Source of the DNA: Methanosarcina sp. | GTDB lineage: Archaea; Halobacteriota; Methanosarcinia; Methanosarcinales; Methanosarcinaceae | NCBI RefSeq assembly: GCF_028693135.1 | Contig: NZ_JAQUVZ010000001.1 | Location: forward strand, 1 to 64,000 | Length of the DNA: 64,000 bases | Reading direction: 5' to 3' | Shown: positions 1 through 64,000 of the stretch, piece by piece | Layout of the letters: each line of letters starts with the position of its first letter | How positions within the stretch are numbered: position 1 is the stretch's first letter | Translations under genes and position numbers: made by a program | The notes under the pieces: generated by a model | Databases searched by the model: none | The model's input: only the letters and a program-made list of their open reading frames with translations | What the model was told of the DNA's origin: nothing

Positions 1-107
1 GAAAAGACATTCTTTTTTGGTTTTCCTGTAATTTTCATAAGTTTTTCAAGGCTTACTGCCTTGCCCGCAGCAAAAAGAGCCGCTTCGATAATTTCAAGCT
101 CACTCAT
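1..107 (-). CDS. scpB: ScpB, segregation and condensation protein B (N-terminal fragment, cut by window edge)
   Basis: The minus strand from 107 to the window edge encodes an N-terminus starting MSELEIIEAALFAAGKAVSL, the usual start of ScpB, where a winged helix begins with the E-x-x-L-F-x-x-G pattern. ScpB is the dimeric winged-helix partner of ScpA and SMC in the prokaryotic condensin that compacts and separates chromosomes. Only about 35 residues are visible. It lies 66 bp downstream of scpA on the same strand, as expected for an smc-scpA-scpB operon. The upstream ribosome binding site is weak, so translation may depend on read-through from scpA. Confidence 0.85.
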   Translation of the reverse strand, partial: MSELEIIEAALFAAGKAVSLEKLMKITGKPKKNVF

Positions 108-151
108 AAGTTTCACGACCAGAAAAGAGGATAAGGTTATTCTTCAATTGA

Positions 152-190
152 GTTAACGTGTTTCTTCAGTTGGTTAACGTGTTTCTTCAG
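152..190. repeat. 18-bp direct repeat across the scpA stop codon
   Basis: The unit GTTAACGTGTTTCTTCAG occurs twice, separated by three bases. On the coding (minus) strand each copy contains the sequence read as the scpA stop (ACACGTTAA), so a second stop-bearing copy follows the first. It looks like a recent local tandem duplication. Confidence 0.8.
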
Positions 191-1244
191 GAGAGTCTGC
201 ACCCATTCGTTCCGGCTCAAGGGGAAAAGCCTCGGGATACCGGGCTTCATCAGGCACTCCAGCTGTGTACTCAACCGGGGATTTACTGCCTGCAAACCTT
301 TCTCCCCGGGAAAATTCAGGCTCTGAATCATCTCCTGCTAAGCCCTGTTTTTGATGATGGAAGAAAGGCGGGTTGTCTTCCGTGGAAAAGCCTGATTCTT
401 CTCCGGGATAAATATACAATTCCTCGAAAAGTTCATTCTGGAAAAGCCAGATCTTTCTGCTTGAAGCAAGAAAAAGGAGGGAAAGGTAATCCATGACCCT
501 GTCTTCACTCAGTTTAAGGAAGTCCGAGAACTCCACAACAGGCTGTTTCATAAATAGTTCAACAAGCCTTGCCCAGATAAGTGCCAGCCTCGAGCTGATC
601 GCCTCTTCGTGGGCAATCCCGAGAACGTCCCCGGTATTCAGGGCGTCCGGGGGAATATCAGGTTCTTCTGCAGCCAGACGGGCTTTCTTTTCGTTTTTCC
701 TTGAGAGCGTCTTTTCAGCTTTTTTAAGCTCCAGAATAAGTTCATTCAGTGTGACCGGTCTTGTGGAAAGGCGGCGGACAGGCAGCTTTGGGATAGGAAA
801 CTCATCGGGCCCAGGGAAACCTTCATCATCGAAAAATCCAGAATCAAAATCATCCACTTCCTCTTCTTCCGTTCCTAGAATCACTAAAGCTTTCATACGG
901 AGGAGGACAGCTGAATAAAGTAGAGTCCTTGAAGAAATCCTCAAGTCCATTTTCTGAAGCTCTTCTACCCTTTGCAGAAAGCTGTCAGTTAACTGCACAA
1001 CGTCGATATCCCAGGGATCGATCTTCCCGTCCTTTGCAAGTTCGACCAGGATACCCAGGGGCTCAGAGGTATCAAACTCTGAAAGGTCAAGCAAAGCCCA
1101 ATCAACGCCGAGGTATGAAAGAGTGGATGGAAGCCCGAAAGATTCGAGGTCTGAAAAAAGAGAATCCTTTTCCCCGGATTCACGAACATCGGGGGAAAGA
1201 AGTCCGGAAATGTTGAGTGCCGAATTATCTATAAGTTCAGCCAT
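174..1244 (-). CDS. scpA: ScpA, kleisin subunit of prokaryotic condensin
   Basis: This 356-residue protein is the kleisin that bridges the SMC head domains. The N-terminal ScpA core is clear around residues 60-125 (EPLGILVELAKDGKIDPWDI, then an LRISSRTLLYSAVLLRMKAL-like helix). An acidic linker of about 100 residues follows, then the C-terminal winged helix (about 215-285) that contacts the SMC head. The last 70 residues look disordered and low in complexity, making the protein longer than usual bacterial ScpA (about 250). The start ATGGCTGA overlaps the smc stop by 8 bp, implying translational coupling. The stop codon lies inside an 18-bp direct repeat (about 153-190), so the extreme C-terminus may vary between strains. 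Confidence 0.93.
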   Translation of the reverse strand: MAELIDNSALNISGLLSPDVRESGEKDSLFSDLESFGLPSTLSYLGVDWALLDLSEFDTSEPLGILVELAKDGKIDPWDIDVVQLTDSFLQRVEELQKMDLRISSRTLLYSAVLLRMKALVILGTEEEEVDDFDSGFFDDEGFPGPDEFPIPKLPVRRLSTRPVTLNELILELKKAEKTLSRKNEKKARLAAEEPDIPPDALNTGDVLGIAHEEAISSRLALIWARLVELFMKQPVVEFSDFLKLSEDRVMDYLSLLFLASSRKIWLFQNELFEELYIYPGEESGFSTEDNPPFFHHQKQGLAGDDSEPEFSRGERFAGSKSPVEYTAGVPDEARYPEAFPLEPERMGADSPEETR

Positions 1245-4200
1245 TTAGCTTCACTCCGGTAATACTTGTGATGTTATTCTCCTGCATTGTAACCCCGATC
1301 GTCCGGTTTGCAGCCTGAATCATGGGTTTTCGTAAGGAAACAACAATAAACTGGACTTTTGATCCTGAAATTTTAACGTGCTTTGAGACTCTTTCTACGT
1401 TCCAGCCATCAAGGAACATGTCGATCTCGTCAAAGGCATAGAAAGGAGCAGGGCGGTATTGCTGGATTGCAAAAATAAAGGCAAGTGCCGTAAGGCTCTT
1501 TTCTCCTCCGGACATGGCTTCTATGCGCTGGAGAGTCTTTTCTTTTGGCTGAGCCCTGAGGGTCATTCCTCCGGCAAAGGGGTCATCAGGGTTTTCCAGC
1601 AGGAGTTCCCCCATGCCATCGGAAAGCTCGTAAAAAATCTCTTTGAAATTGGAATTTATGCTTGTATAAGCCTCCATAAAGGTGTCCCGCTTAAGCTGCT
1701 CGTACTGGTCAATGCGTTCAAGGAGCTGTTCTCTTTCGGTAAAGAGAGTATCGCGTTTACCCTGCAGGTCCGAAAGCCTGAGTTCCACCTCGTTATACTC
1801 ATCGATTGCCCTCATATTTACAGGTTCAAGCCTGCGCATGGCTTCTTCAATTGCCTGGATCCTCATGTAAACGGTTTCGTAACTCGGGACCTCTAAGGAT
1901 TCTTCTATGCCCCTTCTCTGTATCTCTTCAAGCAGCTGCTTTTCCTGGTCAAAAAGTGCACTTTTTGTAGCTGTGAGCGTAACTACCTGCTGTTTTGCCT
2001 TTTCAAGGGTGGTTGCAGCTATACTGACCCTGCGCTTTACTGCACTGTGTTCAGCCTGAACGTTTTCCCTTTCTTTCTGAAGCCCTATAAGTTCCTCGGA
2101 AAGTTCAATTTCCCGGTTTTGTTTTTCCTTCAGCTGCACTTCAAGTTCCGCAATTTTTACCCGGAGAGACTCTACTTTTTCCCGCCTTGAAGCTTTCTTT
2201 TCATCGAGTTCCCGGATCAGCGCCTTAGCTTCGGCAATCTTCTGCTCAGCATACTCTTTTTCGAGCTGCAGGGCATTCAAGCTGGCTTCGGTGTCCCTGA
2301 TCCTGCCGTCAAGCCTCCGGAGTTCCTCATCCACAAACTCGGCTTTTTTGTTGATCTCCGGAAGAGGAGAATCAGCAAGTTTTGCCTCAATTTCGGCAAC
2401 CTGTACCTCAAGTTCAGCCACCATGCCTTCTTTTTCAACCTTTTCCGCAATTACCCTGTCCATTTCAGTCCTGAGTTCGGTCCTGGACTCCTCAATTGCC
2501 CTCAGGTCTGCCTGCTTAGCCTCAAGGAGCTCTGCAAGTTTGGCCCCTCTGCCGGCGATTTCCTGAAGCTCGAGTTCTTTTCTGGAGATAGTAGCTTCAC
2601 AGTCGCGGATCTTCCTGCTAAGCTCAAAAACGTGGCTTTCAATGTTATCCTGTTTACTGATCGCTGCGGTCCGGCTTGCGTCAAGGGATTTTATCTCCCC
2701 TGCAAGCTCAAGGAGTTTATCTTTTTCCGCTGCCGCAAAAGAGATCCCCGATTTTGAAGAAAGAGAACCTCCAACCATTGCCCCGCTCTTTTCAAGGAGT
2801 TCCCCTTCAAGGGTGACCATTCTCGCCTTCCCCATGAGGCGGCGGGCACTGGCAAGGTTTTCCATAATAAGAGTATCCTGGAAAACATACCAGAAAGCAG
2901 GTTCGAAATCGGGATCAAATTCGATAAGATCAATTGCGTACCCTATTACACCATTGTCATAACTGAGGCTTTCAAGCCGCCTGGAATCCCTCATTTTGTT
3001 AAGCGGAAGGAAGGTAGCTCTTCCGCCCTTTCTCCGCTTCAGGAATTCTATTGCCTCTGAAGCATCACCATCATTATCTACAACAACTGCCTGCATCCGG
3101 TTCCCTGCAGCAACCTCAAGGGCAGCCGCATACCTGCGGTCAACTTTTCCCAGCTGGGCAATGGTCCCGTGAATTCCGAAGAGTTCATTCTGCCGGGAAG
3201 CTCCGATTACCATTTCCACGGCCCTCGAATATCCACCGCCCTGTTCCGAAGCCCGGACCCTTGCCTCGGCAATCGCATATTCCTGCTGGAGCCCATGAAG
3301 CCTGATCTCAAGTTTCTTTATGTCTTCCTTGACCCTGAAATGGCTGCTTTCAACATCGTCACGGTCTTTTATGAGGGACTCCAGGTTTTCCGTAAGTTTC
3401 TCAATCTCATACTGGACAGAAAGAGTATCACTGTCAGAGGAAGTAAATGCAGCTTCTGCATCCCTTATCTGGTTTTCAATTTCCCGCAGTTCCGACGATT
3501 TTCTCCTGAGGGTATCAAGGAGCCGGTCCTCATTACGGATAAGCTCATTTTTTTCGTTTTTAAACTCCTCAAGTTTCTTGCGGGCAGCCATGAGCTCGTC
3601 CCTTGTTGCTGCAAACTTTGCATCCACATCCGCAATCCTGCTCTGAAGCAGCATACGCTCGGTTTTTCTCTCGGACAGCTCAGAAGAGATGCTTTCTTTT
3701 CTCACGTTTTCGGTTTCTATTTTCTCTTCGAGCTCCCTTACCTTGCCCTTTGTGGAGTCGATATCAACAAATGCTTTTCTGCGCTTTGCGTCAGCGTCTT
3801 CAAGTTCGGATTCCGAAAGCTCAATGCTGTCCACGCAGCGGGAAATTTCCCCTTTTGTCTCTTCGATTTCCCTTTTGACCTGCAGCTGTTCATCTTCCCC
3901 TTTTTTCCGGATTTCAAGGGAAATTGCTTCCAGAGCCTGTTCAAGGGCTTCTAATTCCTTAACCCTCTCGTCCAGCAGTACCTGGACTTTTTCAAGGTGC
4001 TCTTCTTTCCCTGTAAGTTCTTTGTCCACATTTTCCAGTTCGGTTCTGGCATCCTTGAGCCTGGAGAGTAGGACATAACCTTCAAATTTAATTTTTTCAG
4101 TTTTCAGAGCCTGGTACTTCAGGGCCTGGTCTCGTTCCCCTGAGAGCTTTTCAAGCTGGGTACGCACCTCTTCAAGGATAATGTCCACACGTTCGACCTG

Positions 4201-4764
4201 CTGCCTGACGATTTCCAGTTCCCCGAGCGCCTTTTGCTTACGTTCATCAAATTCGGCAACCCCGGCAATTTCGTCAATAATTTTCCGCCGTTCTACAGAG
4301 GACATGGAGGTTATCTGCGTGACATCTCCCTGCATTACCACATTGTACCCTTCAGGCGTTACCCCTGCCTTTTCAAGCTGGGAATGGATTTCTCCCAGGC
4401 TTACGGCTTTTCCGTTAAAGTAAAAGTAGCTGTAGTACGCATTTTTTGTCCGCCTGACCTTTCTTGAGACCTCAATCTCATCAAGATCTAACGGCATCTT
4501 GCGGTCAGTATTGTCAAAACGGATAGTAACCTGGGCAAAATCAGGCTTTTTTGCCTCGTCCCCATTATAGATCAGGTCCGTAAGTTTTTCAGCCCGCATG
4601 GTCCTGGAACTGCTAAGCCCGAGTGCAAAGAGAATCCCATCTATGATGTTAGACTTCCCACTCCCATTAGGCCCGGAAATAGTGGTGAAGTCGTTGTAAA
4701 AGGAAATCCTTACTTTTTTTCCGAAGGACTTGAAATTAACGAACTCGATTTCTTTTATGTACAC
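1237..4764 (-). CDS. smc: SMC, chromosome segregation ATPase
   Basis: This 1175-residue protein has the full SMC plan. The N-terminal head carries Walker A GPNGSGKSN (31-39). Long coiled coils flank a hinge (about 515-670, with GIHGTIAQLGKVDRRYAAAL and a downstream GAMVGGSLSSKSG). The C-terminal head carries the ABC signature SGGEKS (about 1085) and Walker B FYAFDEID (about 1108-1115). SMC dimers with ScpA and ScpB form the ring condensin that extrudes DNA loops. Length is typical. The start is GTG at 4764, with GAGG a few bases upstream. It sits 54 bp after an unknown coiled-coil gene and overlaps scpA by 8 bp. The sequence after Walker B (DMFLDGWNVERV) is a slightly unusual D-loop, but the fold looks complete. 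Confidence 0.97.
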   Translation of the reverse strand: MYIKEIEFVNFKSFGKKVRISFYNDFTTISGPNGSGKSNIIDGILFALGLSSSRTMRAEKLTDLIYNGDEAKKPDFAQVTIRFDNTDRKMPLDLDEIEVSRKVRRTKNAYYSYFYFNGKAVSLGEIHSQLEKAGVTPEGYNVVMQGDVTQITSMSSVERRKIIDEIAGVAEFDERKQKALGELEIVRQQVERVDIILEEVRTQLEKLSGERDQALKYQALKTEKIKFEGYVLLSRLKDARTELENVDKELTGKEEHLEKVQVLLDERVKELEALEQALEAISLEIRKKGEDEQLQVKREIEETKGEISRCVDSIELSESELEDADAKRRKAFVDIDSTKGKVRELEEKIETENVRKESISSELSERKTERMLLQSRIADVDAKFAATRDELMAARKKLEEFKNEKNELIRNEDRLLDTLRRKSSELREIENQIRDAEAAFTSSDSDTLSVQYEIEKLTENLESLIKDRDDVESSHFRVKEDIKKLEIRLHGLQQEYAIAEARVRASEQGGGYSRAVEMVIGASRQNELFGIHGTIAQLGKVDRRYAAALEVAAGNRMQAVVVDNDGDASEAIEFLKRRKGGRATFLPLNKMRDSRRLESLSYDNGVIGYAIDLIEFDPDFEPAFWYVFQDTLIMENLASARRLMGKARMVTLEGELLEKSGAMVGGSLSSKSGISFAAAEKDKLLELAGEIKSLDASRTAAISKQDNIESHVFELSRKIRDCEATISRKELELQEIAGRGAKLAELLEAKQADLRAIEESRTELRTEMDRVIAEKVEKEGMVAELEVQVAEIEAKLADSPLPEINKKAEFVDEELRRLDGRIRDTEASLNALQLEKEYAEQKIAEAKALIRELDEKKASRREKVESLRVKIAELEVQLKEKQNREIELSEELIGLQKERENVQAEHSAVKRRVSIAATTLEKAKQQVVTLTATKSALFDQEKQLLEEIQRRGIEESLEVPSYETVYMRIQAIEEAMRRLEPVNMRAIDEYNEVELRLSDLQGKRDTLFTEREQLLERIDQYEQLKRDTFMEAYTSINSNFKEIFYELSDGMGELLLENPDDPFAGGMTLRAQPKEKTLQRIEAMSGGEKSLTALAFIFAIQQYRPAPFYAFDEIDMFLDGWNVERVSKHVKISGSKVQFIVVSLRKPMIQAANRTIGVTMQENNITSITGVKLNG

Positions 4765-4818
4765 AGAATGCCTCTGAGATTTTGCGTTTTTGAGGAGGTC
4801 TCCGTATTTTCAGCCTCA

Positions 4819-5802
4819 TTACTCCTGGGGGTCTTTCCGGTTGCAGGTTATGATTTCCGCATCCTCATTATCCCGAAGATCCACGGATTCATCGATTAAA
4901 CGCTTTTTTTGAACCTTTTCTGCGATTATGTACTCGCACTTATAATCTTCATCGGGTCGGGCTCTTACAGGGTCTGCCTTCACAGGAAATTGGTGCCTCA
5001 TAGCAGATCGCGGGCTTGCAGGGGACGACGGTCTCGCCGGAGCTTCTCTTACTGGAGTTTGCTGCCTCAGGTTACCTCTAAGCCTGTTTCGATCTCCGCT
5101 CTCGGCGATGATATACTCACACTTTGTTTCGACGACCTCCTGTTCGTCAAGCTCCTCGGGCTCAACCTCCTTTATCTTAAGTTGAACTTTTGCTTTTGTG
5201 CCTGGCAGGGATGCAGGAGCTTCCGTGAAATCAATCAGCTCGTGTGCTGAAGGGCTCTCTTTCCTGAAATCAAGTTTACGCTTTGGTTTTCTGGAGAGAG
5301 GAGGAAGGTCAAGGGGGTCTTCGAGGGTTGGAAGAGAAACAGAAGGAGGAGAAGGAGGAGAGGAAGGAGAATAGGGCATAGTATTTTGCATGCCACCCAG
5401 AGCTCCGGAAAGTTTATCAACTTCTTTTTCCAGCTGTTTTATAATCATTTTCTGGTCAAGCAGCTCCCTGACAAGCCCGTCCTGAATTCCTGCCAGTTCC
5501 TTCAGCCGCCGGTCCGCTGTCGCAGAGTCATTTTCCCTGCCAAAACCGAATTCGGCTCGCAGTTCGCCAATAATTGAAGCCTTGAGTGATGCAGAATCAG
5601 GGAGCCCCCTCAATTCAGTTCTGATTTCGGAAAGGATCTGATCCTTAAAGGAATCCAGATCGGAACTGTTATCCATTTCGGCCTGCAGTTCATTAAGAAC
5701 CGAAATCTTGATTGTTTTTTTGAGAGTCTCGAGCTCCTCATAGGTTATTGACAGTCGCCTTTTAAGCGGTGTATTGTGCACGTCCCTCTGTCCAGTTCTC
5801 AT
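4819..5802 (-). CDS. Uncharacterised coiled-coil protein, first gene of the smc operon
   Basis: I do not recognise this 327-residue family. Residues about 15-135 are charged and helical with heptad character (YEELETLKKTIKISVLNELQ, later LVRELLDQKMIIKQLEKEVD). A Pro/Ser-rich linker follows (about 141-170). The C-terminal half is acidic and contains an exact eight-residue repeat, KCEYIIAE, at 227-234 and 288-295, each in a charged setting. There is no signal peptide or membrane segment. The ATG at 5802 has AAGAGG upstream. It is first in the operon, 54 bp before smc, with scpA and scpB following. Position suggests an accessory factor of the condensin or a regulator of its ATPase, with the repeated peptide as a possible docking motif. 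That role is inference only. Confidence 0.8.
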   Translation of the reverse strand: MRTGQRDVHNTPLKRRLSITYEELETLKKTIKISVLNELQAEMDNSSDLDSFKDQILSEIRTELRGLPDSASLKASIIGELRAEFGFGRENDSATADRRLKELAGIQDGLVRELLDQKMIIKQLEKEVDKLSGALGGMQNTMPYSPSSPPSPPSVSLPTLEDPLDLPPLSRKPKRKLDFRKESPSAHELIDFTEAPASLPGTKAKVQLKIKEVEPEELDEQEVVETKCEYIIAESGDRNRLRGNLRQQTPVREAPARPSSPASPRSAMRHQFPVKADPVRARPDEDYKCEYIIAEKVQKKRLIDESVDLRDNEDAEIITCNRKDPQE

Positions 5803-7130
5803 GAAAATACCTCTTACAATAAATTCGGGTCCCGAGTTTCCTTATATCTGCAGTTTTTTGCTAGCATGAAACGTCAGTGTGATATAATTAAATTGATTCG
5901 ATCATACAAATTTAAATAATGTGTATAAAGTACATGTAATCTTACTCTATATATATATGATAATCGATAGTATTCAGTTGACCCGAAATAACTTTAAATT
6001 ATATTATAATAAGATAACTTTATAAACCTTTCTGAAAACGGCTACAGAAACCGTATAGCAGGACAGAAGAAATTGCATACAATATGAAATTTCCGAAGGA
6101 AGAAGGTTTAAACGTCAGAAAGGGCCGAAAACAAGAAAGGTAGATCGGAAATGTTCTGGAAAAGCAAACAGTGGTTATTAATTTTACCTGTAAAGACGTA
6201 TAGAGATGCTAAAATACCACACTTTCAAGCATATCACTTTCAAGCATATAATGCTCGGATCCAGAATTCAACAATCCCGTAGAGACAATATATTTCTTGA
6301 AGAGTAAAGAGGCAGAACTGTATGATAAATATGTATAAAGCGGCGCAGCATAAAAATGAAGAACTGGCGCATAAAGAGTTGTCCTGGTCTATGGAAATGC
6401 ATGGTGAATGGGTACAAAAATATGGTAAAATCCAGAACTCTGGGTGCAGTTAATAATCTCATATAAACAAGATAAAGGCTTCAATCCAGGACTTTTTTCA
6501 AAATAGGGAATGAAACCCAAAAGTCAACTCTGAAATGAGTTGAAGAGTTGGATTTCAACAGATGGGGGAAATTTTTAGAAGTGTGTGTTAATTAATGGAC
6601 GGACTAGACTCATCGAAATTGAGAAGTACATTCTGCTTCACCTGGATTTTGGGGGATGTACTGCAGTCCATATCCAGAGCACCCTCGTTAACAACAGAAC
6701 CATGGGTTCCGGTACTTTCAAGGAAAAGTTGAACCTCTTCAACTTCAGGCTCTCGGAAATGATCCATTTCGAAAATGTCCATAATAACACTAAGAACGTT
6801 TTTGTGTAAGTGATCGGTAATCCGAGTCATTGGAAATAAACACGATGTATGAAGTATTAATAATTAACTATAACATGAAAACAGATGAGAGAGTGGAACC
6901 AAGTTTACTAATATATAAATATTGTGTTCGGTGCACAGAAACCTATCTCCCAGAGAATAACCATAAAAACAATCAAAAAACTGGTTGCTTTTGGTGGCCC
7001 CTGATTAATTGGTTGATCTATTCCGGAATCAAAGAAAGAATCTTTTAGTTTTTCTCTCCCTGCGCCACAAAAGGCTGAGTCTGCCTGCCTTCGTCCTCTT
7101 GAGCTCATCTCAGCTAAAACCCATCAAGTA
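5803..7130. other. Long AT-rich intergenic region
   Basis: About 1.3 kb separates the smc operon from the hairpin cluster downstream of feoB. The part next to the smc operon is very AT-rich, with several TATA-like stretches (for example around 5985-6030) that could serve as its promoter. Short open frames occur on both strands, but apart from one doubtful frame at 6588-6830 none has a good ribosome binding site or recognisable composition. No RNA gene or mobile element was recognised. Confidence 0.6.
6588..6830 (-). CDS. Doubtful small ORF, possibly a gene remnant
   Basis: An ATG-initiated frame of 80 codons is rich in Asp/Glu and begins MTRITDHLHKNVLSVIMDIF. The composition is protein-like, but there is no clear ribosome binding site, no recognised domain, and an open frame of similar length lies opposite it. 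It may be a decayed fragment of a larger gene, or chance. Confidence 0.2.
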   Translation of the reverse strand: MTRITDHLHKNVLSVIMDIFEMDHFREPEVEEVQLFLESTGTHGSVVNEGALDMDCSTSPKIQVKQNVLLNFDESSPSIN

Positions 7131-7246
7131 GTCCTCTTGAGCGAAGCGAAAAGGACTGCGGGCTCCCGAATCGCAATTCGGGCAGTGAAAAGGACCGCGA
7201 GTTGTTGCACTTGCAGTGCAACTCCCAGAAAATCTCCGATTTTCTG
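7131..7246. repeat. Cluster of four consecutive hairpins downstream of feoB
   Basis: Four near-perfect inverted repeats follow one another: GTCCTCTTGAGC...AAAAGGAC (7131-7156), CCCGAATCGCAATTCGGG (7165-7182), GTTGCAC-N5-GTGCAAC (7204-7222) and CAGAAAATC-TCC-GATTTTCTG (7226-7246). They lie just past the feoB stop on the minus strand, so they could terminate or stabilise the feoB transcript. They also resemble a mosaic of intergenic palindromic repeats. Confidence 0.75.
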
Positions 7247-7270
7247 TGATCCCTAATCGCAACTCGGGAA

Positions 7271-9250
7271 TTAGAGGAAAATAGGCCCGAAAATCCGGAT
7301 CAAGACACCTACCACAAGAGCAAGGATTATGGTGAAGGTCACGATCATAGCCGTATCCGTTGTTCCAAGCTCATGCTTCAGTACTGCAATCGTTGCCACA
7401 CACGGGACATAAATGGTTGTGATAACCGCAAACTGGTACATCTGAAGGGGAGTCATTACAGCTGCGAAGTTGGCTGTACCTGCAAGTACTGCCAGGATCT
7501 GGAGAGCCATTTCCTTTCGGAGAATTCCAAAAACCAGGGCTGTTGCGGCAAAAGCCGGAAGGCCCAGCAGGCCAACAGATACGGGTTCTACAAAGTTCTG
7601 GAAGATGGAAAGAAGACCGAGGGCATCGGCAATTCCCAGGAATGCACTCCCTACCAGCAGCAGTGGAAAAGCGATATATAAAAACTCCCGGCTTTTCATC
7701 CAGGTCTTCCTGAGGGTGGCTTTCAGTTCAGGTTTTCTGAGAGGGGTCATTTCCATAATGAAACCACTTCTCTGGCCTGGAAGGGTTTTTCCTAGAACCC
7801 AGCCCATCGCTACAATAATGAGAACATTCATCACATATATCGAAACCGCGGGCCAAAAACCAACAAATGTCCCCACAAGTCCAAGGATGATAACTGTCCT
7901 TGCAGAGCAGGGGATAAGAGAGATGAGAAGCGAAGCTATCCTCTTTTCCCTCCGCGTGCCGAGGGAATGCACTGCCATTATTGCGGGAACATTGCAGCCA
8001 AACCCCAGAACCAGAGGGATAACAGCTCTTCCGTGAAGCCCGAGCTTATGGGTCAGGTTGTCCAGGAGAAAAGCTGCCCTGGTCAGGTAGCCTGAGTCCT
8101 CGAATATGGAAAGTATAGCATAGAAAACTGCAATATACGGGATTGCAATTGCAAATCCGGCTTCCACACCCCGCAGGGAATAAATAATCAGGTTTCGGAA
8201 GATAGGCGCCATGCCAAGAGTCATGGCTTCCGCTGGCTGGATAATATGAGGCTCAAAAAGATCATCAACAATCCAGGCCTCAAGGAAGCCCCCTACTCTG
8301 AAGACAAGAAGAAAAGTCAGGAGCAGGGCAGATATGAGAACCGCAATCCCGAAGTTAGGAGAGGTAAGAACTTTATCTACCCTGTCACGAAATCTTTTTT
8401 TCGGCTCGAACATTGAGACAACACTATCTACGATATGCCCGGATTCTCCGTACAGGTCTCTTGCAACGGTATCCGGAACTGAAATTCCGTGCTCGATATC
8501 AAGGCTCTGTCTGAAGCGCCGGGCAGAAGAGAGAATGGCATTGGCTTCCGGCGGCATGCAGCAGAGTTCCACAAACTCGGCATCGTTCAGCAGGGCTGCA
8601 ATCTTAACAATTTGAGATGAATCCGGAAAAGCATGGTCAAGACCGGACAGAGCCTGGAGAATCCACTGGCTGTACTTTACCCTGTGGTGCTCCTGGACTT
8701 TGTCTTTCTCTTCAAGAGCCACGAGCACGACCTCATCAAGCCCTACCCCCCATGTTGCAACCGTGGAGACTACAGGCAGGCCTAAGAGTTCTGAAAGTTT
8801 GTCCGTATCAATGAGAATTCCGAGCTCTGCTGCCAGATCTACCTGATTTAAGGCAATAACCATAGGGATATCGAGTTCCAGCAGTTGCAGAGTCAAATAG
8901 AGGTTTCTCTCAAGCCTGCTTGCATCAAGGACATTGATGATGACATCCGGCTGATCTTCAATAATAAATCTCTTGGTTACTTTTTCGTCTTCATTTGCAA
9001 CTCCGAGAGAATATATTCCAGGCAAATCAACTACTTCAATGGTCCTGCCTCTGGCTTTTACACTTCCTTTTTTAAGCGCAACCGTAGTTCCGGGGTAATT
9101 GGAAACCTCAACTCCAACCCCTGTAAGCCTGCTGAAAAAAACGCTTTTTCCAACGCTAGGGTTGCCTATAAAGGCAAGTGTCACATCATAAGGAGAATTC
9201 TTTTGATTTCTGTTGCCAGAAGTACAGCATAAACTAGAAATCCCTATCAT
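7271..9250 (-). CDS. feoB: FeoB, ferrous iron transporter with G-protein domain
   Basis: The protein has 659 residues. An N-terminal G domain carries G1 GNPSVGKS (29-36), the G2 region NYPGTT, G3 DLPG (about 75-78) and G4 NQVD. Two Gate-type membrane cores and a hydrophobic C-terminus follow (for example ILRKEMALQILAVLAGTANF). FeoB moves Fe(II) across the cytoplasmic membrane under GTPase control. Length is near the usual 650-750. The N-terminus carries an extra Cys pair (LCCTSG) before the G domain. The assigned ATG directly abuts GGAGGA, an unusually tight spacing. It lies 50 bp downstream of a DtxR-type repressor that ends in a FeoA-like domain. No separate feoA is visible, so regulation and uptake appear to form one iron-controlled unit. 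Confidence 0.95.
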   Translation of the reverse strand: MIGISSLCCTSGNRNQKNSPYDVTLAFIGNPSVGKSVFFSRLTGVGVEVSNYPGTTVALKKGSVKARGRTIEVVDLPGIYSLGVANEDEKVTKRFIIEDQPDVIINVLDASRLERNLYLTLQLLELDIPMVIALNQVDLAAELGILIDTDKLSELLGLPVVSTVATWGVGLDEVVLVALEEKDKVQEHHRVKYSQWILQALSGLDHAFPDSSQIVKIAALLNDAEFVELCCMPPEANAILSSARRFRQSLDIEHGISVPDTVARDLYGESGHIVDSVVSMFEPKKRFRDRVDKVLTSPNFGIAVLISALLLTFLLVFRVGGFLEAWIVDDLFEPHIIQPAEAMTLGMAPIFRNLIIYSLRGVEAGFAIAIPYIAVFYAILSIFEDSGYLTRAAFLLDNLTHKLGLHGRAVIPLVLGFGCNVPAIMAVHSLGTRREKRIASLLISLIPCSARTVIILGLVGTFVGFWPAVSIYVMNVLIIVAMGWVLGKTLPGQRSGFIMEMTPLRKPELKATLRKTWMKSREFLYIAFPLLLVGSAFLGIADALGLLSIFQNFVEPVSVGLLGLPAFAATALVFGILRKEMALQILAVLAGTANFAAVMTPLQMYQFAVITTIYVPCVATIAVLKHELGTTDTAMIVTFTIILALVVGVLIRIFGPIFL

Positions 9251-9300
9251 TCCTCCATTATTTTATCTCAGATCTGTAAAATGCCATCGGTGTTCCGTTT

Positions 9301-9966
9301 TTACGCACTTTTGCTTTTAGGAGTGATGAAAATTTTCTTTGCGACATCTCTGCCAAGGGCAATCTCAGACCCAACAGCCATGACTGAGATACATCCCTGC
9401 TTTTGCTTGCGCCTGACTTCAATATCCTCCCCTGCAAGGATACCAAGAGAGGTTAAACGCTCTTTTGTCTCCCTTGGAAGGGTTACTCTGGCAATCGTGC
9501 CTGAACTTCCCTCTATCATTTCATGGAGAGGAATGAAACTTTCCTCGCGCCGCAAGTTACATTTATCGATGTTTATCGGGTGCCCGTCAGGGCAGTACTC
9601 TGGGTTTCCCATGAAATCATAAAGCTTCTCAAGCACCGTGTCTGATACCGCGTGCTCAAGCTCGCAGGCTTCCTTGTGGGCTTCCTTTCGGTCAAAATCA
9701 AGCACTTCAGCCAGGAAAGTCTCAAGGACCTGGTGTTTCCTTTTTATTCGGATAGCTTCTTCTGCCCCTTTTGCGGTCAATTCGACCCCCTGATATGGCT
9801 GATACTCAACCAACCCCATAGAATGTAATTTTTTAATCATTTCCGTCACACTGGGCGAAGATACATTCAGTTCTTCTGCAATTTGCTTGGTTTTTGCAGG
9901 GCTCTGGTTTTTCGTAATAAGGTAAAGAATCGTTTCTAAGTACTCTTCAAGTCGATCCGTATGCAT
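9301..9966 (-). CDS. DtxR/MntR-family metal-dependent repressor with C-terminal FeoA-like domain
   Basis: The protein has about 221 residues from ATG 9966 (MHTDRLEEYLE, the usual family start); a second ATG at 9975 would add three residues. A winged helix (about 1-60, with NVSSPSVTEMIKKLHSMGLV as recognition helix) is followed by a dimerisation and metal-binding region containing H-x-x-H/E-type ligands (EAHKEACELEHAVSDTV) and a CPDGHPI motif. An SH3/FeoA-like domain ends the protein (about 145-220). Such proteins bind Fe(II) or Mn(II) and repress uptake genes. It is followed by feoB after 50 bp, and a TTAGG/CCTAA palindrome lies just upstream, so the unit is probably autoregulated by iron. 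Confidence 0.9.
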   Translation of the reverse strand: MHTDRLEEYLETILYLITKNQSPAKTKQIAEELNVSSPSVTEMIKKLHSMGLVEYQPYQGVELTAKGAEEAIRIKRKHQVLETFLAEVLDFDRKEAHKEACELEHAVSDTVLEKLYDFMGNPEYCPDGHPINIDKCNLRREESFIPLHEMIEGSSGTIARVTLPRETKERLTSLGILAGEDIEVRRKQKQGCISVMAVGSEIALGRDVAKKIFITPKSKSA

Positions 9967-9996
9967 TAACACCATCCCGCCAATACATGCCCGAAA

Positions 9997-10031
9997 TTTT
10001 TTAGGTAAAATAATTAGGACAACCTAAAAAA
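9997..10031. promoter_or_regulatory. Candidate DtxR-type operator upstream of dtxR-feoB
   Basis: An inverted pair TTTTTTAGGT (9997-10006) and ACCTAAAAAA (10022-10031) encloses a second, shorter palindrome TTAGG-N4-CCTAA (10014-10027). DtxR/IdeR/MDR1-type operators are built on TTAGG...CCTAA half-sites. The site lies 30-65 bp upstream of the repressor start, where it would overlap the promoter. Confidence 0.6.
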
Positions 10032-10333
10032 CATAATCACTGGATAAATAGCTTTTGGTTTTAATCTGTTTAACTAAATTCGGATTGAAAAAGGTTTCGA
10101 AAAAGGGATTTTATCAAAGGTTATAAGGAAAGAAGGAAGATACTATGCTTTAGAGACGGTCCGAAAATTACGACCATTAAAATTCCAGTTCCTTTTTTTT
10201 AGATTTAAAGGCTTTAAAGACCTTATTTTGCACATATTTTTGCCCTGAAATTGAATTGTCGGCCAGTCCCTAAAGGTAAGATATTCGTAACCCCCTACGC
10301 CCCCGTAGTAATAAAATAAGAAAAAATAAGAAA

Positions 10334-10377
10334 ATTCAGGAGCCGTGAAGCGTAAGAATTCCTGAGGGCTCCTGAAT
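10334..10377 (-). terminator. Hairpin terminator of the GNAT gene
   Basis: An 11-bp perfect inverted repeat, ATTCAGGAGCC (10334-10344) with GGCTCCTGAAT (10367-10377), lies just beyond the acetyltransferase stop. On the minus strand it is followed by a T-rich tract. Confidence 0.65.
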
Positions 10378-10380
10378 ATC

Positions 10381-10875
10381 TCAGGCATTGACAGGTTTAG
10401 CTTTGATAGATTTAAGAACTGCAATTTCATTACAGTCCGGAAATTTAGGGCACCTGATGCATCCAGACCAGATTTTCCTGGGAAGGCTGTTTTTATCCAC
10501 TACATTAAAGCTCAGGGTTTCAAAAAACTCAGGCACATAAGTAAGAGCAAAAACGTCCTTCATGCCGAGGTCTTCCGCATCCTCAAGACAGGCTGAAACG
10601 AGCTTTGTGCCTACTCCTTTTCTTGAACAGTCGGGCTTAACTGCGAGAGCAAGGATTTCTGCAAGGTCTTCCCATACAACATGCAGGGCACAGCACCCAA
10701 CGACCTCTCCTTCGATCTCACATACATAATAGTCCCTTATGTTCTCGTACATCTCACTAAGGGAGCGAGCAAGCATAAGCTCCTCCTTAGAGTAAGTGTT
10801 GATGATTTGCTTCATCTCAACAACATCACTTATCCGGGCTTTTCTGATCAATTTCTGTTTCCTCTGAAGCGGCAT
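10381..10875 (-). CDS. GNAT-family N-acetyltransferase, ArgA-like
   Basis: This 164-residue GNAT protein has strands and helices in the expected order and the acetyl-CoA loop CSRKGVGTKLVSACLEDAED (about 91-110), a Q/RxxGxG/A variant. The C-terminal part carries SGCIRCPKFPDCNE, a Cys cluster typical of the short archaeal ArgA-like N-acetyltransferases. Archaeal relatives have been proposed to acetylate glutamate in arginine synthesis, but the substrate cannot be read from sequence. It is monocistronic, with a TATA-like element at about 10902-10911 that would give a very short leader, and a clear 3' hairpin. Confidence 0.85.
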   Translation of the reverse strand: MPLQRKQKLIRKARISDVVEMKQIINTYSKEELMLARSLSEMYENIRDYYVCEIEGEVVGCCALHVVWEDLAEILALAVKPDCSRKGVGTKLVSACLEDAEDLGMKDVFALTYVPEFFETLSFNVVDKNSLPRKIWSGCIRCPKFPDCNEIAVLKSIKAKPVNA

Positions 10876-11297
10876 TTATGTTTTTTAATAAAAATTAGTC
10901 TGTATTATAAACATTAATACTGCATTTCTAAATAAGAAAATTTCCCATAATTTACGGGACATGTCTCATCTCTGTTCTTATCTTCTCTTTTCGTCTCTTT
11001 TTTTCTCTTATCTTTTCTTATCTTATCATTTCGTCTCTTCTCTTCTCTTCTGAATATCGGCTTTTTCTCTCACCTGCAGAGGATCTGTTTTTTATGGACA
11101 CAGAAAGGGAGATGTTCAGAAGACAAAAGCATAAATTGAGAACCTGATGAAGAAGAAACAGACTCCATACTTCAAACAGAATCCATACTTCAGAACTTTT
11201 CACATCAGATAAACTTTCAAAAAAAACCGCCGAAACAGATAGAAACAGATAAAGTGAAACAGGCAAAAAAGACAATATATAAGAAAATGGAATTTAG
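10876..11297. other. Intergenic region with pyrimidine tract and short duplication
   Basis: About 420 bp lies between the acetyltransferase gene and the 3' end of tRNA-Arg. It holds the GNAT promoter, an 80-bp C/T-rich tract built on TCTCTT-like units (about 10970-11053), and a 16-17-bp direct repeat ending CCATACTTCA (about 11159-11192). No gene was seen. Confidence 0.6.
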
Positions 11298-11372
11298 CGG
11301 GCGCGAAGGGATTCGAACCCCCGACTTACAGCTTAGGAGGCTGCCGCCATATCCGGGCTAGGCCACGCGCCC
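11298..11372 (-). tRNA. tRNA-Arg (anticodon CCT)
   Basis: The minus strand folds into a cloverleaf. The acceptor GGGCGCG pairs with CGCGCCC, the anticodon arm is CAGC-CTCCTAA-GCTG with anticodon CCT, and the T arm is GGGGG-TTCGAAT-CCC. It decodes AGG. No CCA is encoded. No intron was seen. TATA-like sequence (about 11451-11462) lies about 80 bp upstream. Confidence 0.95.
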
Positions 11373-11873
11373 ACGATGGAACTCCCTAAATACAGCATGC
11401 AACAGTATGCTAAAACTGCATTTCAGATGAAGTATCCATAATACCGGCATAAGATATATAAGTAATTATCGCTCCGGCGCATAGAAAGTCTGCAAGTGAC
11501 TATAGAAGACCTCTGGAAAGTTTTAAATTCAATGTAAACCATGTAAACCCGCCAGGTTAACAATGCGTTTATGGTTACATAGAATTACATCACTCTAAGA
11601 GATTTACTGAAAAAAGAGTTAACAATGTGCTCTGTATGATTTAAATATACTCTCAGAATTATCGAATTTACTTAATTCACATTCAATTCATATTCAATTC
11701 ATATTCAATTAATGTTCAATTAATGTTCAATTAATGTTCAATTCACGCTCATACCTTTTCAAAAAATATTTACTTGACGCTTTTTCAGACAGGAGAATCG
11801 AGTAAACAATAAAAATGTGAAAAGCTGACAGAAAGCCGGGTAAAAAGATAAAATTACCAAAAAAGGAAAAAAT
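11373..11873. other. Divergent promoter region of tRNA-Arg and bioY, with tandem 12-bp repeats
   Basis: About 500 bp. It contains the tRNA promoter, the BirA-like operator at 11532-11563 with a TATA-like element TTTTAAATT just before it (about 11520-11529), another TATA-like TTTAAATATA at about 11640, and a run of six 12-bp units of the ATTCAATTCAT/TTCAATTAATG type at 11674-11745. If transcription starts at the operator, the bioY leader is about 320 nt. Confidence 0.6.
11532..11563 (+). promoter_or_regulatory. Candidate BirA (biotin repressor) operator
   Basis: ATGTAAACC (11532-11540), exactly 14 bases, then GGTTAACAA (11555-11563). The known BirA consensus is TTGTNAACC-N14/15-GGTTNACAA, so half-sites and spacing both match closely. 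It lies upstream of the biotin transporter operon, the expected target of biotin control, and sits where a start site for the TATA-like element at about 11520 would fall. Confidence 0.65.
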
Positions 11874-12437
11874 ATGCATATGAGACATGATCATTCTTAC
11901 CCTGTCCATACTCCCGAACTCCGGAAAATGGTCTTTGCCTCCCTCTTTGCAGCCCTGACTGCTGCAGGAGCTTATATACAGATCCCCATCCCCTTTTCAC
12001 CTGTTCCGGTCACATTACAGGTATTTTTTGTCCTGCTTGCGGGAAGCATGTTGAAGAGCAAATGGGGAAGCCTGAGTATGGTTGTATACACCTTGCTCGG
12101 GGTTGCAGGGCTTCCGGTCTTTGCAGGAGGCAGTTCCGGAATAGGAGTGCTTCTCGGACCTACTGGGGGGTACATTTTTGGATTTATACTGGCTGCCTAC
12201 CTTACAGGCAAGCTTTCCGAAAAGGCGGAAAGTGCCGGAAAATCAAGGCTTGTGGTCAATGCCCTTAATATGAGCGCAGGAGTTCTGGTCATATATGCCC
12301 TGGGGGTTTCCCAGTTGATGCTGGTAGCCAAAATAGGACTCGGAACAGCACTTGCCCTTGGAGCCATTCCCTTCCTGCCGGGAGAAATAGTAAAAACCGC
12401 AGTTGCCGCATATATCGCCTCAACCCACAAACTCTAA
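11874..12437 (+). CDS. bioY: BioY, substrate-binding (S) component of biotin ECF transporter
   Basis: This 187-residue membrane protein has about six hydrophobic segments and BioY hallmarks: IPIPFSPVPVTLQVFFVLLA, GxxxG-rich VVYTLLGVAGLPVFAGG, and LLGPTGGYIFGFILAAYLTG. BioY captures biotin with high affinity and docks onto the EcfT/EcfA module. The genes for that module follow on the same strand (two ATPases, then EcfT), so this is a dedicated BioMNY-like transporter with a duplicated ATPase. The assigned ATG is preceded by AAAGGAAAAAAT; an ATG two codons later is also possible. A BirA-like operator lies upstream. Confidence 0.95.
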   Translation: MHMRHDHSYPVHTPELRKMVFASLFAALTAAGAYIQIPIPFSPVPVTLQVFFVLLAGSMLKSKWGSLSMVVYTLLGVAGLPVFAGGSSGIGVLLGPTGGYIFGFILAAYLTGKLSEKAESAGKSRLVVNALNMSAGVLVIYALGVSQLMLVAKIGLGTALALGAIPFLPGEIVKTAVAAYIASTHKL

Positions 12438-12532
12438 ATCAGTCAACTCTAAAGCCCCGAGTAATCCCATTCCCAGAAAAAACTGAGTTATCAAATATTA
12501 CTTAATTTAAAAAAAATAGAATTCGATTTAAC

Positions 12533-13357
12533 ATGATAAGGTTCGAAAACGTTAGTTACAATTACCCTGATGGAACCCCTGCCCTCAGAAATATAAACAT
12601 GGGAATAAGAAAAGGGGAATACATAGGGATAATAGGAAAAAATGGGAGTGGAAAATCCACTATGTCCCTCCACCTTAACGGGCTCCTGAGACCTCAAAAA
12701 GGAAAGGTCATGGTAAGGGGCATGGATACCGGAGACTTTTCAAAGCTCCAGGGGATCAGGAAAATTGTCGGAATTGTATTCCAGAACCCTGAGACTCAGT
12801 TTGTTGGCAGAACCGTAGAAGAAGACCTTGCTTTCGGGCCTGAAAACCTCTGCCTCCCCCCCATGGAAATCCGGAGGCGTGTGAATAGAGCCCTTGCTGA
12901 AACAGGGCTTGAGAAATACAGGTATCATTCTCCAAAGAGCCTGAGTGGGGGGCAGGGACAATGCGTAGCTCTTGCAGGAGTCCTTGCCATGGAGCCCGAA
13001 TGTCTTGTTTTTGATGAAGTAACCTCCATGCTTGACCCTGATTCGGGGAAAACCGTCCTCGAACGTGTAAAAAGGCTGCATGAGAAAGGAAAAACCATAG
13101 TATATATCACACATAATCTTGAAGAGCTTCATGCTGCAGACCGAATTATCGTAATGGACAGAGGGAGAATAGTGCTTGAAGGAAAACCTGAGAATGTACT
13201 CTCAGACCCTTCTCTCCGGGCCCTCGGGCTCACTCCGCCTTCCCTGATAGAACTTGCAGAGCACCTGAAAAATCACGGAGTTGCGGTCCCCTGGGAAAAG
13301 ACCTCTTGTCCGTCCAGTTTTGCGGAGGAGATATGCCGATTATTCTTGAAAATGTAA
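12533..13357 (+). CDS. EcfA/BioM-type ATPase of the energy-coupling factor transporter (first copy)
   Basis: This 274-residue ABC ATPase has Walker A GKNGSGKST (35-43), Q-loop FQNPETQF (the ECF-type Q-loop followed by Q-F), signature LSGGQGQ, Walker B CLVFDEVTSMLD and H-loop THNLEE. It energises the ECF transporter with its neighbour. It lies 95 bp after bioY. Its 3' end overlaps the second ATPase by 25 bp. The signature reads LSGGQGQCVALAG instead of the common LSGGQKQRVAIAG, so the Arg after the signature is replaced by Cys. Confidence 0.93.
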   Translation: MIRFENVSYNYPDGTPALRNINMGIRKGEYIGIIGKNGSGKSTMSLHLNGLLRPQKGKVMVRGMDTGDFSKLQGIRKIVGIVFQNPETQFVGRTVEEDLAFGPENLCLPPMEIRRRVNRALAETGLEKYRYHSPKSLSGGQGQCVALAGVLAMEPECLVFDEVTSMLDPDSGKTVLERVKRLHEKGKTIVYITHNLEELHAADRIIVMDRGRIVLEGKPENVLSDPSLRALGLTPPSLIELAEHLKNHGVAVPWEKTSCPSSFAEEICRLFLKM

Positions 13358-14169
13358 GTTTTTTCTACTCGAAAAATACCCCTCTTGAAACAGCAGCCTT
13401 AAAAGATGTTAATCTGCGCATCGAAAAAGGAGAATTCGTGGGGATCCTGGGAGAAAAAGGTGCAGGAAAATCCACCCTCATAAAACTGTTTAACGGACTT
13501 TTGCGCCCGGATTCAGGAAAAGTAACTGTTGATGAGCTTGCCCCCTCTTCAAAAGAAGTTAAACGAAGGATAGGGATGGTCTTTCAGCAGGCTGCAGACC
13601 AGCTTTTTTGCAGGACAGTATATGAGGAGATAGCATTTGGGCCGCTAAACTTCGGCTACTCCAAAAAAGAAACTGAAGAAAGAGTCTTTGAAGCCCTTGA
13701 AGCGGTTTCTTTCGACCGCTCAATGTTACTTCGAGACCCGTTCAGCCTGAGCGGAGGAGAGATGCAAAGAGTCGCCCTTGCAGGTGCCCTTGCCCTCAGG
13801 CCGGAATACCTTGTACTGGACGAACCTATAACAGGGCTGGATCCTGGCGGAAAAAAAGAAATTCTTGATACTCTCAAAAAGATAAAGGATCAGGGTACTG
13901 CGGTTATAACTGTGACCCACAATCTAAAAGGGTTTTTTCCCCTTCTGGAAAGAATAGTGCTTATCCGGGAAGGCAGGATAAGTTTTCAGGGAAGCAGAAA
14001 AGAGTACCTTGAGACCGAAAATGTACCTCTCCCCCCCGTAACATCCATGATGAGAGAACTGAAAGCAAGAGGAGTGCCGGTAAATCCTGCCATATTCACG
14101 GTTGAAGAAGCGCTTGAAGAGATCTTGAGAGTAAAATCGCTGCTTGAAAAAGAAAAAGCTGAAAAATAA
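13333..14169 (+). CDS. EcfA-type ATPase (second copy)
   Basis: From ATG 13333, which has GGAGGAG just upstream, this gives 278 residues (MPIILENVSFFYSKN...). The start lies inside the previous gene, overlapping it by 25 bp. Motifs: Walker A GEKGAGKST, Q-loop FQQAADQLF, signature LSGGEMQRVALAG, Walker B LVLDEPITGLD, H-loop THNLKG. ECF transporters use either an EcfA homodimer or an EcfA1/EcfA2 heterodimer; two adjacent diverged copies suggest the heterodimer. The C-terminal 40 residues are charged and continue into a purine-rich repeat tract after the stop. Confidence 0.92.
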   Translation: MPIILENVSFFYSKNTPLETAALKDVNLRIEKGEFVGILGEKGAGKSTLIKLFNGLLRPDSGKVTVDELAPSSKEVKRRIGMVFQQAADQLFCRTVYEEIAFGPLNFGYSKKETEERVFEALEAVSFDRSMLLRDPFSLSGGEMQRVALAGALALRPEYLVLDEPITGLDPGGKKEILDTLKKIKDQGTAVITVTHNLKGFFPLLERIVLIREGRISFQGSRKEYLETENVPLPPVTSMMRELKARGVPVNPAIFTVEEALEEILRVKSLLEKEKAEK

Positions 14170-14345
14170 ACTGAAGAATAGCCTAAAAAAGCAAGAAAAT
14201 AACCTGAAGAATAGCCAAAAAAGCAAGAAAATAACCAGAAGAATAGCCAAAAAACTGAAAAATAGCCAGAAAAATAGCTAGAAAAATAGCCAGAAGAATA
14301 ACCAGAAGAATAGCCTAAAAACGTAGAAAAAGGAAAAAATAGGGG
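14170..14345. repeat. Degenerate tandem repeats between ecfA and ecfT
   Basis: The spacer consists of some nine imperfect copies of a purine-rich 15-20-bp unit of the form GAAGAATAGCC-AAAAA. Long frames on the opposite strand through this tract (FSGYFS-type repeats) are artefacts of the repeat. Confidence 0.75.
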
Positions 14346-14360
14346 GGGACAAGAAAAAGC

Positions 14361-15134
14361 ATGCAAGAACCAGTTTTTAGTTACGTTCCGGGGACTTCTT
14401 TTCTGCATACGCTTGACCCCAGGACAAAACTTGCAGCTGTAATGCTGCTGGGCATTCTGGTCTTCCGGACTGAAAGTTTTTTTGGAATAGGGGTCATTTT
14501 TGCGTTATTTATTGCCCTTGCATCATTCACAGGGCTGCCAACTGGAATATTTTTCCGGGCAGTTAGACCTATGCTGCTGTTTATTATATTCATATTTCTT
14601 GCGCAGCTATTTTTCACCGAAGGAAAAGTTCTGGCTTCTTTCTGGATCCTGCAGCCGAGTATAGAGGGGCTTCAAAATGGGCTCAGGCTTTCTGCACGGT
14701 TTATACTCCTCCTGCTTTTTGCCGCCCTTATGACCGCCAGCACCGACCCGTCTGCAATTACCTGCGGGATAGAGAGAATACTTCGTCCACTGCCTCTTCG
14801 CTGGTTGGGAGTTAACTCTTATGAACTTGCGACAATGATGAACATCTCTATAGCCTTCCTCCCCCTTCTTTTTGAGAGAGTTGAACGGACAAAAGCTGCT
14901 CAGGCTTCAAGGGGCATGTATTTCGGGCGGAATCCTTTCCACTCGGTCCCTGCCCTTGTCATTCCCCTGATAAGAGGAATTGTCAGGGATGCTGAAGAAC
15001 TGGCTCTGGCAATGGAAAGCAGGGGATATCAAGGAACTCGCAGGACCTCGATGCATGAGCTTTTAATGCAAAAAAGAGATTGGGCGTCCCTTTTTGCCCT
15101 TGTATTTTTTGCTGCCCTTCTCCTGAGATTTTGA
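14361..15134 (+). CDS. EcfT/BioN transmembrane coupling protein
   Basis: This 257-residue membrane protein has about five to six hydrophobic segments. The two EcfT coupling-helix motifs of the A-x-x-S/A-R-G type are present: AQASRG and AMESRG, in the C-terminal cytoplasmic helices. EcfT links the S component (BioY here) to the ATPases. It opens with the family pattern TSFLHTLDPRTKLAA. A G-rich ribosome binding site (AGGGGGGGAC) precedes the ATG. It closes the biotin transporter operon. Confidence 0.93.
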   Translation: MQEPVFSYVPGTSFLHTLDPRTKLAAVMLLGILVFRTESFFGIGVIFALFIALASFTGLPTGIFFRAVRPMLLFIIFIFLAQLFFTEGKVLASFWILQPSIEGLQNGLRLSARFILLLLFAALMTASTDPSAITCGIERILRPLPLRWLGVNSYELATMMNISIAFLPLLFERVERTKAAQASRGMYFGRNPFHSVPALVIPLIRGIVRDAEELALAMESRGYQGTRRTSMHELLMQKRDWASLFALVFFAALLLRF

Positions 15135-15298
15135 AAACGGAATAAAAAGGCATAGAAAAACATTTTCCAGACCATATTTCTCTGCAGCCGTTTGACCTGT
15201 TCATTTCTCAGTTCTTTTTCTGCACTTGCCCCTCCTTCTTTTACTCTTCATCTCACTTCGCCATTTCAGGCCGGAGCAGTTTTTAGAAAGAGATTAGT

Positions 15299-15318
15299 AT
15301 ATGAACAGTTGTTCATAT
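15299..15318 (+). promoter_or_regulatory. Candidate ArsR/SmtB-type operator over the start of the regulator gene
   Basis: ATATGAACA-GT-TGTTCATAT is a perfect 9-2-9 inverted repeat. ArsR/SmtB-family metal sensors recognise imperfect 12-2-12 repeats built on TGAACA-N2-TGTTCA, so this is close to the textbook site. It ends on the first bases of the regulator's open frame, which suggests a leaderless or nearly leaderless transcript repressed by its own product. Confidence 0.75.
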
Positions 15319-15670
15319 GTTCATGAAAGAAAAGTGCGAGAGAGTTAACCCGGAGCAGATAGAAAACCTGCTGCAGAAGGCTCCTGCTGCAGAAAATATT
15401 ACGCGGATGTCTGCAGTCTTTCAAGCGCTTCAGTCAAATACCCGCCTGAAAATCCTTTTTTTGCTCAGGCAGAAAGAGATGTGCGTCTGTGAACTCGAGC
15501 AGGCTCTTGAAGTCACGCAGTCTGCGGTCTCTCACGGGCTTCGGACCCTCAGGCAGCTTGACCTTGTAAGGGTCAGGCGGGAAGGAAAATTTACGGTTTA
15601 CTACATTGCAGACGAACATGTACGCACACTTATCGAGATGTGCCTTGAACATGTGGAGGAAAAAACATGA
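15317..15670 (+). CDS. ArsR/SmtB-family metal-responsive repressor
   Basis: This 117-residue winged-helix repressor has the metal-box region MCVCELEQAL (about residues 54-63) on helix alpha3 and the recognition segment VTQSAVSHGLRTLRQLDLV. The CxC pair is the metal or arsenite ligand set of the ArsR/CadC class; metal binding releases DNA. The start is uncertain: ATG 15317 lies within the operator palindrome and ATG 15323 follows two codons later, with no clear ribosome binding site, which fits a leaderless mRNA. The stop overlaps the next start (ATGA) by 4 bp, so regulator and permease are coupled. Confidence 0.9.
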   Translation: MFMKEKCERVNPEQIENLLQKAPAAENITRMSAVFQALQSNTRLKILFLLRQKEMCVCELEQALEVTQSAVSHGLRTLRQLDLVRVRREGKFTVYYIADEHVRTLIEMCLEHVEEKT

Positions 15671-17058
15671 GCCTTGAATTCCTCAGTTTCATCCCTTTCC
15701 TGCTTTCGGGGATCCTTCTCGCCTCCTGGAAAATCTTTGTGGAAGCTGCCCCTTACCTCATTTTTGGGTTCGGAGTTGCAGGTCTCCTCAATATAATTGT
15801 TCCGGATCAGAAAATTGTGGACTACCTTGGAACATCCGCAGGAAAAGTCCGCTCCGTTATCAACGCCTCTCTGGCAGGCCTTCCCCTTCCCCTGTGTTCC
15901 TGCGGAGTGATCCCTGCAGCCATGTCTATAAGGAAAAGAGGGGCAACCAGAGGCGCAACTCTGTCCTTCCTGATTTCGACTCCCCAGACCGGAGTGGACT
16001 CTATTGCAATCACCTACGCTCTCCTTGACCCCCTGATGACTATTTTCCGTCCGATTGCAACCCTTGCAACTGCACTTCTTGCAGGGCTTGCAGACAACTT
16101 GCTGATAGGGGAAGAGCCGGAAAAAAAAGGAAGCAAAAAACAGGAGAATCCCGGGAAAAAAGCAGAAATCCTTGCAGTTTCGACCCTTGTGGGAGTATCG
16201 GCAGCCGAAAAAAGATGCAACTCCCCTTCCTGTAGCTCCCCTTCCTGTAGCTCCCCTTCCTGTAGCTCCCCTGAAGTTTCCGAAACAGGAAAAACGGAAT
16301 ATCCTGCCTTGAATACGGCGTCCTCAAAAACCATGCCTCTGGAATTGAAGCCCGGATCCGGAAAAGGAGTCGTGCCTCCTACACTCTCTTCAGCAACACA
16401 GGTGCCTGAAGAAAAAACCTCCTCGTGTGGCTGCGGGCACTGCGAGCAGGAGAAAAAAGAATCATTGCCTGATGGAAGAATCAAAAAATCCGTAAAAGAG
16501 CAGTTCCTGGAAGGGCTGAAATATGCCTACATAGAACTTCCCGGAGAAATCGCGAAGTGGATGCTGATTGGAATTCTGCTTGCCGGGATAATTTCCTACG
16601 CTGTTCCTGAAACCCTGATCCAGGAATACCTGGGAGGGGGGCTCGGGTCAATGCTGGTCATGCTTGTAGTGGGAATTCCACTTTACATCTGCGCTACGGC
16701 CTCGACCCCTCTTGCCGCAAGCCTCGTAGCCAAAGGAATGAGCCCTGGCACGGCTTTTGTTTTCCTTCTTGCAGGTCCTGCAACCAATGCGGCAACCATA
16801 ACCATGGTCGTCCGGTTCCTGGGGAAACGTTCCGCAGCCCTCTACCTCGGAGTAATCTCCCTGTGCGCCCTTGGGGCAGGAATCCTTCTTGACTGGCTTT
16901 ACCTTAAGCTGGGAGTGAGTGCGACGGCAACCCTGGGAAGCGCAGGAGAACTGCTTCCAGAAGGCATTAAGATCGGCTTTGCAGCCCTCCTGCTCCCTCT
17001 GATGCTATACGGAGTCTTCCGCAGGGGTCATGAGTGCGGCTGCACCGAATGCCATTGA
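15667..17058 (+). CDS. Metal permease of the DUF318/SO_0444 type with Cys-rich central loop
   Basis: The protein has 463 residues in two membrane halves. The first half has PLPLCSCGVIPAAMSIRKRG and FLISTPQTGVDS; the second has IPLYICATASTPLAASLVAK and FLLAGPATNAATITMV. These are the paired hallmark motifs of the COG0701 permease family, relatives of which export Cu, Zn or other metals. The central hydrophilic loop (about 150-275) carries C-N-S-P-S-C then three CSSP-type units, and SSCGCGHCEQ. The C-terminus ends GHECGCTECH. These thiols probably bind metal. A 15-bp DNA repeat underlies the CSSPS units (16209-16270). It is translationally coupled to the ArsR repressor. Confidence 0.88.
   Translation: MSLEFLSFIPFLLSGILLASWKIFVEAAPYLIFGFGVAGLLNIIVPDQKIVDYLGTSAGKVRSVINASLAGLPLPLCSCGVIPAAMSIRKRGATRGATLSFLISTPQTGVDSIAITYALLDPLMTIFRPIATLATALLAGLADNLLIGEEPEKKGSKKQENPGKKAEILAVSTLVGVSAAEKRCNSPSCSSPSCSSPSCSSPEVSETGKTEYPALNTASSKTMPLELKPGSGKGVVPPTLSSATQVPEEKTSSCGCGHCEQEKKESLPDGRIKKSVKEQFLEGLKYAYIELPGEIAKWMLIGILLAGIISYAVPETLIQEYLGGGLGSMLVMLVVGIPLYICATASTPLAASLVAKGMSPGTAFVFLLAGPATNAATITMVVRFLGKRSAALYLGVISLCALGAGILLDWLYLKLGVSATATLGSAGELLPEGIKIGFAALLLPLMLYGVFRRGHECGCTECH
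16209..16270 (+). repeat. 15-bp in-frame tandem repeat encoding CSSPS units
   Basis: CTCCCCTTCCTGTAG occurs three times in direct succession, with a partial fourth copy. The period is a multiple of three, so each expansion adds five residues including one Cys to the permease loop. Confidence 0.85.
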
Positions 17059-17158
17059 AAGGAGCAGAGAATATAGAAAAAATAACATGTAGAAAAATAA
17101 TAAGGAAGATAAAGCGAGTATCCAGATAATATAAATCCACAGGAATGGAATTATCAAT

Positions 17159-17800
17159 ATGCAGGAAAATTCCGAATCTAAGGAAAAAAAGAATTACGAA
17201 GAAAGTGTTTCCGAAGCCCCGGAGGAACCTGAAACTGATTTTGGAACGGAATCCGGGACAGAATCCGGAGAAGAATCTGAAGAGAAAACCGGAGAAGAAT
17301 CTGAAGAAAAAACCGGAGAAGAATCTGAAGAAAAAACCGGAGAAGATAAAAGCACTCCCTACACCCTGGAGAAGCGGCTGACCAGGAGCAAGACCAATAG
17401 CATGCTCTTTGGGGTCTGCGGGGGGATAGGGGAGTACTTCGGGATAGACCCCACCCTTGTCAGGCTTGCCTTTGTGTTGTTGACCCTGGCAAACGGGATC
17501 GGGCTGGTAATCTACCTTATTCTGGCCATAATCATGCCTTCGGGAGAGCGTCTCGAGACGCCCAGCCCATACGAAAACAGGACACAGAGCACATGGGAAA
17601 GCCCCAGGCAACCAGGAGAAAGAGGAAATGAAAATTCCGACCGTAACAGGTTACTGGGAGCGCTGTTGCTCATTGTGGGCATCTACCTCCTGCTCGACAG
17701 GTTGAGTATATTCAGGATATTCTGGTGGTTCGATGAACTGTTTCTACCCGCACTCCTTATCCTTGGAGGGGGCTGGCTACTGCTCAAACACCGGAAGTGA
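17159..17800 (+). CDS. PspC-domain membrane protein with acidic repeat N-terminus
   Basis: The protein has 213 residues. An acidic N-terminus of about 65 residues holds three EESEEKTG units. The PspC domain follows (about 75-130): RSKTNSMLFGVCGGIGEYFG, then VRLAFVLLTLANGIGLVIYLI. Two more hydrophobic segments end the protein (LLGALLLIVGIYLLLDRL and LFLPALLILGGGWLLL). PspC domains occur in envelope-stress systems; the archaeal role is not established. No psp partner is nearby. The 24-bp DNA repeats at 17267-17338 suggest a variable-length acidic tail. The ribosome binding site is weak. Confidence 0.85.
   Translation: MQENSESKEKKNYEESVSEAPEEPETDFGTESGTESGEESEEKTGEESEEKTGEESEEKTGEDKSTPYTLEKRLTRSKTNSMLFGVCGGIGEYFGIDPTLVRLAFVLLTLANGIGLVIYLILAIIMPSGERLETPSPYENRTQSTWESPRQPGERGNENSDRNRLLGALLLIVGIYLLLDRLSIFRIFWWFDELFLPALLILGGGWLLLKHRK
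17267..17338 (+). repeat. 24-bp in-frame tandem repeat (three copies)
   Basis: GGAGAAGAATCTGAAGARAAAACC-type units stand three times in a row, encoding EESEEKTG repeats in the PspC-domain protein. Confidence 0.88.
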
Positions 17801-18166
17801 AACTTTCCGGAGGCATTTTAAGGGATTTACCCTGCTCTGGCCCCTGAAAATTCATTTTTTTGGATTTTTTAATTATAAAATTTCTTTTTTCGACTTATTT
17901 TTATACCAAAGCTGAAGATCTGAACAAACGACACTCCGGGATCACGAATTTTACCGATAAAAAAAGGATTTCCGGGTTTTATAGACCCTGATATCCCGAA
18001 AAAACCATATAAGAATCTCTTTTGCTTGTATTCCATTCGAGACTGATCCCTCAAAAATGCCCGGAAAAAAACAAAGAAGAGTCAGGAAAAGTGACCAGGA
18101 GAAAACAATCGGAAACAGAAAGGAATAATTGGGAAAAGAAAGGAATAATTGGGAAAAGAAATTAAG
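17801..18166. other. Intergenic region upstream of the tRNA 3' end
   Basis: About 365 bp, AT-rich, with a T-rich stretch after the PspC-protein stop (about 17855-17905) that may terminate transcription. A 20-bp duplication AGGAATAATTGGGAAAAGAA occurs twice at about 18121-18160. No gene was seen. Confidence 0.6.
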
Positions 18167-18241
18167 CGGGCTCGAAGGGATTTGAACCCCCGACGTCTGG
18201 GTTAGAAGCCCAGCGCTATATCCAGGCTAAGCCACGAGCCC
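18167..18241 (-). tRNA. tRNA-Arg (anticodon TCT)
   Basis: The minus strand folds into a cloverleaf. The acceptor GGGCTCG pairs with CGAGCCC, the anticodon arm is CTGGG-CTTCTAA-CCCAG with anticodon TCT, and the T arm contains GGGGG-TTCAAAT-CCC. It decodes AGA. Sequence is similar to the tRNA-Arg(CCT) at 11.3 kb. No encoded CCA or intron was seen. Confidence 0.95.
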
Positions 18242-18588
18242 AATTTGCTTTTCCTACTGCGGAGTACGAAATGAGCCTTTTAAGATAAAAACCTTTTGCA
18301 TGAACAGAATAATTGATGCGGTATAAAATCTTAAAATATTTATGTGGAAGCGGAATTGTAATATATATTTAGTATCTACCCACTTTACTTGGAGTGTTTC
18401 TTAAAAATTTCAGTATGGCAACTCTCCCGGAATTCTGATTTCGTTTAAGAGCTTTTCATAGAGCTTACATACTGCAAAAGAGTAAAAAAGTTAAATGGGC
18501 TATTGACCTGTAGATTAAAGACTGTACTGGGTCGAAAGCACCAGATAAGTACCTACAGGAAATAAAAACTGAAAAGGATGATTTGCAA
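18242..18588 (+). promoter_or_regulatory. ilvE promoter and leader with nested hairpin
   Basis: A TATA-like element lies at about 18359-18368 (AATATATATTTAG), implying a leader of about 200 nt. Its end contains a nested stem: outer CCTGTAG (18507-18513) with CTACAGG (18553-18559), then GTAC with GTAC, then CTGG with CCAG around a GTCGAAAGCA loop. The hairpin ends 16 bp before the ribosome binding site GGATGAT (18576-18582), where it could influence translation. Confidence 0.5.
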
Positions 18589-19467
18589 ATGAGTGATTTA
18601 CTGATTTATTTAGACGGGAAATTTGTCCCAAAAGCCGAAGCCAAAGTTTCGGTCTATGACCACGGATTCCTCTACGGCGATGGTGTGTTCGAAGGTATAA
18701 GGGCATACAACGGACGTGTCTTCAAGTTAAAGGAGCACGTTGCCAGGCTTTACGACTCAGCAAAAGCAATCGCAATGGACATCCCGGTAACAAAAGAGGA
18801 AATGACCGAGATAATCCTTGAGACCCTCAGGAAAAACAACCTCAAAGATGCTTACATCCGCCCCATCGTCTCAAGAGGAATCGGCGACCTCGGGCTTGAC
18901 CCTCGCAAATGCGAAAAGCCAACTATCGTTGTTATCGCCCAGGGCTGGGGAGCCATGTACGGCAACCTTTACGAAGTTGGGCTCACCGGAGTTAGCGTTT
19001 GTATCCGTAGAAATGCCCCGGATGCCCTATCTCCAAACATCAAGTCCCTGAACTATCTCAATAACATCCTCGCAAAGATTGAAGCCAACGAAAAAGGAGG
19101 AGATGAAGCAATCTTCCTTGACCAGAACGGCTTTGTGTGTGAAGGCTCGGGAGACAATATCTTTATCGTCAAAAACAACCAGGTCTTTACTCCCCACACA
19201 ATAAGCAACTTGAAAGGCATCACAAGAGCTACAGCGATCGAACTTCTGGACGAGATGGGCTACAAAGTAATCGAATCAAATCTCGGCCTGTTTGACCTCT
19301 ACACAGCAGACGAAATCTTTGTCACCGGAACTGCAGCCGAATCTGCCCCCGTTACCAAACTTGACGGAAGACTCATAGGTACAGGCAAACCAGGACCCCT
19401 TACAATGAAAATGGTTGACGCCTTTGAGAAAATAACCAAGAGTACGGGCACACCGATTTATAAATAA
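18589..19467 (+). CDS. ilvE: Branched-chain amino acid aminotransferase
   Basis: This 292-residue fold-type IV PLP enzyme starts at ATG 18589, with GGATGAT six bases upstream. The family pattern is clear: [20 protein letters not shown] at the N-terminus, [19 protein letters not shown], the PLP-lysine region [16 protein letters not shown], and [16 protein letters not shown]. It catalyses the last transamination in leucine, isoleucine and valine synthesis with 2-oxoglutarate/glutamate. Length is typical. It stands alone, with a structured leader upstream and a repeat tract downstream, so separate regulation is likely. Confidence 0.95.
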
Positions 19468-19823
19468 AAGAGCCTGCTCAATAAAAGAGCATAGATCTCA
19501 AGATAAAAACAAAAACTGCGGGATTTTTCCCGCCAAAATCTTTTTTTTATGAAATCGTTCTCATTCGACCTTTTTAGCTGGAATCTATTTTTTAGCTGGA
19601 ATCTATTTTTTTAGCTGGAATCTATTTTTTTAGCTGGAATCTATTTCGTTTGAGGTTATGAGTTAAGCTTTTCAGCCAGCCCTGTGTACTTTTCTCCTGA
19701 ATGCACCAGTATATTTCGGCTGTAAGAGCGATTACGGGTGCACGAACAGATTAATATGCACCGGGAAATGCTATTAAGGAAAAAATCCATCTGAAAAACG
19801 ATAAGATCTCAGGTTTGACTGTT
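19468..19823. other. Intergenic region with fourfold 19-20-bp tandem repeat
   Basis: After the ilvE stop, a CGGGATTTTTCCCG hairpin followed by T-rich sequence (about 19518-19550) looks like a terminator. The unit TTTTTTAGCTGGAATCTA then stands four times in tandem (19571-19647). The rest precedes the moeA-like gene, with an A/G-rich stretch but no clear riboswitch. Confidence 0.6.
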
Positions 19824-21767
19824 ATGAAACGCAAAGAATTTCGGGAACTTGTCTCTGTGGGGGAGGCCCGGAGAATAATAAACAGCCTTCAGGTCCGTCC
19901 TGAAAAAGAAAGCTCAGCCCTTGAAAATGCTCACGGAAAAATCCTTGCAGAGGACATTATTACCGAAATTAATGTCCCTCCTTTTCCAAGAGCAACAATG
20001 GACGGTTATGCGGTCCGGGCGGAAGATACGTATGCCTGCAGCGAACCCGAACCGGTAAAACTGAGGTTAATTGGAAATATTCCCGCAGGTTCGGATGCAA
20101 AATTCACGGTCTCGACAGGGGAAGCTGTGGAAATTTCAACAGGAGCCCCGATTCCTGAAGGGGCTGATGCTGTGGTTATGATTGAATATACATCTGAAGA
20201 AAACGGGACTGTACTCATCTTCAGGCCTGTAACCGGGGGAGAAAATATCATGAAAGCAGGCTCTGATATCCTGAAAGGGGAAAGGGTGTTGCGCAGGGGA
20301 AGAAAACTGGGCACAAGAGAAATCGGGGTCCTGGCTTCCATAGGAAAAAAAGAAGTTCCCGTACTCAGGCTGCCTGTAGGGATAATTTCGACTGGAGACG
20401 AACTCGCCAATCCGGGAGAAAGACTGGCTTCGGGAAAGGTATATGATGCAAACTCTTACACGCTGTACGCAGGAATCCAGGAATGCGGAGCTTTCCCCCT
20501 GCTTTACGGGATTGTAAAGGACAATGAGAGTTTGATGGAAAAAGCACTTGAAACTGCGGTTTCGGAGTGTGCCCTTATCCTGACTTCGGGCAGCACGTCG
20601 TCCGGGGCAGGGGATGTGATGTACCGGTTAATAGACGAAGCAGGAGAGACCCTTGCCCACGGGATAAACATAAAACCGGGAAAACCTGTAATCATCGGCG
20701 TCATAAAAAATATCCCAATTATCGGGCTTCCCGGGAACCCCACATCTGCTTTAATGATCTTTAATGAATTTGTGGCACCCCTTCTTAGAAAATCCCTTGG
20801 AGCAGAGGCTGGAATCCGAAAAACGGAAGAAGGAATAATGGGTACGGACCTCCGTTCCGAAGGGAGGCAGCAGCTCCTCCCCGTAGGCATGGTAAGGGGA
20901 CGAGTTTATCCTGCAGACAGGGGCTCAGGTGCCATAACATCGCTTTCCGGAGCAGATGGCTTTATAGAAATCCTGCCAGAGACAGAGTTTATAGAAGCAG
21001 GAACTCCGGTAGAAGTGACCCTTTTTGGAGAAGTTGAAAAGCCAGATATACTCATAGCAGGCGGGTTCTGCCCTGGACTTGATGTTCTGGAAGACCTTAG
21101 CGGACTCAGGTTCAGAATCCTTTACACCGGCTCAAGCGGCGGTTTCAGTGCAATTGCCGCAGGCACGGCAGATATCGCAGGCGTGAACATGCCCTCCGGG
21201 CATTCGGAAGGACAGAACGGGACCCTGCCAAATGAAATCCGGTACAATGCCCCCACAGTAGAGGCAATGGGCCTTTCAGGAGCTGTGCTTGTTAAAGGGT
21301 ACAGGAGGGAAGTGGGGCTCCTTGTCGGGCAGAACAGCCCGATTTCCGGACTTGAAGACCTGCCAGGAAAACGCCTGATTAACCGGAACAGAGGTTCAGG
21401 CACAAGGGCTCTTCTTGAGATGAAAATCGAAGAACTGGCAGGGAAAAGAGGAATAAGCAAAAAAGAGTTTACGGCCTCAATACCAGGATACGTTTCCGGA
21501 GCGAAGTCCGAAGTTGCAGTCTGCGAGGCTGTGCTTTCAGGAAAGGCTGATGCCGGAGTGGGCTTAAGGAACTGTGCAGAAAGAAACAGCCTGAAATTCG
21601 TAAAATTTGCAGAAGAAGAATATGACTTTCTGGTCAGAAAAGAGGTGCTGGACACCCCTGAAATCAGAAAATTCCTGCAAACCCTTAGCTCCACAGAATT
21701 TGCCTCAAAGCTTCCGGCAGGGCTGCAGGCATATGAGAAAACTGGAGAGATTATTTCTTTTGAGTAA
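19824..21767 (+). CDS. MoeA-like molybdopterin molybdenumtransferase fused to a periplasmic-binding-protein-like domain
   Basis: From ATG 19824 this gives 647 residues. Residues 1-405 are MoeA: PPFPRATMDGYAVRAED, STGAPIPEGADAVVMIE, the MoCF domain GIISTGDELANPGE, LTSGSTSSGAGDVMYRLI and GLPGNPTSALMIFNEFVAP. MoeA inserts molybdate (or tungstate) into adenylylated molybdopterin. The last 240 residues (ILIAGGFCPGLDVLEDLSGL..., GLEDLPGKRLINRNRGSGTR, AGVGLRNCAE) form a COG1910-type substrate-binding fold related to molybdate sensors. MoeA-PBP fusions are known in archaea and some bacteria. The added domain may sense or present the oxyanion. A TTG nine bases upstream is a less likely start. Confidence 0.92.
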   Translation: MKRKEFRELVSVGEARRIINSLQVRPEKESSALENAHGKILAEDIITEINVPPFPRATMDGYAVRAEDTYACSEPEPVKLRLIGNIPAGSDAKFTVSTGEAVEISTGAPIPEGADAVVMIEYTSEENGTVLIFRPVTGGENIMKAGSDILKGERVLRRGRKLGTREIGVLASIGKKEVPVLRLPVGIISTGDELANPGERLASGKVYDANSYTLYAGIQECGAFPLLYGIVKDNESLMEKALETAVSECALILTSGSTSSGAGDVMYRLIDEAGETLAHGINIKPGKPVIIGVIKNIPIIGLPGNPTSALMIFNEFVAPLLRKSLGAEAGIRKTEEGIMGTDLRSEGRQQLLPVGMVRGRVYPADRGSGAITSLSGADGFIEILPETEFIEAGTPVEVTLFGEVEKPDILIAGGFCPGLDVLEDLSGLRFRILYTGSSGGFSAIAAGTADIAGVNMPSGHSEGQNGTLPNEIRYNAPTVEAMGLSGAVLVKGYRREVGLLVGQNSPISGLEDLPGKRLINRNRGSGTRALLEMKIEELAGKRGISKKEFTASIPGYVSGAKSEVAVCEAVLSGKADAGVGLRNCAERNSLKFVKFAEEEYDFLVRKEVLDTPEIRKFLQTLSSTEFASKLPAGLQAYEKTGEIISFE

Positions 21768-22148
21768 AGGCGTTGTTATACAGATTTGCCAGAGGGTTCC
21801 ATCAAGAAGGTTTAAATATTATTATATTTATTAAAAGATATAAATAATAGTCCAATTTCATCATTTCCGGATCAATCAATAAAAATCATTTCAGACCAAC
21901 AAAATAATTCAAGCAGTAAAAACCATTTAGTAGCGAGAAAATAAAATAATGATAGCAGTAAAAACCATTAAGTAGCGAGAAAAATCATTCCATAGGTATA
22001 TATATTGCATCCAACTATTCAGAATAAAATATCCAGATAACGGATCTGTTTTGGATCAAAAAAGGTTTAGAAAGACCGTATGAATGCGGTTTTATTTTTA
22101 AAGTACTATGACAATCATTTCTTTAGTCCCGAAATCGGCAGGTTCCAG
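21768..22148. other. Intergenic region with a 30-bp direct repeat
   Basis: About 380 bp upstream of the DRG GTPase. A 30-bp unit starting AGCAGTAAAAACCATT occurs at 21912-21941 and 21954-21983. AT-rich TATA-like sequence (TATATATTGC, about 21998-22007) follows and may be the promoter of the GTPase gene. Confidence 0.6.
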
Positions 22149-23243
22149 ATGAGCAGCATACAGGAGCAAATACAGGAAGTAGAAGACGAAATTCGAAAGA
22201 CCTCGTACAACAAAGCAACTTCTCACCACATAGGCAGGCTAAAAGCCAAGATGGCCCGCATGCGGGACGAAATTGAGAAGAAAGCCTCCTCAAAAGGTGG
22301 AGGAGACGGTTACTCGGTCAAGAAGTCGGGAGACGGTACCGTAACTCTCGTGGGCTTCCCGTCAGTAGGGAAATCTACTCTTCTGAATAAAGTCACGGGC
22401 GCAAAATCAGAGGTCGCAGCATACGAATTCACTACCGTTACCGTAGTGCCTGGCGTGCTTGAACACAAAGGCGCAACAATTCAGTTCCTTGACGTACCCG
22501 GTCTTGTAAAAGGCGCATCTTCAGGGCGCGGACGCGGGAAAGAAGTTATATCGGTCATAAGAAACTCCGACATGGTTATCTTTTTGCTCGACGTTTTCCA
22601 GCCAAAGCACTATGACGTACTTATGGACGAACTTTACCAGGCAGGAATCCGCGTGGATGAGGTGCCCCCTGACGTCACCATCAAAAGAAAGGACAGGGGG
22701 GGAGTCGAGATAAACTCAACCGTCGATCTTGACCTCGATGAAGAGACCATCAAAGCCGTGCTGGATGAGTACAAAATCCACAATGCCCATGTCCTTATAA
22801 GGGAAAATATCACTGTGGATCAGCTTATCGATGTCGTCCTGGAAAACCGGAGTTATGTCCGCTCTTTGATCGCGATCAACAAGGTTGACCTTGGGTATCC
22901 TCAGCTGATAGAAGAATGCCGGAAAATATACCCGAACTCACTTTTGATCTCAGCCCATAAAGGCATTAATATCGAGGAACTAAAGGACGCTATCTACGAA
23001 TGCCTGGGCTTTATTCGAGTCTACCTGAAACCTCAGGGAGGGCCAGCAGATATGGAAGAGCCTCTCATAGTCATGAGCAGGACAAATATAGGCCAGATCT
23101 GTGACCGTCTGCACCGTGATTTCCGCAGGAAGTTCCGCTATGCCCAGATCTGGGGTCCGTCTGCAAAACACCCTGGGCAGAGAGTAGGAATTGAACATGT
23201 CATGGAGGATGAAGATATCCTCACGATAATCATCCAAAAGTAA
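22149..23243 (+). CDS. DRG-family (developmentally regulated GTP-binding) GTPase
   Basis: The protein has 364 residues from ATG 22149 (MSSIQEQIQEVEDEIRKTSYNKAT, the family start). The open frame runs 23 codons further upstream, but that extension is unlike the family. The G domain has G1 GFPSVGKS, the G2 region YEFTTVTVVPG, G3 DVPGL, and G4 NKVD. It is interrupted by the DRG S5D2L insertion (VPPDVTIKRKDRGGVEINST). The C-terminal TGS domain contains WGPSAKHPGQRVG. DRG proteins are conserved from archaea to humans and are linked to translation and ribosome stalling. Confidence 0.95.
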   Translation: MSSIQEQIQEVEDEIRKTSYNKATSHHIGRLKAKMARMRDEIEKKASSKGGGDGYSVKKSGDGTVTLVGFPSVGKSTLLNKVTGAKSEVAAYEFTTVTVVPGVLEHKGATIQFLDVPGLVKGASSGRGRGKEVISVIRNSDMVIFLLDVFQPKHYDVLMDELYQAGIRVDEVPPDVTIKRKDRGGVEINSTVDLDLDEETIKAVLDEYKIHNAHVLIRENITVDQLIDVVLENRSYVRSLIAINKVDLGYPQLIEECRKIYPNSLLISAHKGINIEELKDAIYECLGFIRVYLKPQGGPADMEEPLIVMSRTNIGQICDRLHRDFRRKFRYAQIWGPSAKHPGQRVGIEHVMEDEDILTIIIQK

Positions 23244-23302
23244 AAGAAAAAGGAAGCGAAAGGGAAGAAAAAAGGAAGAAATCGATCTTTCGCATTCCGT
23301 AG

Positions 23303-23455
23303 TTTTTTGGATATAATTTTTTTGGATATAATTTTTTTGGATATAATTTTTTTGGATATAATTTGTTCAAATCTAACCTTTTTGCTTAACCGATCTTTTA
23401 GAGATTATTTTTTGAGATTATTTTTTGAGATTATTTTTTGAGATTACTTTTTGAG
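23303..23455. repeat. Two tandem repeat arrays in the convergent spacer
   Basis: TTTTTTTGGATATAA stands four times at 23303-23365, and GAGATTATTTTTT stands four times at 23401-23455. Together they fill the space between the convergent DRG GTPase and methyltransferase/ATP-grasp genes. The T-rich strand could end transcripts from the left. Confidence 0.8.
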
Positions 23456-23466
23456 AGAATATACTC

Positions 23467-25575
23467 TTAAAGAACCTGTATTGTTTCAGAATTGTTGGAG
23501 AAAACATTTCTCTTTCTGTCGTTCTCTGATTCGATAGAGCCTTTAGCTTCGACTTCCTCCTCGAATTCCGCAGCACATTCAGCCGGGCTTTTCCTGGGGG
23601 CTTGTCCAGGGATTTTCTTATGCAGCTCGACCTTTACACTATTTCCGATACCATACCTTTTCTTTGCAGCCTCAAGAATTGCTGCCAGCATACCGGAGTA
23701 AGAGATGTTGGTATAAGCTGCCATTTTTGCAAGGTGTCCGTCCCAGCACCAGCCAGGGTTCGGATTTACTTCAAGCAATTTTGGCCTGCCTTCGGCGTCA
23801 AGTCTCCAGTCAAAGCGAGCATAGTCACGGCAGCCCAACCTTGTAAAGAGAGCAAGGCAGCACCGCACAATTTCTTTTTCTGTTTTTTCAGGGAGTCCCG
23901 CGGGTACGGATATGATATTCCAGTACGGAGAATCAGGAAGCCATTTAGCTTCATACCCGCAGATCCTGGGAAGTTCTTCCGGAACTGCAGAGTAGTCTTC
24001 TTCCGTGATAGGCAGTACAGTGCATACAGGCGGATTTCCGATGATACCGACACTAATGTCCTTCCCCGGAAGGAACTCTTCCAGCAGGAAAGGTTTATCG
24101 GACCCTATTTTTTCCCGCGTCTCCTTCATTATCTCGAATATTTCTTCCCTGCTGTGGACTATACTTTTCTGCGTGATCCCGTAACTTGAGTCCCCTGAAT
24201 TGGGTTTTACCAGCAGGGGGAAAGAGAGGGAAAGCCTTGAAACATCAGAATCTCCGGTAACGAGAATTCCTTTTGCCACAGGAATTCGCATCTCACGGGC
24301 GACCCCCCTTACAAGAGACTTATCATAGCAGAAGGCAAGGCATTGGGGACCCGCACCTGTGTAAGGAATATTGAACTGCTCAAGCAGGGCAGGAACATGG
24401 AGCTCTTTTGTAGGGTCATTGTAAAAGCCTTCATCGCAGAGGTTGAGTACAAGGTCAGTTTTTCCGGTCCTCTTTTTAAGGTCCTCTATAAGGGTTTCGT
24501 GCCTGTCCAGGAAAGTGAATTTCATGAAAGGAATCTCGGCAAGTGCCTTTTTCATCCTGTTAACGGTTTCGAAATCATCATCATCAAATACGCAGGCAGG
24601 CTTGACCTGATCTTCCTTTCTCGGGTCGCCAAGCACCACGACAACGTTAAGGGGTTTTTTATTCTCAGCATGAAGAGGGGAAACCAGAGACGGCCAGGCT
24701 TTCTCAACCGTTGCTGAAAGCAGGATTCTCTGTTCCATAAGTCCTGCATCCTGGGTGCCTGTTGATACGGGGCTGAAGGTTGTGTGAAAAGTCGGGCTGC
24801 TAAAACCTGATGCTGTAAGCAGCTCAAAAAGGCTTTCCTTATTGTACAGCCTCTCAGCGTAAAACTGGTCCGCAATTATTCCTTTGTCGTTGCGGCATAT
24901 AACCTCCCTGCAAATCAGGCGGTCACCATCAGAAGAAAGGGCCCTTTCCCTGCATACGAAGTACTTCCTGTCCAGCCATTCCCATGATCTTGGCTGGAAA
25001 TTTTTTTTCATATGGTCCCCGTCTGCAGCATCAATAAAGACCCTGCCTCCGGGCTTCAGTACTCTGAAAACCTCCTCAAGCACTTTTCGGTCATGCAGAG
25101 TGGAATCAAAGTATCCGAAGCTGTTTCCAAGGATAGTAACCACAGAGAAAGTATCAGATGGGTAAGGCAGTTTTCTCGCGTCCCCTTCCCTGAACCTGAC
25201 CTGCAGGTTTTCCTTCTGAGCCCTTGTTCTTGCTTTCCGGATAAGGTACTGGGACCTGTCATAGCCTTCAACGTTTGAAAAACCCCTTCTTGACAGTTCC
25301 AGGACATGCCTGCCCTGTCCACAGCAAAGGTCGAGAACCGTGTCTTCAGGGGCGAGTCCGAGGATGGAGACTACAAGATCTGTTTCTTTCCTTGTAACTT
25401 CCACATCATCCAGAAGATCGGCATCGGTCTTGAGATAAAGGGAGTTAAAAAGAGTCTGCCACCAATCGGACCGAACATGAGGTTCAAGGTCTTCAACAGG
25501 CCCGAGGGTTTTCGTCTGTACGGTTCCTTTAGCGCGTTTGCGCCTGGTATTTGAATCGGTAGTATTCTGGGTCAT
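23467..25575 (-). CDS. Fusion of a class I SAM methyltransferase and a D-Ala-D-Ala-ligase-like ATP-grasp enzyme
   Basis: The protein has 702 residues. Residues about 35-300 are a Rossmann methyltransferase: motif I VLDLCCGQGRHV, then VEGYDRS, FREGDARKLPYPSDTF and VLKPGGRVFIDAADG. Residues about 310-650 are an ATP-grasp ligase related to D-alanine-D-alanine ligase: NLCDEGFYNDPTKELHVPAL, PYTGAGPQCLAFCYDKSLV, PLLVKPNSGDSSYGITQKS, LLEEFLPGKDISVGIIGNP, YARFDWRLDAEG and LLEVNPNPGW. A charged tail of 50 residues follows. ATP-grasp ligases join a carboxylate to an amine or thiol by acyl-phosphate chemistry. Methanosarcina has no peptidoglycan, so D-Ala-D-Ala is not the likely product. A small methylated peptide-like product is inference. 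Confidence 0.88.
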   Translation of the reverse strand: MTQNTTDSNTRRKRAKGTVQTKTLGPVEDLEPHVRSDWWQTLFNSLYLKTDADLLDDVEVTRKETDLVVSILGLAPEDTVLDLCCGQGRHVLELSRRGFSNVEGYDRSQYLIRKARTRAQKENLQVRFREGDARKLPYPSDTFSVVTILGNSFGYFDSTLHDRKVLEEVFRVLKPGGRVFIDAADGDHMKKNFQPRSWEWLDRKYFVCRERALSSDGDRLICREVICRNDKGIIADQFYAERLYNKESLFELLTASGFSSPTFHTTFSPVSTGTQDAGLMEQRILLSATVEKAWPSLVSPLHAENKKPLNVVVVLGDPRKEDQVKPACVFDDDDFETVNRMKKALAEIPFMKFTFLDRHETLIEDLKKRTGKTDLVLNLCDEGFYNDPTKELHVPALLEQFNIPYTGAGPQCLAFCYDKSLVRGVAREMRIPVAKGILVTGDSDVSRLSLSFPLLVKPNSGDSSYGITQKSIVHSREEIFEIMKETREKIGSDKPFLLEEFLPGKDISVGIIGNPPVCTVLPITEEDYSAVPEELPRICGYEAKWLPDSPYWNIISVPAGLPEKTEKEIVRCCLALFTRLGCRDYARFDWRLDAEGRPKLLEVNPNPGWCWDGHLAKMAAYTNISYSGMLAAILEAAKKRYGIGNSVKVELHKKIPGQAPRKSPAECAAEFEEEVEAKGSIESENDRKRNVFSNNSETIQVL

Positions 25576-25739
25576 GATCTGATATCTTCCAGAAAAAAGT
25601 GTATGTGCTTTCAGTATATCAAGCTTATCGGAGGATTGGGAGACCTATATATACCCAGGGGGTTAACCAGCTAAACTTATTAGAGGATTAATAGGTTTTA
25701 AAAGAGCATTTCAAGTTATAACCAATGTATTAGCTTTAT

Positions 25740-27029
25740 TTAGAGAAATATTAATGTTTTTAAGGGCAAAAGGAATATAAAGTAAATAATAGCATCTAAA
25801 AATGAGATTAAGAGCCCAATTCTGGCGAATTCAATAAAAGAAAACGTTTCACCGTCTTTTTCGGCATTCTGGAGAATTATAACATTGCTTGCGGCTCCCA
25901 GAATCAAAAAGTTCCCCGCAATTGTACTTCCAGCAGCAAGCGCCATCAACTGCACCTGAGAAACCTCAGTTCCCATTGCAGGGAGATAGAGCGCAACAAA
26001 GGGGACATTAGAAATAAGCTGACTGAGTCCTATGCTGAGGGCAAGAATCATAGGAACCGAGCCTAAATGCGGAGACATTCTGCCGAGAAGTTCCTGGCAG
26101 GTTCCGGAAATCCAGACACTTTCCATAAGCACGAACATTGAAACAAAGAAAACCAGCGTTGTCCAGTCAATATTCTTTACAACTTCAGTTCGCCTCTTAC
26201 TGAGCAGTATGGGAGAAGCTGAGAGCAGGGCAATCAAGCTCAAGCTGAAATCCCGGGAAGGCAGAAACTCCACAAGAATGATCTTACAGGTGATGAGAGC
26301 CAGCAGAAGGAAAAGAGACTTCTTTGAGATTTCTGCAAGTTCAGGGTCGGAAATAACCTCTTCAGAATGGATCAAAGCTTTTTTTCCAAATTCCCGACTG
26401 AAACAGAGCCTGAGTACTGCGTAAGCAATTAAAAGGTTTATAAGAGTCGGCAGAGCCAGCGAGCTCAAAAAAGTCACAAAAGGAGAGTCAAGATTTCCGT
26501 CAATTGCGATCAGGAGGTTCTGAGGATTTCCTATGGGGCTCATGACACTGCCTGTGGTGATTCCGAAAGCCAGGGCAAAAAGCATAAGTTTGGGAGATAC
26601 CCCGTATTTCCGGGAAAAACGCAGAACAAGCGGAGTACCCATAATAGCAAGGGTGTCATTCATAAGGACTGCAGAGAGAATCCCAGTAGAAAATATAACG
26701 AGCAAGACCAGCTGATCCGTATTCTTTGCCCTTGAAACTATCCGGCTCCCAAGCCAGGCAAGGTATCCGCTTCTGTTGAGCGCCTCCCCCACACAAAAAG
26801 CCCCGAAAAGGAAGAGGAGCACGTCCAGGTTGATTGCCCGAAGAGCCTCCTGAGGCGAGATTTCCCCAAGCAGCAGTACCGAGAAAGCCCCCAGGGTCAT
26901 AACCTGCCAGATCTGCAGCCTCAAAGACCCTACCTGCCTTAAAGCGATCAGTAAAAGGACTCCCATGAGGACAAGTACCGAAAGGTCAGGTGAAGCCACA
27001 AAAGAGGATATCAAAGACTCTGCTGCCAT
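25740..27029 (-). CDS. ArsB/NhaD-superfamily ion transporter
   Basis: This 429-residue protein has about 11 hydrophobic segments. Family motifs include INLDVLLFLFGAFCVGEALN, LMNDTLAIMGTPLVL and GSVMSPIGNPQNLLIA in the first half, and NVPFVALYLPAM with GSTIAGNFLILGAASNVII in the second. These are the paired substrate-site motifs of the IT superfamily (ArsB, NhaD, CitMHS). The substrate could be arsenite, Na+/H+ or an organic acid and cannot be told from sequence. It is monocistronic, with no arsenic genes adjacent. Confidence 0.88.
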   Translation of the reverse strand: MAAESLISSFVASPDLSVLVLMGVLLLIALRQVGSLRLQIWQVMTLGAFSVLLLGEISPQEALRAINLDVLLFLFGAFCVGEALNRSGYLAWLGSRIVSRAKNTDQLVLLVIFSTGILSAVLMNDTLAIMGTPLVLRFSRKYGVSPKLMLFALAFGITTGSVMSPIGNPQNLLIAIDGNLDSPFVTFLSSLALPTLINLLIAYAVLRLCFSREFGKKALIHSEEVISDPELAEISKKSLFLLLALITCKIILVEFLPSRDFSLSLIALLSASPILLSKRRTEVVKNIDWTTLVFFVSMFVLMESVWISGTCQELLGRMSPHLGSVPMILALSIGLSQLISNVPFVALYLPAMGTEVSQVQLMALAAGSTIAGNFLILGAASNVIILQNAEKDGETFSFIEFARIGLLISFLDAIIYFIFLLPLKTLIFL

Positions 27030-27211
27030 AAATCCTGCAAGCCGGTTAACATAAGCTTCGATGTTCTATTAATATAAACTTCGAAGGTGATATATTCGCA
27101 AGTATAAATTTCCTGCGCTCGCCCATGTGACCCCTGAAAAACGGCTCGAGAGAGTACGGCAAGAGTACAGGATACGAAAAGCTTAAAATGGACTGAACAA
27201 TATTTTAGAAT

Positions 27212-27403
27212 ATGACGATGTGGTTTCCTTTCTCTGCAACCATCCGGAAGGAAGAGAGTTACTATGTTTCAATCTGCCCTGAAGCGGATGTAATCTGTAA
27301 AGGAGAAACTGTCGAAGAAGCCATTGCAAACCTGAAAAAAGAAGTTGAAAAATTCCTGGGAGAAGAACTACCCCAGGGCTTTTCGAAAATTGTGTATTAC
27401 TAA
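27212..27403 (+). CDS. Orphan HicB-like small protein
   Basis: This 63-residue protein has the short HicB/UPF0150 fold: FSATIRKEESYYVSICPEAD as paired strands, then GETVEEAIANLKKEVEKFLG as the helix. In complete HicAB systems HicB carries this domain plus a DNA-binding part and neutralises the HicA RNase. No HicA is adjacent and the DNA-binding part is absent, so this is an orphan of unknown role. A TATA-like CTTAAAATG about 25 bp upstream suggests a leaderless transcript. Close relatives lie at 30433 (intact) and 28836 (remnant). Confidence 0.75.
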   Translation: MTMWFPFSATIRKEESYYVSICPEADVICKGETVEEAIANLKKEVEKFLGEELPQGFSKIVYY

Positions 27404-27561
27404 CTTTTGGGATAGAGGTCAAAAAAGAAAATCAGAAAAATTAATATCCAAAAACAGAAGGCTAGTTAGCAGTTTTTCAAATTTCTTTTTAAAAAAACTC
27501 AGTCTCACAATTTATCGTATTAATCTGATCTGAAAAAAGAAAAAGAAAAAGAAAGGAAAGC

Positions 27562-28596
27562 TTACCAGTAAACCAGTAAACTTGTAACAGTTCCTTCCAT
27601 GCCAGTAATCGTTCCCTGTCTGAACAGGTACTTTCCACTCAGAGGCTGGCCAATTACCACATTCAATTGCTTATCCTGAAGTGTAGCTCCTCCGGGCACA
27701 CCCGTACAGTCTATATACACAGTCCCCTTGTCGGTGGTTTCAAAAACATTGAAAGCGTGATTAGCTCCTTCTGCACCTACCCAGCCGGCTTTTATACCGG
27801 CAGCTTCTGCATTGTCGTGAAGAGCTTTTGCAAAGTCACTGCAAACATATGTTGAAGTGTAAGGCTTTTCATCGGTCCTGTCAGCTTTCAAAAACACTAA
27901 GAGCTGGTCATAGGTAGGGTTTACTGCGTTGTTATAGTTTTTAAGGGTAAGGACTTCTCCATTCCCCCCAACTGTACAAACATTATTACTACACAGTTTC
28001 ACGGTAGTTGTGCCGGTTGCGTCTGTTGGGGTGACAGGGGGGACGGCATCTCCAGAGTCAGAGGACCCAGAGTCAGAGGACCCAGAGTCAGAGGTTCCAG
28101 AATCAGAGGACTCAGAGTCAGAGGACCCAGAATCAGAGGCTCCAGAATCAGAGGTTCCAGAGTCAGAGGCTCCAGAATCAGAGGCTCCAGAATCAGAGGT
28201 TCCAGAATCAGAGGCTCCAGAATCAGAGGTTCCAGAGTCAGAGGACCCAGAGTCAGAAGTTCCAGAGTCAGAGGCTCCAGAGTCAGAGGTCCCAGAGTCA
28301 GAAGTTCCAGAGTCAGAAGTTCCAGAATTACAATTTCTGTAGTTCCAGTCCGGACACTGGTTACAAATTCCAGAGTCAGTATTTTCTACGGAATTACAAT
28401 TTATGTAGTTCCAGTCTGAATCCTGGTTGCAGTCTGAATGGTTGTAATTACATTCATAATTAGTATATGAATAATTCTTGGAGTAATATTTACCATGCTG
28501 GTACGAATAGGCAGCGGAAGCTGCCGAGGCGGTTAACAGTAAAATTAAAAAAACACTTAGAAGTTTTAGTGGGGTTTTTGTTTTTAACTTATCCAT
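27562..28596 (-). CDS. Secreted transglutaminase-like protein with Ser-Asp-Gly repeat region
   Basis: The protein has 344 residues. Residues 1-28 are a signal peptide (LLSVFLILLLTASAASA, then AYSYQ). A Tyr/Asn/Cys-rich segment follows with repeated DWNYINCN/DWNYRNCN. Residues about 93-185 are tandem SDSGT/SDSGA/SDSGS repeats. The last 150 residues contain a transglutaminase-like triad order: YVCSDFAKALHDNAEAAGI (Cys), ANHAFNVFETTDKG (His) and VYIDCTG (Asp). Such folds act as proteases, amidases or crosslinkers. The SD-type linker resembles serine-aspartate stalks of surface proteins. It is probably secreted or surface-bound. No sorting signal or membrane anchor is seen at the C-terminus. Confidence 0.85.
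   Translation of the reverse strand: MDKLKTKTPLKLLSVFLILLLTASAASAAYSYQHGKYYSKNYSYTNYECNYNHSDCNQDSDWNYINCNSVENTDSGICNQCPDWNYRNCNSGTSDSGTSDSGTSDSGASDSGTSDSGSSDSGTSDSGASDSGTSDSGASDSGASDSGTSDSGASDSGSSDSESSDSGTSDSGSSDSGSSDSGDAVPPVTPTDATGTTTVKLCSNNVCTVGGNGEVLTLKNYNNAVNPTYDQLLVFLKADRTDEKPYTSTYVCSDFAKALHDNAEAAGIKAGWVGAEGANHAFNVFETTDKGTVYIDCTGVPGGATLQDKQLNVVIGQPLSGKYLFRQGTITGMEGTVTSLLVYW
28050..28325 (-). repeat. 15-bp tandem repeat array encoding SDSGx units
   Basis: About 18 units of AGARTCAGAGGNYCC on the plus strand (coding strand GGNNCCTCTGAYTCT) stand in tandem in frame with the secreted transglutaminase-like protein. Units differ mainly in the fifth codon (Thr, Ala or Ser). Confidence 0.9.
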
Positions 28597-29045
28597 AAAA
28601 ATTCCTCAAACTGGGAGCAGATTTTTTAGAACGGGATCGGTTCAAATAAGACTCGGGGTTTAAATAACAGACTTAAGGAATAAGCTAACTGTATTTTAAT
28701 ATTTTGTACATAGATGAATATTAAACAATATGCAACATCGGTAAAAAATGCAGATATGTAACCGTATTTTGCAGTCTCTTGTTTCTGAAAAAAATATAAG
28801 TCTGTATCTTTCCACCCATACGCCCTTAGAATTAAAACCTGAAAAAAGATTTAAAAAAATTTCGGGAAAAAGAGCTGTCCCAGGAATTTTCGAAATTTGT
28901 ATGAAAATTATAGACTATTAAATTATATATTAGGGAACTGTGGACTTTTATGGAGTAACTGGGTTTTAACATAGTAACTGATTTTTAGGATGTTACGAAT
29001 TATTTTGGAGAAAAATTTTAAAATTAAAAGCCAAGAGGGAAAGCC
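28597..29045. other. Intergenic region with HicB remnant
   Basis: About 450 bp, AT-rich. It holds the upstream region of the secreted protein gene (minus strand) and the decayed HicB-like end at 28836-28904. No intact gene was seen. Confidence 0.6.
28836..28904 (+). pseudogene. C-terminal remnant of a HicB-like gene
   Basis: The plus strand reads NLKKDLKKFREKELSQEFSK then FV and stop, aligning with NLKKEVEKFLGEELPQGFSK of the intact gene at 27212. Codon-level similarity is clear, but the upstream part of the gene (start and paired strands) is not recognisable. It is a decayed paralogue. Confidence 0.65.
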
Positions 29046-30158
29046 TTAAATCCCCGCTTTTACCGCACCCCAGAGCATTTCCATCTTTTCAAGCGGTGTT
29101 TTAAGAGGGATTTCACAACCTGTTGCCAGAATGAAACCTTTTTCCGGCGCTGCGGAGAGACAGCTTTTTACCTCATGTTCGATCTCAACCCGTGAGCCGG
29201 TGAGAGGAGCATCCGGGATAATATTTCCCATAAGACAGATGCCCACATCTGAGAATTTTTTAAACTCCTTGAAGCAGTGCCTCGGGCCGCACCCGATGTT
29301 GTTGTGGTTATGGAGTTTTTTACATTCGACCCCGTACTTTTTACCGAGCAACCTGACGTCCCCGAAGGCAAAGTTAAGGGCATGGGGTTCAAGTTTCATT
29401 TCCAGGTCATAGAAAGCCTGGGCTGCGCAGTTATGGGAAATTACGTATCCTCCTTCGGCTTTGATATGGTCGTAAAGTTTCTTCGTATACGGCAGCATGA
29501 ATTCTTCAGCCATCTGGGGGCTGAAAAGGTCCCCTGTGCTTTCCCCGTTTTCGACAAAAATGCCGTCAGCTCCGGCTTCAAGCAGGGCGTCGGCAAAAAG
29601 GATGCAGCTTTCCGTGAGTTTTTCCAGCAGGGCGTGGAAGCCTTCCCGATCCTTGAGCATATCAACACAGAGCCTGCTTCCTCCCATGACCTGAGACGCG
29701 AGCATCAGAGGAGCCATCGTTGCCCCGGTAATAAAGGCTTCATCCCCAATTTCCGTCTTGAGAATCTCAATCGATCCGGCAATTGTCTTAACTCTCCCGG
29801 ACTGCCCGATGTCATCAGGGTTTATCAGTTCATGCTCAGCCGCAGATTTTAGGGCATATTTCGCAACTGTAGGATAGGCATTTTCCTTTATGTTTACCTT
29901 CGTCCCGAGCGCCTCAGCTTCCACCAGAAGGCAGCCCCAGGGTGACATCACATTGTCGTGGTGATACATCTCCCGGGCAAGGATCTGCGCCCTTGCAATT
30001 CCCTCTGCAGAACAATAGGCATCCTTGAGGCTTACCCCCATCCGCTCCAGTACCGCATTCCCTGCTCCGAACCACAGGTAGCCATATGGGACCCTGTCAA
30101 CACATTTTCCTTCGAGTGCGTTAATAAAACGCTCCCTTGAGGTCATTTCCGCTTCCAT
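29046..30158 (-). CDS. MtaA/CmuA/HemE-family methyltransferase-like protein
   Basis: This 370-residue protein belongs to the uroporphyrinogen decarboxylase superfamily, whose methanogen members move methyl groups from corrinoid proteins to coenzyme M. Family features are the start TSRERFINALEGKCVDRVPY, AGADGIFVENGESTGDLFSP, and a likely zinc site of the H-x-C...C type: SHNCAAQAF plus ILATGCEIPLKTPLEKM. These match the Zn ligands of MtaA/MtbA. It is more distant from MtaA than the gene at 57 kb, so the substrate is unknown. The ATG at 30158 has GGAGAT upstream. No corrinoid protein is adjacent, so it may act as an orphan. Confidence 0.85.
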   Translation of the reverse strand: MEAEMTSRERFINALEGKCVDRVPYGYLWFGAGNAVLERMGVSLKDAYCSAEGIARAQILAREMYHHDNVMSPWGCLLVEAEALGTKVNIKENAYPTVAKYALKSAAEHELINPDDIGQSGRVKTIAGSIEILKTEIGDEAFITGATMAPLMLASQVMGGSRLCVDMLKDREGFHALLEKLTESCILFADALLEAGADGIFVENGESTGDLFSPQMAEEFMLPYTKKLYDHIKAEGGYVISHNCAAQAFYDLEMKLEPHALNFAFGDVRLLGKKYGVECKKLHNHNNIGCGPRHCFKEFKKFSDVGICLMGNIIPDAPLTGSRVEIEHEVKSCLSAAPEKGFILATGCEIPLKTPLEKMEMLWGAVKAGI

Positions 30159-30432
30159 ATAATATCTCCTTTTTTAAGCTTCCATATATCATTATAAAAG
30201 TAGTTTTATAAATACCAAGGAGTTTGAACTGAAGATGAATATCATTTTTCTTACTGATCACATCAGATGTTCAAACCTGCGTAAACATGAAAACTTTCAG
30301 ATCTCAAAACAGGAATGACCGAAGTCCCCCTTTTTATTAAAAAATTCAATGTGTTTAAGCTAAACTTCCACTTAACCAGAGATAAAAAGCAGATGCGAAA
30401 TACTTAACATAAAAATTGAGGTATTACAAACA

Positions 30433-30672
30433 ATGACAGAAATGTTTACATTTTCCGCAATGGTGAAAAAGGAGAACGAGCTGTACGTATCCTCATGCCT
30501 GGAGCTGGACATATCAAGTAAGGGAAATACGATTGAAGAAGCAGTATCGAACTTGAAAGAAGTGGTTGAGCTTCATATCGAAAAAGAGGGCATCACTCTT
30601 CCGATCAAACGCCCGTTTTTGACAACTTTTAAAGTAACAGGGAAAAGGTCCGGAGAGAAAAAAGTTCAGTGA
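30433..30672 (+). CDS. Orphan HicB-like small protein (second copy)
   Basis: This 79-residue paralogue of the protein at 27212 has FSAMVKKENELYVSSCLELD, GNTIEEAVSNLKEVVELHIE and a Lys-rich tail. As there, no HicA toxin is beside it, and no ribbon-helix-helix or HTH domain follows. GAGGT lies 11 bases before the ATG. Its stop is about 13 bp from the 3' end of the first tandem ncRNA, which is convergent. Confidence 0.75.
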   Translation: MTEMFTFSAMVKKENELYVSSCLELDISSKGNTIEEAVSNLKEVVELHIEKEGITLPIKRPFLTTFKVTGKRSGEKKVQ

Positions 30673-30684
30673 AGAAAACGTTGT

Positions 30685-30848
30685 AAGAAAAAGCTCAGAG
30701 GCACTATTATCCTATTTTACCGTGTCCCCCAACAAAGCAGCCCTGAAGAGATGCTCCCCCAAGCATATTGATCCAGAGCAGGATCAATGGCCTCCGAGCA
30801 GTTCTATATTATATTATATTTATACCTTGCTCACTTCCCAACTCCACA
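30685..30848 (-). ncRNA. Tandem structured RNA, copy A (unrecognised family)
   Basis: On the minus strand a closing stem pairs GCTCGGAGGC (from 30790-30799) with GCCTCTGAGC (from 30693-30702), ten pairs with one G-U. It encloses TTGATCC-AGAGCA-GGATCAA as read on the plus strand (7-bp hairpin), ATGCT-TGGGGG-AGCAT (30751-30766), and a conserved TGTTGGGGGACAC (30722-30734). The 3' side runs into TTTTTCTTAC. Two start points are possible: near 30846 (24-27 nt after the TTTAAA box at 30874-30879) or near 30799 after a TATAAATA inside the region. I know no matching RNA family. Confidence 0.75.
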
Positions 30849-30945
30849 CATATAACATTATATCATTGGATATTTTAAATTAATTACCCAAAATTTTGTT
30901 CTTAAACAAAAATTAATTTAACGTTAAAAAATTCAAAGCAATATA
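30849..30945 (-). promoter_or_regulatory. Promoter and candidate operator of ncRNA copy A
   Basis: TAATTAATTTAAAATA on the minus strand (TTTAAA at 30874-30879) is shared with copies B and C at the same distance from TGGAGTTGGGAAG. Just upstream is TTTGTT-N4-AACAAA (30895-30910), and further upstream a conserved CTTTGAA(AC)TTTTTTA block. Confidence 0.6.
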
Positions 30946-31139
30946 TGGATTTAATTATAAGGCTCAACTAAAGGTTAAACTGCCAACTGCCAAAATTTCA
31001 ACTATGATCTGCAGGCACGTGTTACTTAAACTATCAACCTGGCAGGCATTTCGATGCTCGGTCTTTTGCCATATTAACCTGAAAAACAATATATTTTATA
31101 AATGTAAGTCTCAAAACCATATTAAAGAATAAATTGGCA

Positions 31140-31260
31140 AAAGGCGGAAAAGAAATAGAGAAGAAAACAGAGAAGAAAACAGAGAAGAAAACAGAGAAAA
31201 AAATAGGGACAAAAATAGGGACAAAAATAGGGACAAAAAGGAAAGAATAGAAAAGAATAG
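31140..31260. repeat. Short purine-rich tandem repeats between ncRNA copies A and B
   Basis: Four units of GAGAAGAAAACA, then three of AAAATAGGGACA, fill the space. Long frames on the minus strand with FFSVFFSVFFSV-type translations are artefacts of these repeats. Confidence 0.8.
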
Positions 31261-31282
31261 AAAAGACGGAGTAAGGAAAAAC

Positions 31283-31460
31283 AGTATGAGAGAAGCCCAG
31301 AGGCACTACATCCGTTAGCCATGTCCCCCAACATAGCCTCTCCAACATCATATGCTCCCCCAAGCATATTGATTCGAAGAAAGGATCAGCGACCCCCAGG
31401 CGATTCTCCAAGTGATATATTATATTGGTAGATTACCCAATCTCACTTCCCAACTCCAGT
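31283..31460 (-). ncRNA. Tandem structured RNA, copy B (unrecognised family)
   Basis: The minus strand closing stem is GCCTGGGGG (from 31393-31401) with CCTCTGGGC (from 31295-31303): all nine positions pair, three as G-U, whereas on the plus strand those three would be C-A mismatches. Inside are ATATGCT-TGGGGG-AGCATAT (31350-31369) and the conserved TGTTGGGGGACAT (31321-31333). A 3' pyrimidine stretch CTTCTCTCATAC follows. The TATA-like TTTAAA at 31483-31488 lies 25 nt before the conserved TGGAGTTGGGAAGTGAG at 31458. Confidence 0.75.
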
Positions 31461-31550
31461 ATATACTAATAGCATAAATTATTTTAAATTAATTATGTCA
31501 AAAATTGTTCGGTAACAAATTATATTGTTACGCTAAAAGTTTCAAAACCA
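31461..31550 (-). promoter_or_regulatory. Promoter and candidate operator of ncRNA copy B
   Basis: The minus strand has TAATTAATTTAAAATAA (TTTAAA 31483-31488), preceded by the palindrome TTGTT-N4-AACAA (31505-31518) and the block TTTTGAAACTTTTAG, in the same order as copies A and C. Confidence 0.6.
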
Positions 31551-31639
31551 GCATAAATTATGCACCGATTCTAATTATTACCCAGAAATATTCAACAAGA
31601 GCACTCAATAGAAGAAAAAAAGAATATTGAGAATATAGC

Positions 31640-31795
31640 AAAACAGATCAAAAGCGATCAAAAGCGATCAAAAATTAATTATAACAAAATTAAAACGCAC
31701 TAAAAAAAATATTGATTCACTAAAAAAAATGGTGATTCACTAAAAACAAAAATGATTCACTAAAAAAAAATGATTCACTAAAAACAAAATGACTG
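31640..31795. repeat. Short tandem repeats between ncRNA copies B and C
   Basis: GCGATCAAAA-type units (about 31649-31675) are followed by five AT-rich units of TGATTCACTAAAAA type (about 31710-31790). Confidence 0.75.
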
Positions 31796-31964
31796 TAAGA
31801 AGAAGCCCGGAGTCACCCTTCTCTCTTACTGTGTCCCCCAACAGCAGCTCTGAAAATATGTTCCCATCAAACATACTACCAGAGCAAGAAAGGGCAACTC
31901 CGGGCGATTTTTTTACAATCCGCTAATATTTCTATTCAGTCTTCCCTATCTCTTCCAGCTCCAT
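31793..31964 (-). ncRNA. Tandem structured RNA, copy C (unrecognised family, most diverged)
   Basis: The closing stem is a perfect 9 bp: GCCCGGAGT (from 31897-31905) with ACTCCGGGC (from 31805-31813). Bases differ from copy A but pairing is kept. The second hairpin is TATGTT-N7-AACATA (31857-31875), with loop TGATGGG. The conserved TGTTGGGGGACAC is at 31831-31843. The small hairpin near the 5' end of copy A is lost here. The 3' side runs into CTTCTTCTTACAG. The TTTAAA box at 31988-31993 lies 25 nt before TGGAGCTGG at 31963. Confidence 0.72.
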
Positions 31965-32065
31965 TATATAGTAGTAATGTAAGTTACTTTAAATTAATTA
32001 TACAAAAAATTCATTTCAAACAAAAAACACTATCATGTAAAAAGTTTCAAAGCCATCATCCGACT
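31965..32065 (-). promoter_or_regulatory. Promoter region of ncRNA copy C
   Basis: The minus strand has TATAATTAATTTAAAG (TTTAAA 31988-31993) and the upstream block GGCTTTGAAACTTTTTAC. The TTTGTT palindrome seen in A and B is degenerate here (TTTGTTTGAAATGAA). Confidence 0.55.
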
Positions 32066-32169
32066 TTGTATATAATTTAATATTTAACCTGAAAATACTG
32101 CAAAAAAGTCCAGAGATGGCACAAAAATTAAGTACATGAATTACTTTATAAGTAAAAGCTTGCATGCGC

Positions 32170-32242
32170 AGTCCTGTAGGGTAGTGGTCAATCCTTCGGG
32201 CCTTTGGAGCCCGGGACAGCGGTTCGAATCCGCTCAGGACTA
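32170..32242 (+). tRNA. tRNA-Gln (anticodon TTG)
   Basis: The cloverleaf has acceptor AGTCCTG with CAGGACT, D arm TAGGGTAGTGGTCAA, anticodon arm CGGGC-CTTTGGA-GCCCG with anticodon TTG, and T arm AGCGG-TTCGAAT-CCGCT. It decodes CAA (and probably CAG by wobble). A TATA-like TTTATAAG lies at 32145-32152, at the usual promoter distance. No CCA is encoded. Confidence 0.95.
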
Positions 32243-32795
32243 CTAATTTTCATCTGGTCTTAAGTAAAAAGATGTACTATAGAAAGGATTATTGAAAGGA
32301 TTTATTTTTGCACTTCAACCAGTTCCTTTCACATTTTTCTTCTCAGCATTTTTTCAGCTATCCAGCTGATAGCATTGTAAAAACAGGATTTACCGGTACA
32401 TCGACGTAATATTTTACTACCGGGCTGAGCCAGCCATTTTCTTTTCAGTATACATAATCAACAGGAGAACTCTGGACAGGCTTCCCAAAAAATGCCTTTT
32501 GGGCACGAAAAACGAATATATCTCGGAGTCCTGGAGGGAGGCGCCCTTTCTTAAGGAAATTATAAGAAATGAATACAGTTTCCCAAGTTTCTGGTTATTC
32601 TCCTGCTCTCATAACAGACAATCCAGGATTTGAAAAATCTCAATTATATAAATGAAGAACGATTATATATTCTCTGAAAAATATAGTATAAAAGGACGGG
32701 CATTGATTTTCAGCAAGAAACCTTTCCTGTTGAAATGTTCCTACCTTTAGTTTTAGAATATCAGAATCCTTCTGGGGGTAAAAAGAATTCCTTCT
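32243..32795. other. Intergenic region between tRNA-Gln and the PAS protein
   Basis: About 550 bp with no gene recognised. One 7-bp hairpin, CCCAAAA-AATGCC-TTTTGGG, is at 32484-32503. The final 40 bp read in frame into the PAS protein without a usual start codon. Confidence 0.55.
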
Positions 32796-34367
32796 TTGAT
32801 ATCTGAAGATGCAGGACCTGAAGAACTTGAGGCAATAGCAGTTGCAGTACATTCTCTTTTAGGGCTTCCGACCACCATCCGCAGCCTCAAGCGGAAGGGG
32901 CTTCGCCTGGAAAATGGGGAAATCATTGACAGGGACTATACAGGGCCGGTACTCGAAGAGGTGCTCAGGACCGGCATGACTGTGCGTGGAGTCCCAAAGG
33001 GGGGCACTTACCTGGGAAGGAACGTGGCTGTTTGCCCGATCTTCTCGGAGGAAGGGGAGGTAATTGCGGCAATCGGAATTGTGGACCTATTATCTGCCCT
33101 TAAGATGCAGGAAATAATCCGGACCGTAGTAAACAACAGCCCTGCAGTTGTTTTCCTGTGGAGAAGAGATGAAAAATGGCCATCCGAATTTGTGTCGGAA
33201 AACGTAGTCCAGTTTGGATACACGGTTGAGGACTTTATTTCCGGCAATATCCTTTATGGAAACATCATCCACCCCGATGACCAGAAAAAAGTTGAAGAAA
33301 TGCTTGAACAGCGCATCCGGAGAGGTGAAGTTGACTTCAATGCTGAGTACAGGATATTCACAAAAGCCGGGGACCTGCGCTGGGTCAACGAAAGGACATT
33401 TATCCAGCGGAATGAAGACGGAGAGGTAACCCACTTTCAAGGGCTTGTCCTCGATGTAACCGAACGGAAAGAGAACGAAGAAGCTCTCAGGAAATCTTTT
33501 GAAATGCAGAGGCTGCTGAAGACTATAATAAATAACAGCCAGGCAGTAGCTTTTCTATGGGAAAACAAAGAAAACCTGCCTGCCGAATATGTTTCAGAAA
33601 ACGTGACCCAGTTAGGGTACACTGTAGAAGATTTCACAACAGGGAAGATAGTTTACGGAAATATAATTCACAGGGATGACATTGCAAAGGTCATTGAGAC
33701 CCTTAAACGCAACATCGCAGAAGGTCAGGATTCTTTCAGCATTGAGTACAGGATTTTCACAGGAGATGGAAAAATGCTCTGGGTGGATGAGAAAACCTTT
33801 ATCCAGAGGGATAAAGAAGGCAAAGCAACTCATATTCAGGGCATTGTTGTAGACATTACCGAACAAAAAGAAGCCCAGAAAATGCTTGAAGTCCAGCGGG
33901 AACTGGTAACAAACCTTAATACAACCTGGAACCTCCATACCATTCTGGACCTGGTACTTGATGCCTGCTTGCAGATACACGGGCTGGATGCCGGAGGCGT
34001 ATATATTAAGGACGAACTCATGGACCAGATAAATCTTGTTGCATCCAGAGGAATTTCACCTGAATTTAAAGAAAAAGTTTCAAAATATAAAGCAGAATCA
34101 AATGAGGCAAAACAGATCTGGACCGAAAAGCCCATTTACTCGCTGGATTTTTACTCCGAAAATATGGCTGAAGCGGTAAAGGAAGAAGGAATAACAGCAG
34201 TTGCAATAATCCCTCTTAAGTATAGTAACGAAATTATAGGCAGCCTGAATTTAGCCTCCCATACTCTGGATAAAATTCCCTGGAGTATCCGTAACTTCCT
34301 TGAAAGCATTGCTCTCCAGGCAGTAAACCATATAGCTCCGGTCTGTATCCAGGCGGATCTATCGTGA
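32796..34367 (+). CDS. DUF2111-PAS-PAS-GAF sensory protein without output domain
   Basis: The protein has 523 residues from TTG 32796. Residues about 1-100 are a DUF2111 domain (EAIAVAVHSLLGLPTTIRSL ... VCPIFSEEGEVIAAIGIVDL). Two PAS/PAC units follow and resemble each other (VVFLWRRDEKWPSEFVSENV and VAFLWENKENLPAEYVSENV, each ending GLVLDVTERKE / GIVVDITEQKE), so they arose by duplication. A C-terminal GAF domain spans about 365-515. No kinase, cyclase or HTH domain is present, so it must signal to a partner. The start is unclear: the frame stays open about 13 codons upstream with no ATG and no good ribosome binding site, so the 5' end may be damaged. Confidence 0.82.
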   Translation: MISEDAGPEELEAIAVAVHSLLGLPTTIRSLKRKGLRLENGEIIDRDYTGPVLEEVLRTGMTVRGVPKGGTYLGRNVAVCPIFSEEGEVIAAIGIVDLLSALKMQEIIRTVVNNSPAVVFLWRRDEKWPSEFVSENVVQFGYTVEDFISGNILYGNIIHPDDQKKVEEMLEQRIRRGEVDFNAEYRIFTKAGDLRWVNERTFIQRNEDGEVTHFQGLVLDVTERKENEEALRKSFEMQRLLKTIINNSQAVAFLWENKENLPAEYVSENVTQLGYTVEDFTTGKIVYGNIIHRDDIAKVIETLKRNIAEGQDSFSIEYRIFTGDGKMLWVDEKTFIQRDKEGKATHIQGIVVDITEQKEAQKMLEVQRELVTNLNTTWNLHTILDLVLDACLQIHGLDAGGVYIKDELMDQINLVASRGISPEFKEKVSKYKAESNEAKQIWTEKPIYSLDFYSENMAEAVKEEGITAVAIIPLKYSNEIIGSLNLASHTLDKIPWSIRNFLESIALQAVNHIAPVCIQADLS

Positions 34368-34878
34368 ACTAACCCTCCCTGTCATTTCCGGCAAAGCCGG
34401 AACTGTCGAGGAAATGTGTCTTCCCGCCTGCGGAGATAAAATAAGAACGTGTATGCTCAATGAGAGATGTGATATAAAAAAGACCATCGAATTAGAAAGT
34501 TAGGTGGTTCACAAGGTTTACCCTGTGTCATGAAGTATAATATTACCGGATCAGTTAATTAAGGCTGTCCTGCTTTTACTCCATTCTACAGTATCCTGTG
34601 TCATGAAGTATCATTACTGGATCAGTTTTTAAGCTGTCCTGCATTTGCTCCATTCTACAGTAATCCCTTATGAACCAATCATAAATATGTAAGTAATATT
34701 ATAAAATCATAACGATAGAATATGTGTTTATTTGATGAGTCTCAATATTCCCGAATCAATCACCGTGTACACCTGAGAAAAGGTAACTTAATCTGCCTCA
34801 AATTCTCTGATGTAGCTAAAGACTTCGGGATTTTACGCTTTATCCTATAAATCAAAAGATGTCGTTTTGTTCTTTTCC
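34368..34878. other. Convergent spacer with a 70-bp tandem duplication
   Basis: About 510 bp between the PAS protein and the ABC permease, which converge. Apart from the duplication at 34522-34664 no gene or RNA was recognised. Confidence 0.6.
34522..34664. repeat. Two-copy tandem repeat of about 70 bp
   Basis: Unit 1 (34522-34594) and unit 2 (34595-34664) both run CCTGTGTCATGAAGTAT ... GGATCAGTT ... GCTGTCCTGC ... TCCATTCTACAGTA. Differences are small indels and substitutions, so the duplication is not brand new. Confidence 0.85.
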
Positions 34879-36132
34879 TCACCTGCCGCCTTCCCGGATA
34901 TTCTTCAGGATTTCCTTTACCCCGGGCCTTTTCCCATACATGAGCAGGTAAACCCTGAACAACCGGCTTGAAATCACGATTACTGCATGAATTGAAACAA
35001 AAAGGATAAAGAAACTCGCTGCGATCTGGTAGAAAGGAACTTCCGAAGCCCCGATCCTTGCAAGCATGGTTACGGGAGATGTAAAAGGAAAGAGAGAAAG
35101 GAAGACTGCCAGGGGACTGTCGGGTTTTGTAAGGATGAATTGCATGAAAACAAGGGGAAATGCAGCCGCAAATGTGAAGATCCCCGCAACCTGCTGGCTC
35201 TCCTGGAGTGAGCCGGTTACTGCCCCGATCCCTGCCATCATGCTGGCAAAAAAGAGAAAACCGAGCAGGAAATAGATCAGGGCAATAAAAAGAAGCATGG
35301 GATCTATTTTTACCGGGAGAGCATATCCGCCCCCCAGAACTATTGCTGAAATCCACACGACAATCTGCAGGAGGCCGACTGCACCAAGCCCCACGACTTT
35401 GCCTGTAAGAAGTTCGGAAGGGGTTACAGAAGAAAGAAGAACTTCCATAATCCTGTTTTCCTTTTCTTCCGAAACCCCACGGAGAAGATAGCCTGATGAC
35501 GAAAAAATGCTGAAAAAGAGGAGAAAGGCCATAAGGAGAGGAAGCCCGAAGTTAGTCAGGACCTCAGCTATACCCTGCTCCGATGGTTCTCCATTATCCC
35601 CGACATTATACAGCTTCAGGTTAATCGGGTTTTTGATTCTCTTGAGCACGGTTTCGTCCACACGATCTTTCAGGAGAGAATTGATCGCTATATTTGAAAG
35701 TTCAGCCGATAGTTCGGACCCCGTAACCGACATTCCTTTTTCAGAGGCATAAAGTTCAATTACGCCGGTCTCAAGGAAATCTGCAGGGACTATAAGATAG
35801 GAAGAGATCTGCTCGGAATGCAGAGCTTTCCTGGCTTTAGAGCTTTCGTCGTATTTTACAAACTCTATAGTTGAGGACTTTGCCCCCAATGGCCCTAAAG
35901 AAAAACCTTCACTGATTGAGGATTCCGGAAAATAAAAAGAGCCGGTCATGTCAATATAGCCTACCCTCTGGTCTTCGGCAGGGGTGGTGCCAGCAAGCAG
36001 AGGGGGGATAAAAGCGATTCCGGTAAGGAGAAGAGGAAAAGCAAAGGTCATGAAGAGAAACTCTTTACGCCTTATGGTTTTCAGAAACTCGTACCTGGCA
36101 ACAATAAAGGTTTTTCCGGAAAATTTACTCAC
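34879..36132 (-). CDS. ABC-2 type permease (NatB-like)
   Basis: The protein has 417 residues from GTG 36132, which overlaps the ATPase stop by 8 bp (GTGAGTAA) and has GGAGAGTG upstream; the frame extends 12 codons further. An N-terminal membrane segment (EFLFMTFAFPLLLTGIAFIP) is followed by a large extracytoplasmic domain (about 60-190) and five to six C-terminal membrane segments. The conserved ABC-2 segment SEEKENRIMEVLLSSVTPSELLTGK lies between them. This is the NatB/YhaP type, associated with Na+ or drug export. It pairs with the upstream ATPase. Confidence 0.9.
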   Translation of the reverse strand: MSKFSGKTFIVARYEFLKTIRRKEFLFMTFAFPLLLTGIAFIPPLLAGTTPAEDQRVGYIDMTGSFYFPESSISEGFSLGPLGAKSSTIEFVKYDESSKARKALHSEQISSYLIVPADFLETGVIELYASEKGMSVTGSELSAELSNIAINSLLKDRVDETVLKRIKNPINLKLYNVGDNGEPSEQGIAEVLTNFGLPLLMAFLLFFSIFSSSGYLLRGVSEEKENRIMEVLLSSVTPSELLTGKVVGLGAVGLLQIVVWISAIVLGGGYALPVKIDPMLLFIALIYFLLGFLFFASMMAGIGAVTGSLQESQQVAGIFTFAAAFPLVFMQFILTKPDSPLAVFLSLFPFTSPVTMLARIGASEVPFYQIAASFFILFVSIHAVIVISSRLFRVYLLMYGKRPGVKEILKNIREGGR

Positions 36133-37036
36133 CAGAAGCACTCTCCACAGTCTCAATAAAAATCTCATTCAGGGAAGGAAGTGCCTGCTCAAATCGCAGA
36201 ATTTCGGCTCTCTGTACAAGCTCCTGAAGAACTGCCTGTGCACTGATCCCCTCCTCAGGAAAGATCTCAAATGACCCTTCATGCTCAGTAATTTTTCTTA
36301 TACCTGAAATTTCCTGAATAATGCTCAAACTCCTTTTTTCAGCGAACTCCACAAGCAGAGAGTTTTGTCCGTGCTCCTTTCGTATCCCTGCAACGGTGCC
36401 GTAAAGCACTCGCTGCCCTTTATTGAGCATGAGGATCCTGTCGCAGAGCTTCTGCGCCTGTTCCATCATATGCGTGGAGAAGATAACGGTCCGGCCTGCT
36501 TTCCTGTACTCGATAATTTTGTCTTTAACGGTTTTCGTGCTTATGGGATCGAGCCCTGAAAAAGGCTCGTCAAGAATAATAAGTTCAGGCTCATGGATAA
36601 TAGAAGAAAGGAACTGAATTTTTTGCTGCATTCCTTTTGAAAGCTCTTCTACCCTTTTCCCCCTGTATTCGTACAGGCCCAGGGATTTTAGAAGAGACTC
36701 TGCATTCGTCTGAGCCTTTTTTTTGGGTACATTTTTAAGCTGTGCGAGGTATACAAGCATATCCAGAAGCTTTGTTTTCCTGTACAGCCCCCTTTCCTCA
36801 GGAAGGTAGCCTATCCTGTCTTTTGCAGCAGGCCCCAGAGAACCCCCAAAGACCCGGATTTCTCCCGAATCCGGTTTTAGAATATCAAGAAGCAGCCTTA
36901 TAAGGGTGGTTTTTCCAGCCCCGTTTGGTCCCAGCAGCCCGAAAATTTCGCCCGGTTCGACTGAAAAAGAGATGTTTCTGATAACATTATTTTCTGCGAA
37001 AGACTTTGATACGCCTTCAAATTCCAGAGCATGCAT
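36125..37036 (-). CDS. ABC transporter ATPase (NatA-like)
   Basis: The protein has 303 residues from ATG 37036 (MHALEFEGVSKSFAENNVIR). The frame extends 26 codons upstream, but that part is unlike the family. Motifs: Walker A GPNGAGKTT, Q-loop YLPEERGLYRKTKL, signature LSKGMQQKIQFLSS, Walker B LIILDEPFSGLDP, H-loop FSTHMMEQ. The YLPEERGLY stretch and LSKGMQQK signature are typical of the NatA/YhaQ group. A C-terminal domain of about 70 residues follows. The gene diverges from the reductase gene at 37105 across a short shared promoter region. Confidence 0.93.
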   Translation of the reverse strand: MHALEFEGVSKSFAENNVIRNISFSVEPGEIFGLLGPNGAGKTTLIRLLLDILKPDSGEIRVFGGSLGPAAKDRIGYLPEERGLYRKTKLLDMLVYLAQLKNVPKKKAQTNAESLLKSLGLYEYRGKRVEELSKGMQQKIQFLSSIIHEPELIILDEPFSGLDPISTKTVKDKIIEYRKAGRTVIFSTHMMEQAQKLCDRILMLNKGQRVLYGTVAGIRKEHGQNSLLVEFAEKRSLSIIQEISGIRKITEHEGSFEIFPEEGISAQAVLQELVQRAEILRFEQALPSLNEIFIETVESASGE

Positions 37037-37104
37037 CCAGATTAAATATATTCCAATATAGAATAACTTTATTGAATGTTTAATTTGAGGGAATGGGTGA
37101 CAAT

Positions 37105-37776
37105 ATGCTACCAAGACTGATTATACACAACACCATAAGTCTCGACGGCTCAACTACCGGCTTTACGGCAAACCTTGATGTTCATTATGGAATCCTGGCC
37201 AGTTACGAGCCTGATGCCATGATAGTCGGCTCAAACACCGCAAAGGCGGGAACACAATTTTTTTGCGAAAAAATCCCTCCGGAAGAGAAGTCGGACTTCA
37301 AGAAACCTGAAATCCTACCTGAAGACTCTCGGGCATACTGGATGATCGCGGATTCCCGGGGAGTTCTCGAAGGGTTGATGCACGTTTTCAGGCGTTCCGA
37401 GTACAGTAAAGATGTGATCGTCCTTGTATCGGAAAAGACTCCTGAACCTTACATCACTTACCTAAAGGAAAGGGACTACGACTTTATCCGGGCAGGAGCG
37501 GGACGCGTGGATGTCAGGCAGGCACTTGAAATTGCAAATGAACGGTATGGTTTTAAACTTGTAGTCTCGGACAGCGGAGGAATACTGAACAGCATACTGC
37601 TCGAACAGGGGCTCGTTGAGGAAGTTAGCCTTGTCCTGACTCCGGAGATTGTGGGGAAAAATGGGACAAACCTTTTCAGAGGCATTGAGAAAAGCGGGAT
37701 TCAACTCGAACTTGTAAAAAATGAAATTGTGGAAAAAAAGTATGTGCATCTGGTGTACAGGGTTTTAAAAAAGTAA
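37105..37776 (+). CDS. RibD C-terminal-type (riboflavin pathway / DHFR-like) reductase
   Basis: The protein has 223 residues from ATG 37105, preceded by GGGTGA at good spacing; ATG 37093 would add four residues. Features: IIHNTISLDGSTTGF (family start with S-x-D-G), DAMIVGSNTAKAG, a central DVIVLVSEKTP, and VVSDSGGILNSILLEQGLVEEVSLVLTPEIVG. The fold reduces the ribosyl side chain of the pyrimidine in archaeal riboflavin synthesis with NAD(P)H, but the family also holds paralogues of unknown substrate. The central insert (about 60-90) is unusual for RibD, so the paralogue reading is possible. Confidence 0.82.
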   Translation: MLPRLIIHNTISLDGSTTGFTANLDVHYGILASYEPDAMIVGSNTAKAGTQFFCEKIPPEEKSDFKKPEILPEDSRAYWMIADSRGVLEGLMHVFRRSEYSKDVIVLVSEKTPEPYITYLKERDYDFIRAGAGRVDVRQALEIANERYGFKLVVSDSGGILNSILLEQGLVEEVSLVLTPEIVGKNGTNLFRGIEKSGIQLELVKNEIVEKKYVHLVYRVLKK

Positions 37777-38539
37777 AAGGGATAAAAAAGAATAAGAAAG
37801 GAATAAGAAAGGAATAAGAACCAATATCACTATCAGTGAAAGGTTCCGGAAAGGAACTTATTTTTCGAGTAGTCATAGCAATCCATGCGGGCACATGTAA
37901 AAAAATAATTCAATTGAAGTTGCCTTGCTCCTTTCTGTATTCTGTCCATTTTTATCGGCAACTGCTGATAGTTCTGACTATTCCACAGATAAGGCAATAA
38001 CATTCTGCACATTTAACTTTCTGCACATAGGAAGTATTGAGCACATATTAATTATTATAAAATAGTTTTAAACTTAAAAGTAATTCTGTTGAGAGTGGTA
38101 AAAGCTGCGGAAGATTATTATAGTTCGGGTCATTCCAATCTCCCTATGATGAGAGTTATATCAGGAATTCCCTCTTGAGAACCAAAAAAGCAAATTTATT
38201 TATTGTGTTCAAAGCCCCTGATTATGTTCCTCTATCAGAAATATATATCATTAATAATAATTATTAATCCGTACAAGAAACTTTATAATGTAATCCTGTA
38301 TAATATTAGGGAGTATTAGGCAGAAACGTTTCCGGGGAGAGTAAACCCGGATGAAATTTACGGTGGAATCTCAATACGAATTACAAAAATGACCCTATCA
38401 TCTCATATACAGAGGACAGTTTCGAAAGCCTTACTTTAAGCGGTAGAGGGGCTGGAAAGCCAGAACTCTCTACCCGGATTGAAAAACTGTTTTCAGCTTT
38501 TCTATTAGTTGCCGGATCTCGGTTTGAGGAGTGAATACA
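37777..38539 (+). promoter_or_regulatory. Long intergenic region with structured leader of the hydrogenase-like operon
   Basis: The left half is AT-rich and featureless apart from a short GGAATAAGAAA duplication. TTTATAAT at 38282-38289 is a good TATA box, giving a start near 38310 and a leader of about 220-230 nt. The leader contains CCGGGG...CCCGG (about 38332-38350) and a strong nested hairpin: GGTAGAG...CTCTACC around CTGG-AAAG-CCAG (about 38440-38474). No known riboswitch class was recognised. Confidence 0.5.
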
Positions 38540-40471
38540 TTGCTCGAAGCCTTAGTGTACGGTGCAATTGCCGCCCTTATATCCGGAACTGTCCTCCCTC
38601 TTCTGTACCGCAGTAAAAACACAAGAAAGACTTCTTTTGGCCTTTCTCTTCTCTCATCAATCCTGCTTCTGGGTTTTGCAGGCGCGCTCCTCTACACTGG
38701 AAAAGAGCCTGTATTTCCACCCATAAGATATCTTCCGGGCCTGGATTTTACCCTTGTTGCAGACCGGCTCTCAGCCGGATTTATCCTGCTAATTGCAGCA
38801 GTAGTGCCCGGTGTTTCAATCTATTCGGTCGAATATGTGGAACACGCTAAAAGCGAAGCCGGGAAAAACCTGCAGACAGCCCTGACAAATCTCTTCATCC
38901 TTGCCATGCTTATGGTAGTGCTCGCAGGCAATATGGTCATCTTCCTTATTTTCTGGGAAATAATGTCCCTTTCTTCTCTCCTGCTTGTGCTTCACGACTA
39001 TTCATCGGAGGAAAATAAAAAAGCAGGCTTTTTCTACTTCGTGATGACAAACATCAGCACAGCGTTTCTTTTCGTGGGCTTCATAAGCCTCTTCAGATTG
39101 ACAGGCTCTGCCGATTTCGGACCGCTTGAATACTCTGCAAGCGAACTGGCTCTCCCCTTCCTCTCCCTTTTTATCGGCTTCGGGGTCAAGGCAGGACTTG
39201 TTCCTTTCCACAAGTGGCTTCCCTATGCTCACCCTGCAGCCCCCTCAAGTGTTTCGGCACTGATGTCCGGAGTTATGTTGAAGGTTGCAGTCTACGGCTT
39301 CCTGCGGTTCCTGCTCTCAGTTTTCACACCTGAACTCTGGTGGGGAGTGCTCATTATTACAGCAGGCAGCCTTTCAGCCCTCTTCGGGGTAATTTATGCC
39401 CTTAAGGAAAACGACATAAAAAGGCTCCTTGCCTACAGCAGCATTGAAAACATAGGGATCATTTTCACGGGAATAGGGCTGTATGTTATATTCAAAGTTG
39501 AAGGGCTTGAATCCCTCGCCCTGTTAAGCCTTGCTGGAGCCTGCTTCCATGCCTTTAACCATGCCCTCTTCAAAAGCCTGCTCTTCCTCTGTGCAGGCTC
39601 AATAGTCCATGCCACAGGCACACGGAAAATCGAAGCCTTCGGTGGCCTTGTAAAAACTATGCCTGCAACCACAGCCCTTTTCATGATAGGCTCGGTCTCG
39701 ATTGCAGCCCTGCCCCCAACAAACGGTTTTGCTGGGGAACTCCTGCTCTACCAGGCTTTCTTCCAGTCGTTTGCCGTAACTGACCCCCTTCTCACCGTAT
39801 TTCTGATAACTGCTCTCTCAAGTTTTGCCCTCACCGGAGCGCTGGCAGCTGCCCTTTTCGTAAAACTTTTCGGAATCACCTGTCTTGCCCTTCCGCGCTC
39901 GGAAAAGAGCCGCCTTGCTGAGGAAGTCCAGAAACCAATGTTGATAGGACCCGCAGTGCCGGCAGCTCTCTGCATACTTGCAGGGCTTTTCTCAAAGCAG
40001 CTCCTTTCTTTTGCAGGCTGGGAGATTGAGTTTCCGGACCTGCTTTTACTGGGGCTTCTGCTTGGGTTAATATACGCAGCCCTTTTCCTGATAATCCGTT
40101 CAAAAGAAACGAGTCCTGCCCGAATTAGCGAGACCTGGGGATGCGGAATTCCGACCCTTGCCCCTCACATGGAATACAGCTCAGCAGGCTTTTCCGAGCC
40201 TCTTGTGATGATCTTCAAAAACATCTACAGGACAAAGATTGTGCACAAAGCTGAGTACCACGACAAACAGGAAAGTCTCTTTAAGAACGGGAACGTGGAA
40301 ATCCGCCTTCTTCGCTTCTTTGAAGAGTACCTTTACATTCCTCCTGCGAGGGCAATCGAGAGTTTTTCAAAATATGTTTCAAGCCTGCAGAACGGAAAAC
40401 TTGACAGTTACATCCTTTACGCCTTTCTGGCAGTAATTGTATTGATTATAGCAACAGGAGGCTTTGTATGA
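38540..40471 (+). CDS. HyfB/HycC/NuoL-like antiporter-type membrane subunit of a hydrogenase-related complex
   Basis: About 643 residues and some 15 membrane segments. The start is probably TTG 38540 behind GAGGAGTGA; a GTG at 38531 overlaps that site. Ion-channel hallmarks are kept: a Glu in FWEIMSLSSLLLV, Lys in GFGVKAGLVPFHKWLPYAHP and the LLAYSSIENIGIIFTGIG helix. A hydrophilic C-terminal part (about 525-625) resembles HyfB/HycC (ETWGCGIPTLAPHMEYSSAG). Such subunits move H+ or Na+ when the hydrophilic arm changes shape. It is first of six genes; each of the next three starts in an ATGA overlap. Confidence 0.92.
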   Translation: MLEALVYGAIAALISGTVLPLLYRSKNTRKTSFGLSLLSSILLLGFAGALLYTGKEPVFPPIRYLPGLDFTLVADRLSAGFILLIAAVVPGVSIYSVEYVEHAKSEAGKNLQTALTNLFILAMLMVVLAGNMVIFLIFWEIMSLSSLLLVLHDYSSEENKKAGFFYFVMTNISTAFLFVGFISLFRLTGSADFGPLEYSASELALPFLSLFIGFGVKAGLVPFHKWLPYAHPAAPSSVSALMSGVMLKVAVYGFLRFLLSVFTPELWWGVLIITAGSLSALFGVIYALKENDIKRLLAYSSIENIGIIFTGIGLYVIFKVEGLESLALLSLAGACFHAFNHALFKSLLFLCAGSIVHATGTRKIEAFGGLVKTMPATTALFMIGSVSIAALPPTNGFAGELLLYQAFFQSFAVTDPLLTVFLITALSSFALTGALAAALFVKLFGITCLALPRSEKSRLAEEVQKPMLIGPAVPAALCILAGLFSKQLLSFAGWEIEFPDLLLLGLLLGLIYAALFLIIRSKETSPARISETWGCGIPTLAPHMEYSSAGFSEPLVMIFKNIYRTKIVHKAEYHDKQESLFKNGNVEIRLLRFFEEYLYIPPARAIESFSKYVSSLQNGKLDSYILYAFLAVIVLIIATGGFV

Positions 40472-41409
40472 ACACGTCGTTCCTGCTTTTTGCCCTCTTA
40501 AATCCGCTTTTTGCCCTGCTGGCAGCCCCTCTGTACATGGCTTTGATCCGAAAGGTAAAGGCATACGCCCAGGGGAGAAGGGGTCCGAGTCTTTTTCAGG
40601 TTTATTACGATTTAAGAAAACTCCTGCAAAAAGAAGCGGTCTATTCTCCGACCTCCTCCTGGATCATGCGGTTTACCCCCTACCTCAACCTTTCGACTCT
40701 GCTTGTCTGTTCCCTTTTCGTACCTCTGGTCTTTGTCCCGGAACCTGCAGGAGGAATCGGAAACATCATTGTCTTCCTGTACCTTCTTGCGCTTGAAAGG
40801 TTCTTTACCGCCCTTGGCGGGCTTGACGCCGGAAGTGCTTTCGGCGGCATGGGCAGTTCAAGATCAATGAGCCTTGCGGCTGTAATCGAACCAACAATGG
40901 TAGTTGCTTTTGCAGCTCTGGCCTTTGTCCTGAAAAGCCTCAACCTGCACCAGATGTTCGCCCTTAATGCAGGCACGATTCTTCCCATTAGCCCGACCCT
41001 TGTCCTGGTCTCAATCTCGCTCTTCATTATCCTGATCGTGGAGACCGGAAGGCTGCCTGTGGATAACCCGGCAACTCACCTTGAACTTACCATGATTAAT
41101 GAGGCAATGATCCTTGAACAGACAGGAACGAACCTTGCCCTGCTCGAACTTGCCCATGCTCTTAAACAGTTCCTGCTAATGGGGATATTGATTAACACAA
41201 TTCTTCCGGTAGGGCTCAGTACCGAGATCGATGCAGGAAAAATTGCGGTCTCAGCCTTTCTCTTCCTCCTGAAGGCAGGGCTGCTTGCAATAATAATCGG
41301 GCTCTTTGAATCAGCCCTTGCAAAGATGAGGCTCTTCAGGCTTCCTGCATTTTATGTAATGGCATTTTTCTTTTCCGCCCTTACCATCCTTATCGAGGTG
41401 TTTGCATGA
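40468..41409 (+). CDS. HyfC/HycD/NuoH-like membrane anchor subunit
   Basis: The protein has 313 residues and eight hydrophobic segments. Diagnostic family motifs are present: GRRGPSLFQVYYDLRKLLQK (the RxGP...Q..YDL.KL pattern facing the connecting subunit), FGGMGSSRSMSLAAVIEPTM, and ETGRLPVDNPATHLELTMIN (acidic residues of the E-channel). In complex I and group 4 hydrogenases this subunit joins the redox arm to the pump modules. It overlaps the previous stop by 4 bp. Confidence 0.93.
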   Translation: MNTSFLLFALLNPLFALLAAPLYMALIRKVKAYAQGRRGPSLFQVYYDLRKLLQKEAVYSPTSSWIMRFTPYLNLSTLLVCSLFVPLVFVPEPAGGIGNIIVFLYLLALERFFTALGGLDAGSAFGGMGSSRSMSLAAVIEPTMVVAFAALAFVLKSLNLHQMFALNAGTILPISPTLVLVSISLFIILIVETGRLPVDNPATHLELTMINEAMILEQTGTNLALLELAHALKQFLLMGILINTILPVGLSTEIDAGKIAVSAFLFLLKAGLLAIIIGLFESALAKMRLFRLPAFYVMAFFFSALTILIEVFA

Positions 41410-42092
41410 TTGACCCGCTCTTCCTTGAAGGCATAATAAAGGTCCTTTTCGTCTTTGTCCTTATAAGTGCAGGGCTGATCATCTCAACCCGCAACCTTAG
41501 TTCGGCCCTTACCACATATACTATCCAGTCTTTCCTGCTGGCTGCAGTCTCCTTCCTCCTCTACCTGATAGACGGAAAAGGTCAGCTTCTGCTGCTGGCA
41601 TGCCTGACCCTGGCAAGTAAAGTGATTCTAATTCCTTACTTCGTCTCCAGAATAGAAGAGAAAATCAAAATCGGAAGAGATCTTCACTTTGCATATCTGG
41701 AGCCAACACCATCTCTTCTGCTGAGCATAGGCCTTATTCTCCTCTCCTATACGTTCCTTTCAAGGGTATTCGAAGGACTGCCCCTCTCGAAGCTCTTTTT
41801 CTTCGGGGCTGTGATAGGGCTTTCCCTTACCCTTATGGGCATGCTTGTGATGTTCAGCAGAAAAAAAGTTGTCACAAAAGCGCTTGGTTACCTCAGCATG
41901 GAAAATGGAGTCCTGATGTTCGGGCTCTTTGTTACGGAACTTCCCTTTATCATCGAAGTCCTGATCATACTAGACCTAATAATCCTGGTCCTGCTGACCA
42001 CTATTCTGGCTGTGGGGATGGATTCAAGCATTGAGGAGTACAGACAGAAATTCCGGGAACTGCAGATCTGGACAGGAGTTGAGTCTCGATGA
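41406..42092 (+). CDS. HyfE-like membrane subunit (NuoK-like)
   Basis: The protein has 228 residues and about seven hydrophobic segments. HyfE-type features: LISAGLIISTRNLSSALTTY at the N-terminus, LLLLACLTLASKVILIPYFV, and the C-terminal FGLFVTELPFIIEVLIILDL with NuoK-like acidic residues in membrane helices. HyfE is a fused NuoJ/K-like subunit found in hydrogenase-4 and related complexes but not in hydrogenase-3. Its presence places this complex with the Hyf/Ehr type. ATGA overlaps on both sides imply coupling. Confidence 0.9.
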   Translation: MIDPLFLEGIIKVLFVFVLISAGLIISTRNLSSALTTYTIQSFLLAAVSFLLYLIDGKGQLLLLACLTLASKVILIPYFVSRIEEKIKIGRDLHFAYLEPTPSLLLSIGLILLSYTFLSRVFEGLPLSKLFFFGAVIGLSLTLMGMLVMFSRKKVVTKALGYLSMENGVLMFGLFVTELPFIIEVLIILDLIILVLLTTILAVGMDSSIEEYRQKFRELQIWTGVESR

Positions 42093-43639
42093 TCCGCTAT
42101 TACCTGTTAGTAATGGGAATATTCCTGGCACTCGGCCTTATTCCAAGGTCCCACAGGTTAATGAATGCACTTGCCGCAGGAAACGGCCTTCTGCACCTTG
42201 TCATGAGCTGCATCGCCCTTCTTATGCTTGACCTGCCAGTAAAGCTCGGAGCCTCCCTCTATCTTGACCACCTTAACCTTTATGTGGAACTGATAACAGC
42301 CCTGGGATTCTCTGCTGCAGCCTTCTATGCCAGAGGGTATACCGACAGCCTTATGGAAACCGGCGAACTTGACCCTAAAAACCTGAAGACTTTCTACCTT
42401 GCGTTCAACCTCCTGCTTGTTACATCCACTGTTGCGCTCTTTTCGGATAACCTGGCGCTTTTCTGGATCTTTGCAGAACTCACAACAGTCTGCGCTGCCA
42501 TGCTTGTTGCAATTCTGTCAGCAAGGGAAAATATCGATGCCGCTTTAAAATACGTCTTCATAGTCTCAGGAGCCATGCTCTTTGCTTTCCTCGGGCTGGT
42601 TTTCCTCTTCACCCTCTCAGAACAGACCCTCGGAGAGGGTACCCTCAACTGGACCGTACTTGCAGTTCACGCCTCTGAGTTTTCCCCTGCCCTTCTCCTT
42701 GCAAGCTTCACATTCACGTTCATAGGTTTCGGGGCAAAAGCAGGGGTAGCTCCTTTCCACACCTGGCTCCCGGATGCCTATGCAAGGGCACCTTCGGTAA
42801 GTGCAATTCTTTCAGGGTTAATGCAGAACCTGGGAATCTACGGAATTATCAGGATGTATGCCCTGCTTAGAGAGAGCAGTGCCGCCCCACAGGCGTCTTC
42901 TATACTGATTGCAGCAGGAGTTTTCTCAATTGCTCTTGCTTCATTCAGCATGCTCCAGCAGAGGAATTTAAAGAGGCTAATAGCCTTCTCAAGTGTCGAG
43001 CATATGGGCCTTCTACTCATAGGAATAGGAGTGGGAACCCCTCTTGCCCTCTTCTGGGTTCTTTATTACATGCTCATCCATGTCCTGGTAAAAGAAACTC
43101 TGCTGTTTTCCGCAGGCATTCTGCACAGGCAATACAGAAGCAATATGCGTGAAAATATGAAGGACGTCTTTAAACTCCAGCCCAGGGCAGCCTGGTGCCT
43201 GATCCTTGGGAGTATTGCAATAGTAGGAATGCCGCCTTTTCCCCTCTTCCCTGCAAAATTTTTCATCCTGCTGGAAAGTGCGGCAATTTCTCCTTACCTG
43301 ACTCTTGCAGTGCTGTTCATGCTCATCCTTGCAGCTGCATCCTTTGCAAACTTCCTCCTGAAAGCCTTCTCGAAAGTGACTGCAGAGGAAGAAAACGAAA
43401 AAGAGGAGCACAGGCACATAACCGGAACTTCTGCAGGAACAGGAGGAGCCGTAAAAGAAAACTCCACAGGAAAAGCAGCCTATGAGAAAAGCAGGCTTCC
43501 GGGCCAATATCTGGTAAAGAATGGCATGAGGGTCCCAACGATCTTCATGCTGGCTCTTGCCCTTGCCCTTGGCTTTTATTTCCCTGATTCACTGAAGGAC
43601 CTGCTTGATGCAATAATTCTTGAACTCGGGTATGTTTAA
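42089..43639 (+). CDS. HyfF/NuoN-like antiporter-type membrane subunit
   Basis: The protein has 516 residues and about 13-14 membrane segments. The proton-pathway residues are kept: Glu in FWIFAELTTVCAAMLVA, Lys in GFGAKAGVAPFHTWLPDAYA, and Lys/His in LKRLIAFSSVEHMGLLLIGI and LIHVLVKETLLFSAG. It is therefore a second pump module besides the HyfB-like one. An unusual hydrophilic insert, EEENEKEEHRHITGT onward (about 430-470), lies between the last membrane segments and looks species-specific. Confidence 0.92.
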   Translation: MIRYYLLVMGIFLALGLIPRSHRLMNALAAGNGLLHLVMSCIALLMLDLPVKLGASLYLDHLNLYVELITALGFSAAAFYARGYTDSLMETGELDPKNLKTFYLAFNLLLVTSTVALFSDNLALFWIFAELTTVCAAMLVAILSARENIDAALKYVFIVSGAMLFAFLGLVFLFTLSEQTLGEGTLNWTVLAVHASEFSPALLLASFTFTFIGFGAKAGVAPFHTWLPDAYARAPSVSAILSGLMQNLGIYGIIRMYALLRESSAAPQASSILIAAGVFSIALASFSMLQQRNLKRLIAFSSVEHMGLLLIGIGVGTPLALFWVLYYMLIHVLVKETLLFSAGILHRQYRSNMRENMKDVFKLQPRAAWCLILGSIAIVGMPPFPLFPAKFFILLESAAISPYLTLAVLFMLILAAASFANFLLKAFSKVTAEEENEKEEHRHITGTSAGTGGAVKENSTGKAAYEKSRLPGQYLVKNGMRVPTIFMLALALALGFYFPDSLKDLLDAIILELGYV

Positions 43640-43651
43640 GGGGCGATACAT

Positions 43652-45280
43652 ATGGATATCAAAATGAATAAGGACACAATGGAATTGCTTTCAATAATTT
43701 CGGGCATTGTAGAAGGAGAGCCCGAACTGCTAAATGCCCGTGAAAACGAAATATACCTGAGGCTTTCAGAAACCGGGTTTGAAGATGCAACTCCTGCACT
43801 TGCGGAAAGGAAGTTCAGCCTTATAGGGCTTTTTTGCGCAGAAGCCTTTGAAAAAAAGAGCGGCTTTACCCTCTTTTATGTTTTCAAACAGGCAGGAAGG
43901 GCACCTGTCCTTGTACTTGTCCGGGAGGCAGGAAAAGAAAAAAAGGTTACATCGGTTGCAGGAACCTTCCCCTCAGCTTCCTGGTTTGAGCGAGAAATAA
44001 GGGATGGTTTCGGGCTGGAATTTGCCGGTGCCCTTGATACCAGAAGGCTCTTCCTTCACGAATGCTATCCTGAAGGTTTCCATCCCCTGCAAAAAGCTTT
44101 CAAAAACGGGCCAATCAGATGGGCTGAAGCTCCATCTACGGAATACAGGTTCAGGCAGGTTAAAGGTGAAGGTGTGTACCAGATCCCCGTCGGGCCTGTA
44201 CATGCCGGAATAATCGAGCCTGGGCATTTCAGATTCAGCGTGATAGGAGAACCCATATTCAGCCTGGAAATCCGGCTTTTTTACAAGCACAGGGGAATAG
44301 AGAAACTGGCTGAGGGAAAAAGTCCTTCAAAATGCGTAGCTCTTGCCGAAGCAGTGAGTGGGGACGAAAGTATGGCAAATGCAACAGGGTTCTGTATGGC
44401 AGTAGAGCAGGTCTGCGGGATAAACGTGCCTGAAAGGGCAGAAAGCCTGCGGGCAATAATGCTTGAGCTCGAAAGAATCTATTCCCTGCTCGGGGACCTT
44501 GCTGGAATGGCTGTAGATGTGGGTTTTGCTCTTGTGGCAAGCCCATTCTTCATATTGAGAGAAGAGGTCTTCAGGCAGAACGAAAAACTGACAGGGTCAA
44601 GGTTCCTGCGCGGGATTAATACTCCAGGAGGGTTGAAAAAGGATATCCCGGATTCACTCCTGAAAGGTCTCCCTGCCTTCCTTAAGAAGTTTTCCAGGGC
44701 ATTTGAGTCTGCTTTCGATAGGGCAATGTCTTCATCTTCACTTATTGACAGGTTTGCAACAACAGGCATAATAAAAAAAGAACTTGTTTCACCACTTAAC
44801 CTTACAGGCCCTATAGCCAGGGCTTCAGGCTGCCCAGCCGACACCAGGCTTGACAGGCCCTATGGAGCATATAAAGAATTTGCTCCGGAACCTTCAGTAA
44901 GGAAAAGAGGGGATGTATTTTCCCGCTTTGAAGTAAAAACCAATGAGATAAGGGCTTCTGTAAACCTCATCCTGCGCCTCGCAGAAAAACTTCCGCAGGG
45001 TCCCATATTTGCTGAAAGTACCGGATACGCCGGGCAAAATCTCAGAGAAGCAAACAACCCTGGAGCTACAGGATATTCACTTGCCCTTGTAGAAGCCCCA
45101 AGGGGACAGAACCTGCACTGGGTCTACCTCAAGAACGGGCTTGTTGATCGATACAAGGTAAGGACGGCTTCCTTCTGCAACTGGCAGGCTATAGAACATG
45201 CGGTACTTGGGAATATTGTCCCTGATTTTCCCGTGATCAACAAGAGCCTTAACCTCTCCTATGCAGGAACCGACCTTTAA
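43652..45280 (+). CDS. HyfG/HycE-like large subunit lacking the NiFe ligands
   Basis: The protein has 542 residues. An N-terminal NuoC-like part (about 1-165) is fused to a NuoD/HycE-like part (EPGHFRFSVIGEPIFSLEIR, LFYKHRGIEKLAEG, VPERAESLRAIMLELERIYS, VEAPRGQNLHWVYLKNG). Where hydrogenases have RxCGxC this protein reads AVSGDES (234-240), so Cys becomes S236 and E239. Where they end DPCxxCT it reads NLSYAGTDL, so both C-terminal Ni ligands are Ser and Gly. All four Ni-binding cysteines are therefore absent. The fold and neighbours are kept, with no frameshift or stop, so loss of the site is an old, selected state. It resembles so-called Ehr complexes. GGGGCGAT precedes the ATG. Confidence 0.92.
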   Translation: MDIKMNKDTMELLSIISGIVEGEPELLNARENEIYLRLSETGFEDATPALAERKFSLIGLFCAEAFEKKSGFTLFYVFKQAGRAPVLVLVREAGKEKKVTSVAGTFPSASWFEREIRDGFGLEFAGALDTRRLFLHECYPEGFHPLQKAFKNGPIRWAEAPSTEYRFRQVKGEGVYQIPVGPVHAGIIEPGHFRFSVIGEPIFSLEIRLFYKHRGIEKLAEGKSPSKCVALAEAVSGDESMANATGFCMAVEQVCGINVPERAESLRAIMLELERIYSLLGDLAGMAVDVGFALVASPFFILREEVFRQNEKLTGSRFLRGINTPGGLKKDIPDSLLKGLPAFLKKFSRAFESAFDRAMSSSSLIDRFATTGIIKKELVSPLNLTGPIARASGCPADTRLDRPYGAYKEFAPEPSVRKRGDVFSRFEVKTNEIRASVNLILRLAEKLPQGPIFAESTGYAGQNLREANNPGATGYSLALVEAPRGQNLHWVYLKNGLVDRYKVRTASFCNWQAIEHAVLGNIVPDFPVINKSLNLSYAGTDL

Positions 45281-45328
45281 AAAGAGAGTATAAGAAATGC
45301 AGTGGAAGAAACGCAGTGAGGTATAATT

Positions 45329-45859
45329 ATGGTAAACCCGCTTTCCCTCTTTCTCCGTAAAAAGGTTACGGAGACCTTTGAATTTAGAGATGAAGAATTA
45401 GAAGCCCTCGGAACGGAAATCAAAAAAGAGATTCCGAAAGTTTTCGGGCACAGCCTTGCCATCCGCGAACTGGATTCAGGCAGTGACAATTCAACAGAGA
45501 TTGAAATCTCAAACCTTGGAAACCCTCATTATGATGTTGAGAGGTTCGGGATCTCTTTTGTTGCATCCCCGAGGCATGCTGACGTCCTGATGGTTACAGG
45601 AGCAGTCACCCTTAACATGGCTGGAGCCGTGAAAAAAACCTATGAAGCCATGCCCTCCCCAAAGTTTGTGGTAGCAGTGGGAGACGATGCCTGTGACGGC
45701 GGGATCTATAAGGGTTCTTATGCCGTACTCGGCGGGGTTGACAAAATCCTGCCTGTGGATATGAAAATTCCCGGGAACCCACCTTCTCCGAAAGAGATTT
45801 TGAAAGGACTGGTTGTGCTGATGAAGCAGGCTTCGAAAGAAGTGAAAACGGGAGTTTGA
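45329..45859 (+). CDS. HyfI/HycG/NuoB-like small subunit lacking the Fe-S cluster cysteines
   Basis: The protein has 176 residues. It aligns along its length with HycG/EchC: RELDSGSDNSTEIEI, YDVERFGISFVASPRHADVL, VTGAVTLNMAGAVKK, VAVGDDACDGGIYKGSYAV, LGGVDKILPVDMKIPGNPPS. Hydrogenases carry four Cys for the proximal [4Fe-4S] cluster (GSCNGC, GDC, PGCPP). Here they are D53, T56, D120 and N150; one Cys remains at 122, out of register. With the large subunit also lacking Ni ligands, the hydrophilic arm appears to have no redox centre. No ferredoxin-type subunit follows. It ends the operon, 48 bp after the large subunit. Confidence 0.9.
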   Translation: MVNPLSLFLRKKVTETFEFRDEELEALGTEIKKEIPKVFGHSLAIRELDSGSDNSTEIEISNLGNPHYDVERFGISFVASPRHADVLMVTGAVTLNMAGAVKKTYEAMPSPKFVVAVGDDACDGGIYKGSYAVLGGVDKILPVDMKIPGNPPSPKEILKGLVVLMKQASKEVKTGV

Positions 45860-45910
45860 AAAGCTCCTATTTTTTAATTTTTCCGTAATTCTTTTACATT
45901 TCTTTTAAAT

Positions 45911-46765
45911 TTATATGACTGCAAAGGCCCTTAAATACATCAGCATGCTGATGCCTACCAGCATTCCTCCTGTGTAAAGCCTAATCCCCTGCTGCGACAG
46001 CTTTCTTGCAATAGCCGGTCCTATCTGCCCTCCCAGAATTACTCCCGGAGCAACCCAGAGCATTATCTCGAAGATCAGTTCTTTTTTTTCGATCAGGGTA
46101 GGTATAAAGTCAGGGGTCAGGCGGAGGAGGAGGGCAACAAGGTTCACAATGAAGATAATCAGGACTGTGGAGCCCACAGCTTCTGCAGGAGACCGGATTT
46201 TTTCATGCCCCAGCATGCAGGGCATGATTAATTTTCCAAGCCCGGTTGCGATCAGCCCTTTGAGAAAACCTGCAACTGCGGCGCGTTTCCAGCATATTCT
46301 ATCATGAGTTTCGAGCTCTTCAGGAATTTTCCCCATTCGGTAAAGCCAGTAGCGATATACCAGATAGATCCCGTATAACAGAATAAAACTCGCAAACAGG
46401 ACTATGAGCATTTGTGCAGGAGCAAAAGGAATTAGCAGGGTTCCGATAACAGCTGCAGGGATTGTAATTTTCAGGTATTCTTTTACAATGAACCAGGAAA
46501 TTGTTTTTTGTTTCAGGTTTCTGAGTATCCCCGATCCAAAACCGAAGATCATGGTCAATAACCCGAGCCAGAAAGACATTTTCGCGTCAAAGCCAAGCCA
46601 TATCATATATACCGGAATCCAGAAGTTAGTGCCTGAGATGCCTGAAGAAATTGCAAGGGTTGCAATAAGGGCAGCTACAGGAAAGAGATAAAAGTAGGTC
46701 AGATAAGTTGGCATGAAGATCGTTTTCCTTTTTTCATTAAGATTTTCTTTAAATGGCTGGTTCAT
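45911..46765 (-). CDS. TauE/SafE-family membrane transporter
   Basis: About 284 residues from ATG 46765 (MNQPFKENLNEKRK); the frame extends 36 codons further, and an ATG at about 46717 is also possible. Eight hydrophobic segments are present with a TauE/SafE-type repeat: ISSGISGTNFWIPVYMIWLG in the first half and GFLKGLIATGLGKLIMPCML in the second. Members export sulfite, sulfoacetate or other sulfur anions; the substrate here is unknown. It converges with the hydrogenase-like operon. No sulfur-metabolism gene is adjacent. Confidence 0.85.
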   Translation of the reverse strand: MNQPFKENLNEKRKTIFMPTYLTYFYLFPVAALIATLAISSGISGTNFWIPVYMIWLGFDAKMSFWLGLLTMIFGFGSGILRNLKQKTISWFIVKEYLKITIPAAVIGTLLIPFAPAQMLIVLFASFILLYGIYLVYRYWLYRMGKIPEELETHDRICWKRAAVAGFLKGLIATGLGKLIMPCMLGHEKIRSPAEAVGSTVLIIFIVNLVALLLRLTPDFIPTLIEKKELIFEIMLWVAPGVILGGQIGPAIARKLSQQGIRLYTGGMLVGISMLMYLRAFAVI

Positions 46766-47191
46766 CGATTTGCCTGAACAAAATGAATAAACTAACAAAA
46801 CCAGGTTATTCCGGGAAGGGCTAAAAGTGCTAGGAAATCCTTGAATATTCATTAAACTACTAAAACCTGTCACTTGTGAACTTGCTACATTTTATTAATA
46901 TTAATTTCCGACGATTTGATCTGAATTTTCTATTATTTTCATTGGTTTTCGTTTTTATCCTGGTATTAGTATCAATTTTCAATTCATAATTTCGTTTTTA
47001 TTAGTCCAATCATATTTTACAGAACTTTCGGTACCTGCCAGAAAAAGGGAAAAAACAGAGAAAAGGAGCTTAACTTTAAGAGAAGAAGTAATTTTTGGAA
47101 AAAAGAATCATAAGGCTCTCAACAAGCTTGAAGAATATGTAGAGGAAAAAATAAACTCCCAGAAGGGAGTATGACCTCGGAGGGAAAAAGC
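46766..47191. other. Divergent spacer, AT-rich, with first copy of a 45-bp repeat
   Basis: About 425 bp. It holds promoters for the TauE-type gene and the methyltransferase gene and the first of two copies of a 45-bp direct repeat (47061-47105). A short frame ending at 47174 reads REEVIFGKKNHKALNKLEEY and looks protein-like, but has no start codon. Confidence 0.5.
47061..47105 (+). repeat. 45-bp direct repeat, left copy
   Basis: AAAAGGAGCTTAACTTTAAG followed by a similar AGTAA-TTTTGGAAAA end. The same sequence with about eight differences recurs at 48274-48318. The pair brackets the SAM methyltransferase gene. Confidence 0.8.
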
Positions 47192-48094
47192 ATGTCTGAA
47201 GGTTTGGGAAATTCAGGGGCACAAACAGAAAAGGAAGTATCTGCCTCCAAAAAGTGGCTTTCAGTTAAAGAAGCCGAAGCTCTTGGCTACTATGATTTTA
47301 TGAGTTACCTGGGAGTGCCCTATTATCATACAGGCGGCCTTACATCCACAAAAAAACTTGCTGAGTTATGTCGGATTGACAGGACGAAAAAAGTCCTTAT
47401 GATCGGTTGTGGGACCGGTTTTTCTGCCTGTTTCCTTGCCAGAAAAATCGGCTGCAATGTGATGGGAATTGATATTGCAGAACTTTCTCTTGAGGAAGCA
47501 AAAGAAAGGGCCAGAAGGCAGGGCGTTTCGGACAGGGTGGAGTTCAGGGTTGCGGACGCTTATGCCCTTCCCTTCGAAGCCGGGACTTTTGACGCAGTGA
47601 TAACCGAGTTTGTGTCCCAGTTCCTTGATAGAGGCAGAACCTTCAAAGAGTTCGCGCGGGTCCTGAAACAGGGGGGCTATGTGGGAATCAACGAAATGTA
47701 CAAAGAGGAGAGGATTCCCCCAAAAGCCGCTGAAGAAATCGCTCACGCAGAAAAAGTATTCGGGAAAATTACAGGGCTTCCCTTTTCCCTCCCCACGCCG
47801 GAAGAATGGAAAAGGGGACTTCAAGAAGGTGGGCTCAAAGACGTAAATATCCGAAAGTTCAGGCCTTCTCCGGGACCTGGAGAAGTAAAAGCACTGATTG
47901 AGGGGATGGGCGGGAGCTGGAAATTTGCCCGGTACTTTGCAGAGCTGATTTTGAAAATGGGGAAGTATTACCTGTTCAGCAGAAAGATCAGATCCCGGTT
48001 CAATCGGCTGGGAGAAGGCAAAAAAACCCTGCTCCGAAAAAAGTCAACCTCACAATATGTGGGTTACGTCCTTGCTACCGGAATAAAGGAATGA
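47192..48094 (+). CDS. SAM-dependent class I methyltransferase
   Basis: About 300 residues from ATG 47192, which has GGAGGG seven bases upstream; ATG 47171 would add seven residues and has its own GGGAG. Rossmann motifs: motif I VLMIGCGTGFSACFLARKIG, acidic end of strand 2 VMGIDIAELS, VADAYALPFEAGTFDAVITE, and VLKQGGYVGINEMY. The C-terminal 100 residues are basic. Relatives include menaquinone/sterol-type and small-molecule methyltransferases; the substrate cannot be assigned. It is bracketed by a direct repeat and followed by a repeat tract and a DUF1724 regulator. Confidence 0.87.
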   Translation: MSEGLGNSGAQTEKEVSASKKWLSVKEAEALGYYDFMSYLGVPYYHTGGLTSTKKLAELCRIDRTKKVLMIGCGTGFSACFLARKIGCNVMGIDIAELSLEEAKERARRQGVSDRVEFRVADAYALPFEAGTFDAVITEFVSQFLDRGRTFKEFARVLKQGGYVGINEMYKEERIPPKAAEEIAHAEKVFGKITGLPFSLPTPEEWKRGLQEGGLKDVNIRKFRPSPGPGEVKALIEGMGGSWKFARYFAELILKMGKYYLFSRKIRSRFNRLGEGKKTLLRKKSTSQYVGYVLATGIKE

Positions 48095-48487
48095 GAAAAG
48101 GATGAAAAAGACAGGCAGAAAATAAAAAAGGCAAAGAGAAAAGGGAACAGAAAGATAGGAAGTAAAAAAACAGACAAAAAGGAAAAAAGCAAAGAGAAAG
48201 GAAAAAAGCAAAGAGAAAGGAAAATAGACAAAGAAAAAGGAAAATAGACAAAGAAAAAGGGAAACCGACAGATAAAAGGAGCTTAACTTTAAGAAAATAA
48301 GTAAATTTTGGAAAACAATATAAGGAAGCAACTGAAAAGTAGCGCATGAGTGTTGCACTAAGTCCCCCTCGCAGTTTTCTCCTGGGAGAAATAAAGGACT
48401 TTTGCCAATAAAGATTGCTTCCTGAAATAAGATGTAGGAGAACTTCTCCGGCATACTTAAGAAGCTTCTAGGGGAGATGGAATTAAA
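48095..48487. other. Purine-rich repeat tract and leader of the DUF1724 regulator
   Basis: Some eight units of AAAGGAAAAAAGCAAAGAG / AAAGGAAAATAGACAAAG type fill about 48115-48265. The second 45-bp direct repeat follows (48274-48318), then about 170 bp leading to the next gene. Minus-strand frames here (LFLCLFSFLFAFF) are repeat artefacts. Confidence 0.65.
48274..48318 (+). repeat. 45-bp direct repeat, right copy
   Basis: AAAAGGAGCTTAACTTTAAG followed by AAAATAAGTAAATTTTGGAA; partner of 47061-47105. Confidence 0.8.
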
Positions 48488-49273
48488 ATGAAAATATCAC
48501 TTATTGACCTAGCGTTCCTATCTGAAAAAAGGAAAGATTTGTTGCTCCTTCTAGAAGAAGGGCCCAAGACAGGGGACGAAATAAAAACCGCCCTTAACGT
48601 TAACTCGACTTCAATTATGCCGCAGATCAAGAAATTAAAGGAAGGGCGTCTGATCGTGCAGGACGAAAGAAATGTCTACAGGCTCTCGGATATGGGGGAA
48701 ATCGTTGTTGAGAAGATGGAGCCTCTGCTGGATACTGTAAGGGTTTTTGAGGAAAACTACGATTACTGGATTAACCATGATTTTACCGCAATTCCCGAGC
48801 ATCTTCTTAAAAGGATTAATGAACTAGGAAATTACTTCATGCTTGAAGCCGATCTTAACCGGCTTTTCGAAGTCCCCGAAGATTTCAAAAAGAACCTTCT
48901 AGCGTCAAAACATATAAAAATGTTCCTTTCATACTTCAATCCTCTCCATATTGAAATATATTCAGAGCTCGTAAGAAAAGAAGCAGAGATGTGTCTTATC
49001 ATGACAACGCCGGTCTTTGATAGAATGAAAAAGGATTATTTTGAAGACCTGAAGACTCTTGTAGAATCAAAGAATACGGAAGTCTATATCTGTGATAAAA
49101 ATGTAACACTTAAAAACGTCGTGACAGAACGTTTCTGCTCTCTTGTCCTCTTTGATAAAAAAGGAAAGTTTGACCACCAGCGGTTGATGAGCTTCGATGA
49201 CAGCGCCCTCAAATGGTGTGAAGAGCTTTTTTCATACTATAAAGATATGTCCAGACGCCTGGAGAAAATATAA
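48488..49273 (+). CDS. DUF1724 winged-helix regulator (Msr-type)
   Basis: The protein has 261 residues. The N-terminal ArsR-like winged helix (about 5-80) reads FLSEKRKDLLLLLEEGPKTG and SIMPQIKKLKEGRLIVQDER. The C-terminal DUF1724 domain follows (about 130-255: FNPLHIEIYSELVRKEAEMC, VTERFCSLVLFDKKGKFDHQ). This family is almost confined to Methanosarcina-type archaea, where members (MsrA-G) activate or repress methanol and methylsulfide methyltransferase genes. GGGGAGATGG precedes the ATG. No methyltransferase of that type is adjacent here, so its target may lie elsewhere. A paralogue is at 61714. Confidence 0.9.
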   Translation: MKISLIDLAFLSEKRKDLLLLLEEGPKTGDEIKTALNVNSTSIMPQIKKLKEGRLIVQDERNVYRLSDMGEIVVEKMEPLLDTVRVFEENYDYWINHDFTAIPEHLLKRINELGNYFMLEADLNRLFEVPEDFKKNLLASKHIKMFLSYFNPLHIEIYSELVRKEAEMCLIMTTPVFDRMKKDYFEDLKTLVESKNTEVYICDKNVTLKNVVTERFCSLVLFDKKGKFDHQRLMSFDDSALKWCEELFSYYKDMSRRLEKI

Positions 49274-49740
49274 TTTTCACTGGGAATATGGCCGTTTAAG
49301 ACAGAAGCAGCACCTGTTTGAAACATAAGACTAAAGCCGTATATAGACAAAAGCCGTATATAGACAAAAATCGAATTCGGATTGAAAATAGGATTGGAAA
49401 AAATACATCAGCTCGAAATCGAAACAAATGCCTTTCCGGCTACAATCGTTTTCCAATATTAGTTTACTTTTCCTGATGTTCTCTGTTTTCCAGATATTAA
49501 TCTCTTTAGATTGCTCTAAATTGCAAATATCGTCTCAGCTTACAAACTTCTAATTACAGCGTTTTTGGGGTATTTTTTGATAGAGTACCAATTCTTTAGA
49601 AATATATAACCTTAGTTCGCATATTTTAAGCGCATAATTCAATACCTTGAGACCTTTATGTGCCTAAAAATACGGAACGTAGTATATAAAATATATATAA
49701 TGGAAGTTATACTTTAAGATTGCAGTTCGGTGTCCTCTCT
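49274..49740. other. Convergent spacer
   Basis: About 465 bp between the DUF1724 gene and the response regulator. It holds a 17-bp duplication AGCCGTATATAGACAAA (about 49333-49367) and AT-rich sequence. No gene was seen. Confidence 0.55.
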
Positions 49741-50106
49741 TTAGTCTCCCAGGTATTTATCAATCAGGGATCTAAACCTGTGGATATCTATGGGTTTTGA
49801 GATATAATCCACACATCCCATTTCGATAAAGTGTTCTTCACTTCCTTTCATGGCATGGGCTGTGACAGCTATTACTGGAATATCTGCAGTTGCCGGGTTC
49901 TTTTTGATCCGGTCCATAACCTCAAGCCCGTCCATTTTGGGAAGTTGCATATCAAGAAGGATAATATCGAACTTTTTCTCAGCAAGGCGTTCAAGAGCCT
50001 TTATCCCATCCTCGGCTTCTGTTACACGGTGTCCGTAAAACTCGAGAAGGTCCAGGATCAGTTCCATGTTCATGGGGTTATCTTCGACAATAAGAATTTC
50101 TTTCAT
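49741..50106 (-). CDS. Single-domain response regulator
   Basis: A 121-residue receiver domain only. Acidic pocket EDN near the N-terminus (ILIVEDNPMNMEL), phosphoacceptor Asp in IILLDMQLPKMDG, Thr in VIAVTAHAMKG and Lys in DYISKPID. ATG 50106 has AGAGGCG upstream. The start lies inside the end of the hybrid kinase gene (29-bp overlap), so the two are coupled and this is probably the kinase's final phosphate acceptor. No output domain is present, so it must act by protein contact. Confidence 0.92.
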   Translation of the reverse strand: MKEILIVEDNPMNMELILDLLEFYGHRVTEAEDGIKALERLAEKKFDIILLDMQLPKMDGLEVMDRIKKNPATADIPVIAVTAHAMKGSEEHFIEMGCVDYISKPIDIHRFRSLIDKYLGD

Positions 50107-53100
50107 CTTCACGCCTCTTAAACATAGTTAATTGTTTTATCCTATTAATTAACTCTTTTCTTCCGAAAGTACCCTTTTTCATAATAGAAATAAGATGTCC
50201 CTTAAGTTCGCCGTTAAGTTCTTCAATATTCTTCTCAGTAAACTCTCCTGCAGTACATACAATTAAAGGAATATTTTTTGTCTGTTGATCTGCCCTCATA
50301 TGTGAAATGACCTCAAATCCACTTATTCCCGGCATCATCAAATCGAGGATAAGGATATCTGGCTGCTGCTCGGAAAAGAGCATGTCCAGACCTTCCTGCC
50401 CACCATAAGCCTTTACCACCTCAAAGCCTTCGGGTTCAATCATTGAACTCAGCAGCTCCACTGCATTCTCATCATCGTCAACGATAAGAATTCTTGGCTC
50501 TTCGAACCTGAACCTACCTGTGATTTCTCTTAAGGCATCCAGTAATTCGATTCTTTTTACTGGCTTTGTAAAGGAATAAGTTGCCCCAAAGGAGATTCCC
50601 AGCTCGTTATTATCTGTCACTGAAATAATAATTACGGGGATACGGGCTGTCTCAGAGTCGCTCTTTAGCTGTCTCAGGACACTCCAGCCATTAGTATCAG
50701 GCAGGAAAACATCTAGCGTGATAGCATAAGGTTTCAGTTTCTTTGCAACATTCAGAATATCTTTTCCTCTATATAATGAGGCTGTACAGTATCCGTTTTC
50801 CCGGAGAAAAACTGAAATAAGTTCATTGGAATTCTTCACATCATCAACTACAAGAACAAGATTCTGCTCTTCGACACTCTTTTCCGGAAGACAGATTTCA
50901 GGAAGCTCAATTTCGTCCTGCAAGTCTTCTGCACACTCTTTCACGAAAAAGGCAGCTGCTTTATTTATTTCAACATCGAGCATTAAATCATTAATGTCCT
51001 TAGTATCGGTTTTTCGGGACTCAGACGGTTTGGTGAGCGGGATTGTAAACATAAAAGTACTGCCTTTCTCAAGTTCACTTTCAACCCAGATGTCTCCCTG
51101 GTGTAGATTTACAAGTTTCTTCACAAGAGAAAGCCCAAGCCCTGTCCCGCAGTACTGCCTGGATAAGGATGCATCGATCTGAGTAAAGGGCTGGAAAAGT
51201 TTTTTATGGTCTTCAGAAGAAATACCGATTCCCGTATCCATCACTGAAAAAAAAGCTAGGTTTCCACTTTGTTTACATTGGACAGATACCTTGCCTCCTT
51301 CCAGGGAAAACTTGATCGCATTGCTTACAAGATTATAAAGAATCTGGGTCAAACGACCCCTATCGGCTTGAAGATCTGCAAAATCTGATTCTACATTAAA
51401 GTCCATTTCAAGAGATTTTACCTTAGCAAGAGGAGAAAGAGTAGTTTTCACCTCTTCGAAAACTGAGCCAATAGAAAACTCACTGTAGTGCAACTCCATT
51501 TTTCCGGCTTCTACTTTTGAGAGATCAAGAATATCGTTTATAAGTCCCAGAAGATGTTTTCCACTGGAAGATATGTTATTAACATACCTCAGTTGTTTTT
51601 CGTTGAGTTCCCCAAAAAATCTCTCTAGCAGTATGTCCGAAAAACCGATGATGGAATTAAGAGGTGTCCGCAGTTCATGGCTCATATTGGCAAGGAACTC
51701 ACTTTTTGTACAGCTGGCAACCTCAGCTTCCAGTTTTGCCTGAAGAAGCTTCTCTTCAGAACGTTTGTATGCTGTAATATTGAGCTCTGTTTGCAGGATT
51801 CCGGTTACTTTTCCATCTTCATCCTTAATCAGATTTGCACGGATCATCCATAATTTTCCGTCCGGAGTAACTACCTCTCCTAATCCATCATTTCCGGATT
51901 CAAGCACCTTTCTTGCGAGAGATTTTCCGGGAGCAGTAGAGGACATTGGAAAGAATTCCTCATATCTGTGCCCAATAATGTTTTCAAGCTTAAGACCTGC
52001 ATAGTCCAGAGAAGCCCTGTTTGCCCAGACGATTCTCAGCCCAAGATCCATAAAGATCACGAATTCGCTGAGAGAATTGAGAATAGCATTCTTCTCATGT
52101 TCCTGAGCTTTAAATATATCAGAATTTAGTTTCAGACGGTCAAGCATCCGGTTTATTCCTTCAGTCAACCTCGATAGCTCATCATCCCCTTCCATAATAC
52201 AGTGTGCTGAGAAAGCTTCATCTTTCCCCACTTTTTCTACAAAATTGTCAATGGCAACAATTCGGGATACTACTTCCCTGTCAAGAAGGAACTTACAGCT
52301 TGCTCCGACCACGAGACCTGAAAACAGGAGGAAAAGTACAATATACCTGAGGGACTTCCTGCCTTCTGTATAGATGTTTCCGTCAGCATCCGTCCTAACC
52401 ATGAAAATTGGGTTTCCATTAATGTCTTCGTGAATAAAATAACCTGCTAACCTGCCCCCTTCTACAGTATGTATGAAACTCCCGTTTCTATTTTCTAAAA
52501 AGGCTTGCTCAAAATCAGGAGGCACGCTATCAGGACTGTAAAGCAAAACCGGATTCCCTGCAATTTTCTGGATGGAATCAATGAGATCAGCATCCAAATC
52601 CCTCCCCAGGATAATTGTTCCGATCATCTCATTGTTATCGGATGCAGCAGATACGGGGCGGCAGGAAACAATTGCAGGTCCGTTTCCCAGCTGAAACATC
52701 CCGTTTAAAGGGCTCAGCCCCTCCCTGCAGAGAAGACTTCCATCATTTATTTTCTGGTTGATTTCGGGAATAATTAAGTCACTGGAAGCATTACCGACAT
52801 TTTTTGAATCTGAAACCTGAGAGTATATTATAGTCCCTGAACTATTGACAAAAAAAATGAAGTCACATCCACTCAGGGTAAAAAAGTCAGTGAGTAAAGT
52901 CCCGCCAAGGTCTTCTGGATTCTCACTTAGCATAAAAGCCCTGATATCTTCCCTTGAAGAAAGGGCAGAGTTTGTCTCATCCAATTGTATGATATGGAAA
53001 TCAATTATATTACGTACATTTTCCGCATCACTAATTGCCCCTTTTTCCTCCATGTCAGAAAAACTTGAGTCAAGGATATTCTGAGATGCAAAAATGACGA

Positions 53101-53161
53101 CCGAAGTCAGAAGGGCAAAAATTATGTAGATAATAACTAAAATTTTTTTACTCACATTCAT
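50078..53161 (-). CDS. Membrane-bound hybrid histidine kinase (CHASE4-like, HAMP, PAS, HisKA, HATPase, two REC domains)
   Basis: The protein has 1027 residues. One membrane helix (about 5-27), an extracytoplasmic sensor resembling CHASE4 (about 30-265), a second helix (about 270-290), then HAMP (to about 340), PAS (about 355-470, with FVIFMDLGLRIVWANRASLD), HisKA with H-box FLANMSHELRTPLNSIIGFS, HATPase with N box QILYNLVSNAIKF and G boxes DTGIGIS and GTGLGLSLVK. Two receiver domains follow (VLVVDD...TLDVFLPDTNGW and ILIVDD...LILDLMMPGISG). It forms a phosphorelay with the overlapping downstream response regulator. The ligand is unknown. It stands 451 bp downstream of the P-type ATPase on the same strand. 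Confidence 0.94.
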   Translation of the reverse strand: MNVSKKILVIIYIIFALLTSVVIFASQNILDSSFSDMEEKGAISDAENVRNIIDFHIIQLDETNSALSSREDIRAFMLSENPEDLGGTLLTDFFTLSGCDFIFFVNSSGTIIYSQVSDSKNVGNASSDLIIPEINQKINDGSLLCREGLSPLNGMFQLGNGPAIVSCRPVSAASDNNEMIGTIILGRDLDADLIDSIQKIAGNPVLLYSPDSVPPDFEQAFLENRNGSFIHTVEGGRLAGYFIHEDINGNPIFMVRTDADGNIYTEGRKSLRYIVLFLLFSGLVVGASCKFLLDREVVSRIVAIDNFVEKVGKDEAFSAHCIMEGDDELSRLTEGINRMLDRLKLNSDIFKAQEHEKNAILNSLSEFVIFMDLGLRIVWANRASLDYAGLKLENIIGHRYEEFFPMSSTAPGKSLARKVLESGNDGLGEVVTPDGKLWMIRANLIKDEDGKVTGILQTELNITAYKRSEEKLLQAKLEAEVASCTKSEFLANMSHELRTPLNSIIGFSDILLERFFGELNEKQLRYVNNISSSGKHLLGLINDILDLSKVEAGKMELHYSEFSIGSVFEEVKTTLSPLAKVKSLEMDFNVESDFADLQADRGRLTQILYNLVSNAIKFSLEGGKVSVQCKQSGNLAFFSVMDTGIGISSEDHKKLFQPFTQIDASLSRQYCGTGLGLSLVKKLVNLHQGDIWVESELEKGSTFMFTIPLTKPSESRKTDTKDINDLMLDVEINKAAAFFVKECAEDLQDEIELPEICLPEKSVEEQNLVLVVDDVKNSNELISVFLRENGYCTASLYRGKDILNVAKKLKPYAITLDVFLPDTNGWSVLRQLKSDSETARIPVIIISVTDNNELGISFGATYSFTKPVKRIELLDALREITGRFRFEEPRILIVDDDENAVELLSSMIEPEGFEVVKAYGGQEGLDMLFSEQQPDILILDLMMPGISGFEVISHMRADQQTKNIPLIVCTAGEFTEKNIEELNGELKGHLISIMKKGTFGRKELINRIKQLTMFKRREDERNSYCRR

Positions 53162-53612
53162 AGTATATACACTCGGCAGGTTGAACCTGTAGGGGTTTAT
53201 AAAAGAATTATAGCAGATAGACTTGAGCTATATGGCTCTTCATTGTTTTGTGTGGATACCCTCATCAAAACCAACGCGGTCTTGAAGTGAAAATCGTCTT
53301 ATCCATAAAGAATGACGGAGAGCGAAATAATAAATACTGCGTCCACATGGTATATAAGTTTAATCTGTTAGTGTGATTACAAGAGATTATAAGCTTTATT
53401 ATCCAAAAAAATGAGTCACGTGGCAGTATCTGGAAAAAAATATATTAAAGAAGATTTAAAACACAACTTGCCAAAAGTGTTAAATATCACATAATTTACT
53501 TCCAAAAGATCACATAAGTTATGTATCAGCTTTCTCTTCCAGGTGGCTCTTCAGGCTACCCTTCCACCCATTTTTGAGTTCATGTGAATTTATTCCTCAA
53601 ACCGTGCCCGGA
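53162..53612. other. Intergenic region upstream of the kinase gene
   Basis: About 450 bp on the minus strand between the ATPase stop and the kinase start, AT-rich with TATA-like stretches (for example TATATAAG-type around 53350). No gene was seen. Confidence 0.55.
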
Positions 53613-56462
53613 TCACCATTTAAAGTATCTAGCTGCCCAGTTAACATTTTTTCTCAGGAGATATTTCCTCAGTTCATCGACCCCAAAGAGGAGAACCGCA
53701 AAAGGAACGGCAAGCAGCATATACCTGAGATCAATGGGAGCGGTATTGAAGATAAGGTTAGCAAACGGATTCCAGATAATGATAGCAAGAATCAGGAGTT
53801 CACTTGCAATTCCCAGGAGAACCATGCGGTTGCTGAACAGTCCCATTGAGAAGACAGACTGAAACCGGGTTCTTGAAACAAACACATTAGCAATCTGGCA
53901 GATAATCACGGCTGAGAAGAAAGCGGTTATTGCCTGCATATAAAGGGGATTAGTGTGTGCAAGCTGCTCGCCGAAACCCCAGCCCCCGTCAAGAAGTACG
54001 GCAAAATAACAGAAGAAGCCCGCAGCAGCCTCAATAGGCCCTTTTACTCCGTAGGATGTCAAAAGCACCTGAGGAGTTAATAATTTTTCATGCCTTGGTC
54101 TGGGAGGCCTCTTCATAATATCTCCTTCTCCTTTTTCCACCCCCAGAGTAATGGCAGGAAGGATATCAGTTCCGAGGTCGATTGCCAGGATAAGCTGAAC
54201 AGTCATGGGAAGGGGAATAGAAAGGAGAACAAAAGCTATGAATGGCAGAATCTCGGGGATATTGCTTGTAAGGATGTAAGCAATAAACTTTTTTATGTTA
54301 TCAAAAACAGTCCTGCCTTCTTCTACCGCATTTACAATTGTAGCAAAATTGTCGTCCAGCAGTACCATATCTGCGGCTTCGCGAGCCACATCCGTGCCGC
54401 TGCCCATCGCAACCCCCATGTCGGCATTCTTGATCGCAGGAGCATCATTAACCCCGTCTCCGGTCATGGTAACGATCTCTCCTTCTGCCTGGAAGAGCTG
54501 TACAATTTTCAACTTCTGTACAGGAGAAGTTCGGGCAAAAACAATACTCGGGTTTTTAAGCCGGGAAGCAAGCTCTGTACGGGAAAGGGATTTCAGCTCG
54601 TCTCCGGTAATAATCTCAGGTTTTCCGGATACTGCGAGCCCCACATCTCTGGCAATTGACTCAGCGGTAACCGGGTGGTCACCTGTGATCATGACAACCT
54701 TGATCCCGGCGGCATGGCATTTTGCAATAGCGTCTCTCGCTTCAGGGCGTGGGGGGTCTACAATCCCGATGAAACCCAGGAAAATAAAATCTCCGGTATA
54801 CTCTTTCTCCCCTTCTGCCTGCCTGAACGCAAGGGCAATTATCCGTTCTCCTTTTTCTGCCAACCCCAGGTGCCTGTCCAGAAGTTCTTTTTGCCCGGCT
54901 TCATCCAGTTTTCTTACTCCCCCGGACTCCATAACTAACCCGCACATCTCCACAACCACTTCCGGAGCGCCCTTGAGGTATACTTCAAGTTTGCCTTCAG
55001 GAGTGCGGCAGACAACTTCCATGCGCCGGGTAAGGGAATCGAAAGGAAACTCTTCCTGCCTTGGATACTCGCTCTGGAGTTTATTTATATCTACAAAACT
55101 GTTCGCAAAAACAAGAAGTGCCCCTTCTGTCGGGTCGCCAGTATATCCGGGAGGCGAATCGTAAATTTTCGCGTTATTGCAGAGCCCTGCAACTCTTATA
55201 AAAACAGGCGGAATCTTGTCCGGATTCCACATGGGATTTCCTGTAACAGGAACTCCTTTTGCGCCTGAATCAGTATCTTTCTCCGCAAGACCTTTTTTTG
55301 GACTTTCTTCTGCATCCTGCCCTGCAGAGCCTTCTTGAGGAATGAAAGGTTTTTCCGGCTCCAGAGTTTCAAACCCTGCGATAAGAGAATTTACTGCCAT
55401 CCTATTCTGAGTCAGGGTCCCGGTTTTGTCCGTACAGATCACGGTAGTCGAGCCCAGGGTTTCCACAGACTCAAGCTGTTTTATAAGGGCATTCCGGGAG
55501 GCCATTCTTCTGGAAGCAAGGCTGAGGGCAAGCGTAACTGTGGGCAAAAGTCCTTCAGGGACATTGGCAACAATGATTCCTATGGCAAAGATAAGGCTTG
55601 CAAGAAAAATATTCTGGAGAAAAAATGCGAGCAGAAAAAAGGTAATTCCAAGGAAAATAGCAATTGCAGAAATAATCTTTATGAAATGGTTGAGTTCTTT
55701 TCGGATAGGGGTGTCCACGGATAATGTCTGCTCTGTAAGCGTTGCAAGGCTTCCCATCTGGGTATTCGGCCCGGTTCCGAAAATAACGGCTTTACCGTTA
55801 CCACTCTGTACAAGAGTTCCGGAAAAAACCACATTCCGGCATTCCAGCAGATTCGAATGAGTGCATTCAAGAGAACGCAGCTGCGGCTCTGATTCCCCGG
55901 TCAGGGTTGAATTGTCCACTTTCAGGGATTTGGTTTCAATCAGGCGCCCATCTGCAGGAACCTTATCCCCCTCTTCAAGAAGGACGACATCCCCTACCAC
56001 AAGTTCCGAAGCCAGGACTTCCCTTACTTTTCCACCCCTGAAGACCTTTGCATGAGGTGGCAGAAGCTGCCGGAAGCTTTCCATTGTCTTTGCGGCCTGG
56101 TACTCCTGCACAAATGTGAAAGTCCCGTTAAGGACAACGACCCCGACAAGAGCAACCCCTATATAGAGATTTCCCTGCCCGGGATCAAGGTACTCGCCAA
56201 CAAAAGATAGAATCGCTCCTACAGTCAGCAGGACAGCAAAAAAGTTTCGGAACTGACGGACGTATCTCTTAATTATGCTTTCCTTTCCTGCTTCTTCGAG
56301 GACATTTGGTCCGCACTCCCGGAGCCTTTGCGCAGCTTCCTGTTCACTGAGCCCGTTTTCCTCCGTTTCGAACCTTTTTAGAAATTCAGGGAGAGAAATA
56401 AGATGTTCATCACCCTGCGGAGAACAGATCTTATTTTTATTTTCAGCCAATTGCCTTTCCAT
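53613..56462 (-). CDS. P-type cation ATPase, type II (Na,K/H,K-like)
   Basis: The protein has 949 residues. Cation N-domain (about 20-85), actuator loop with LTGES, TM4 motif VANVPEGLLPTVTLALSLAS, phosphorylation site CTDKTGTLTQNRM, nucleotide-binding KGAPEVV, hinge MITGDHPVTAESI and VTMTGDGVNDAPAIKNADMG. Six C-terminal membrane segments end the protein. PEGLLPTVT resembles the PEGLLATVT of Na,K- and H,K-ATPases more than the PEGLPAVVT of SERCA pumps, so this is probably of the type IIC-like archaeal group. Transported ions are inferred (Na+ out, perhaps K+ or H+ in). GGGGAT precedes the ATG. It diverges from mtaA. Confidence 0.93.
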   Translation of the reverse strand: MERQLAENKNKICSPQGDEHLISLPEFLKRFETEENGLSEQEAAQRLRECGPNVLEEAGKESIIKRYVRQFRNFFAVLLTVGAILSFVGEYLDPGQGNLYIGVALVGVVVLNGTFTFVQEYQAAKTMESFRQLLPPHAKVFRGGKVREVLASELVVGDVVLLEEGDKVPADGRLIETKSLKVDNSTLTGESEPQLRSLECTHSNLLECRNVVFSGTLVQSGNGKAVIFGTGPNTQMGSLATLTEQTLSVDTPIRKELNHFIKIISAIAIFLGITFFLLAFFLQNIFLASLIFAIGIIVANVPEGLLPTVTLALSLASRRMASRNALIKQLESVETLGSTTVICTDKTGTLTQNRMAVNSLIAGFETLEPEKPFIPQEGSAGQDAEESPKKGLAEKDTDSGAKGVPVTGNPMWNPDKIPPVFIRVAGLCNNAKIYDSPPGYTGDPTEGALLVFANSFVDINKLQSEYPRQEEFPFDSLTRRMEVVCRTPEGKLEVYLKGAPEVVVEMCGLVMESGGVRKLDEAGQKELLDRHLGLAEKGERIIALAFRQAEGEKEYTGDFIFLGFIGIVDPPRPEARDAIAKCHAAGIKVVMITGDHPVTAESIARDVGLAVSGKPEIITGDELKSLSRTELASRLKNPSIVFARTSPVQKLKIVQLFQAEGEIVTMTGDGVNDAPAIKNADMGVAMGSGTDVAREAADMVLLDDNFATIVNAVEEGRTVFDNIKKFIAYILTSNIPEILPFIAFVLLSIPLPMTVQLILAIDLGTDILPAITLGVEKGEGDIMKRPPRPRHEKLLTPQVLLTSYGVKGPIEAAAGFFCYFAVLLDGGWGFGEQLAHTNPLYMQAITAFFSAVIICQIANVFVSRTRFQSVFSMGLFSNRMVLLGIASELLILAIIIWNPFANLIFNTAPIDLRYMLLAVPFAVLLFGVDELRKYLLRKNVNWAARYFKW

Positions 56463-57021
56463 TAAATCCCCTATAGATTAATGTAACACAAGAATAAGAA
56501 ACTTAACGTTGCGAAACTATCCGAATTACTTCAAAAACCCAGAATAATCAATTAGCAGAGGCTGGTCTTTAATAGAGCGCCTGGTGCCTACAAAACCGGA
56601 TCATAGAAAAAAAGGGATGGAAAAAGATTGGAAGAAATAATAACCAGGATAATATAGTCAAAATTTATGATGGGATTTATTAAAAAAAAGGCAAAAAAAT
56701 ATTCGCGGCAATTAGCTTTTATAATTTGTTAACTAAAAAAATCATCGCATCTTAACTCAATTGAGGAGCTAGAGAATTATTTTTACTACCGTTATTCTCA
56801 CTCCTGCTCAGGCGAGACAAAAAAGGTGATTCAGAAAGTACTATCTGATCCCATTCATTAGTAAGACCTACAGTTTTTTAATATATTGCATACTCTGGAT
56901 ACTCTAGTCTGGAGTGTGAAACATTTTGGATTGAAAAGGTCTATATAATATTGTCAAGTAGACAATTAAATTGGAATTAAAATATATCTCTACGGATAAT
57001 AGTAAAAAAGGTATGACCGAT
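56463..57021 (+). promoter_or_regulatory. Divergent region between the P-type ATPase and mtaA, with mtaA promoter
   Basis: The mtaA-proximal part has CTATATAATA at 56941-56950, a good TATA box. Directly on it and over the likely start site is a perfect palindrome ATTGTC-N5-GACAAT (56950-56966). Upstream, ACTCTGGATACTCTAGTCTGG (about 56891-56915) contains repeated ACTCTGGA/CTCTAGTCTGGA units that may bind a regulator. The rest is AT-rich and featureless. Confidence 0.55.
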
Positions 57022-58041
57022 ATGAGCGAATTCACACTTAAAACAAGACTTTTAGCTGCCCTTGCAGGCAAGCCCGTTGACAAAACACCTGTTTGTTCCG
57101 TAACCCAGACCGGAATTGTAGAACTCATGGACGAAGTCGGAGCCCCCTGGCCTGAATCCCACAGCAACCCTGAACTTATGGCAAAACTGTCACTCGCCAA
57201 CTACGAGCTCAGCGGACTTGAAGCTGTAAGGATCCCCTATTGCCTTACCGTCCTGGTCGAAGCCATGGGCTGTGAGATCAATATGGGTACCAAGAACAGG
57301 CAGCCCTCTGTTACCGGTCACCCCTACCCCAAAGACCTTGAAGGCGCAGCAGTCCCTGCAGACCTTCTTCAGAAAGGCAGAATTCCAGCCGTACTTGAAG
57401 CAATCAAGATCATCAGAGAAAAGGTTGGTCCGGATGTCCCAATCATCGGCGGTATGGAAGGCCCTATCACTGTCGCCTCTGACCTTTCAAGTGTAAAATC
57501 CTTCATGAAATGGTCCATTAAAAAACCTGACCTCTTCGAACAGGTTCTGGATCTCGCAACCGAAGCTTCAATTATCTATGCAAACGCAATGGTCGAAGCA
57601 GGTGCAGACATTATTGCCATTGCAGACCCTGTCGCCTCCCCTGACCTCATGAGCCCTGATTCCTTCAAGCAGTATCTCCAGCCAAGGCTGCAGAAGTTCT
57701 CTGCCGGCGTGAACTCCGTAACCATCCTCCACATCTGTGGAAACGTTAACTCAATTCTTGACTATATGGCAGACTGCGGATTTGAAGGCCTCAGCGTTGA
57801 AGAAAAGATTGGCAGCGTAAAGAAGGCAAAGGAAGTCATCGGAACCAGAGTAAGGTTAATAGGAAACATCTCCAGTCCTTTCACCCTGCTGCCCGGACCT
57901 GTTGACAAGATCAAAACCGAATCCAAGCAGGCTCTTGCAGACGGTATCGATGTGCTCGCACCGGGCTGTGGAATTGCACCCATGACCCCACTCGAGAACA
58001 TAAAAGCCATGGTCGCAGCAAGAAACGAATATTACGCTTGA
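57022..58041 (+). CDS. mtaA: MtaA, methylcobamide:coenzyme M methyltransferase (methanol-specific)
   Basis: The protein has 339 residues from ATG 57022 (MSEFTLKTRLLAALAGKPVD), the length known for MtaA. Upstream in-frame ATGs at 57013 and further left are less likely. It moves the methyl group from the methylated corrinoid protein (MtaC) to coenzyme M, and related systems use it too. The zinc ligands are visible as LHICGN (His-x-Cys) and APGCGIAPMTPLENI (Cys). The sequence closely follows my memory of MtaA (VCSVTQTGIVELMD, NRQPSVTGHPYPKDLEGAAV) rather than MtbA. The promoter region is unusually rich in palindromes. It is followed by a RamA-type activase after about 300 bp. Confidence 0.92.
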   Translation: MSEFTLKTRLLAALAGKPVDKTPVCSVTQTGIVELMDEVGAPWPESHSNPELMAKLSLANYELSGLEAVRIPYCLTVLVEAMGCEINMGTKNRQPSVTGHPYPKDLEGAAVPADLLQKGRIPAVLEAIKIIREKVGPDVPIIGGMEGPITVASDLSSVKSFMKWSIKKPDLFEQVLDLATEASIIYANAMVEAGADIIAIADPVASPDLMSPDSFKQYLQPRLQKFSAGVNSVTILHICGNVNSILDYMADCGFEGLSVEEKIGSVKKAKEVIGTRVRLIGNISSPFTLLPGPVDKIKTESKQALADGIDVLAPGCGIAPMTPLENIKAMVAARNEYYA

Positions 58042-58346
58042 AAAAGCACGAAATTCTTTATTTTTTTACAGGCAAATCCCGGAGCTCTAAAACAATTAGA
58101 ACTTCGGGATGTTCTGCCCTGATTCATATTTTTTTACTTTGCCAGGACGGGACCTCAAAAATGAGGAGATCCAGAGCCAGTCCCCTAACAGGCTGTTAGT
58201 TCAGAAGGCTCGATCCAGGCAAATGATTCAGCAAAACTCATTGGGACAGCTTATTTATCATCAAAATTATCAAAATTTATTAAAAATAATAAATGCTGAG
58301 ATAATTAGTTAAGTAAGTCTTAAACTTTTTTGGAGGAGGTTAAGAT
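58042..58346 (+). terminator. mtaA downstream region with terminator-like T run and hairpin
   Basis: A TTTATTTTTTTACA run (about 58056-58069) follows the mtaA stop. Then comes a long stem of TCCCG...CGGGA and TCTAA...TTAGA (58077-58109). The remaining 200 bp lead to the activase gene, with no gene seen; TTATTTATCA-type AT-rich sequence (about 58250-58310) may hold its promoter. Confidence 0.55.
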
Positions 58347-59966
58347 ATGAAAACAGGAGTTGCAATTGACCTGGGAACCAGTGGCTTTAGGGCCCAGAAA
58401 ATTGACCTGGAAAAAGGCGAAATTAAGAAAACCGTGATAACTCTCCGGAACCCCCTACCGGGAGCAAACGTAATGGACCACCTTGACTTTGCAATCCATT
58501 ACGGGCTTGACAAAGCCCACGGACTCTCGGCAACAGCAGTCAAAAATATCATTGCGGAACTCGGAGTAAAACCCGAAGAGATGGAGAAGTTCTCAATCTG
58601 CGGAAACCCGATCCAGCTTTCTATCTTTCAGGGAATTCCCATTGAAGACCTGGCATACGCAGGCGAGCGTAAGAAACAGAAGTATCATATTGAAGAACAA
58701 AACAGAGACGCTCGGGTAATACCTCTGACCGAAATAGAGGGATTTGAAGAGTTTAAGAACTGCAAACTGTTTGTGCCCCCTTCCATAAAACACGAGGTCG
58801 GAGCCGATGCACTTGCCCTTATAGTAAAGGCAGGCATGATCGAAAGTGATGAAATTGCGATCGCTACGGACTATGGGACAAACGCCGAAATGGCCCTGAA
58901 ATCAAAAGGGATTATTTACACCGGATCGGCTGCCGCCGGGCCAGCTCTCGAAGGCCAGGAAATCGAATACGGATCCATTGCATCCCCGCATACCATCAGC
59001 GATGTCGAATTTGAAGGAGAAAACCTGCGCTGTTACGTGCTCGACAGGGACATGAACCCCGCCATGGGAGATCTCGTAAACCCGAAGACAGGGGACGTCG
59101 TGGAAAAGGGAGAGGTCACTGCAAAAGGCATAACAGGGACAGGAGTTATTGCCCTTATCGAAACCGGAATAAGGAATAAACTGATAGTTCTGCCAAAAAT
59201 TAAGACTCCTGAAGGCATCATCCACCTTCAGGATGGGATCAAGTTTACGGAAAAAGACCTTACAGCAGCCGGAAGAGCCATCGGAGCACTTCGGGCAGGG
59301 CACATTACCCTCTGTGTAGCTGCAGGCATTGAGATGGAAGACCTCAAGATAGCTCACATGTCAGGAGCTGCCGGGACTTATATGGATGCTGAAAAAGCCC
59401 ACCAGGTAGGGATGATCCCTTTCAACGCAAATTATGTTTCCCAGATAGGAAACACCTCCCTGGCCGTTGCCCGGGAAATCCTGCTCTCTGAAGACAGGCT
59501 CTGGGAACTGCAGGCAATTGCAAAGGAAATAGTGGGCACTCATGTGATGTTCGCGACCTCCGAAGCCTTTAAGGAAGCCTATATGCTTGAACTTGCCTAC
59601 TGGAACGAGGGCATGGCATTCAAGATGCTCCAGAAGTTCCTGAAAAAGAAAAGCCTCCCCAGGATCGGCGAGCCTTCAACTAACCTTAAAATCGACCGCC
59701 AGGTTGAAAGGGATATTCCTGTACTCGGAGAAGAAGGGCTCGAAGTGCTTGAGAAAGTCGGGACCTACCTTACCATGGTCATCGAAGACTGCACAGACTG
59801 CAAGACGTGTGCAAAGGTATGCCCCACCGGAGCTCTCAGGGTGGAAGACGGCGGGACTATAAAAATAAGGACCGACCTCTGTGACGGAGCAAACTGCCAG
59901 CGCTGTCTGCATGCTTGCCCGGATGACAGGTTCAAATGGGAAAACCTGACTGTTGCAGGCAACTGA
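58347..59966 (+). CDS. ramA: RamA-family reductive activase of corrinoid methyltransferases
   Basis: This 539-residue protein has the same length as RamA. The N-terminal part is an ASKHA-like ATPase fold (GVAIDLGTSGFRAQKIDLEK, ATDYGTNAEMAL, GSAAAGPALEGQEIEYGSIA, AHMSGAAGTYMDAEKA). The C-terminus carries two [4Fe-4S] motifs: CTDCKTCAKVCP and CDGANCQRCLHACP. Such proteins use ATP to reduce the inactive Co(II) corrinoid to Co(I). Its place between mtaA and a corrinoid gene suggests it serves methanol or methylthiol corrinoids, not methylamines, so it may be a RamA paralogue. GGAGGAGGT gives a very strong ribosome binding site. Confidence 0.92.
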   Translation: MKTGVAIDLGTSGFRAQKIDLEKGEIKKTVITLRNPLPGANVMDHLDFAIHYGLDKAHGLSATAVKNIIAELGVKPEEMEKFSICGNPIQLSIFQGIPIEDLAYAGERKKQKYHIEEQNRDARVIPLTEIEGFEEFKNCKLFVPPSIKHEVGADALALIVKAGMIESDEIAIATDYGTNAEMALKSKGIIYTGSAAAGPALEGQEIEYGSIASPHTISDVEFEGENLRCYVLDRDMNPAMGDLVNPKTGDVVEKGEVTAKGITGTGVIALIETGIRNKLIVLPKIKTPEGIIHLQDGIKFTEKDLTAAGRAIGALRAGHITLCVAAGIEMEDLKIAHMSGAAGTYMDAEKAHQVGMIPFNANYVSQIGNTSLAVAREILLSEDRLWELQAIAKEIVGTHVMFATSEAFKEAYMLELAYWNEGMAFKMLQKFLKKKSLPRIGEPSTNLKIDRQVERDIPVLGEEGLEVLEKVGTYLTMVIEDCTDCKTCAKVCPTGALRVEDGGTIKIRTDLCDGANCQRCLHACPDDRFKWENLTVAGN

Positions 59967-60426
59967 GAAGGAAAAAAGAAGGTAAGAAAAACTTATTAAA
60001 ACTGAAAAAAAGTGGAGAGCTCGTGAACTAAAGTTTGCGGGCTTTCTGCTTCATATTCCGTGGTCATAAGACGTCTAGCGAGTAAAGTTTAAATATATTC
60101 CTTCAAGACTGGAGTTCTTTTTTTGTTTGCACCTACGAAGTTTGTTCGGTTGTTTTTAATTTGTGACTTTGCCTAACCTCATATATTTGTTGTATTTTAG
60201 ACTCTGAAGACCAGAATAAACCCAGAGGAAATAGACTCCAAAAAAGGATTTGAGAAAAACAAAAGAATTGTGATAACCCCCTATTGAGGGATAAAACAAT
60301 ATACTTTAAGAATAAAAAAGTTGATGCTTATATATCCGGATCAGATGTCTGAAGGTTTACACTTTTCGATAATGATAAAAAATGAAGGGACAATAAGTAG
60401 AAAGCGGCAGAAAACGGAGGGAAAAA
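59967..60426. other. Intergenic region upstream of the CobW-like gene
   Basis: About 460 bp. A TATA-like GTTTAAATATATTCC at about 60087-60101 would give a leader of about 300 nt for the CobW-like gene. No gene or known RNA was recognised. Confidence 0.55.
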
Positions 60427-61581
60427 ATGGACGTTATTGTTGTTGGAGGTTTCCTGGGAAGCGGGAAGACAACCACCATTATCAATATGGGCAAATACCT
60501 GGCAGAAAAAGGAAAAAAAGTTGCTATCATCGTAAATGAGATAGGAGAAATAGGGATTGACGGAGACGTGATCAAAAGGTTCGGATTCGATACCAAAGAG
60601 ATCACAGGAGGCTGCATATGCTGCTCTCTGAAAGTTGGGCTGAGGACCACAATCACCCTTCTTGCAATTGAATACAAACCCGATATCCTGCTAATCGAGC
60701 CCACAGGAATTGCTTTTCCACACATTATCAGGAACGAAGTCGAACTTATGAATCTTGGAGAGGAGGTAAAAATCGCTCCCCTTGTGACCCTGATCGATGG
60801 CAGCCGCTTCAAGTATCTAATGAAAGAGGTAAAAGACTTTGCCATGAGGCAGATTATAGATGCCGAGATTCTGGGAATAAACAAAGTAGATCTGATCGAA
60901 CCTATCCGGATTCCCATTCTGGAAGCTTCAGTACAGCAACTGAATCCTAAAGCCAGAGTGGTTCTGCTTTCGGGGAAGGATACCGGGGAAATATTTGAAA
61001 ATTTCATGCAGATTGTTCTCCCTGATATCAAAGAAATTCCGGAAAAAACTCAAGTAACCATCACAGAAGAAAAGTCCAGACCTCCCGAAGCTCAGGAAAC
61101 CGAAGATTCCATCGAAGCCTCCGGAGTTGGCAGCTATGCTGCAGAGTTTGCAATTAAAGACGGAGAAAGCCTGAGCAAGGAAACCACCAGGGAGCTCACT
61201 ACTGAATTAATGAACACAATAAAAGAAAAGGTTCTGGAGCTAAACCCCGAATTTGTAGGGCATATCAAGCTCTTTCTGGACAACGGGCTAGAAACCGTAA
61301 AGCAGAGCGTTACTATCTATTACGAAGAGCCCCAGGAAGAGATCATAAAATCAAAAGAAGGAGCTGTCCCGACATTAAAGATCCTCTCAGCAGTCTCAAA
61401 TGTTAAGAAGGAAGCTCTAAAAGATTCTGTGAACAGCTCGGTACAGGAAACCTTTGAGAAAAGGGGAATAGACGTGCATAAAGCCAAACACGAACATGAT
61501 CATGAACACGACCAGAAGCATGGACATCACGAACATGGACATGGACAAAAAATCGTGAGTGTTGAAGGCAGGAAAAAATAA
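60427..61581 (+). CDS. CobW/G3E-family GTPase with His-rich C-terminus
   Basis: The protein has 384 residues. Walker A GGFLGSGKTT (7-16), the COG0523 metal motif GGCICCSL (Cys63, 65, 66), EPTG switch region and NKVD G4 motif. A CobW C-terminal domain follows (about 270-340). The tail is His-rich: HEHDHEHDQKHGHHEHGHG. G3E GTPases deliver Zn, Ni or Co to target enzymes. The thiol motif and the His tail suit metal storage and hand-over. Standing between an activase of cobalt enzymes and Zn-dependent methyltransferases, it may load Zn or handle corrinoid cobalt; that is inference. GGAGGG precedes the ATG. Confidence 0.92.
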   Translation: MDVIVVGGFLGSGKTTTIINMGKYLAEKGKKVAIIVNEIGEIGIDGDVIKRFGFDTKEITGGCICCSLKVGLRTTITLLAIEYKPDILLIEPTGIAFPHIIRNEVELMNLGEEVKIAPLVTLIDGSRFKYLMKEVKDFAMRQIIDAEILGINKVDLIEPIRIPILEASVQQLNPKARVVLLSGKDTGEIFENFMQIVLPDIKEIPEKTQVTITEEKSRPPEAQETEDSIEASGVGSYAAEFAIKDGESLSKETTRELTTELMNTIKEKVLELNPEFVGHIKLFLDNGLETVKQSVTIYYEEPQEEIIKSKEGAVPTLKILSAVSNVKKEALKDSVNSSVQETFEKRGIDVHKAKHEHDHEHDQKHGHHEHGHGQKIVSVEGRKK

Positions 61582-61713
61582 GAAGAAAAGAAAGGGCGAG
61601 TAAGAGAAAAACATTCTTATTCCTTCTTTTTCAAAAATAGTTTTCCCAAAAATTCCCGCCTGGCTGTGTAAATAATTGCCAGAAATGTCTCTGGCCGACA
61701 GCTGATAAAATAT

Positions 61714-62487
61714 TTAAATGATTTTCACGGAGTGGTCCACATAATATTGGGCAAGTTCATTGCCCCATTCCAGAGCACTAGGGGTAAAACTCATGATCTT
61801 CCTGTGGTCGAATTCTCCATCTTTTCCAAAGAGCTTCAGCATCAGAAAAGAGTCCGTAACCATAAAAGAAGATAGCCTTAATTTTCCAGAATAGATGTAA
61901 AGTGAAACCTTATTGTTCAAGCAGGTATTATATTCATCCTCAAAATCATTTTTCAGCCTATTATAGATCTTTTCTTCGAGAATAAGGTGCACTTCGGCCC
62001 CATCCTCTGCACATTTTGCCTGTATCGAAGGGCAATCAGGACAGAAATAAGAGTAGAATGACTTGAGGGTTTTAGAGCTATAAAGTCTATCTTCCAGGTG
62101 TTTTGGGAATTCAAAAAGGTGGTCCAGATCAGGCTCCTCCAAAGTACATTTTCCCAGCATGTCCATCTTCTGAATCAGGTGCTTTGGAATTGGAGACCTG
62201 TCATGTTTTGACCAGTAATCCTTATTTCCATCAAAAACATCAAGAAGCGTATTAAGGGGAAGCATCTTCTCAACTATAACTTCTCCGATATCCGAGAGTT
62301 CATAGGCACTTCCCTTCTGCACGATGAGATCCATATCTTTCAATTTTTTTATCTGCGGCATTACCGCACATGCCTTTACATTAAGGGTGTCCTTGATCTC
62401 ATCAATATGCATTGGCCCACTAGCTAACTGGACAAGGAGATTTTTTCTTTTTTCAGAGAAGAAAATCAAGTCTATAAGAGTACTCAT
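61714..62487 (-). CDS. DUF1724 winged-helix regulator (Msr-type, MsrC-like by position)
   Basis: The protein has 257 residues and is a paralogue of the protein at 48488. Winged helix LIFFSEKRKNLLVQLASGPM and VMPQIKKLKDMDLIVQKGSA, then the DUF1724 domain with HLILEEKIYNRLKNDFEDEY and FLMLKLFGKDGEFDHRKIMS. Several Cys occur in the middle (CPDCPSIQAKC), absent in the paralogue, which might bind metal or sense redox. It diverges from the corrinoid gene at 63687 across about 1.2 kb. In M. acetivorans, Msr proteins activate the adjacent mts methylsulfide genes, so it probably controls that gene. GGAAGCTGAT precedes the ATG. Confidence 0.9.
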   Translation of the reverse strand: MSTLIDLIFFSEKRKNLLVQLASGPMHIDEIKDTLNVKACAVMPQIKKLKDMDLIVQKGSAYELSDIGEVIVEKMLPLNTLLDVFDGNKDYWSKHDRSPIPKHLIQKMDMLGKCTLEEPDLDHLFEFPKHLEDRLYSSKTLKSFYSYFCPDCPSIQAKCAEDGAEVHLILEEKIYNRLKNDFEDEYNTCLNNKVSLYIYSGKLRLSSFMVTDSFLMLKLFGKDGEFDHRKIMSFTPSALEWGNELAQYYVDHSVKII

Positions 62488-63686
62488 GTTTATCAGCTTC
62501 CAAGCATGAACCTGTTATATTAAATTCAACCTACCGTTTTCCGGAGCCATACCCATAAACCCACCTCACTCCTCCGGGAAGGATAGCTTCAACATTTAGC
62601 CAGGCATTACTGGAGAAATCCAGTACTTTACCAGGATGAATTATTATTAACACATATAATAAAGCGTTTTGAAATTTAATCTCTTGTTGTATACCCCTCT
62701 GAGTTAAAGGAGTGAGCATCAACATACCTTCAATATGAAATTAGAATCTAAAAGTGGGGGGTCTCTTAGATTAAAATAATATTAATTATATTACAGATAT
62801 AATATATGGATATAGCTTTATATGTAAATATAGATTATGATCAGCATAACATAAACTACAGATATGGATTATATTTACATTTTAATATTGAGCAGAATAA
62901 CATTACAGATATTATATTTAAAGTATCATAATAAGTAAAGAATCAAAAAATATAAAGCCAACATCAGACATATTCTACTGTTTTCACAATATTGAAAAAC
63001 AAAATGTCTGTTTATTCACCGAATAATATAAATGTGATAGGCTCAAAAGGTCAGTTCAGAAGGTCAGTTGGCATAGGTGAGGTCAGAAAACCAGTTGAAA
63101 TCTGTGGTTTATCAGCCTGTATCTTCGAGATCATTACCTTCAAATTTTTAATGCCTTTGTTTTTTGCACCCCATCACAATTTCAAATAGTCTCTGTTTTT
63201 CAATAAGAAGGAATTTTCCATACTCCGACAAAAAATATCACGTTTGCAAAAAGGCTGTTAGTGCAAACTATAAAGAAACAACAAATTTTCCAGGACCTTA
63301 AAATAAGAAGCCAAATAAAAATCAGGCCCATCCAAAATATAAGGAGAACTATATTTCACAGGGATATAAAAAACTGCTTATAGATCAAAAAACATTGTCG
63401 GTTAAGCTATATACATTTACGTCAATCATTCATTAGTGACCAAAACCTGAAAGGAAAGAATAACCTGACTAAATTCAGGCGAAATTTCGGTCCTGTACCG
63501 CAGCCGAAAGATTCTGATTTTCAGGTGAATGGCCATCTTGTGAATTAAGGAGTATAATTAGTGGATTTAGGGAATTGACGGGCTGTGGAACCCGTTAACG
63601 ATCTAAGTAAAAAAAGATGGAGATCCGGAAGAGTAGGAAGAAAACTGGCTGTCTGGGTCCTTCACTAAAAAAAAGGAGATTTTTCA
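62488..63686 (+). promoter_or_regulatory. 1.2-kb noncoding region and long leader of the corrinoid gene
   Basis: Very AT-rich on the left (TATA-like ATTATATTACAGATATAATA repeats at about 62790-62925, several ATTACAGATAT-type units). A TATA-like GCTATATAC at about 63407-63415 suggests a start near 63440 and a leader of about 245 nt. The leader contains CCTGA-N6-TCAGG (63464-63479) and GGGGTTCCACAGCC-like inverted sequence near GGCTGTGGAACCCG (about 63581). No gene was seen. Long leaders are known for methyltransferase genes of this genus. Confidence 0.5.
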
Positions 63687-64000
63687 ATGGCAAAAGAAGA
63701 CATTCTGAATGCTTTAATGGATGCTGTGGTTGAAGGCGACGAAGAAATTGCAGAAGAATTTGCACAAAAAGCCCTCGATGAAAACCTGGACGCATACGAA
63801 GCAATAGTTGAAGGCCTTGCAAAAGGCATGAAGATCATCAGTGATATGTACGAAAAAGGAGAAGCCTTTGTCCCCAGCCTTCTGCTCGCAGCAGATGCGA
63901 TGTATGCCGGAATGGACATCCTTACCCCTTACATTAAACTAGACGGAACCTCCGTCCCCAGAAATGTCATCATCGGTACCGTTGAAGGAGACGTGCACGA
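63687..64000 (+). CDS. Corrinoid (B12-binding) methyltransferase protein, cut by window edge; possibly MtsF-type
   Basis: The first 104 residues are seen. The B12-binding cap helices (MAKEDILNALMDAVVEGDEE, AIVEGLAKGMKIISDMYEKG, FVPSLLLAADAMYAGMDILT) are followed by the start of the Rossmann part, NVIIGTVEGDVH, which is the beginning of the cobalt-binding D-x-H-x-x-G motif. It is not MtaC, which has a longer N-terminus. By position next to an Msr regulator and near mtaA, it may be the corrinoid end of a fused methylsulfide methyltransferase (mtsF in M. acetivorans, from memory). AAGGAG lies eight bases before the ATG. Confidence 0.9.
   Translation, partial: MAKEDILNALMDAVVEGDEEIAEEFAQKALDENLDAYEAIVEGLAKGMKIISDMYEKGEAFVPSLLLAADAMYAGMDILTPYIKLDGTSVPRNVIIGTVEGDVH

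What the first reader, a model, noticed from the sequence alone, without database searches (positions are those of the whole stretch)
30685..31964. Three tandem copies of an undescribed structured RNA with UGGGGG loops
Seen: three homologous blocks on the minus strand (30.69, 31.28 and 31.79 kb). Each has a closing stem joining both ends. The stem bases differ between copies but pairing is kept: GCTCGGAGGC/GCCTCTGAGC in A, GCCTGGGGG/CCTCTGGGC in B with three G-U pairs, GCCCGGAGT/ACTCCGGGC in C. The G-U pairs would be A-C mismatches on the plus strand, which fixes the strand. Inside, copies A and B show the loop TGGGGG on two hairpins (ATGCT-TGGGGG-AGCAT and the TGTTGGGGGACA element), and C keeps the second. 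Repeated G-rich loops on one RNA recall protein-sponge RNAs such as CsrB/RsmZ, or sRNAs pairing with C-rich targets. The function is inference.
Basis: partly seen in the sequence, partly recalled or inferred. Interest (0 to 1): 0.9.

Follow-up and report, generated by a model that had tools for sequence, protein, structure and literature searches.

The report
Undescribed multi-copy archaeal small RNA family
The three blocks are tandem copies of a real, previously uncatalogued small RNA that every sampled Methanosarcina genome carries in one to about twenty copies, each with its own promoter and a conserved shape that displays two GGGG loops, probably to catch a protein or another RNA partner that is still unknown.

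Summary
Copies A, B and C lie on the minus strand at 30685-30804, 31287-31406 and 31797-31910. They belong to an RNA family present in 31 of 31 sampled genomes of the window's genus (Methanosarcina; 1-22 copies each) and in four genomes of one sister genus. It was found nowhere else in 186 genomes of the order or 393 of the phylum. In 142 aligned copies 93.5% of pair cells are standard pairs, and 30 of 33 pairs show double compensatory changes (390 cells against 106 when shuffled). G-U cells outnumber A-C cells 827 to 84, which fixes the minus strand. Each copy has its own TATA-type promoter (157 of 167 copies), a leader of about 49 nt and T-rich DNA downstream, so the transcript is about 175 nt. 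The window array sits at the same place (beside tRNA-Gln) in about 20 genomes, and A, B and C are separate orthologous lineages. Rfam has no match. The CsrB/RsmZ comparison is only a loose analogy: no CsrA in 31 genomes. Complementary C-runs are not enriched genome-wide or at start codons. Best guess: a trans-acting RNA whose paired GGGG loops bind an unknown protein. Expression and partner are untested.

The parts
30685..30804 (-). structured RNA core, copy A (three-way junction, two GGGG loops)
   Evidence: covariance model R1 97.4 bits, E 1.7e-23 (A is among the rows R1 was built from); fold z -3.2
31287..31406 (-). structured RNA core, copy B
   Evidence: R1 116.1 bits, E 1.2e-28 (B is among the rows R1 was built from); fold z -5.1
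31797..31910 (-). structured RNA core, copy C (first loop altered, second loop kept)
   Evidence: R1 66.5 bits, E 5.3e-15, C not in the building set; fold z -7.7
30805..30846 (-). copy A 5' leader from the inferred start at TGGAGTTGGG to the core
   Evidence: conserved leader start at a near-fixed spacing from the TATA-like box; start site inferred, not mapped
31407..31459 (-). copy B 5' leader (inferred)
   Evidence: as for A
31911..31964 (-). copy C 5' leader (inferred)
   Evidence: as for A
30870..30883 (-). TATA/BRE-like promoter element of copy A (TTAATTTAAAATAT)
   Evidence: element within -100..-55 of the core in 157 of 167 copies, 6 in control segments
31479..31492 (-). TATA/BRE-like promoter element of copy B (TTAATTTAAAATAA)
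31984..31997 (-). TATA/BRE-like promoter element of copy C (TTAATTTAAAGTAA)
32170..32243 (+). tRNA-Gln(UUG), syntenic boundary of the array
   Evidence: ARAGORN; 98-100% identical tRNA beside the array in many genomes
30433..30672 (+). 79-aa UPF0150/HicB-like small protein, syntenic boundary on the other side (not part of the RNA)
   Evidence: Pfam DUF7387 only below its cut-off; present next to the array in other genomes

Best explanation
A, B and C are three genes of one family of independently transcribed small non-coding RNAs. Each has its own promoter, a leader of about 49 nt, a core of about 115 nt folded as a three-way junction, and ends in a conserved pyrimidine tail followed by T-rich DNA. 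The conserved displays are two hairpins capped by a GGGG tetraloop inside UUGGGGGA. The most likely mode of action is in trans: the duplicated GGGG loops are identical recognition sites for an RNA-binding protein, and many gene copies per genome supply the dose, so the RNA titrates or scaffolds that protein. Shown here by comparison: RNA family, strand, structure, promoter, copy number, vertical inheritance. Inferred: transcription itself, action in trans, protein binding rather than RNA pairing.
For: RNA family: 31/31 genomes of the genus plus 4 of a sister genus; 30/33 pairs with double changes, 93.5% of cells paired against 38-55% when the partners are slid; G-U 827 against A-C 84. Own transcription unit: TATA-like box in 157/167 copies against 6 control segments, T fraction 0.48 against A 0.22 downstream, box-to-leader spacing of 34 nt in 87 of about 124 copies. 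Loops: GGGG positions are 87-98% conserved while the stem pairs around them vary; loop G's unpaired with probability above 0.999; the transcript almost lacks CCCC (0.01 per transcript, 0.09 in shuffles) and carries 1.62 UUGGGG against 0.23. Trans rather than cis: the next downstream gene is on the opposite strand in 59 of 163 cases. Protein rather than pairing: no excess of complementary sites.
Against: No expression data were available here. No partner is known; CsrA and Ro/TROVE are absent. The tests against pairing cover only perfect complements and sites near starts, one genome for the word count and 361 genes for the start regions. One subgroup lies just upstream of a 46-aa zinc-ribbon gene (12 of 168 copies), so part of the family could act as a 5' UTR.
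Confidence: 0.45

Rival explanations
1. Trans-acting sRNA that regulates mRNAs (or another sRNA) by base pairing of the UUGGGGGA loops with C-rich sites, as a multi-copy set with redundant targets in the manner of LhrC or Qrr RNAs.
For: The M. mazei sRNAs with a known mechanism act by pairing (PMC5867862, PMC3510493). Identical exposed loops in many copies fit a shared seed. The transcript avoids CCCC, which keeps the loops free.
Against: TCCCCCAA not in excess genome-wide (117 against 136). 0 of 30 sampled sites lie just upstream of a start. C-runs not enriched near starts in M. acetivorans. A G-run cannot mask a Shine-Dalgarno site.
Confidence: 0.3
2. Structural or housekeeping RNP RNA (scaffold of a stable particle), with copy number reflecting dose rather than regulation.
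For: Strong structure conservation, retention in every genome, long-lived orthologous positions.
Against: Restricted to two genera; copy number varies from 1 to 22 and some copies have degenerate loops, unusual for a housekeeping RNA.
Confidence: 0.15
3. Cis-acting 5' UTR element controlling the gene downstream, such as the 46-aa zinc-ribbon small protein.
For: In 12 of 168 copies a conserved 46-aa zinc-ribbon ORF starts about 46-110 nt downstream on the same strand.
Against: Most copies have no such ORF; downstream genes are often on the other strand. In L003, L312, L317 and L324 promoter and ORF persist without an intact core, so the ORF does not need it.
Confidence: 0.07
4. Mobile or selfish repeat (MITE-like element) whose hairpin shape is incidental.
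For: Multi-copy, dispersed, intergenic, with a self-complementary outline.
Against: Strand-specific G-U usage, compensatory changes, attached promoter, same orientation in 25 of 25 multi-copy loci, and positional orthologues across species and a sister genus.
Confidence: 0.03

Closest known systems
CsrB/CsrC and RsmX/Y/Z sponge RNAs (bacteria)
   Same: several copies of one G-containing loop motif on one RNA, multiple RNA genes per genome, no coding capacity
   Different: loops GGGG rather than ANGGA; two loops rather than many; no CsrA in any of 31 genomes; archaeal, with archaeal promoters
LhrC1-5 of Listeria (tandem multi-copy sRNAs)
   Same: tandem plus dispersed homologous copies, each with its own promoter and the same loop motif
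   Different: LhrC exposes C-rich (UCCC) motifs that pair with Shine-Dalgarno regions (own knowledge); this RNA exposes the opposite, G-rich sequence
Methanosarcina mazei sRNA162/sRNA171
   Same: Methanosarcina intergenic sRNAs of 191 nt with duplicated gene and promoter (PMC3510493)
   Different: three separate stem-loops with a 39-nt single-stranded linker and one copy each in M. acetivorans and M. barkeri; this family is a three-way junction with about 10 copies in the M. acetivorans-sized genome
Methanosarcina mazei sRNA154
   Same: two-loop Methanosarcina sRNA of about 130 nt (PMC3177094, PMC5867862)
   Different: published primer sequences (PMC11549558) have at least 8 mismatches to every copy
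Methanosarcina mazei sRNA41
   Same: Methanosarcina intergenic sRNA

Membership tests
any Rfam 15 family | match at or above the family's gathering score | tested here: not met
   window: only three tRNAs; 1.75-kb array with E up to 10: best 15.7 bits, far below cut-offs; eight further loci with diverse copies: only tRNAs plus one match below its cut-off
CsrB/RsmZ-type CsrA-sponge RNA | CsrA/RsmA protein encoded in the same genome | tested here: not met
   PF02599 absent from 31 of 31 genomes, positive controls found
CsrB/RsmZ-type CsrA-sponge RNA | repeated ANGGA motifs in many hairpin loops | tested here: not met
   two loops of UUGGGGGA type; GGGG, not ANGGA
LhrC-type anti-Shine-Dalgarno sRNA | C/U-rich loops complementary to Shine-Dalgarno sequences | tested here: not met
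   the transcribed strand carries G-runs, not C-runs
M. mazei sRNA154 | sequence identity to sRNA154 | tested here: not met
   both published qPCR primer sites have at least 8 mismatches in 167 copies
M. mazei sRNA162/sRNA171 | SL1-SL2-39-nt linker-SL3 layout, one copy in M. acetivorans | tested here: not met
   three-way junction; 10 copies in G001, the genome of M. acetivorans size; no direct sequence comparison possible
M. mazei sRNA41 and the roughly 240 sRNAs of the 2009 transcriptome | sequence identity to a listed sRNA | not testable with these tools
MITE or transposon-derived repeat | mobility: copies at non-orthologous positions without locus-specific lineages | tested here: not met
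   array positions conserved beside tRNA-Gln in about 20 genomes and two genera; A, B and C fall into separate orthologous clades
Y RNA / Ro RNP | Ro (TROVE) protein in the genome | tested here: not met
   PF05731 absent from the window's genome

The most novel reading that the evidence does not exclude
A first archaeal RNA-protein titration system: an unknown Methanosarcina protein that recognises GGGG-capped hairpins is sequestered by a genus-wide set of up to about twenty RNA genes, a CsrA/CsrB-like global control that evolved independently in methanogens.
Probability: 0.3. Interest if true: 0.85.

Novelty: new variant of a known kind. Interest (0 to 1): 0.62.

Why it matters
It is a large, well-bounded RNA family in methane-producing archaea that public RNA libraries do not contain, with very strong covariation support and a defined promoter. 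Species of this genus (M. acetivorans, M. mazei) can be manipulated genetically, so the family makes a direct test possible: what binds a paired GGGG-loop RNA in a cell without CsrA. If the loops bind a protein, it would be a regulatory principle not yet described in archaea.

Tried and rejected
Plus-strand reading with UCCCCC anti-Shine-Dalgarno loops: rejected by G-U/A-C counts, promoter and terminator side. Protein-coding explanation: not supported; the core alignment has indels that break any frame and mechanical ORFs over the array are not shared. MITE: rejected. Literal CsrB: no CsrA. Ro/Y RNA: no TROVE. sRNA154: primers do not match. Mimicry of a neighbouring tRNA-Pro anticodon: dropped, the tRNA is tRNA-Gln. 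Leader-tail pairing (GUAAGA with UCUUAC): seen by eye in some copies, not consistent across subgroups, not pursued. Target prediction from loop complements: no excess. Association with PAS/histidine-kinase neighbours: 34 of 213 neighbour ORFs against 15 of 542 background, 15 of 116 against 15 of 520 after clustering at 65% identity (p 5e-5) but not significant with looser clustering (p 0.2); left as a lead. Literature searches found no description of this family, but key M. mazei papers are not held.

Full report
Observation. The three minus-strand blocks are present and homologous. The minus strands of A, B and C fold with z-scores -3.2, -5.1 and -7.7 against dinucleotide shuffles; the plus strands are weaker.

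Family. A DNA search found homologues in 29 of 31 genomes of the genus. A covariance model (R1, 119 positions, 33 pairs) found it in 31 of 31, with 1-22 copies each, and in the order (186 genomes) only in this genus plus four genomes of one other genus of the family. A second model from 142 copies found it in no further genus among 393 genomes of the phylum, apart from one borderline hit at E 0.025, nor in 41 genomes of the family. G001 has the size of M. acetivorans C2A (own knowledge).

Structure and strand. On 142 copies, 93.5% of pair cells are standard pairs (38.9-54.7% when partners are slid). 30 of 33 pairs have changes on both sides, in 390 cells against 106 in shuffles. The alignment was fitted to the model, so the counts lean towards it; the unfitted 28-sequence MAFFT alignment already showed 14 of 33 pairs with double changes. 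G-U cells number 827 and A-C cells 84; the other strand would reverse this. The fold is a three-way junction. P1 is long and bulged, P2 ends in loop 1 (GCUUGGGGGAGC) and P3 in loop 2 (UAUUGGGGGAUA). Around the loops the stem letters vary and covary; the GGGG positions are 87-98% conserved, 102 of 142 copies keep GGGG in both loops, and the loop G's are predicted to be unpaired.

Transcription unit. A TATA/BRE-like element (TTAATTTAAAATAA) lies 55-100 nt upstream of the core in 157 of 167 copies, against 6 in control segments, usually exactly 34 nt before a conserved TGGAGTTGGGAA (87 of about 124). By the usual archaeal TATA-to-start distance (established knowledge) this puts the start at that motif, giving a leader of about 49 nt and a transcript of about 174 nt. 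The core ends in a conserved CUUCUUCUU tail, and the next 70 nt are 48% T and 22% A, with T5 runs in 123 of 167 copies. No transcript data were available, so expression is inferred.

Evolution. The window array sits between tRNA-Gln(UUG) and a UPF0150/HicB-like small protein, a URO-D-family protein, a CitMHS transporter and an ATP-grasp/methyltransferase protein. The same arrangement, in whole or in part, with 1-6 RNA copies, recurs in about 20 genomes, including the sister genus. In the tree A belongs to a clade of seven positional orthologues (SH-aLRT 100), B to one of three (97) and C to a clade found at the tRNA side of other arrays (support 93; the tree has few columns and most deep forks are unresolved). 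In all 25 loci that hold more than one copy the copies share a strand. Hence an old tandem array, inherited vertically, plus dispersed copies.

Function. The octamer complementary to the loops is not in excess in the genome (117 against 136 for the reversed word), none of 30 sampled sites lies just upstream of a start, and C-runs are not enriched around 361 start sites of M. acetivorans. The transcript avoids CCCC and is enriched in UUGGGG. I therefore favour protein binding by two identical GGGG loops over base pairing, with modest confidence. Downstream genes lie on either strand (104 same, 59 opposite), which speaks against a general cis role.

Known RNAs. Rfam has nothing above threshold. 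sRNA154 is excluded by its primers (PMC11549558; comparison). sRNA162/171 differ in layout and copy number (PMC3510493). sRNA41 and the other sRNAs of the 2009 M. mazei study could not be checked; members of this family may be among those numbered transcripts. Novelty therefore means 'not described as a family in Rfam or in the papers I could search', not 'never seen in RNA-seq'.

Side result. A 46-aa zinc-ribbon protein family (29 of 31 genomes) has members starting about 46-110 nt downstream of 12 RNA copies. In the window's own genome (contig C50) and in L312, L317 and L324 the RNA promoter and the ORF remain while the RNA core is wholly or partly deleted. This suggests that the small-protein gene uses the RNA promoter.

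Noticed in passing
L003:1510-1815 (own genome contig C50, about 62.68-62.98 kb); L103, L112, L123, L126, L148, L155, L161, L174, L186, L205; L312, L317, L324: A multi-copy 46-aa zinc-ribbon small protein (MKHLKICPKCNA...QYCDICSYWTKAGTARLDSIMIYA) is encoded about 46-110 nt downstream of a subset of RNA copies; in several genomes the RNA core is deleted but the RNA promoter and the small ORF remain.
   Followed up: partly
L101, L102, L125, L149, L153, L167, L181 and other dispersed copies; window 32796-34367: PAS-type sensor histidine kinases or PAS/GAF proteins flank RNA copies more often than background (34 of 213 neighbour ORFs against 15 of 542), but the families are hard to cluster and significance depends on the clustering used.
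   Followed up: partly
about 90-140 nt upstream of the core in most copies; copy A near 30884-30930: Conserved block TTGAAAYTTTTTACGTYAAA..TTTTTGYTTnnnAACAA just upstream of the TATA-like box, with an imperfect dyad; a candidate regulator or enhancer site shared by the family.
   Followed up: no
L254 (genome G024): The only detected copy in this genome is C-type with both GGGG loops eroded, suggesting the function is being lost there.
   Followed up: no
window 27562-28596: A 344-aa protein with a long degenerate Ser-Asp-Ser-Gly repeat followed by a transglutaminase-like C-terminal part (judged by eye only).
   Followed up: no
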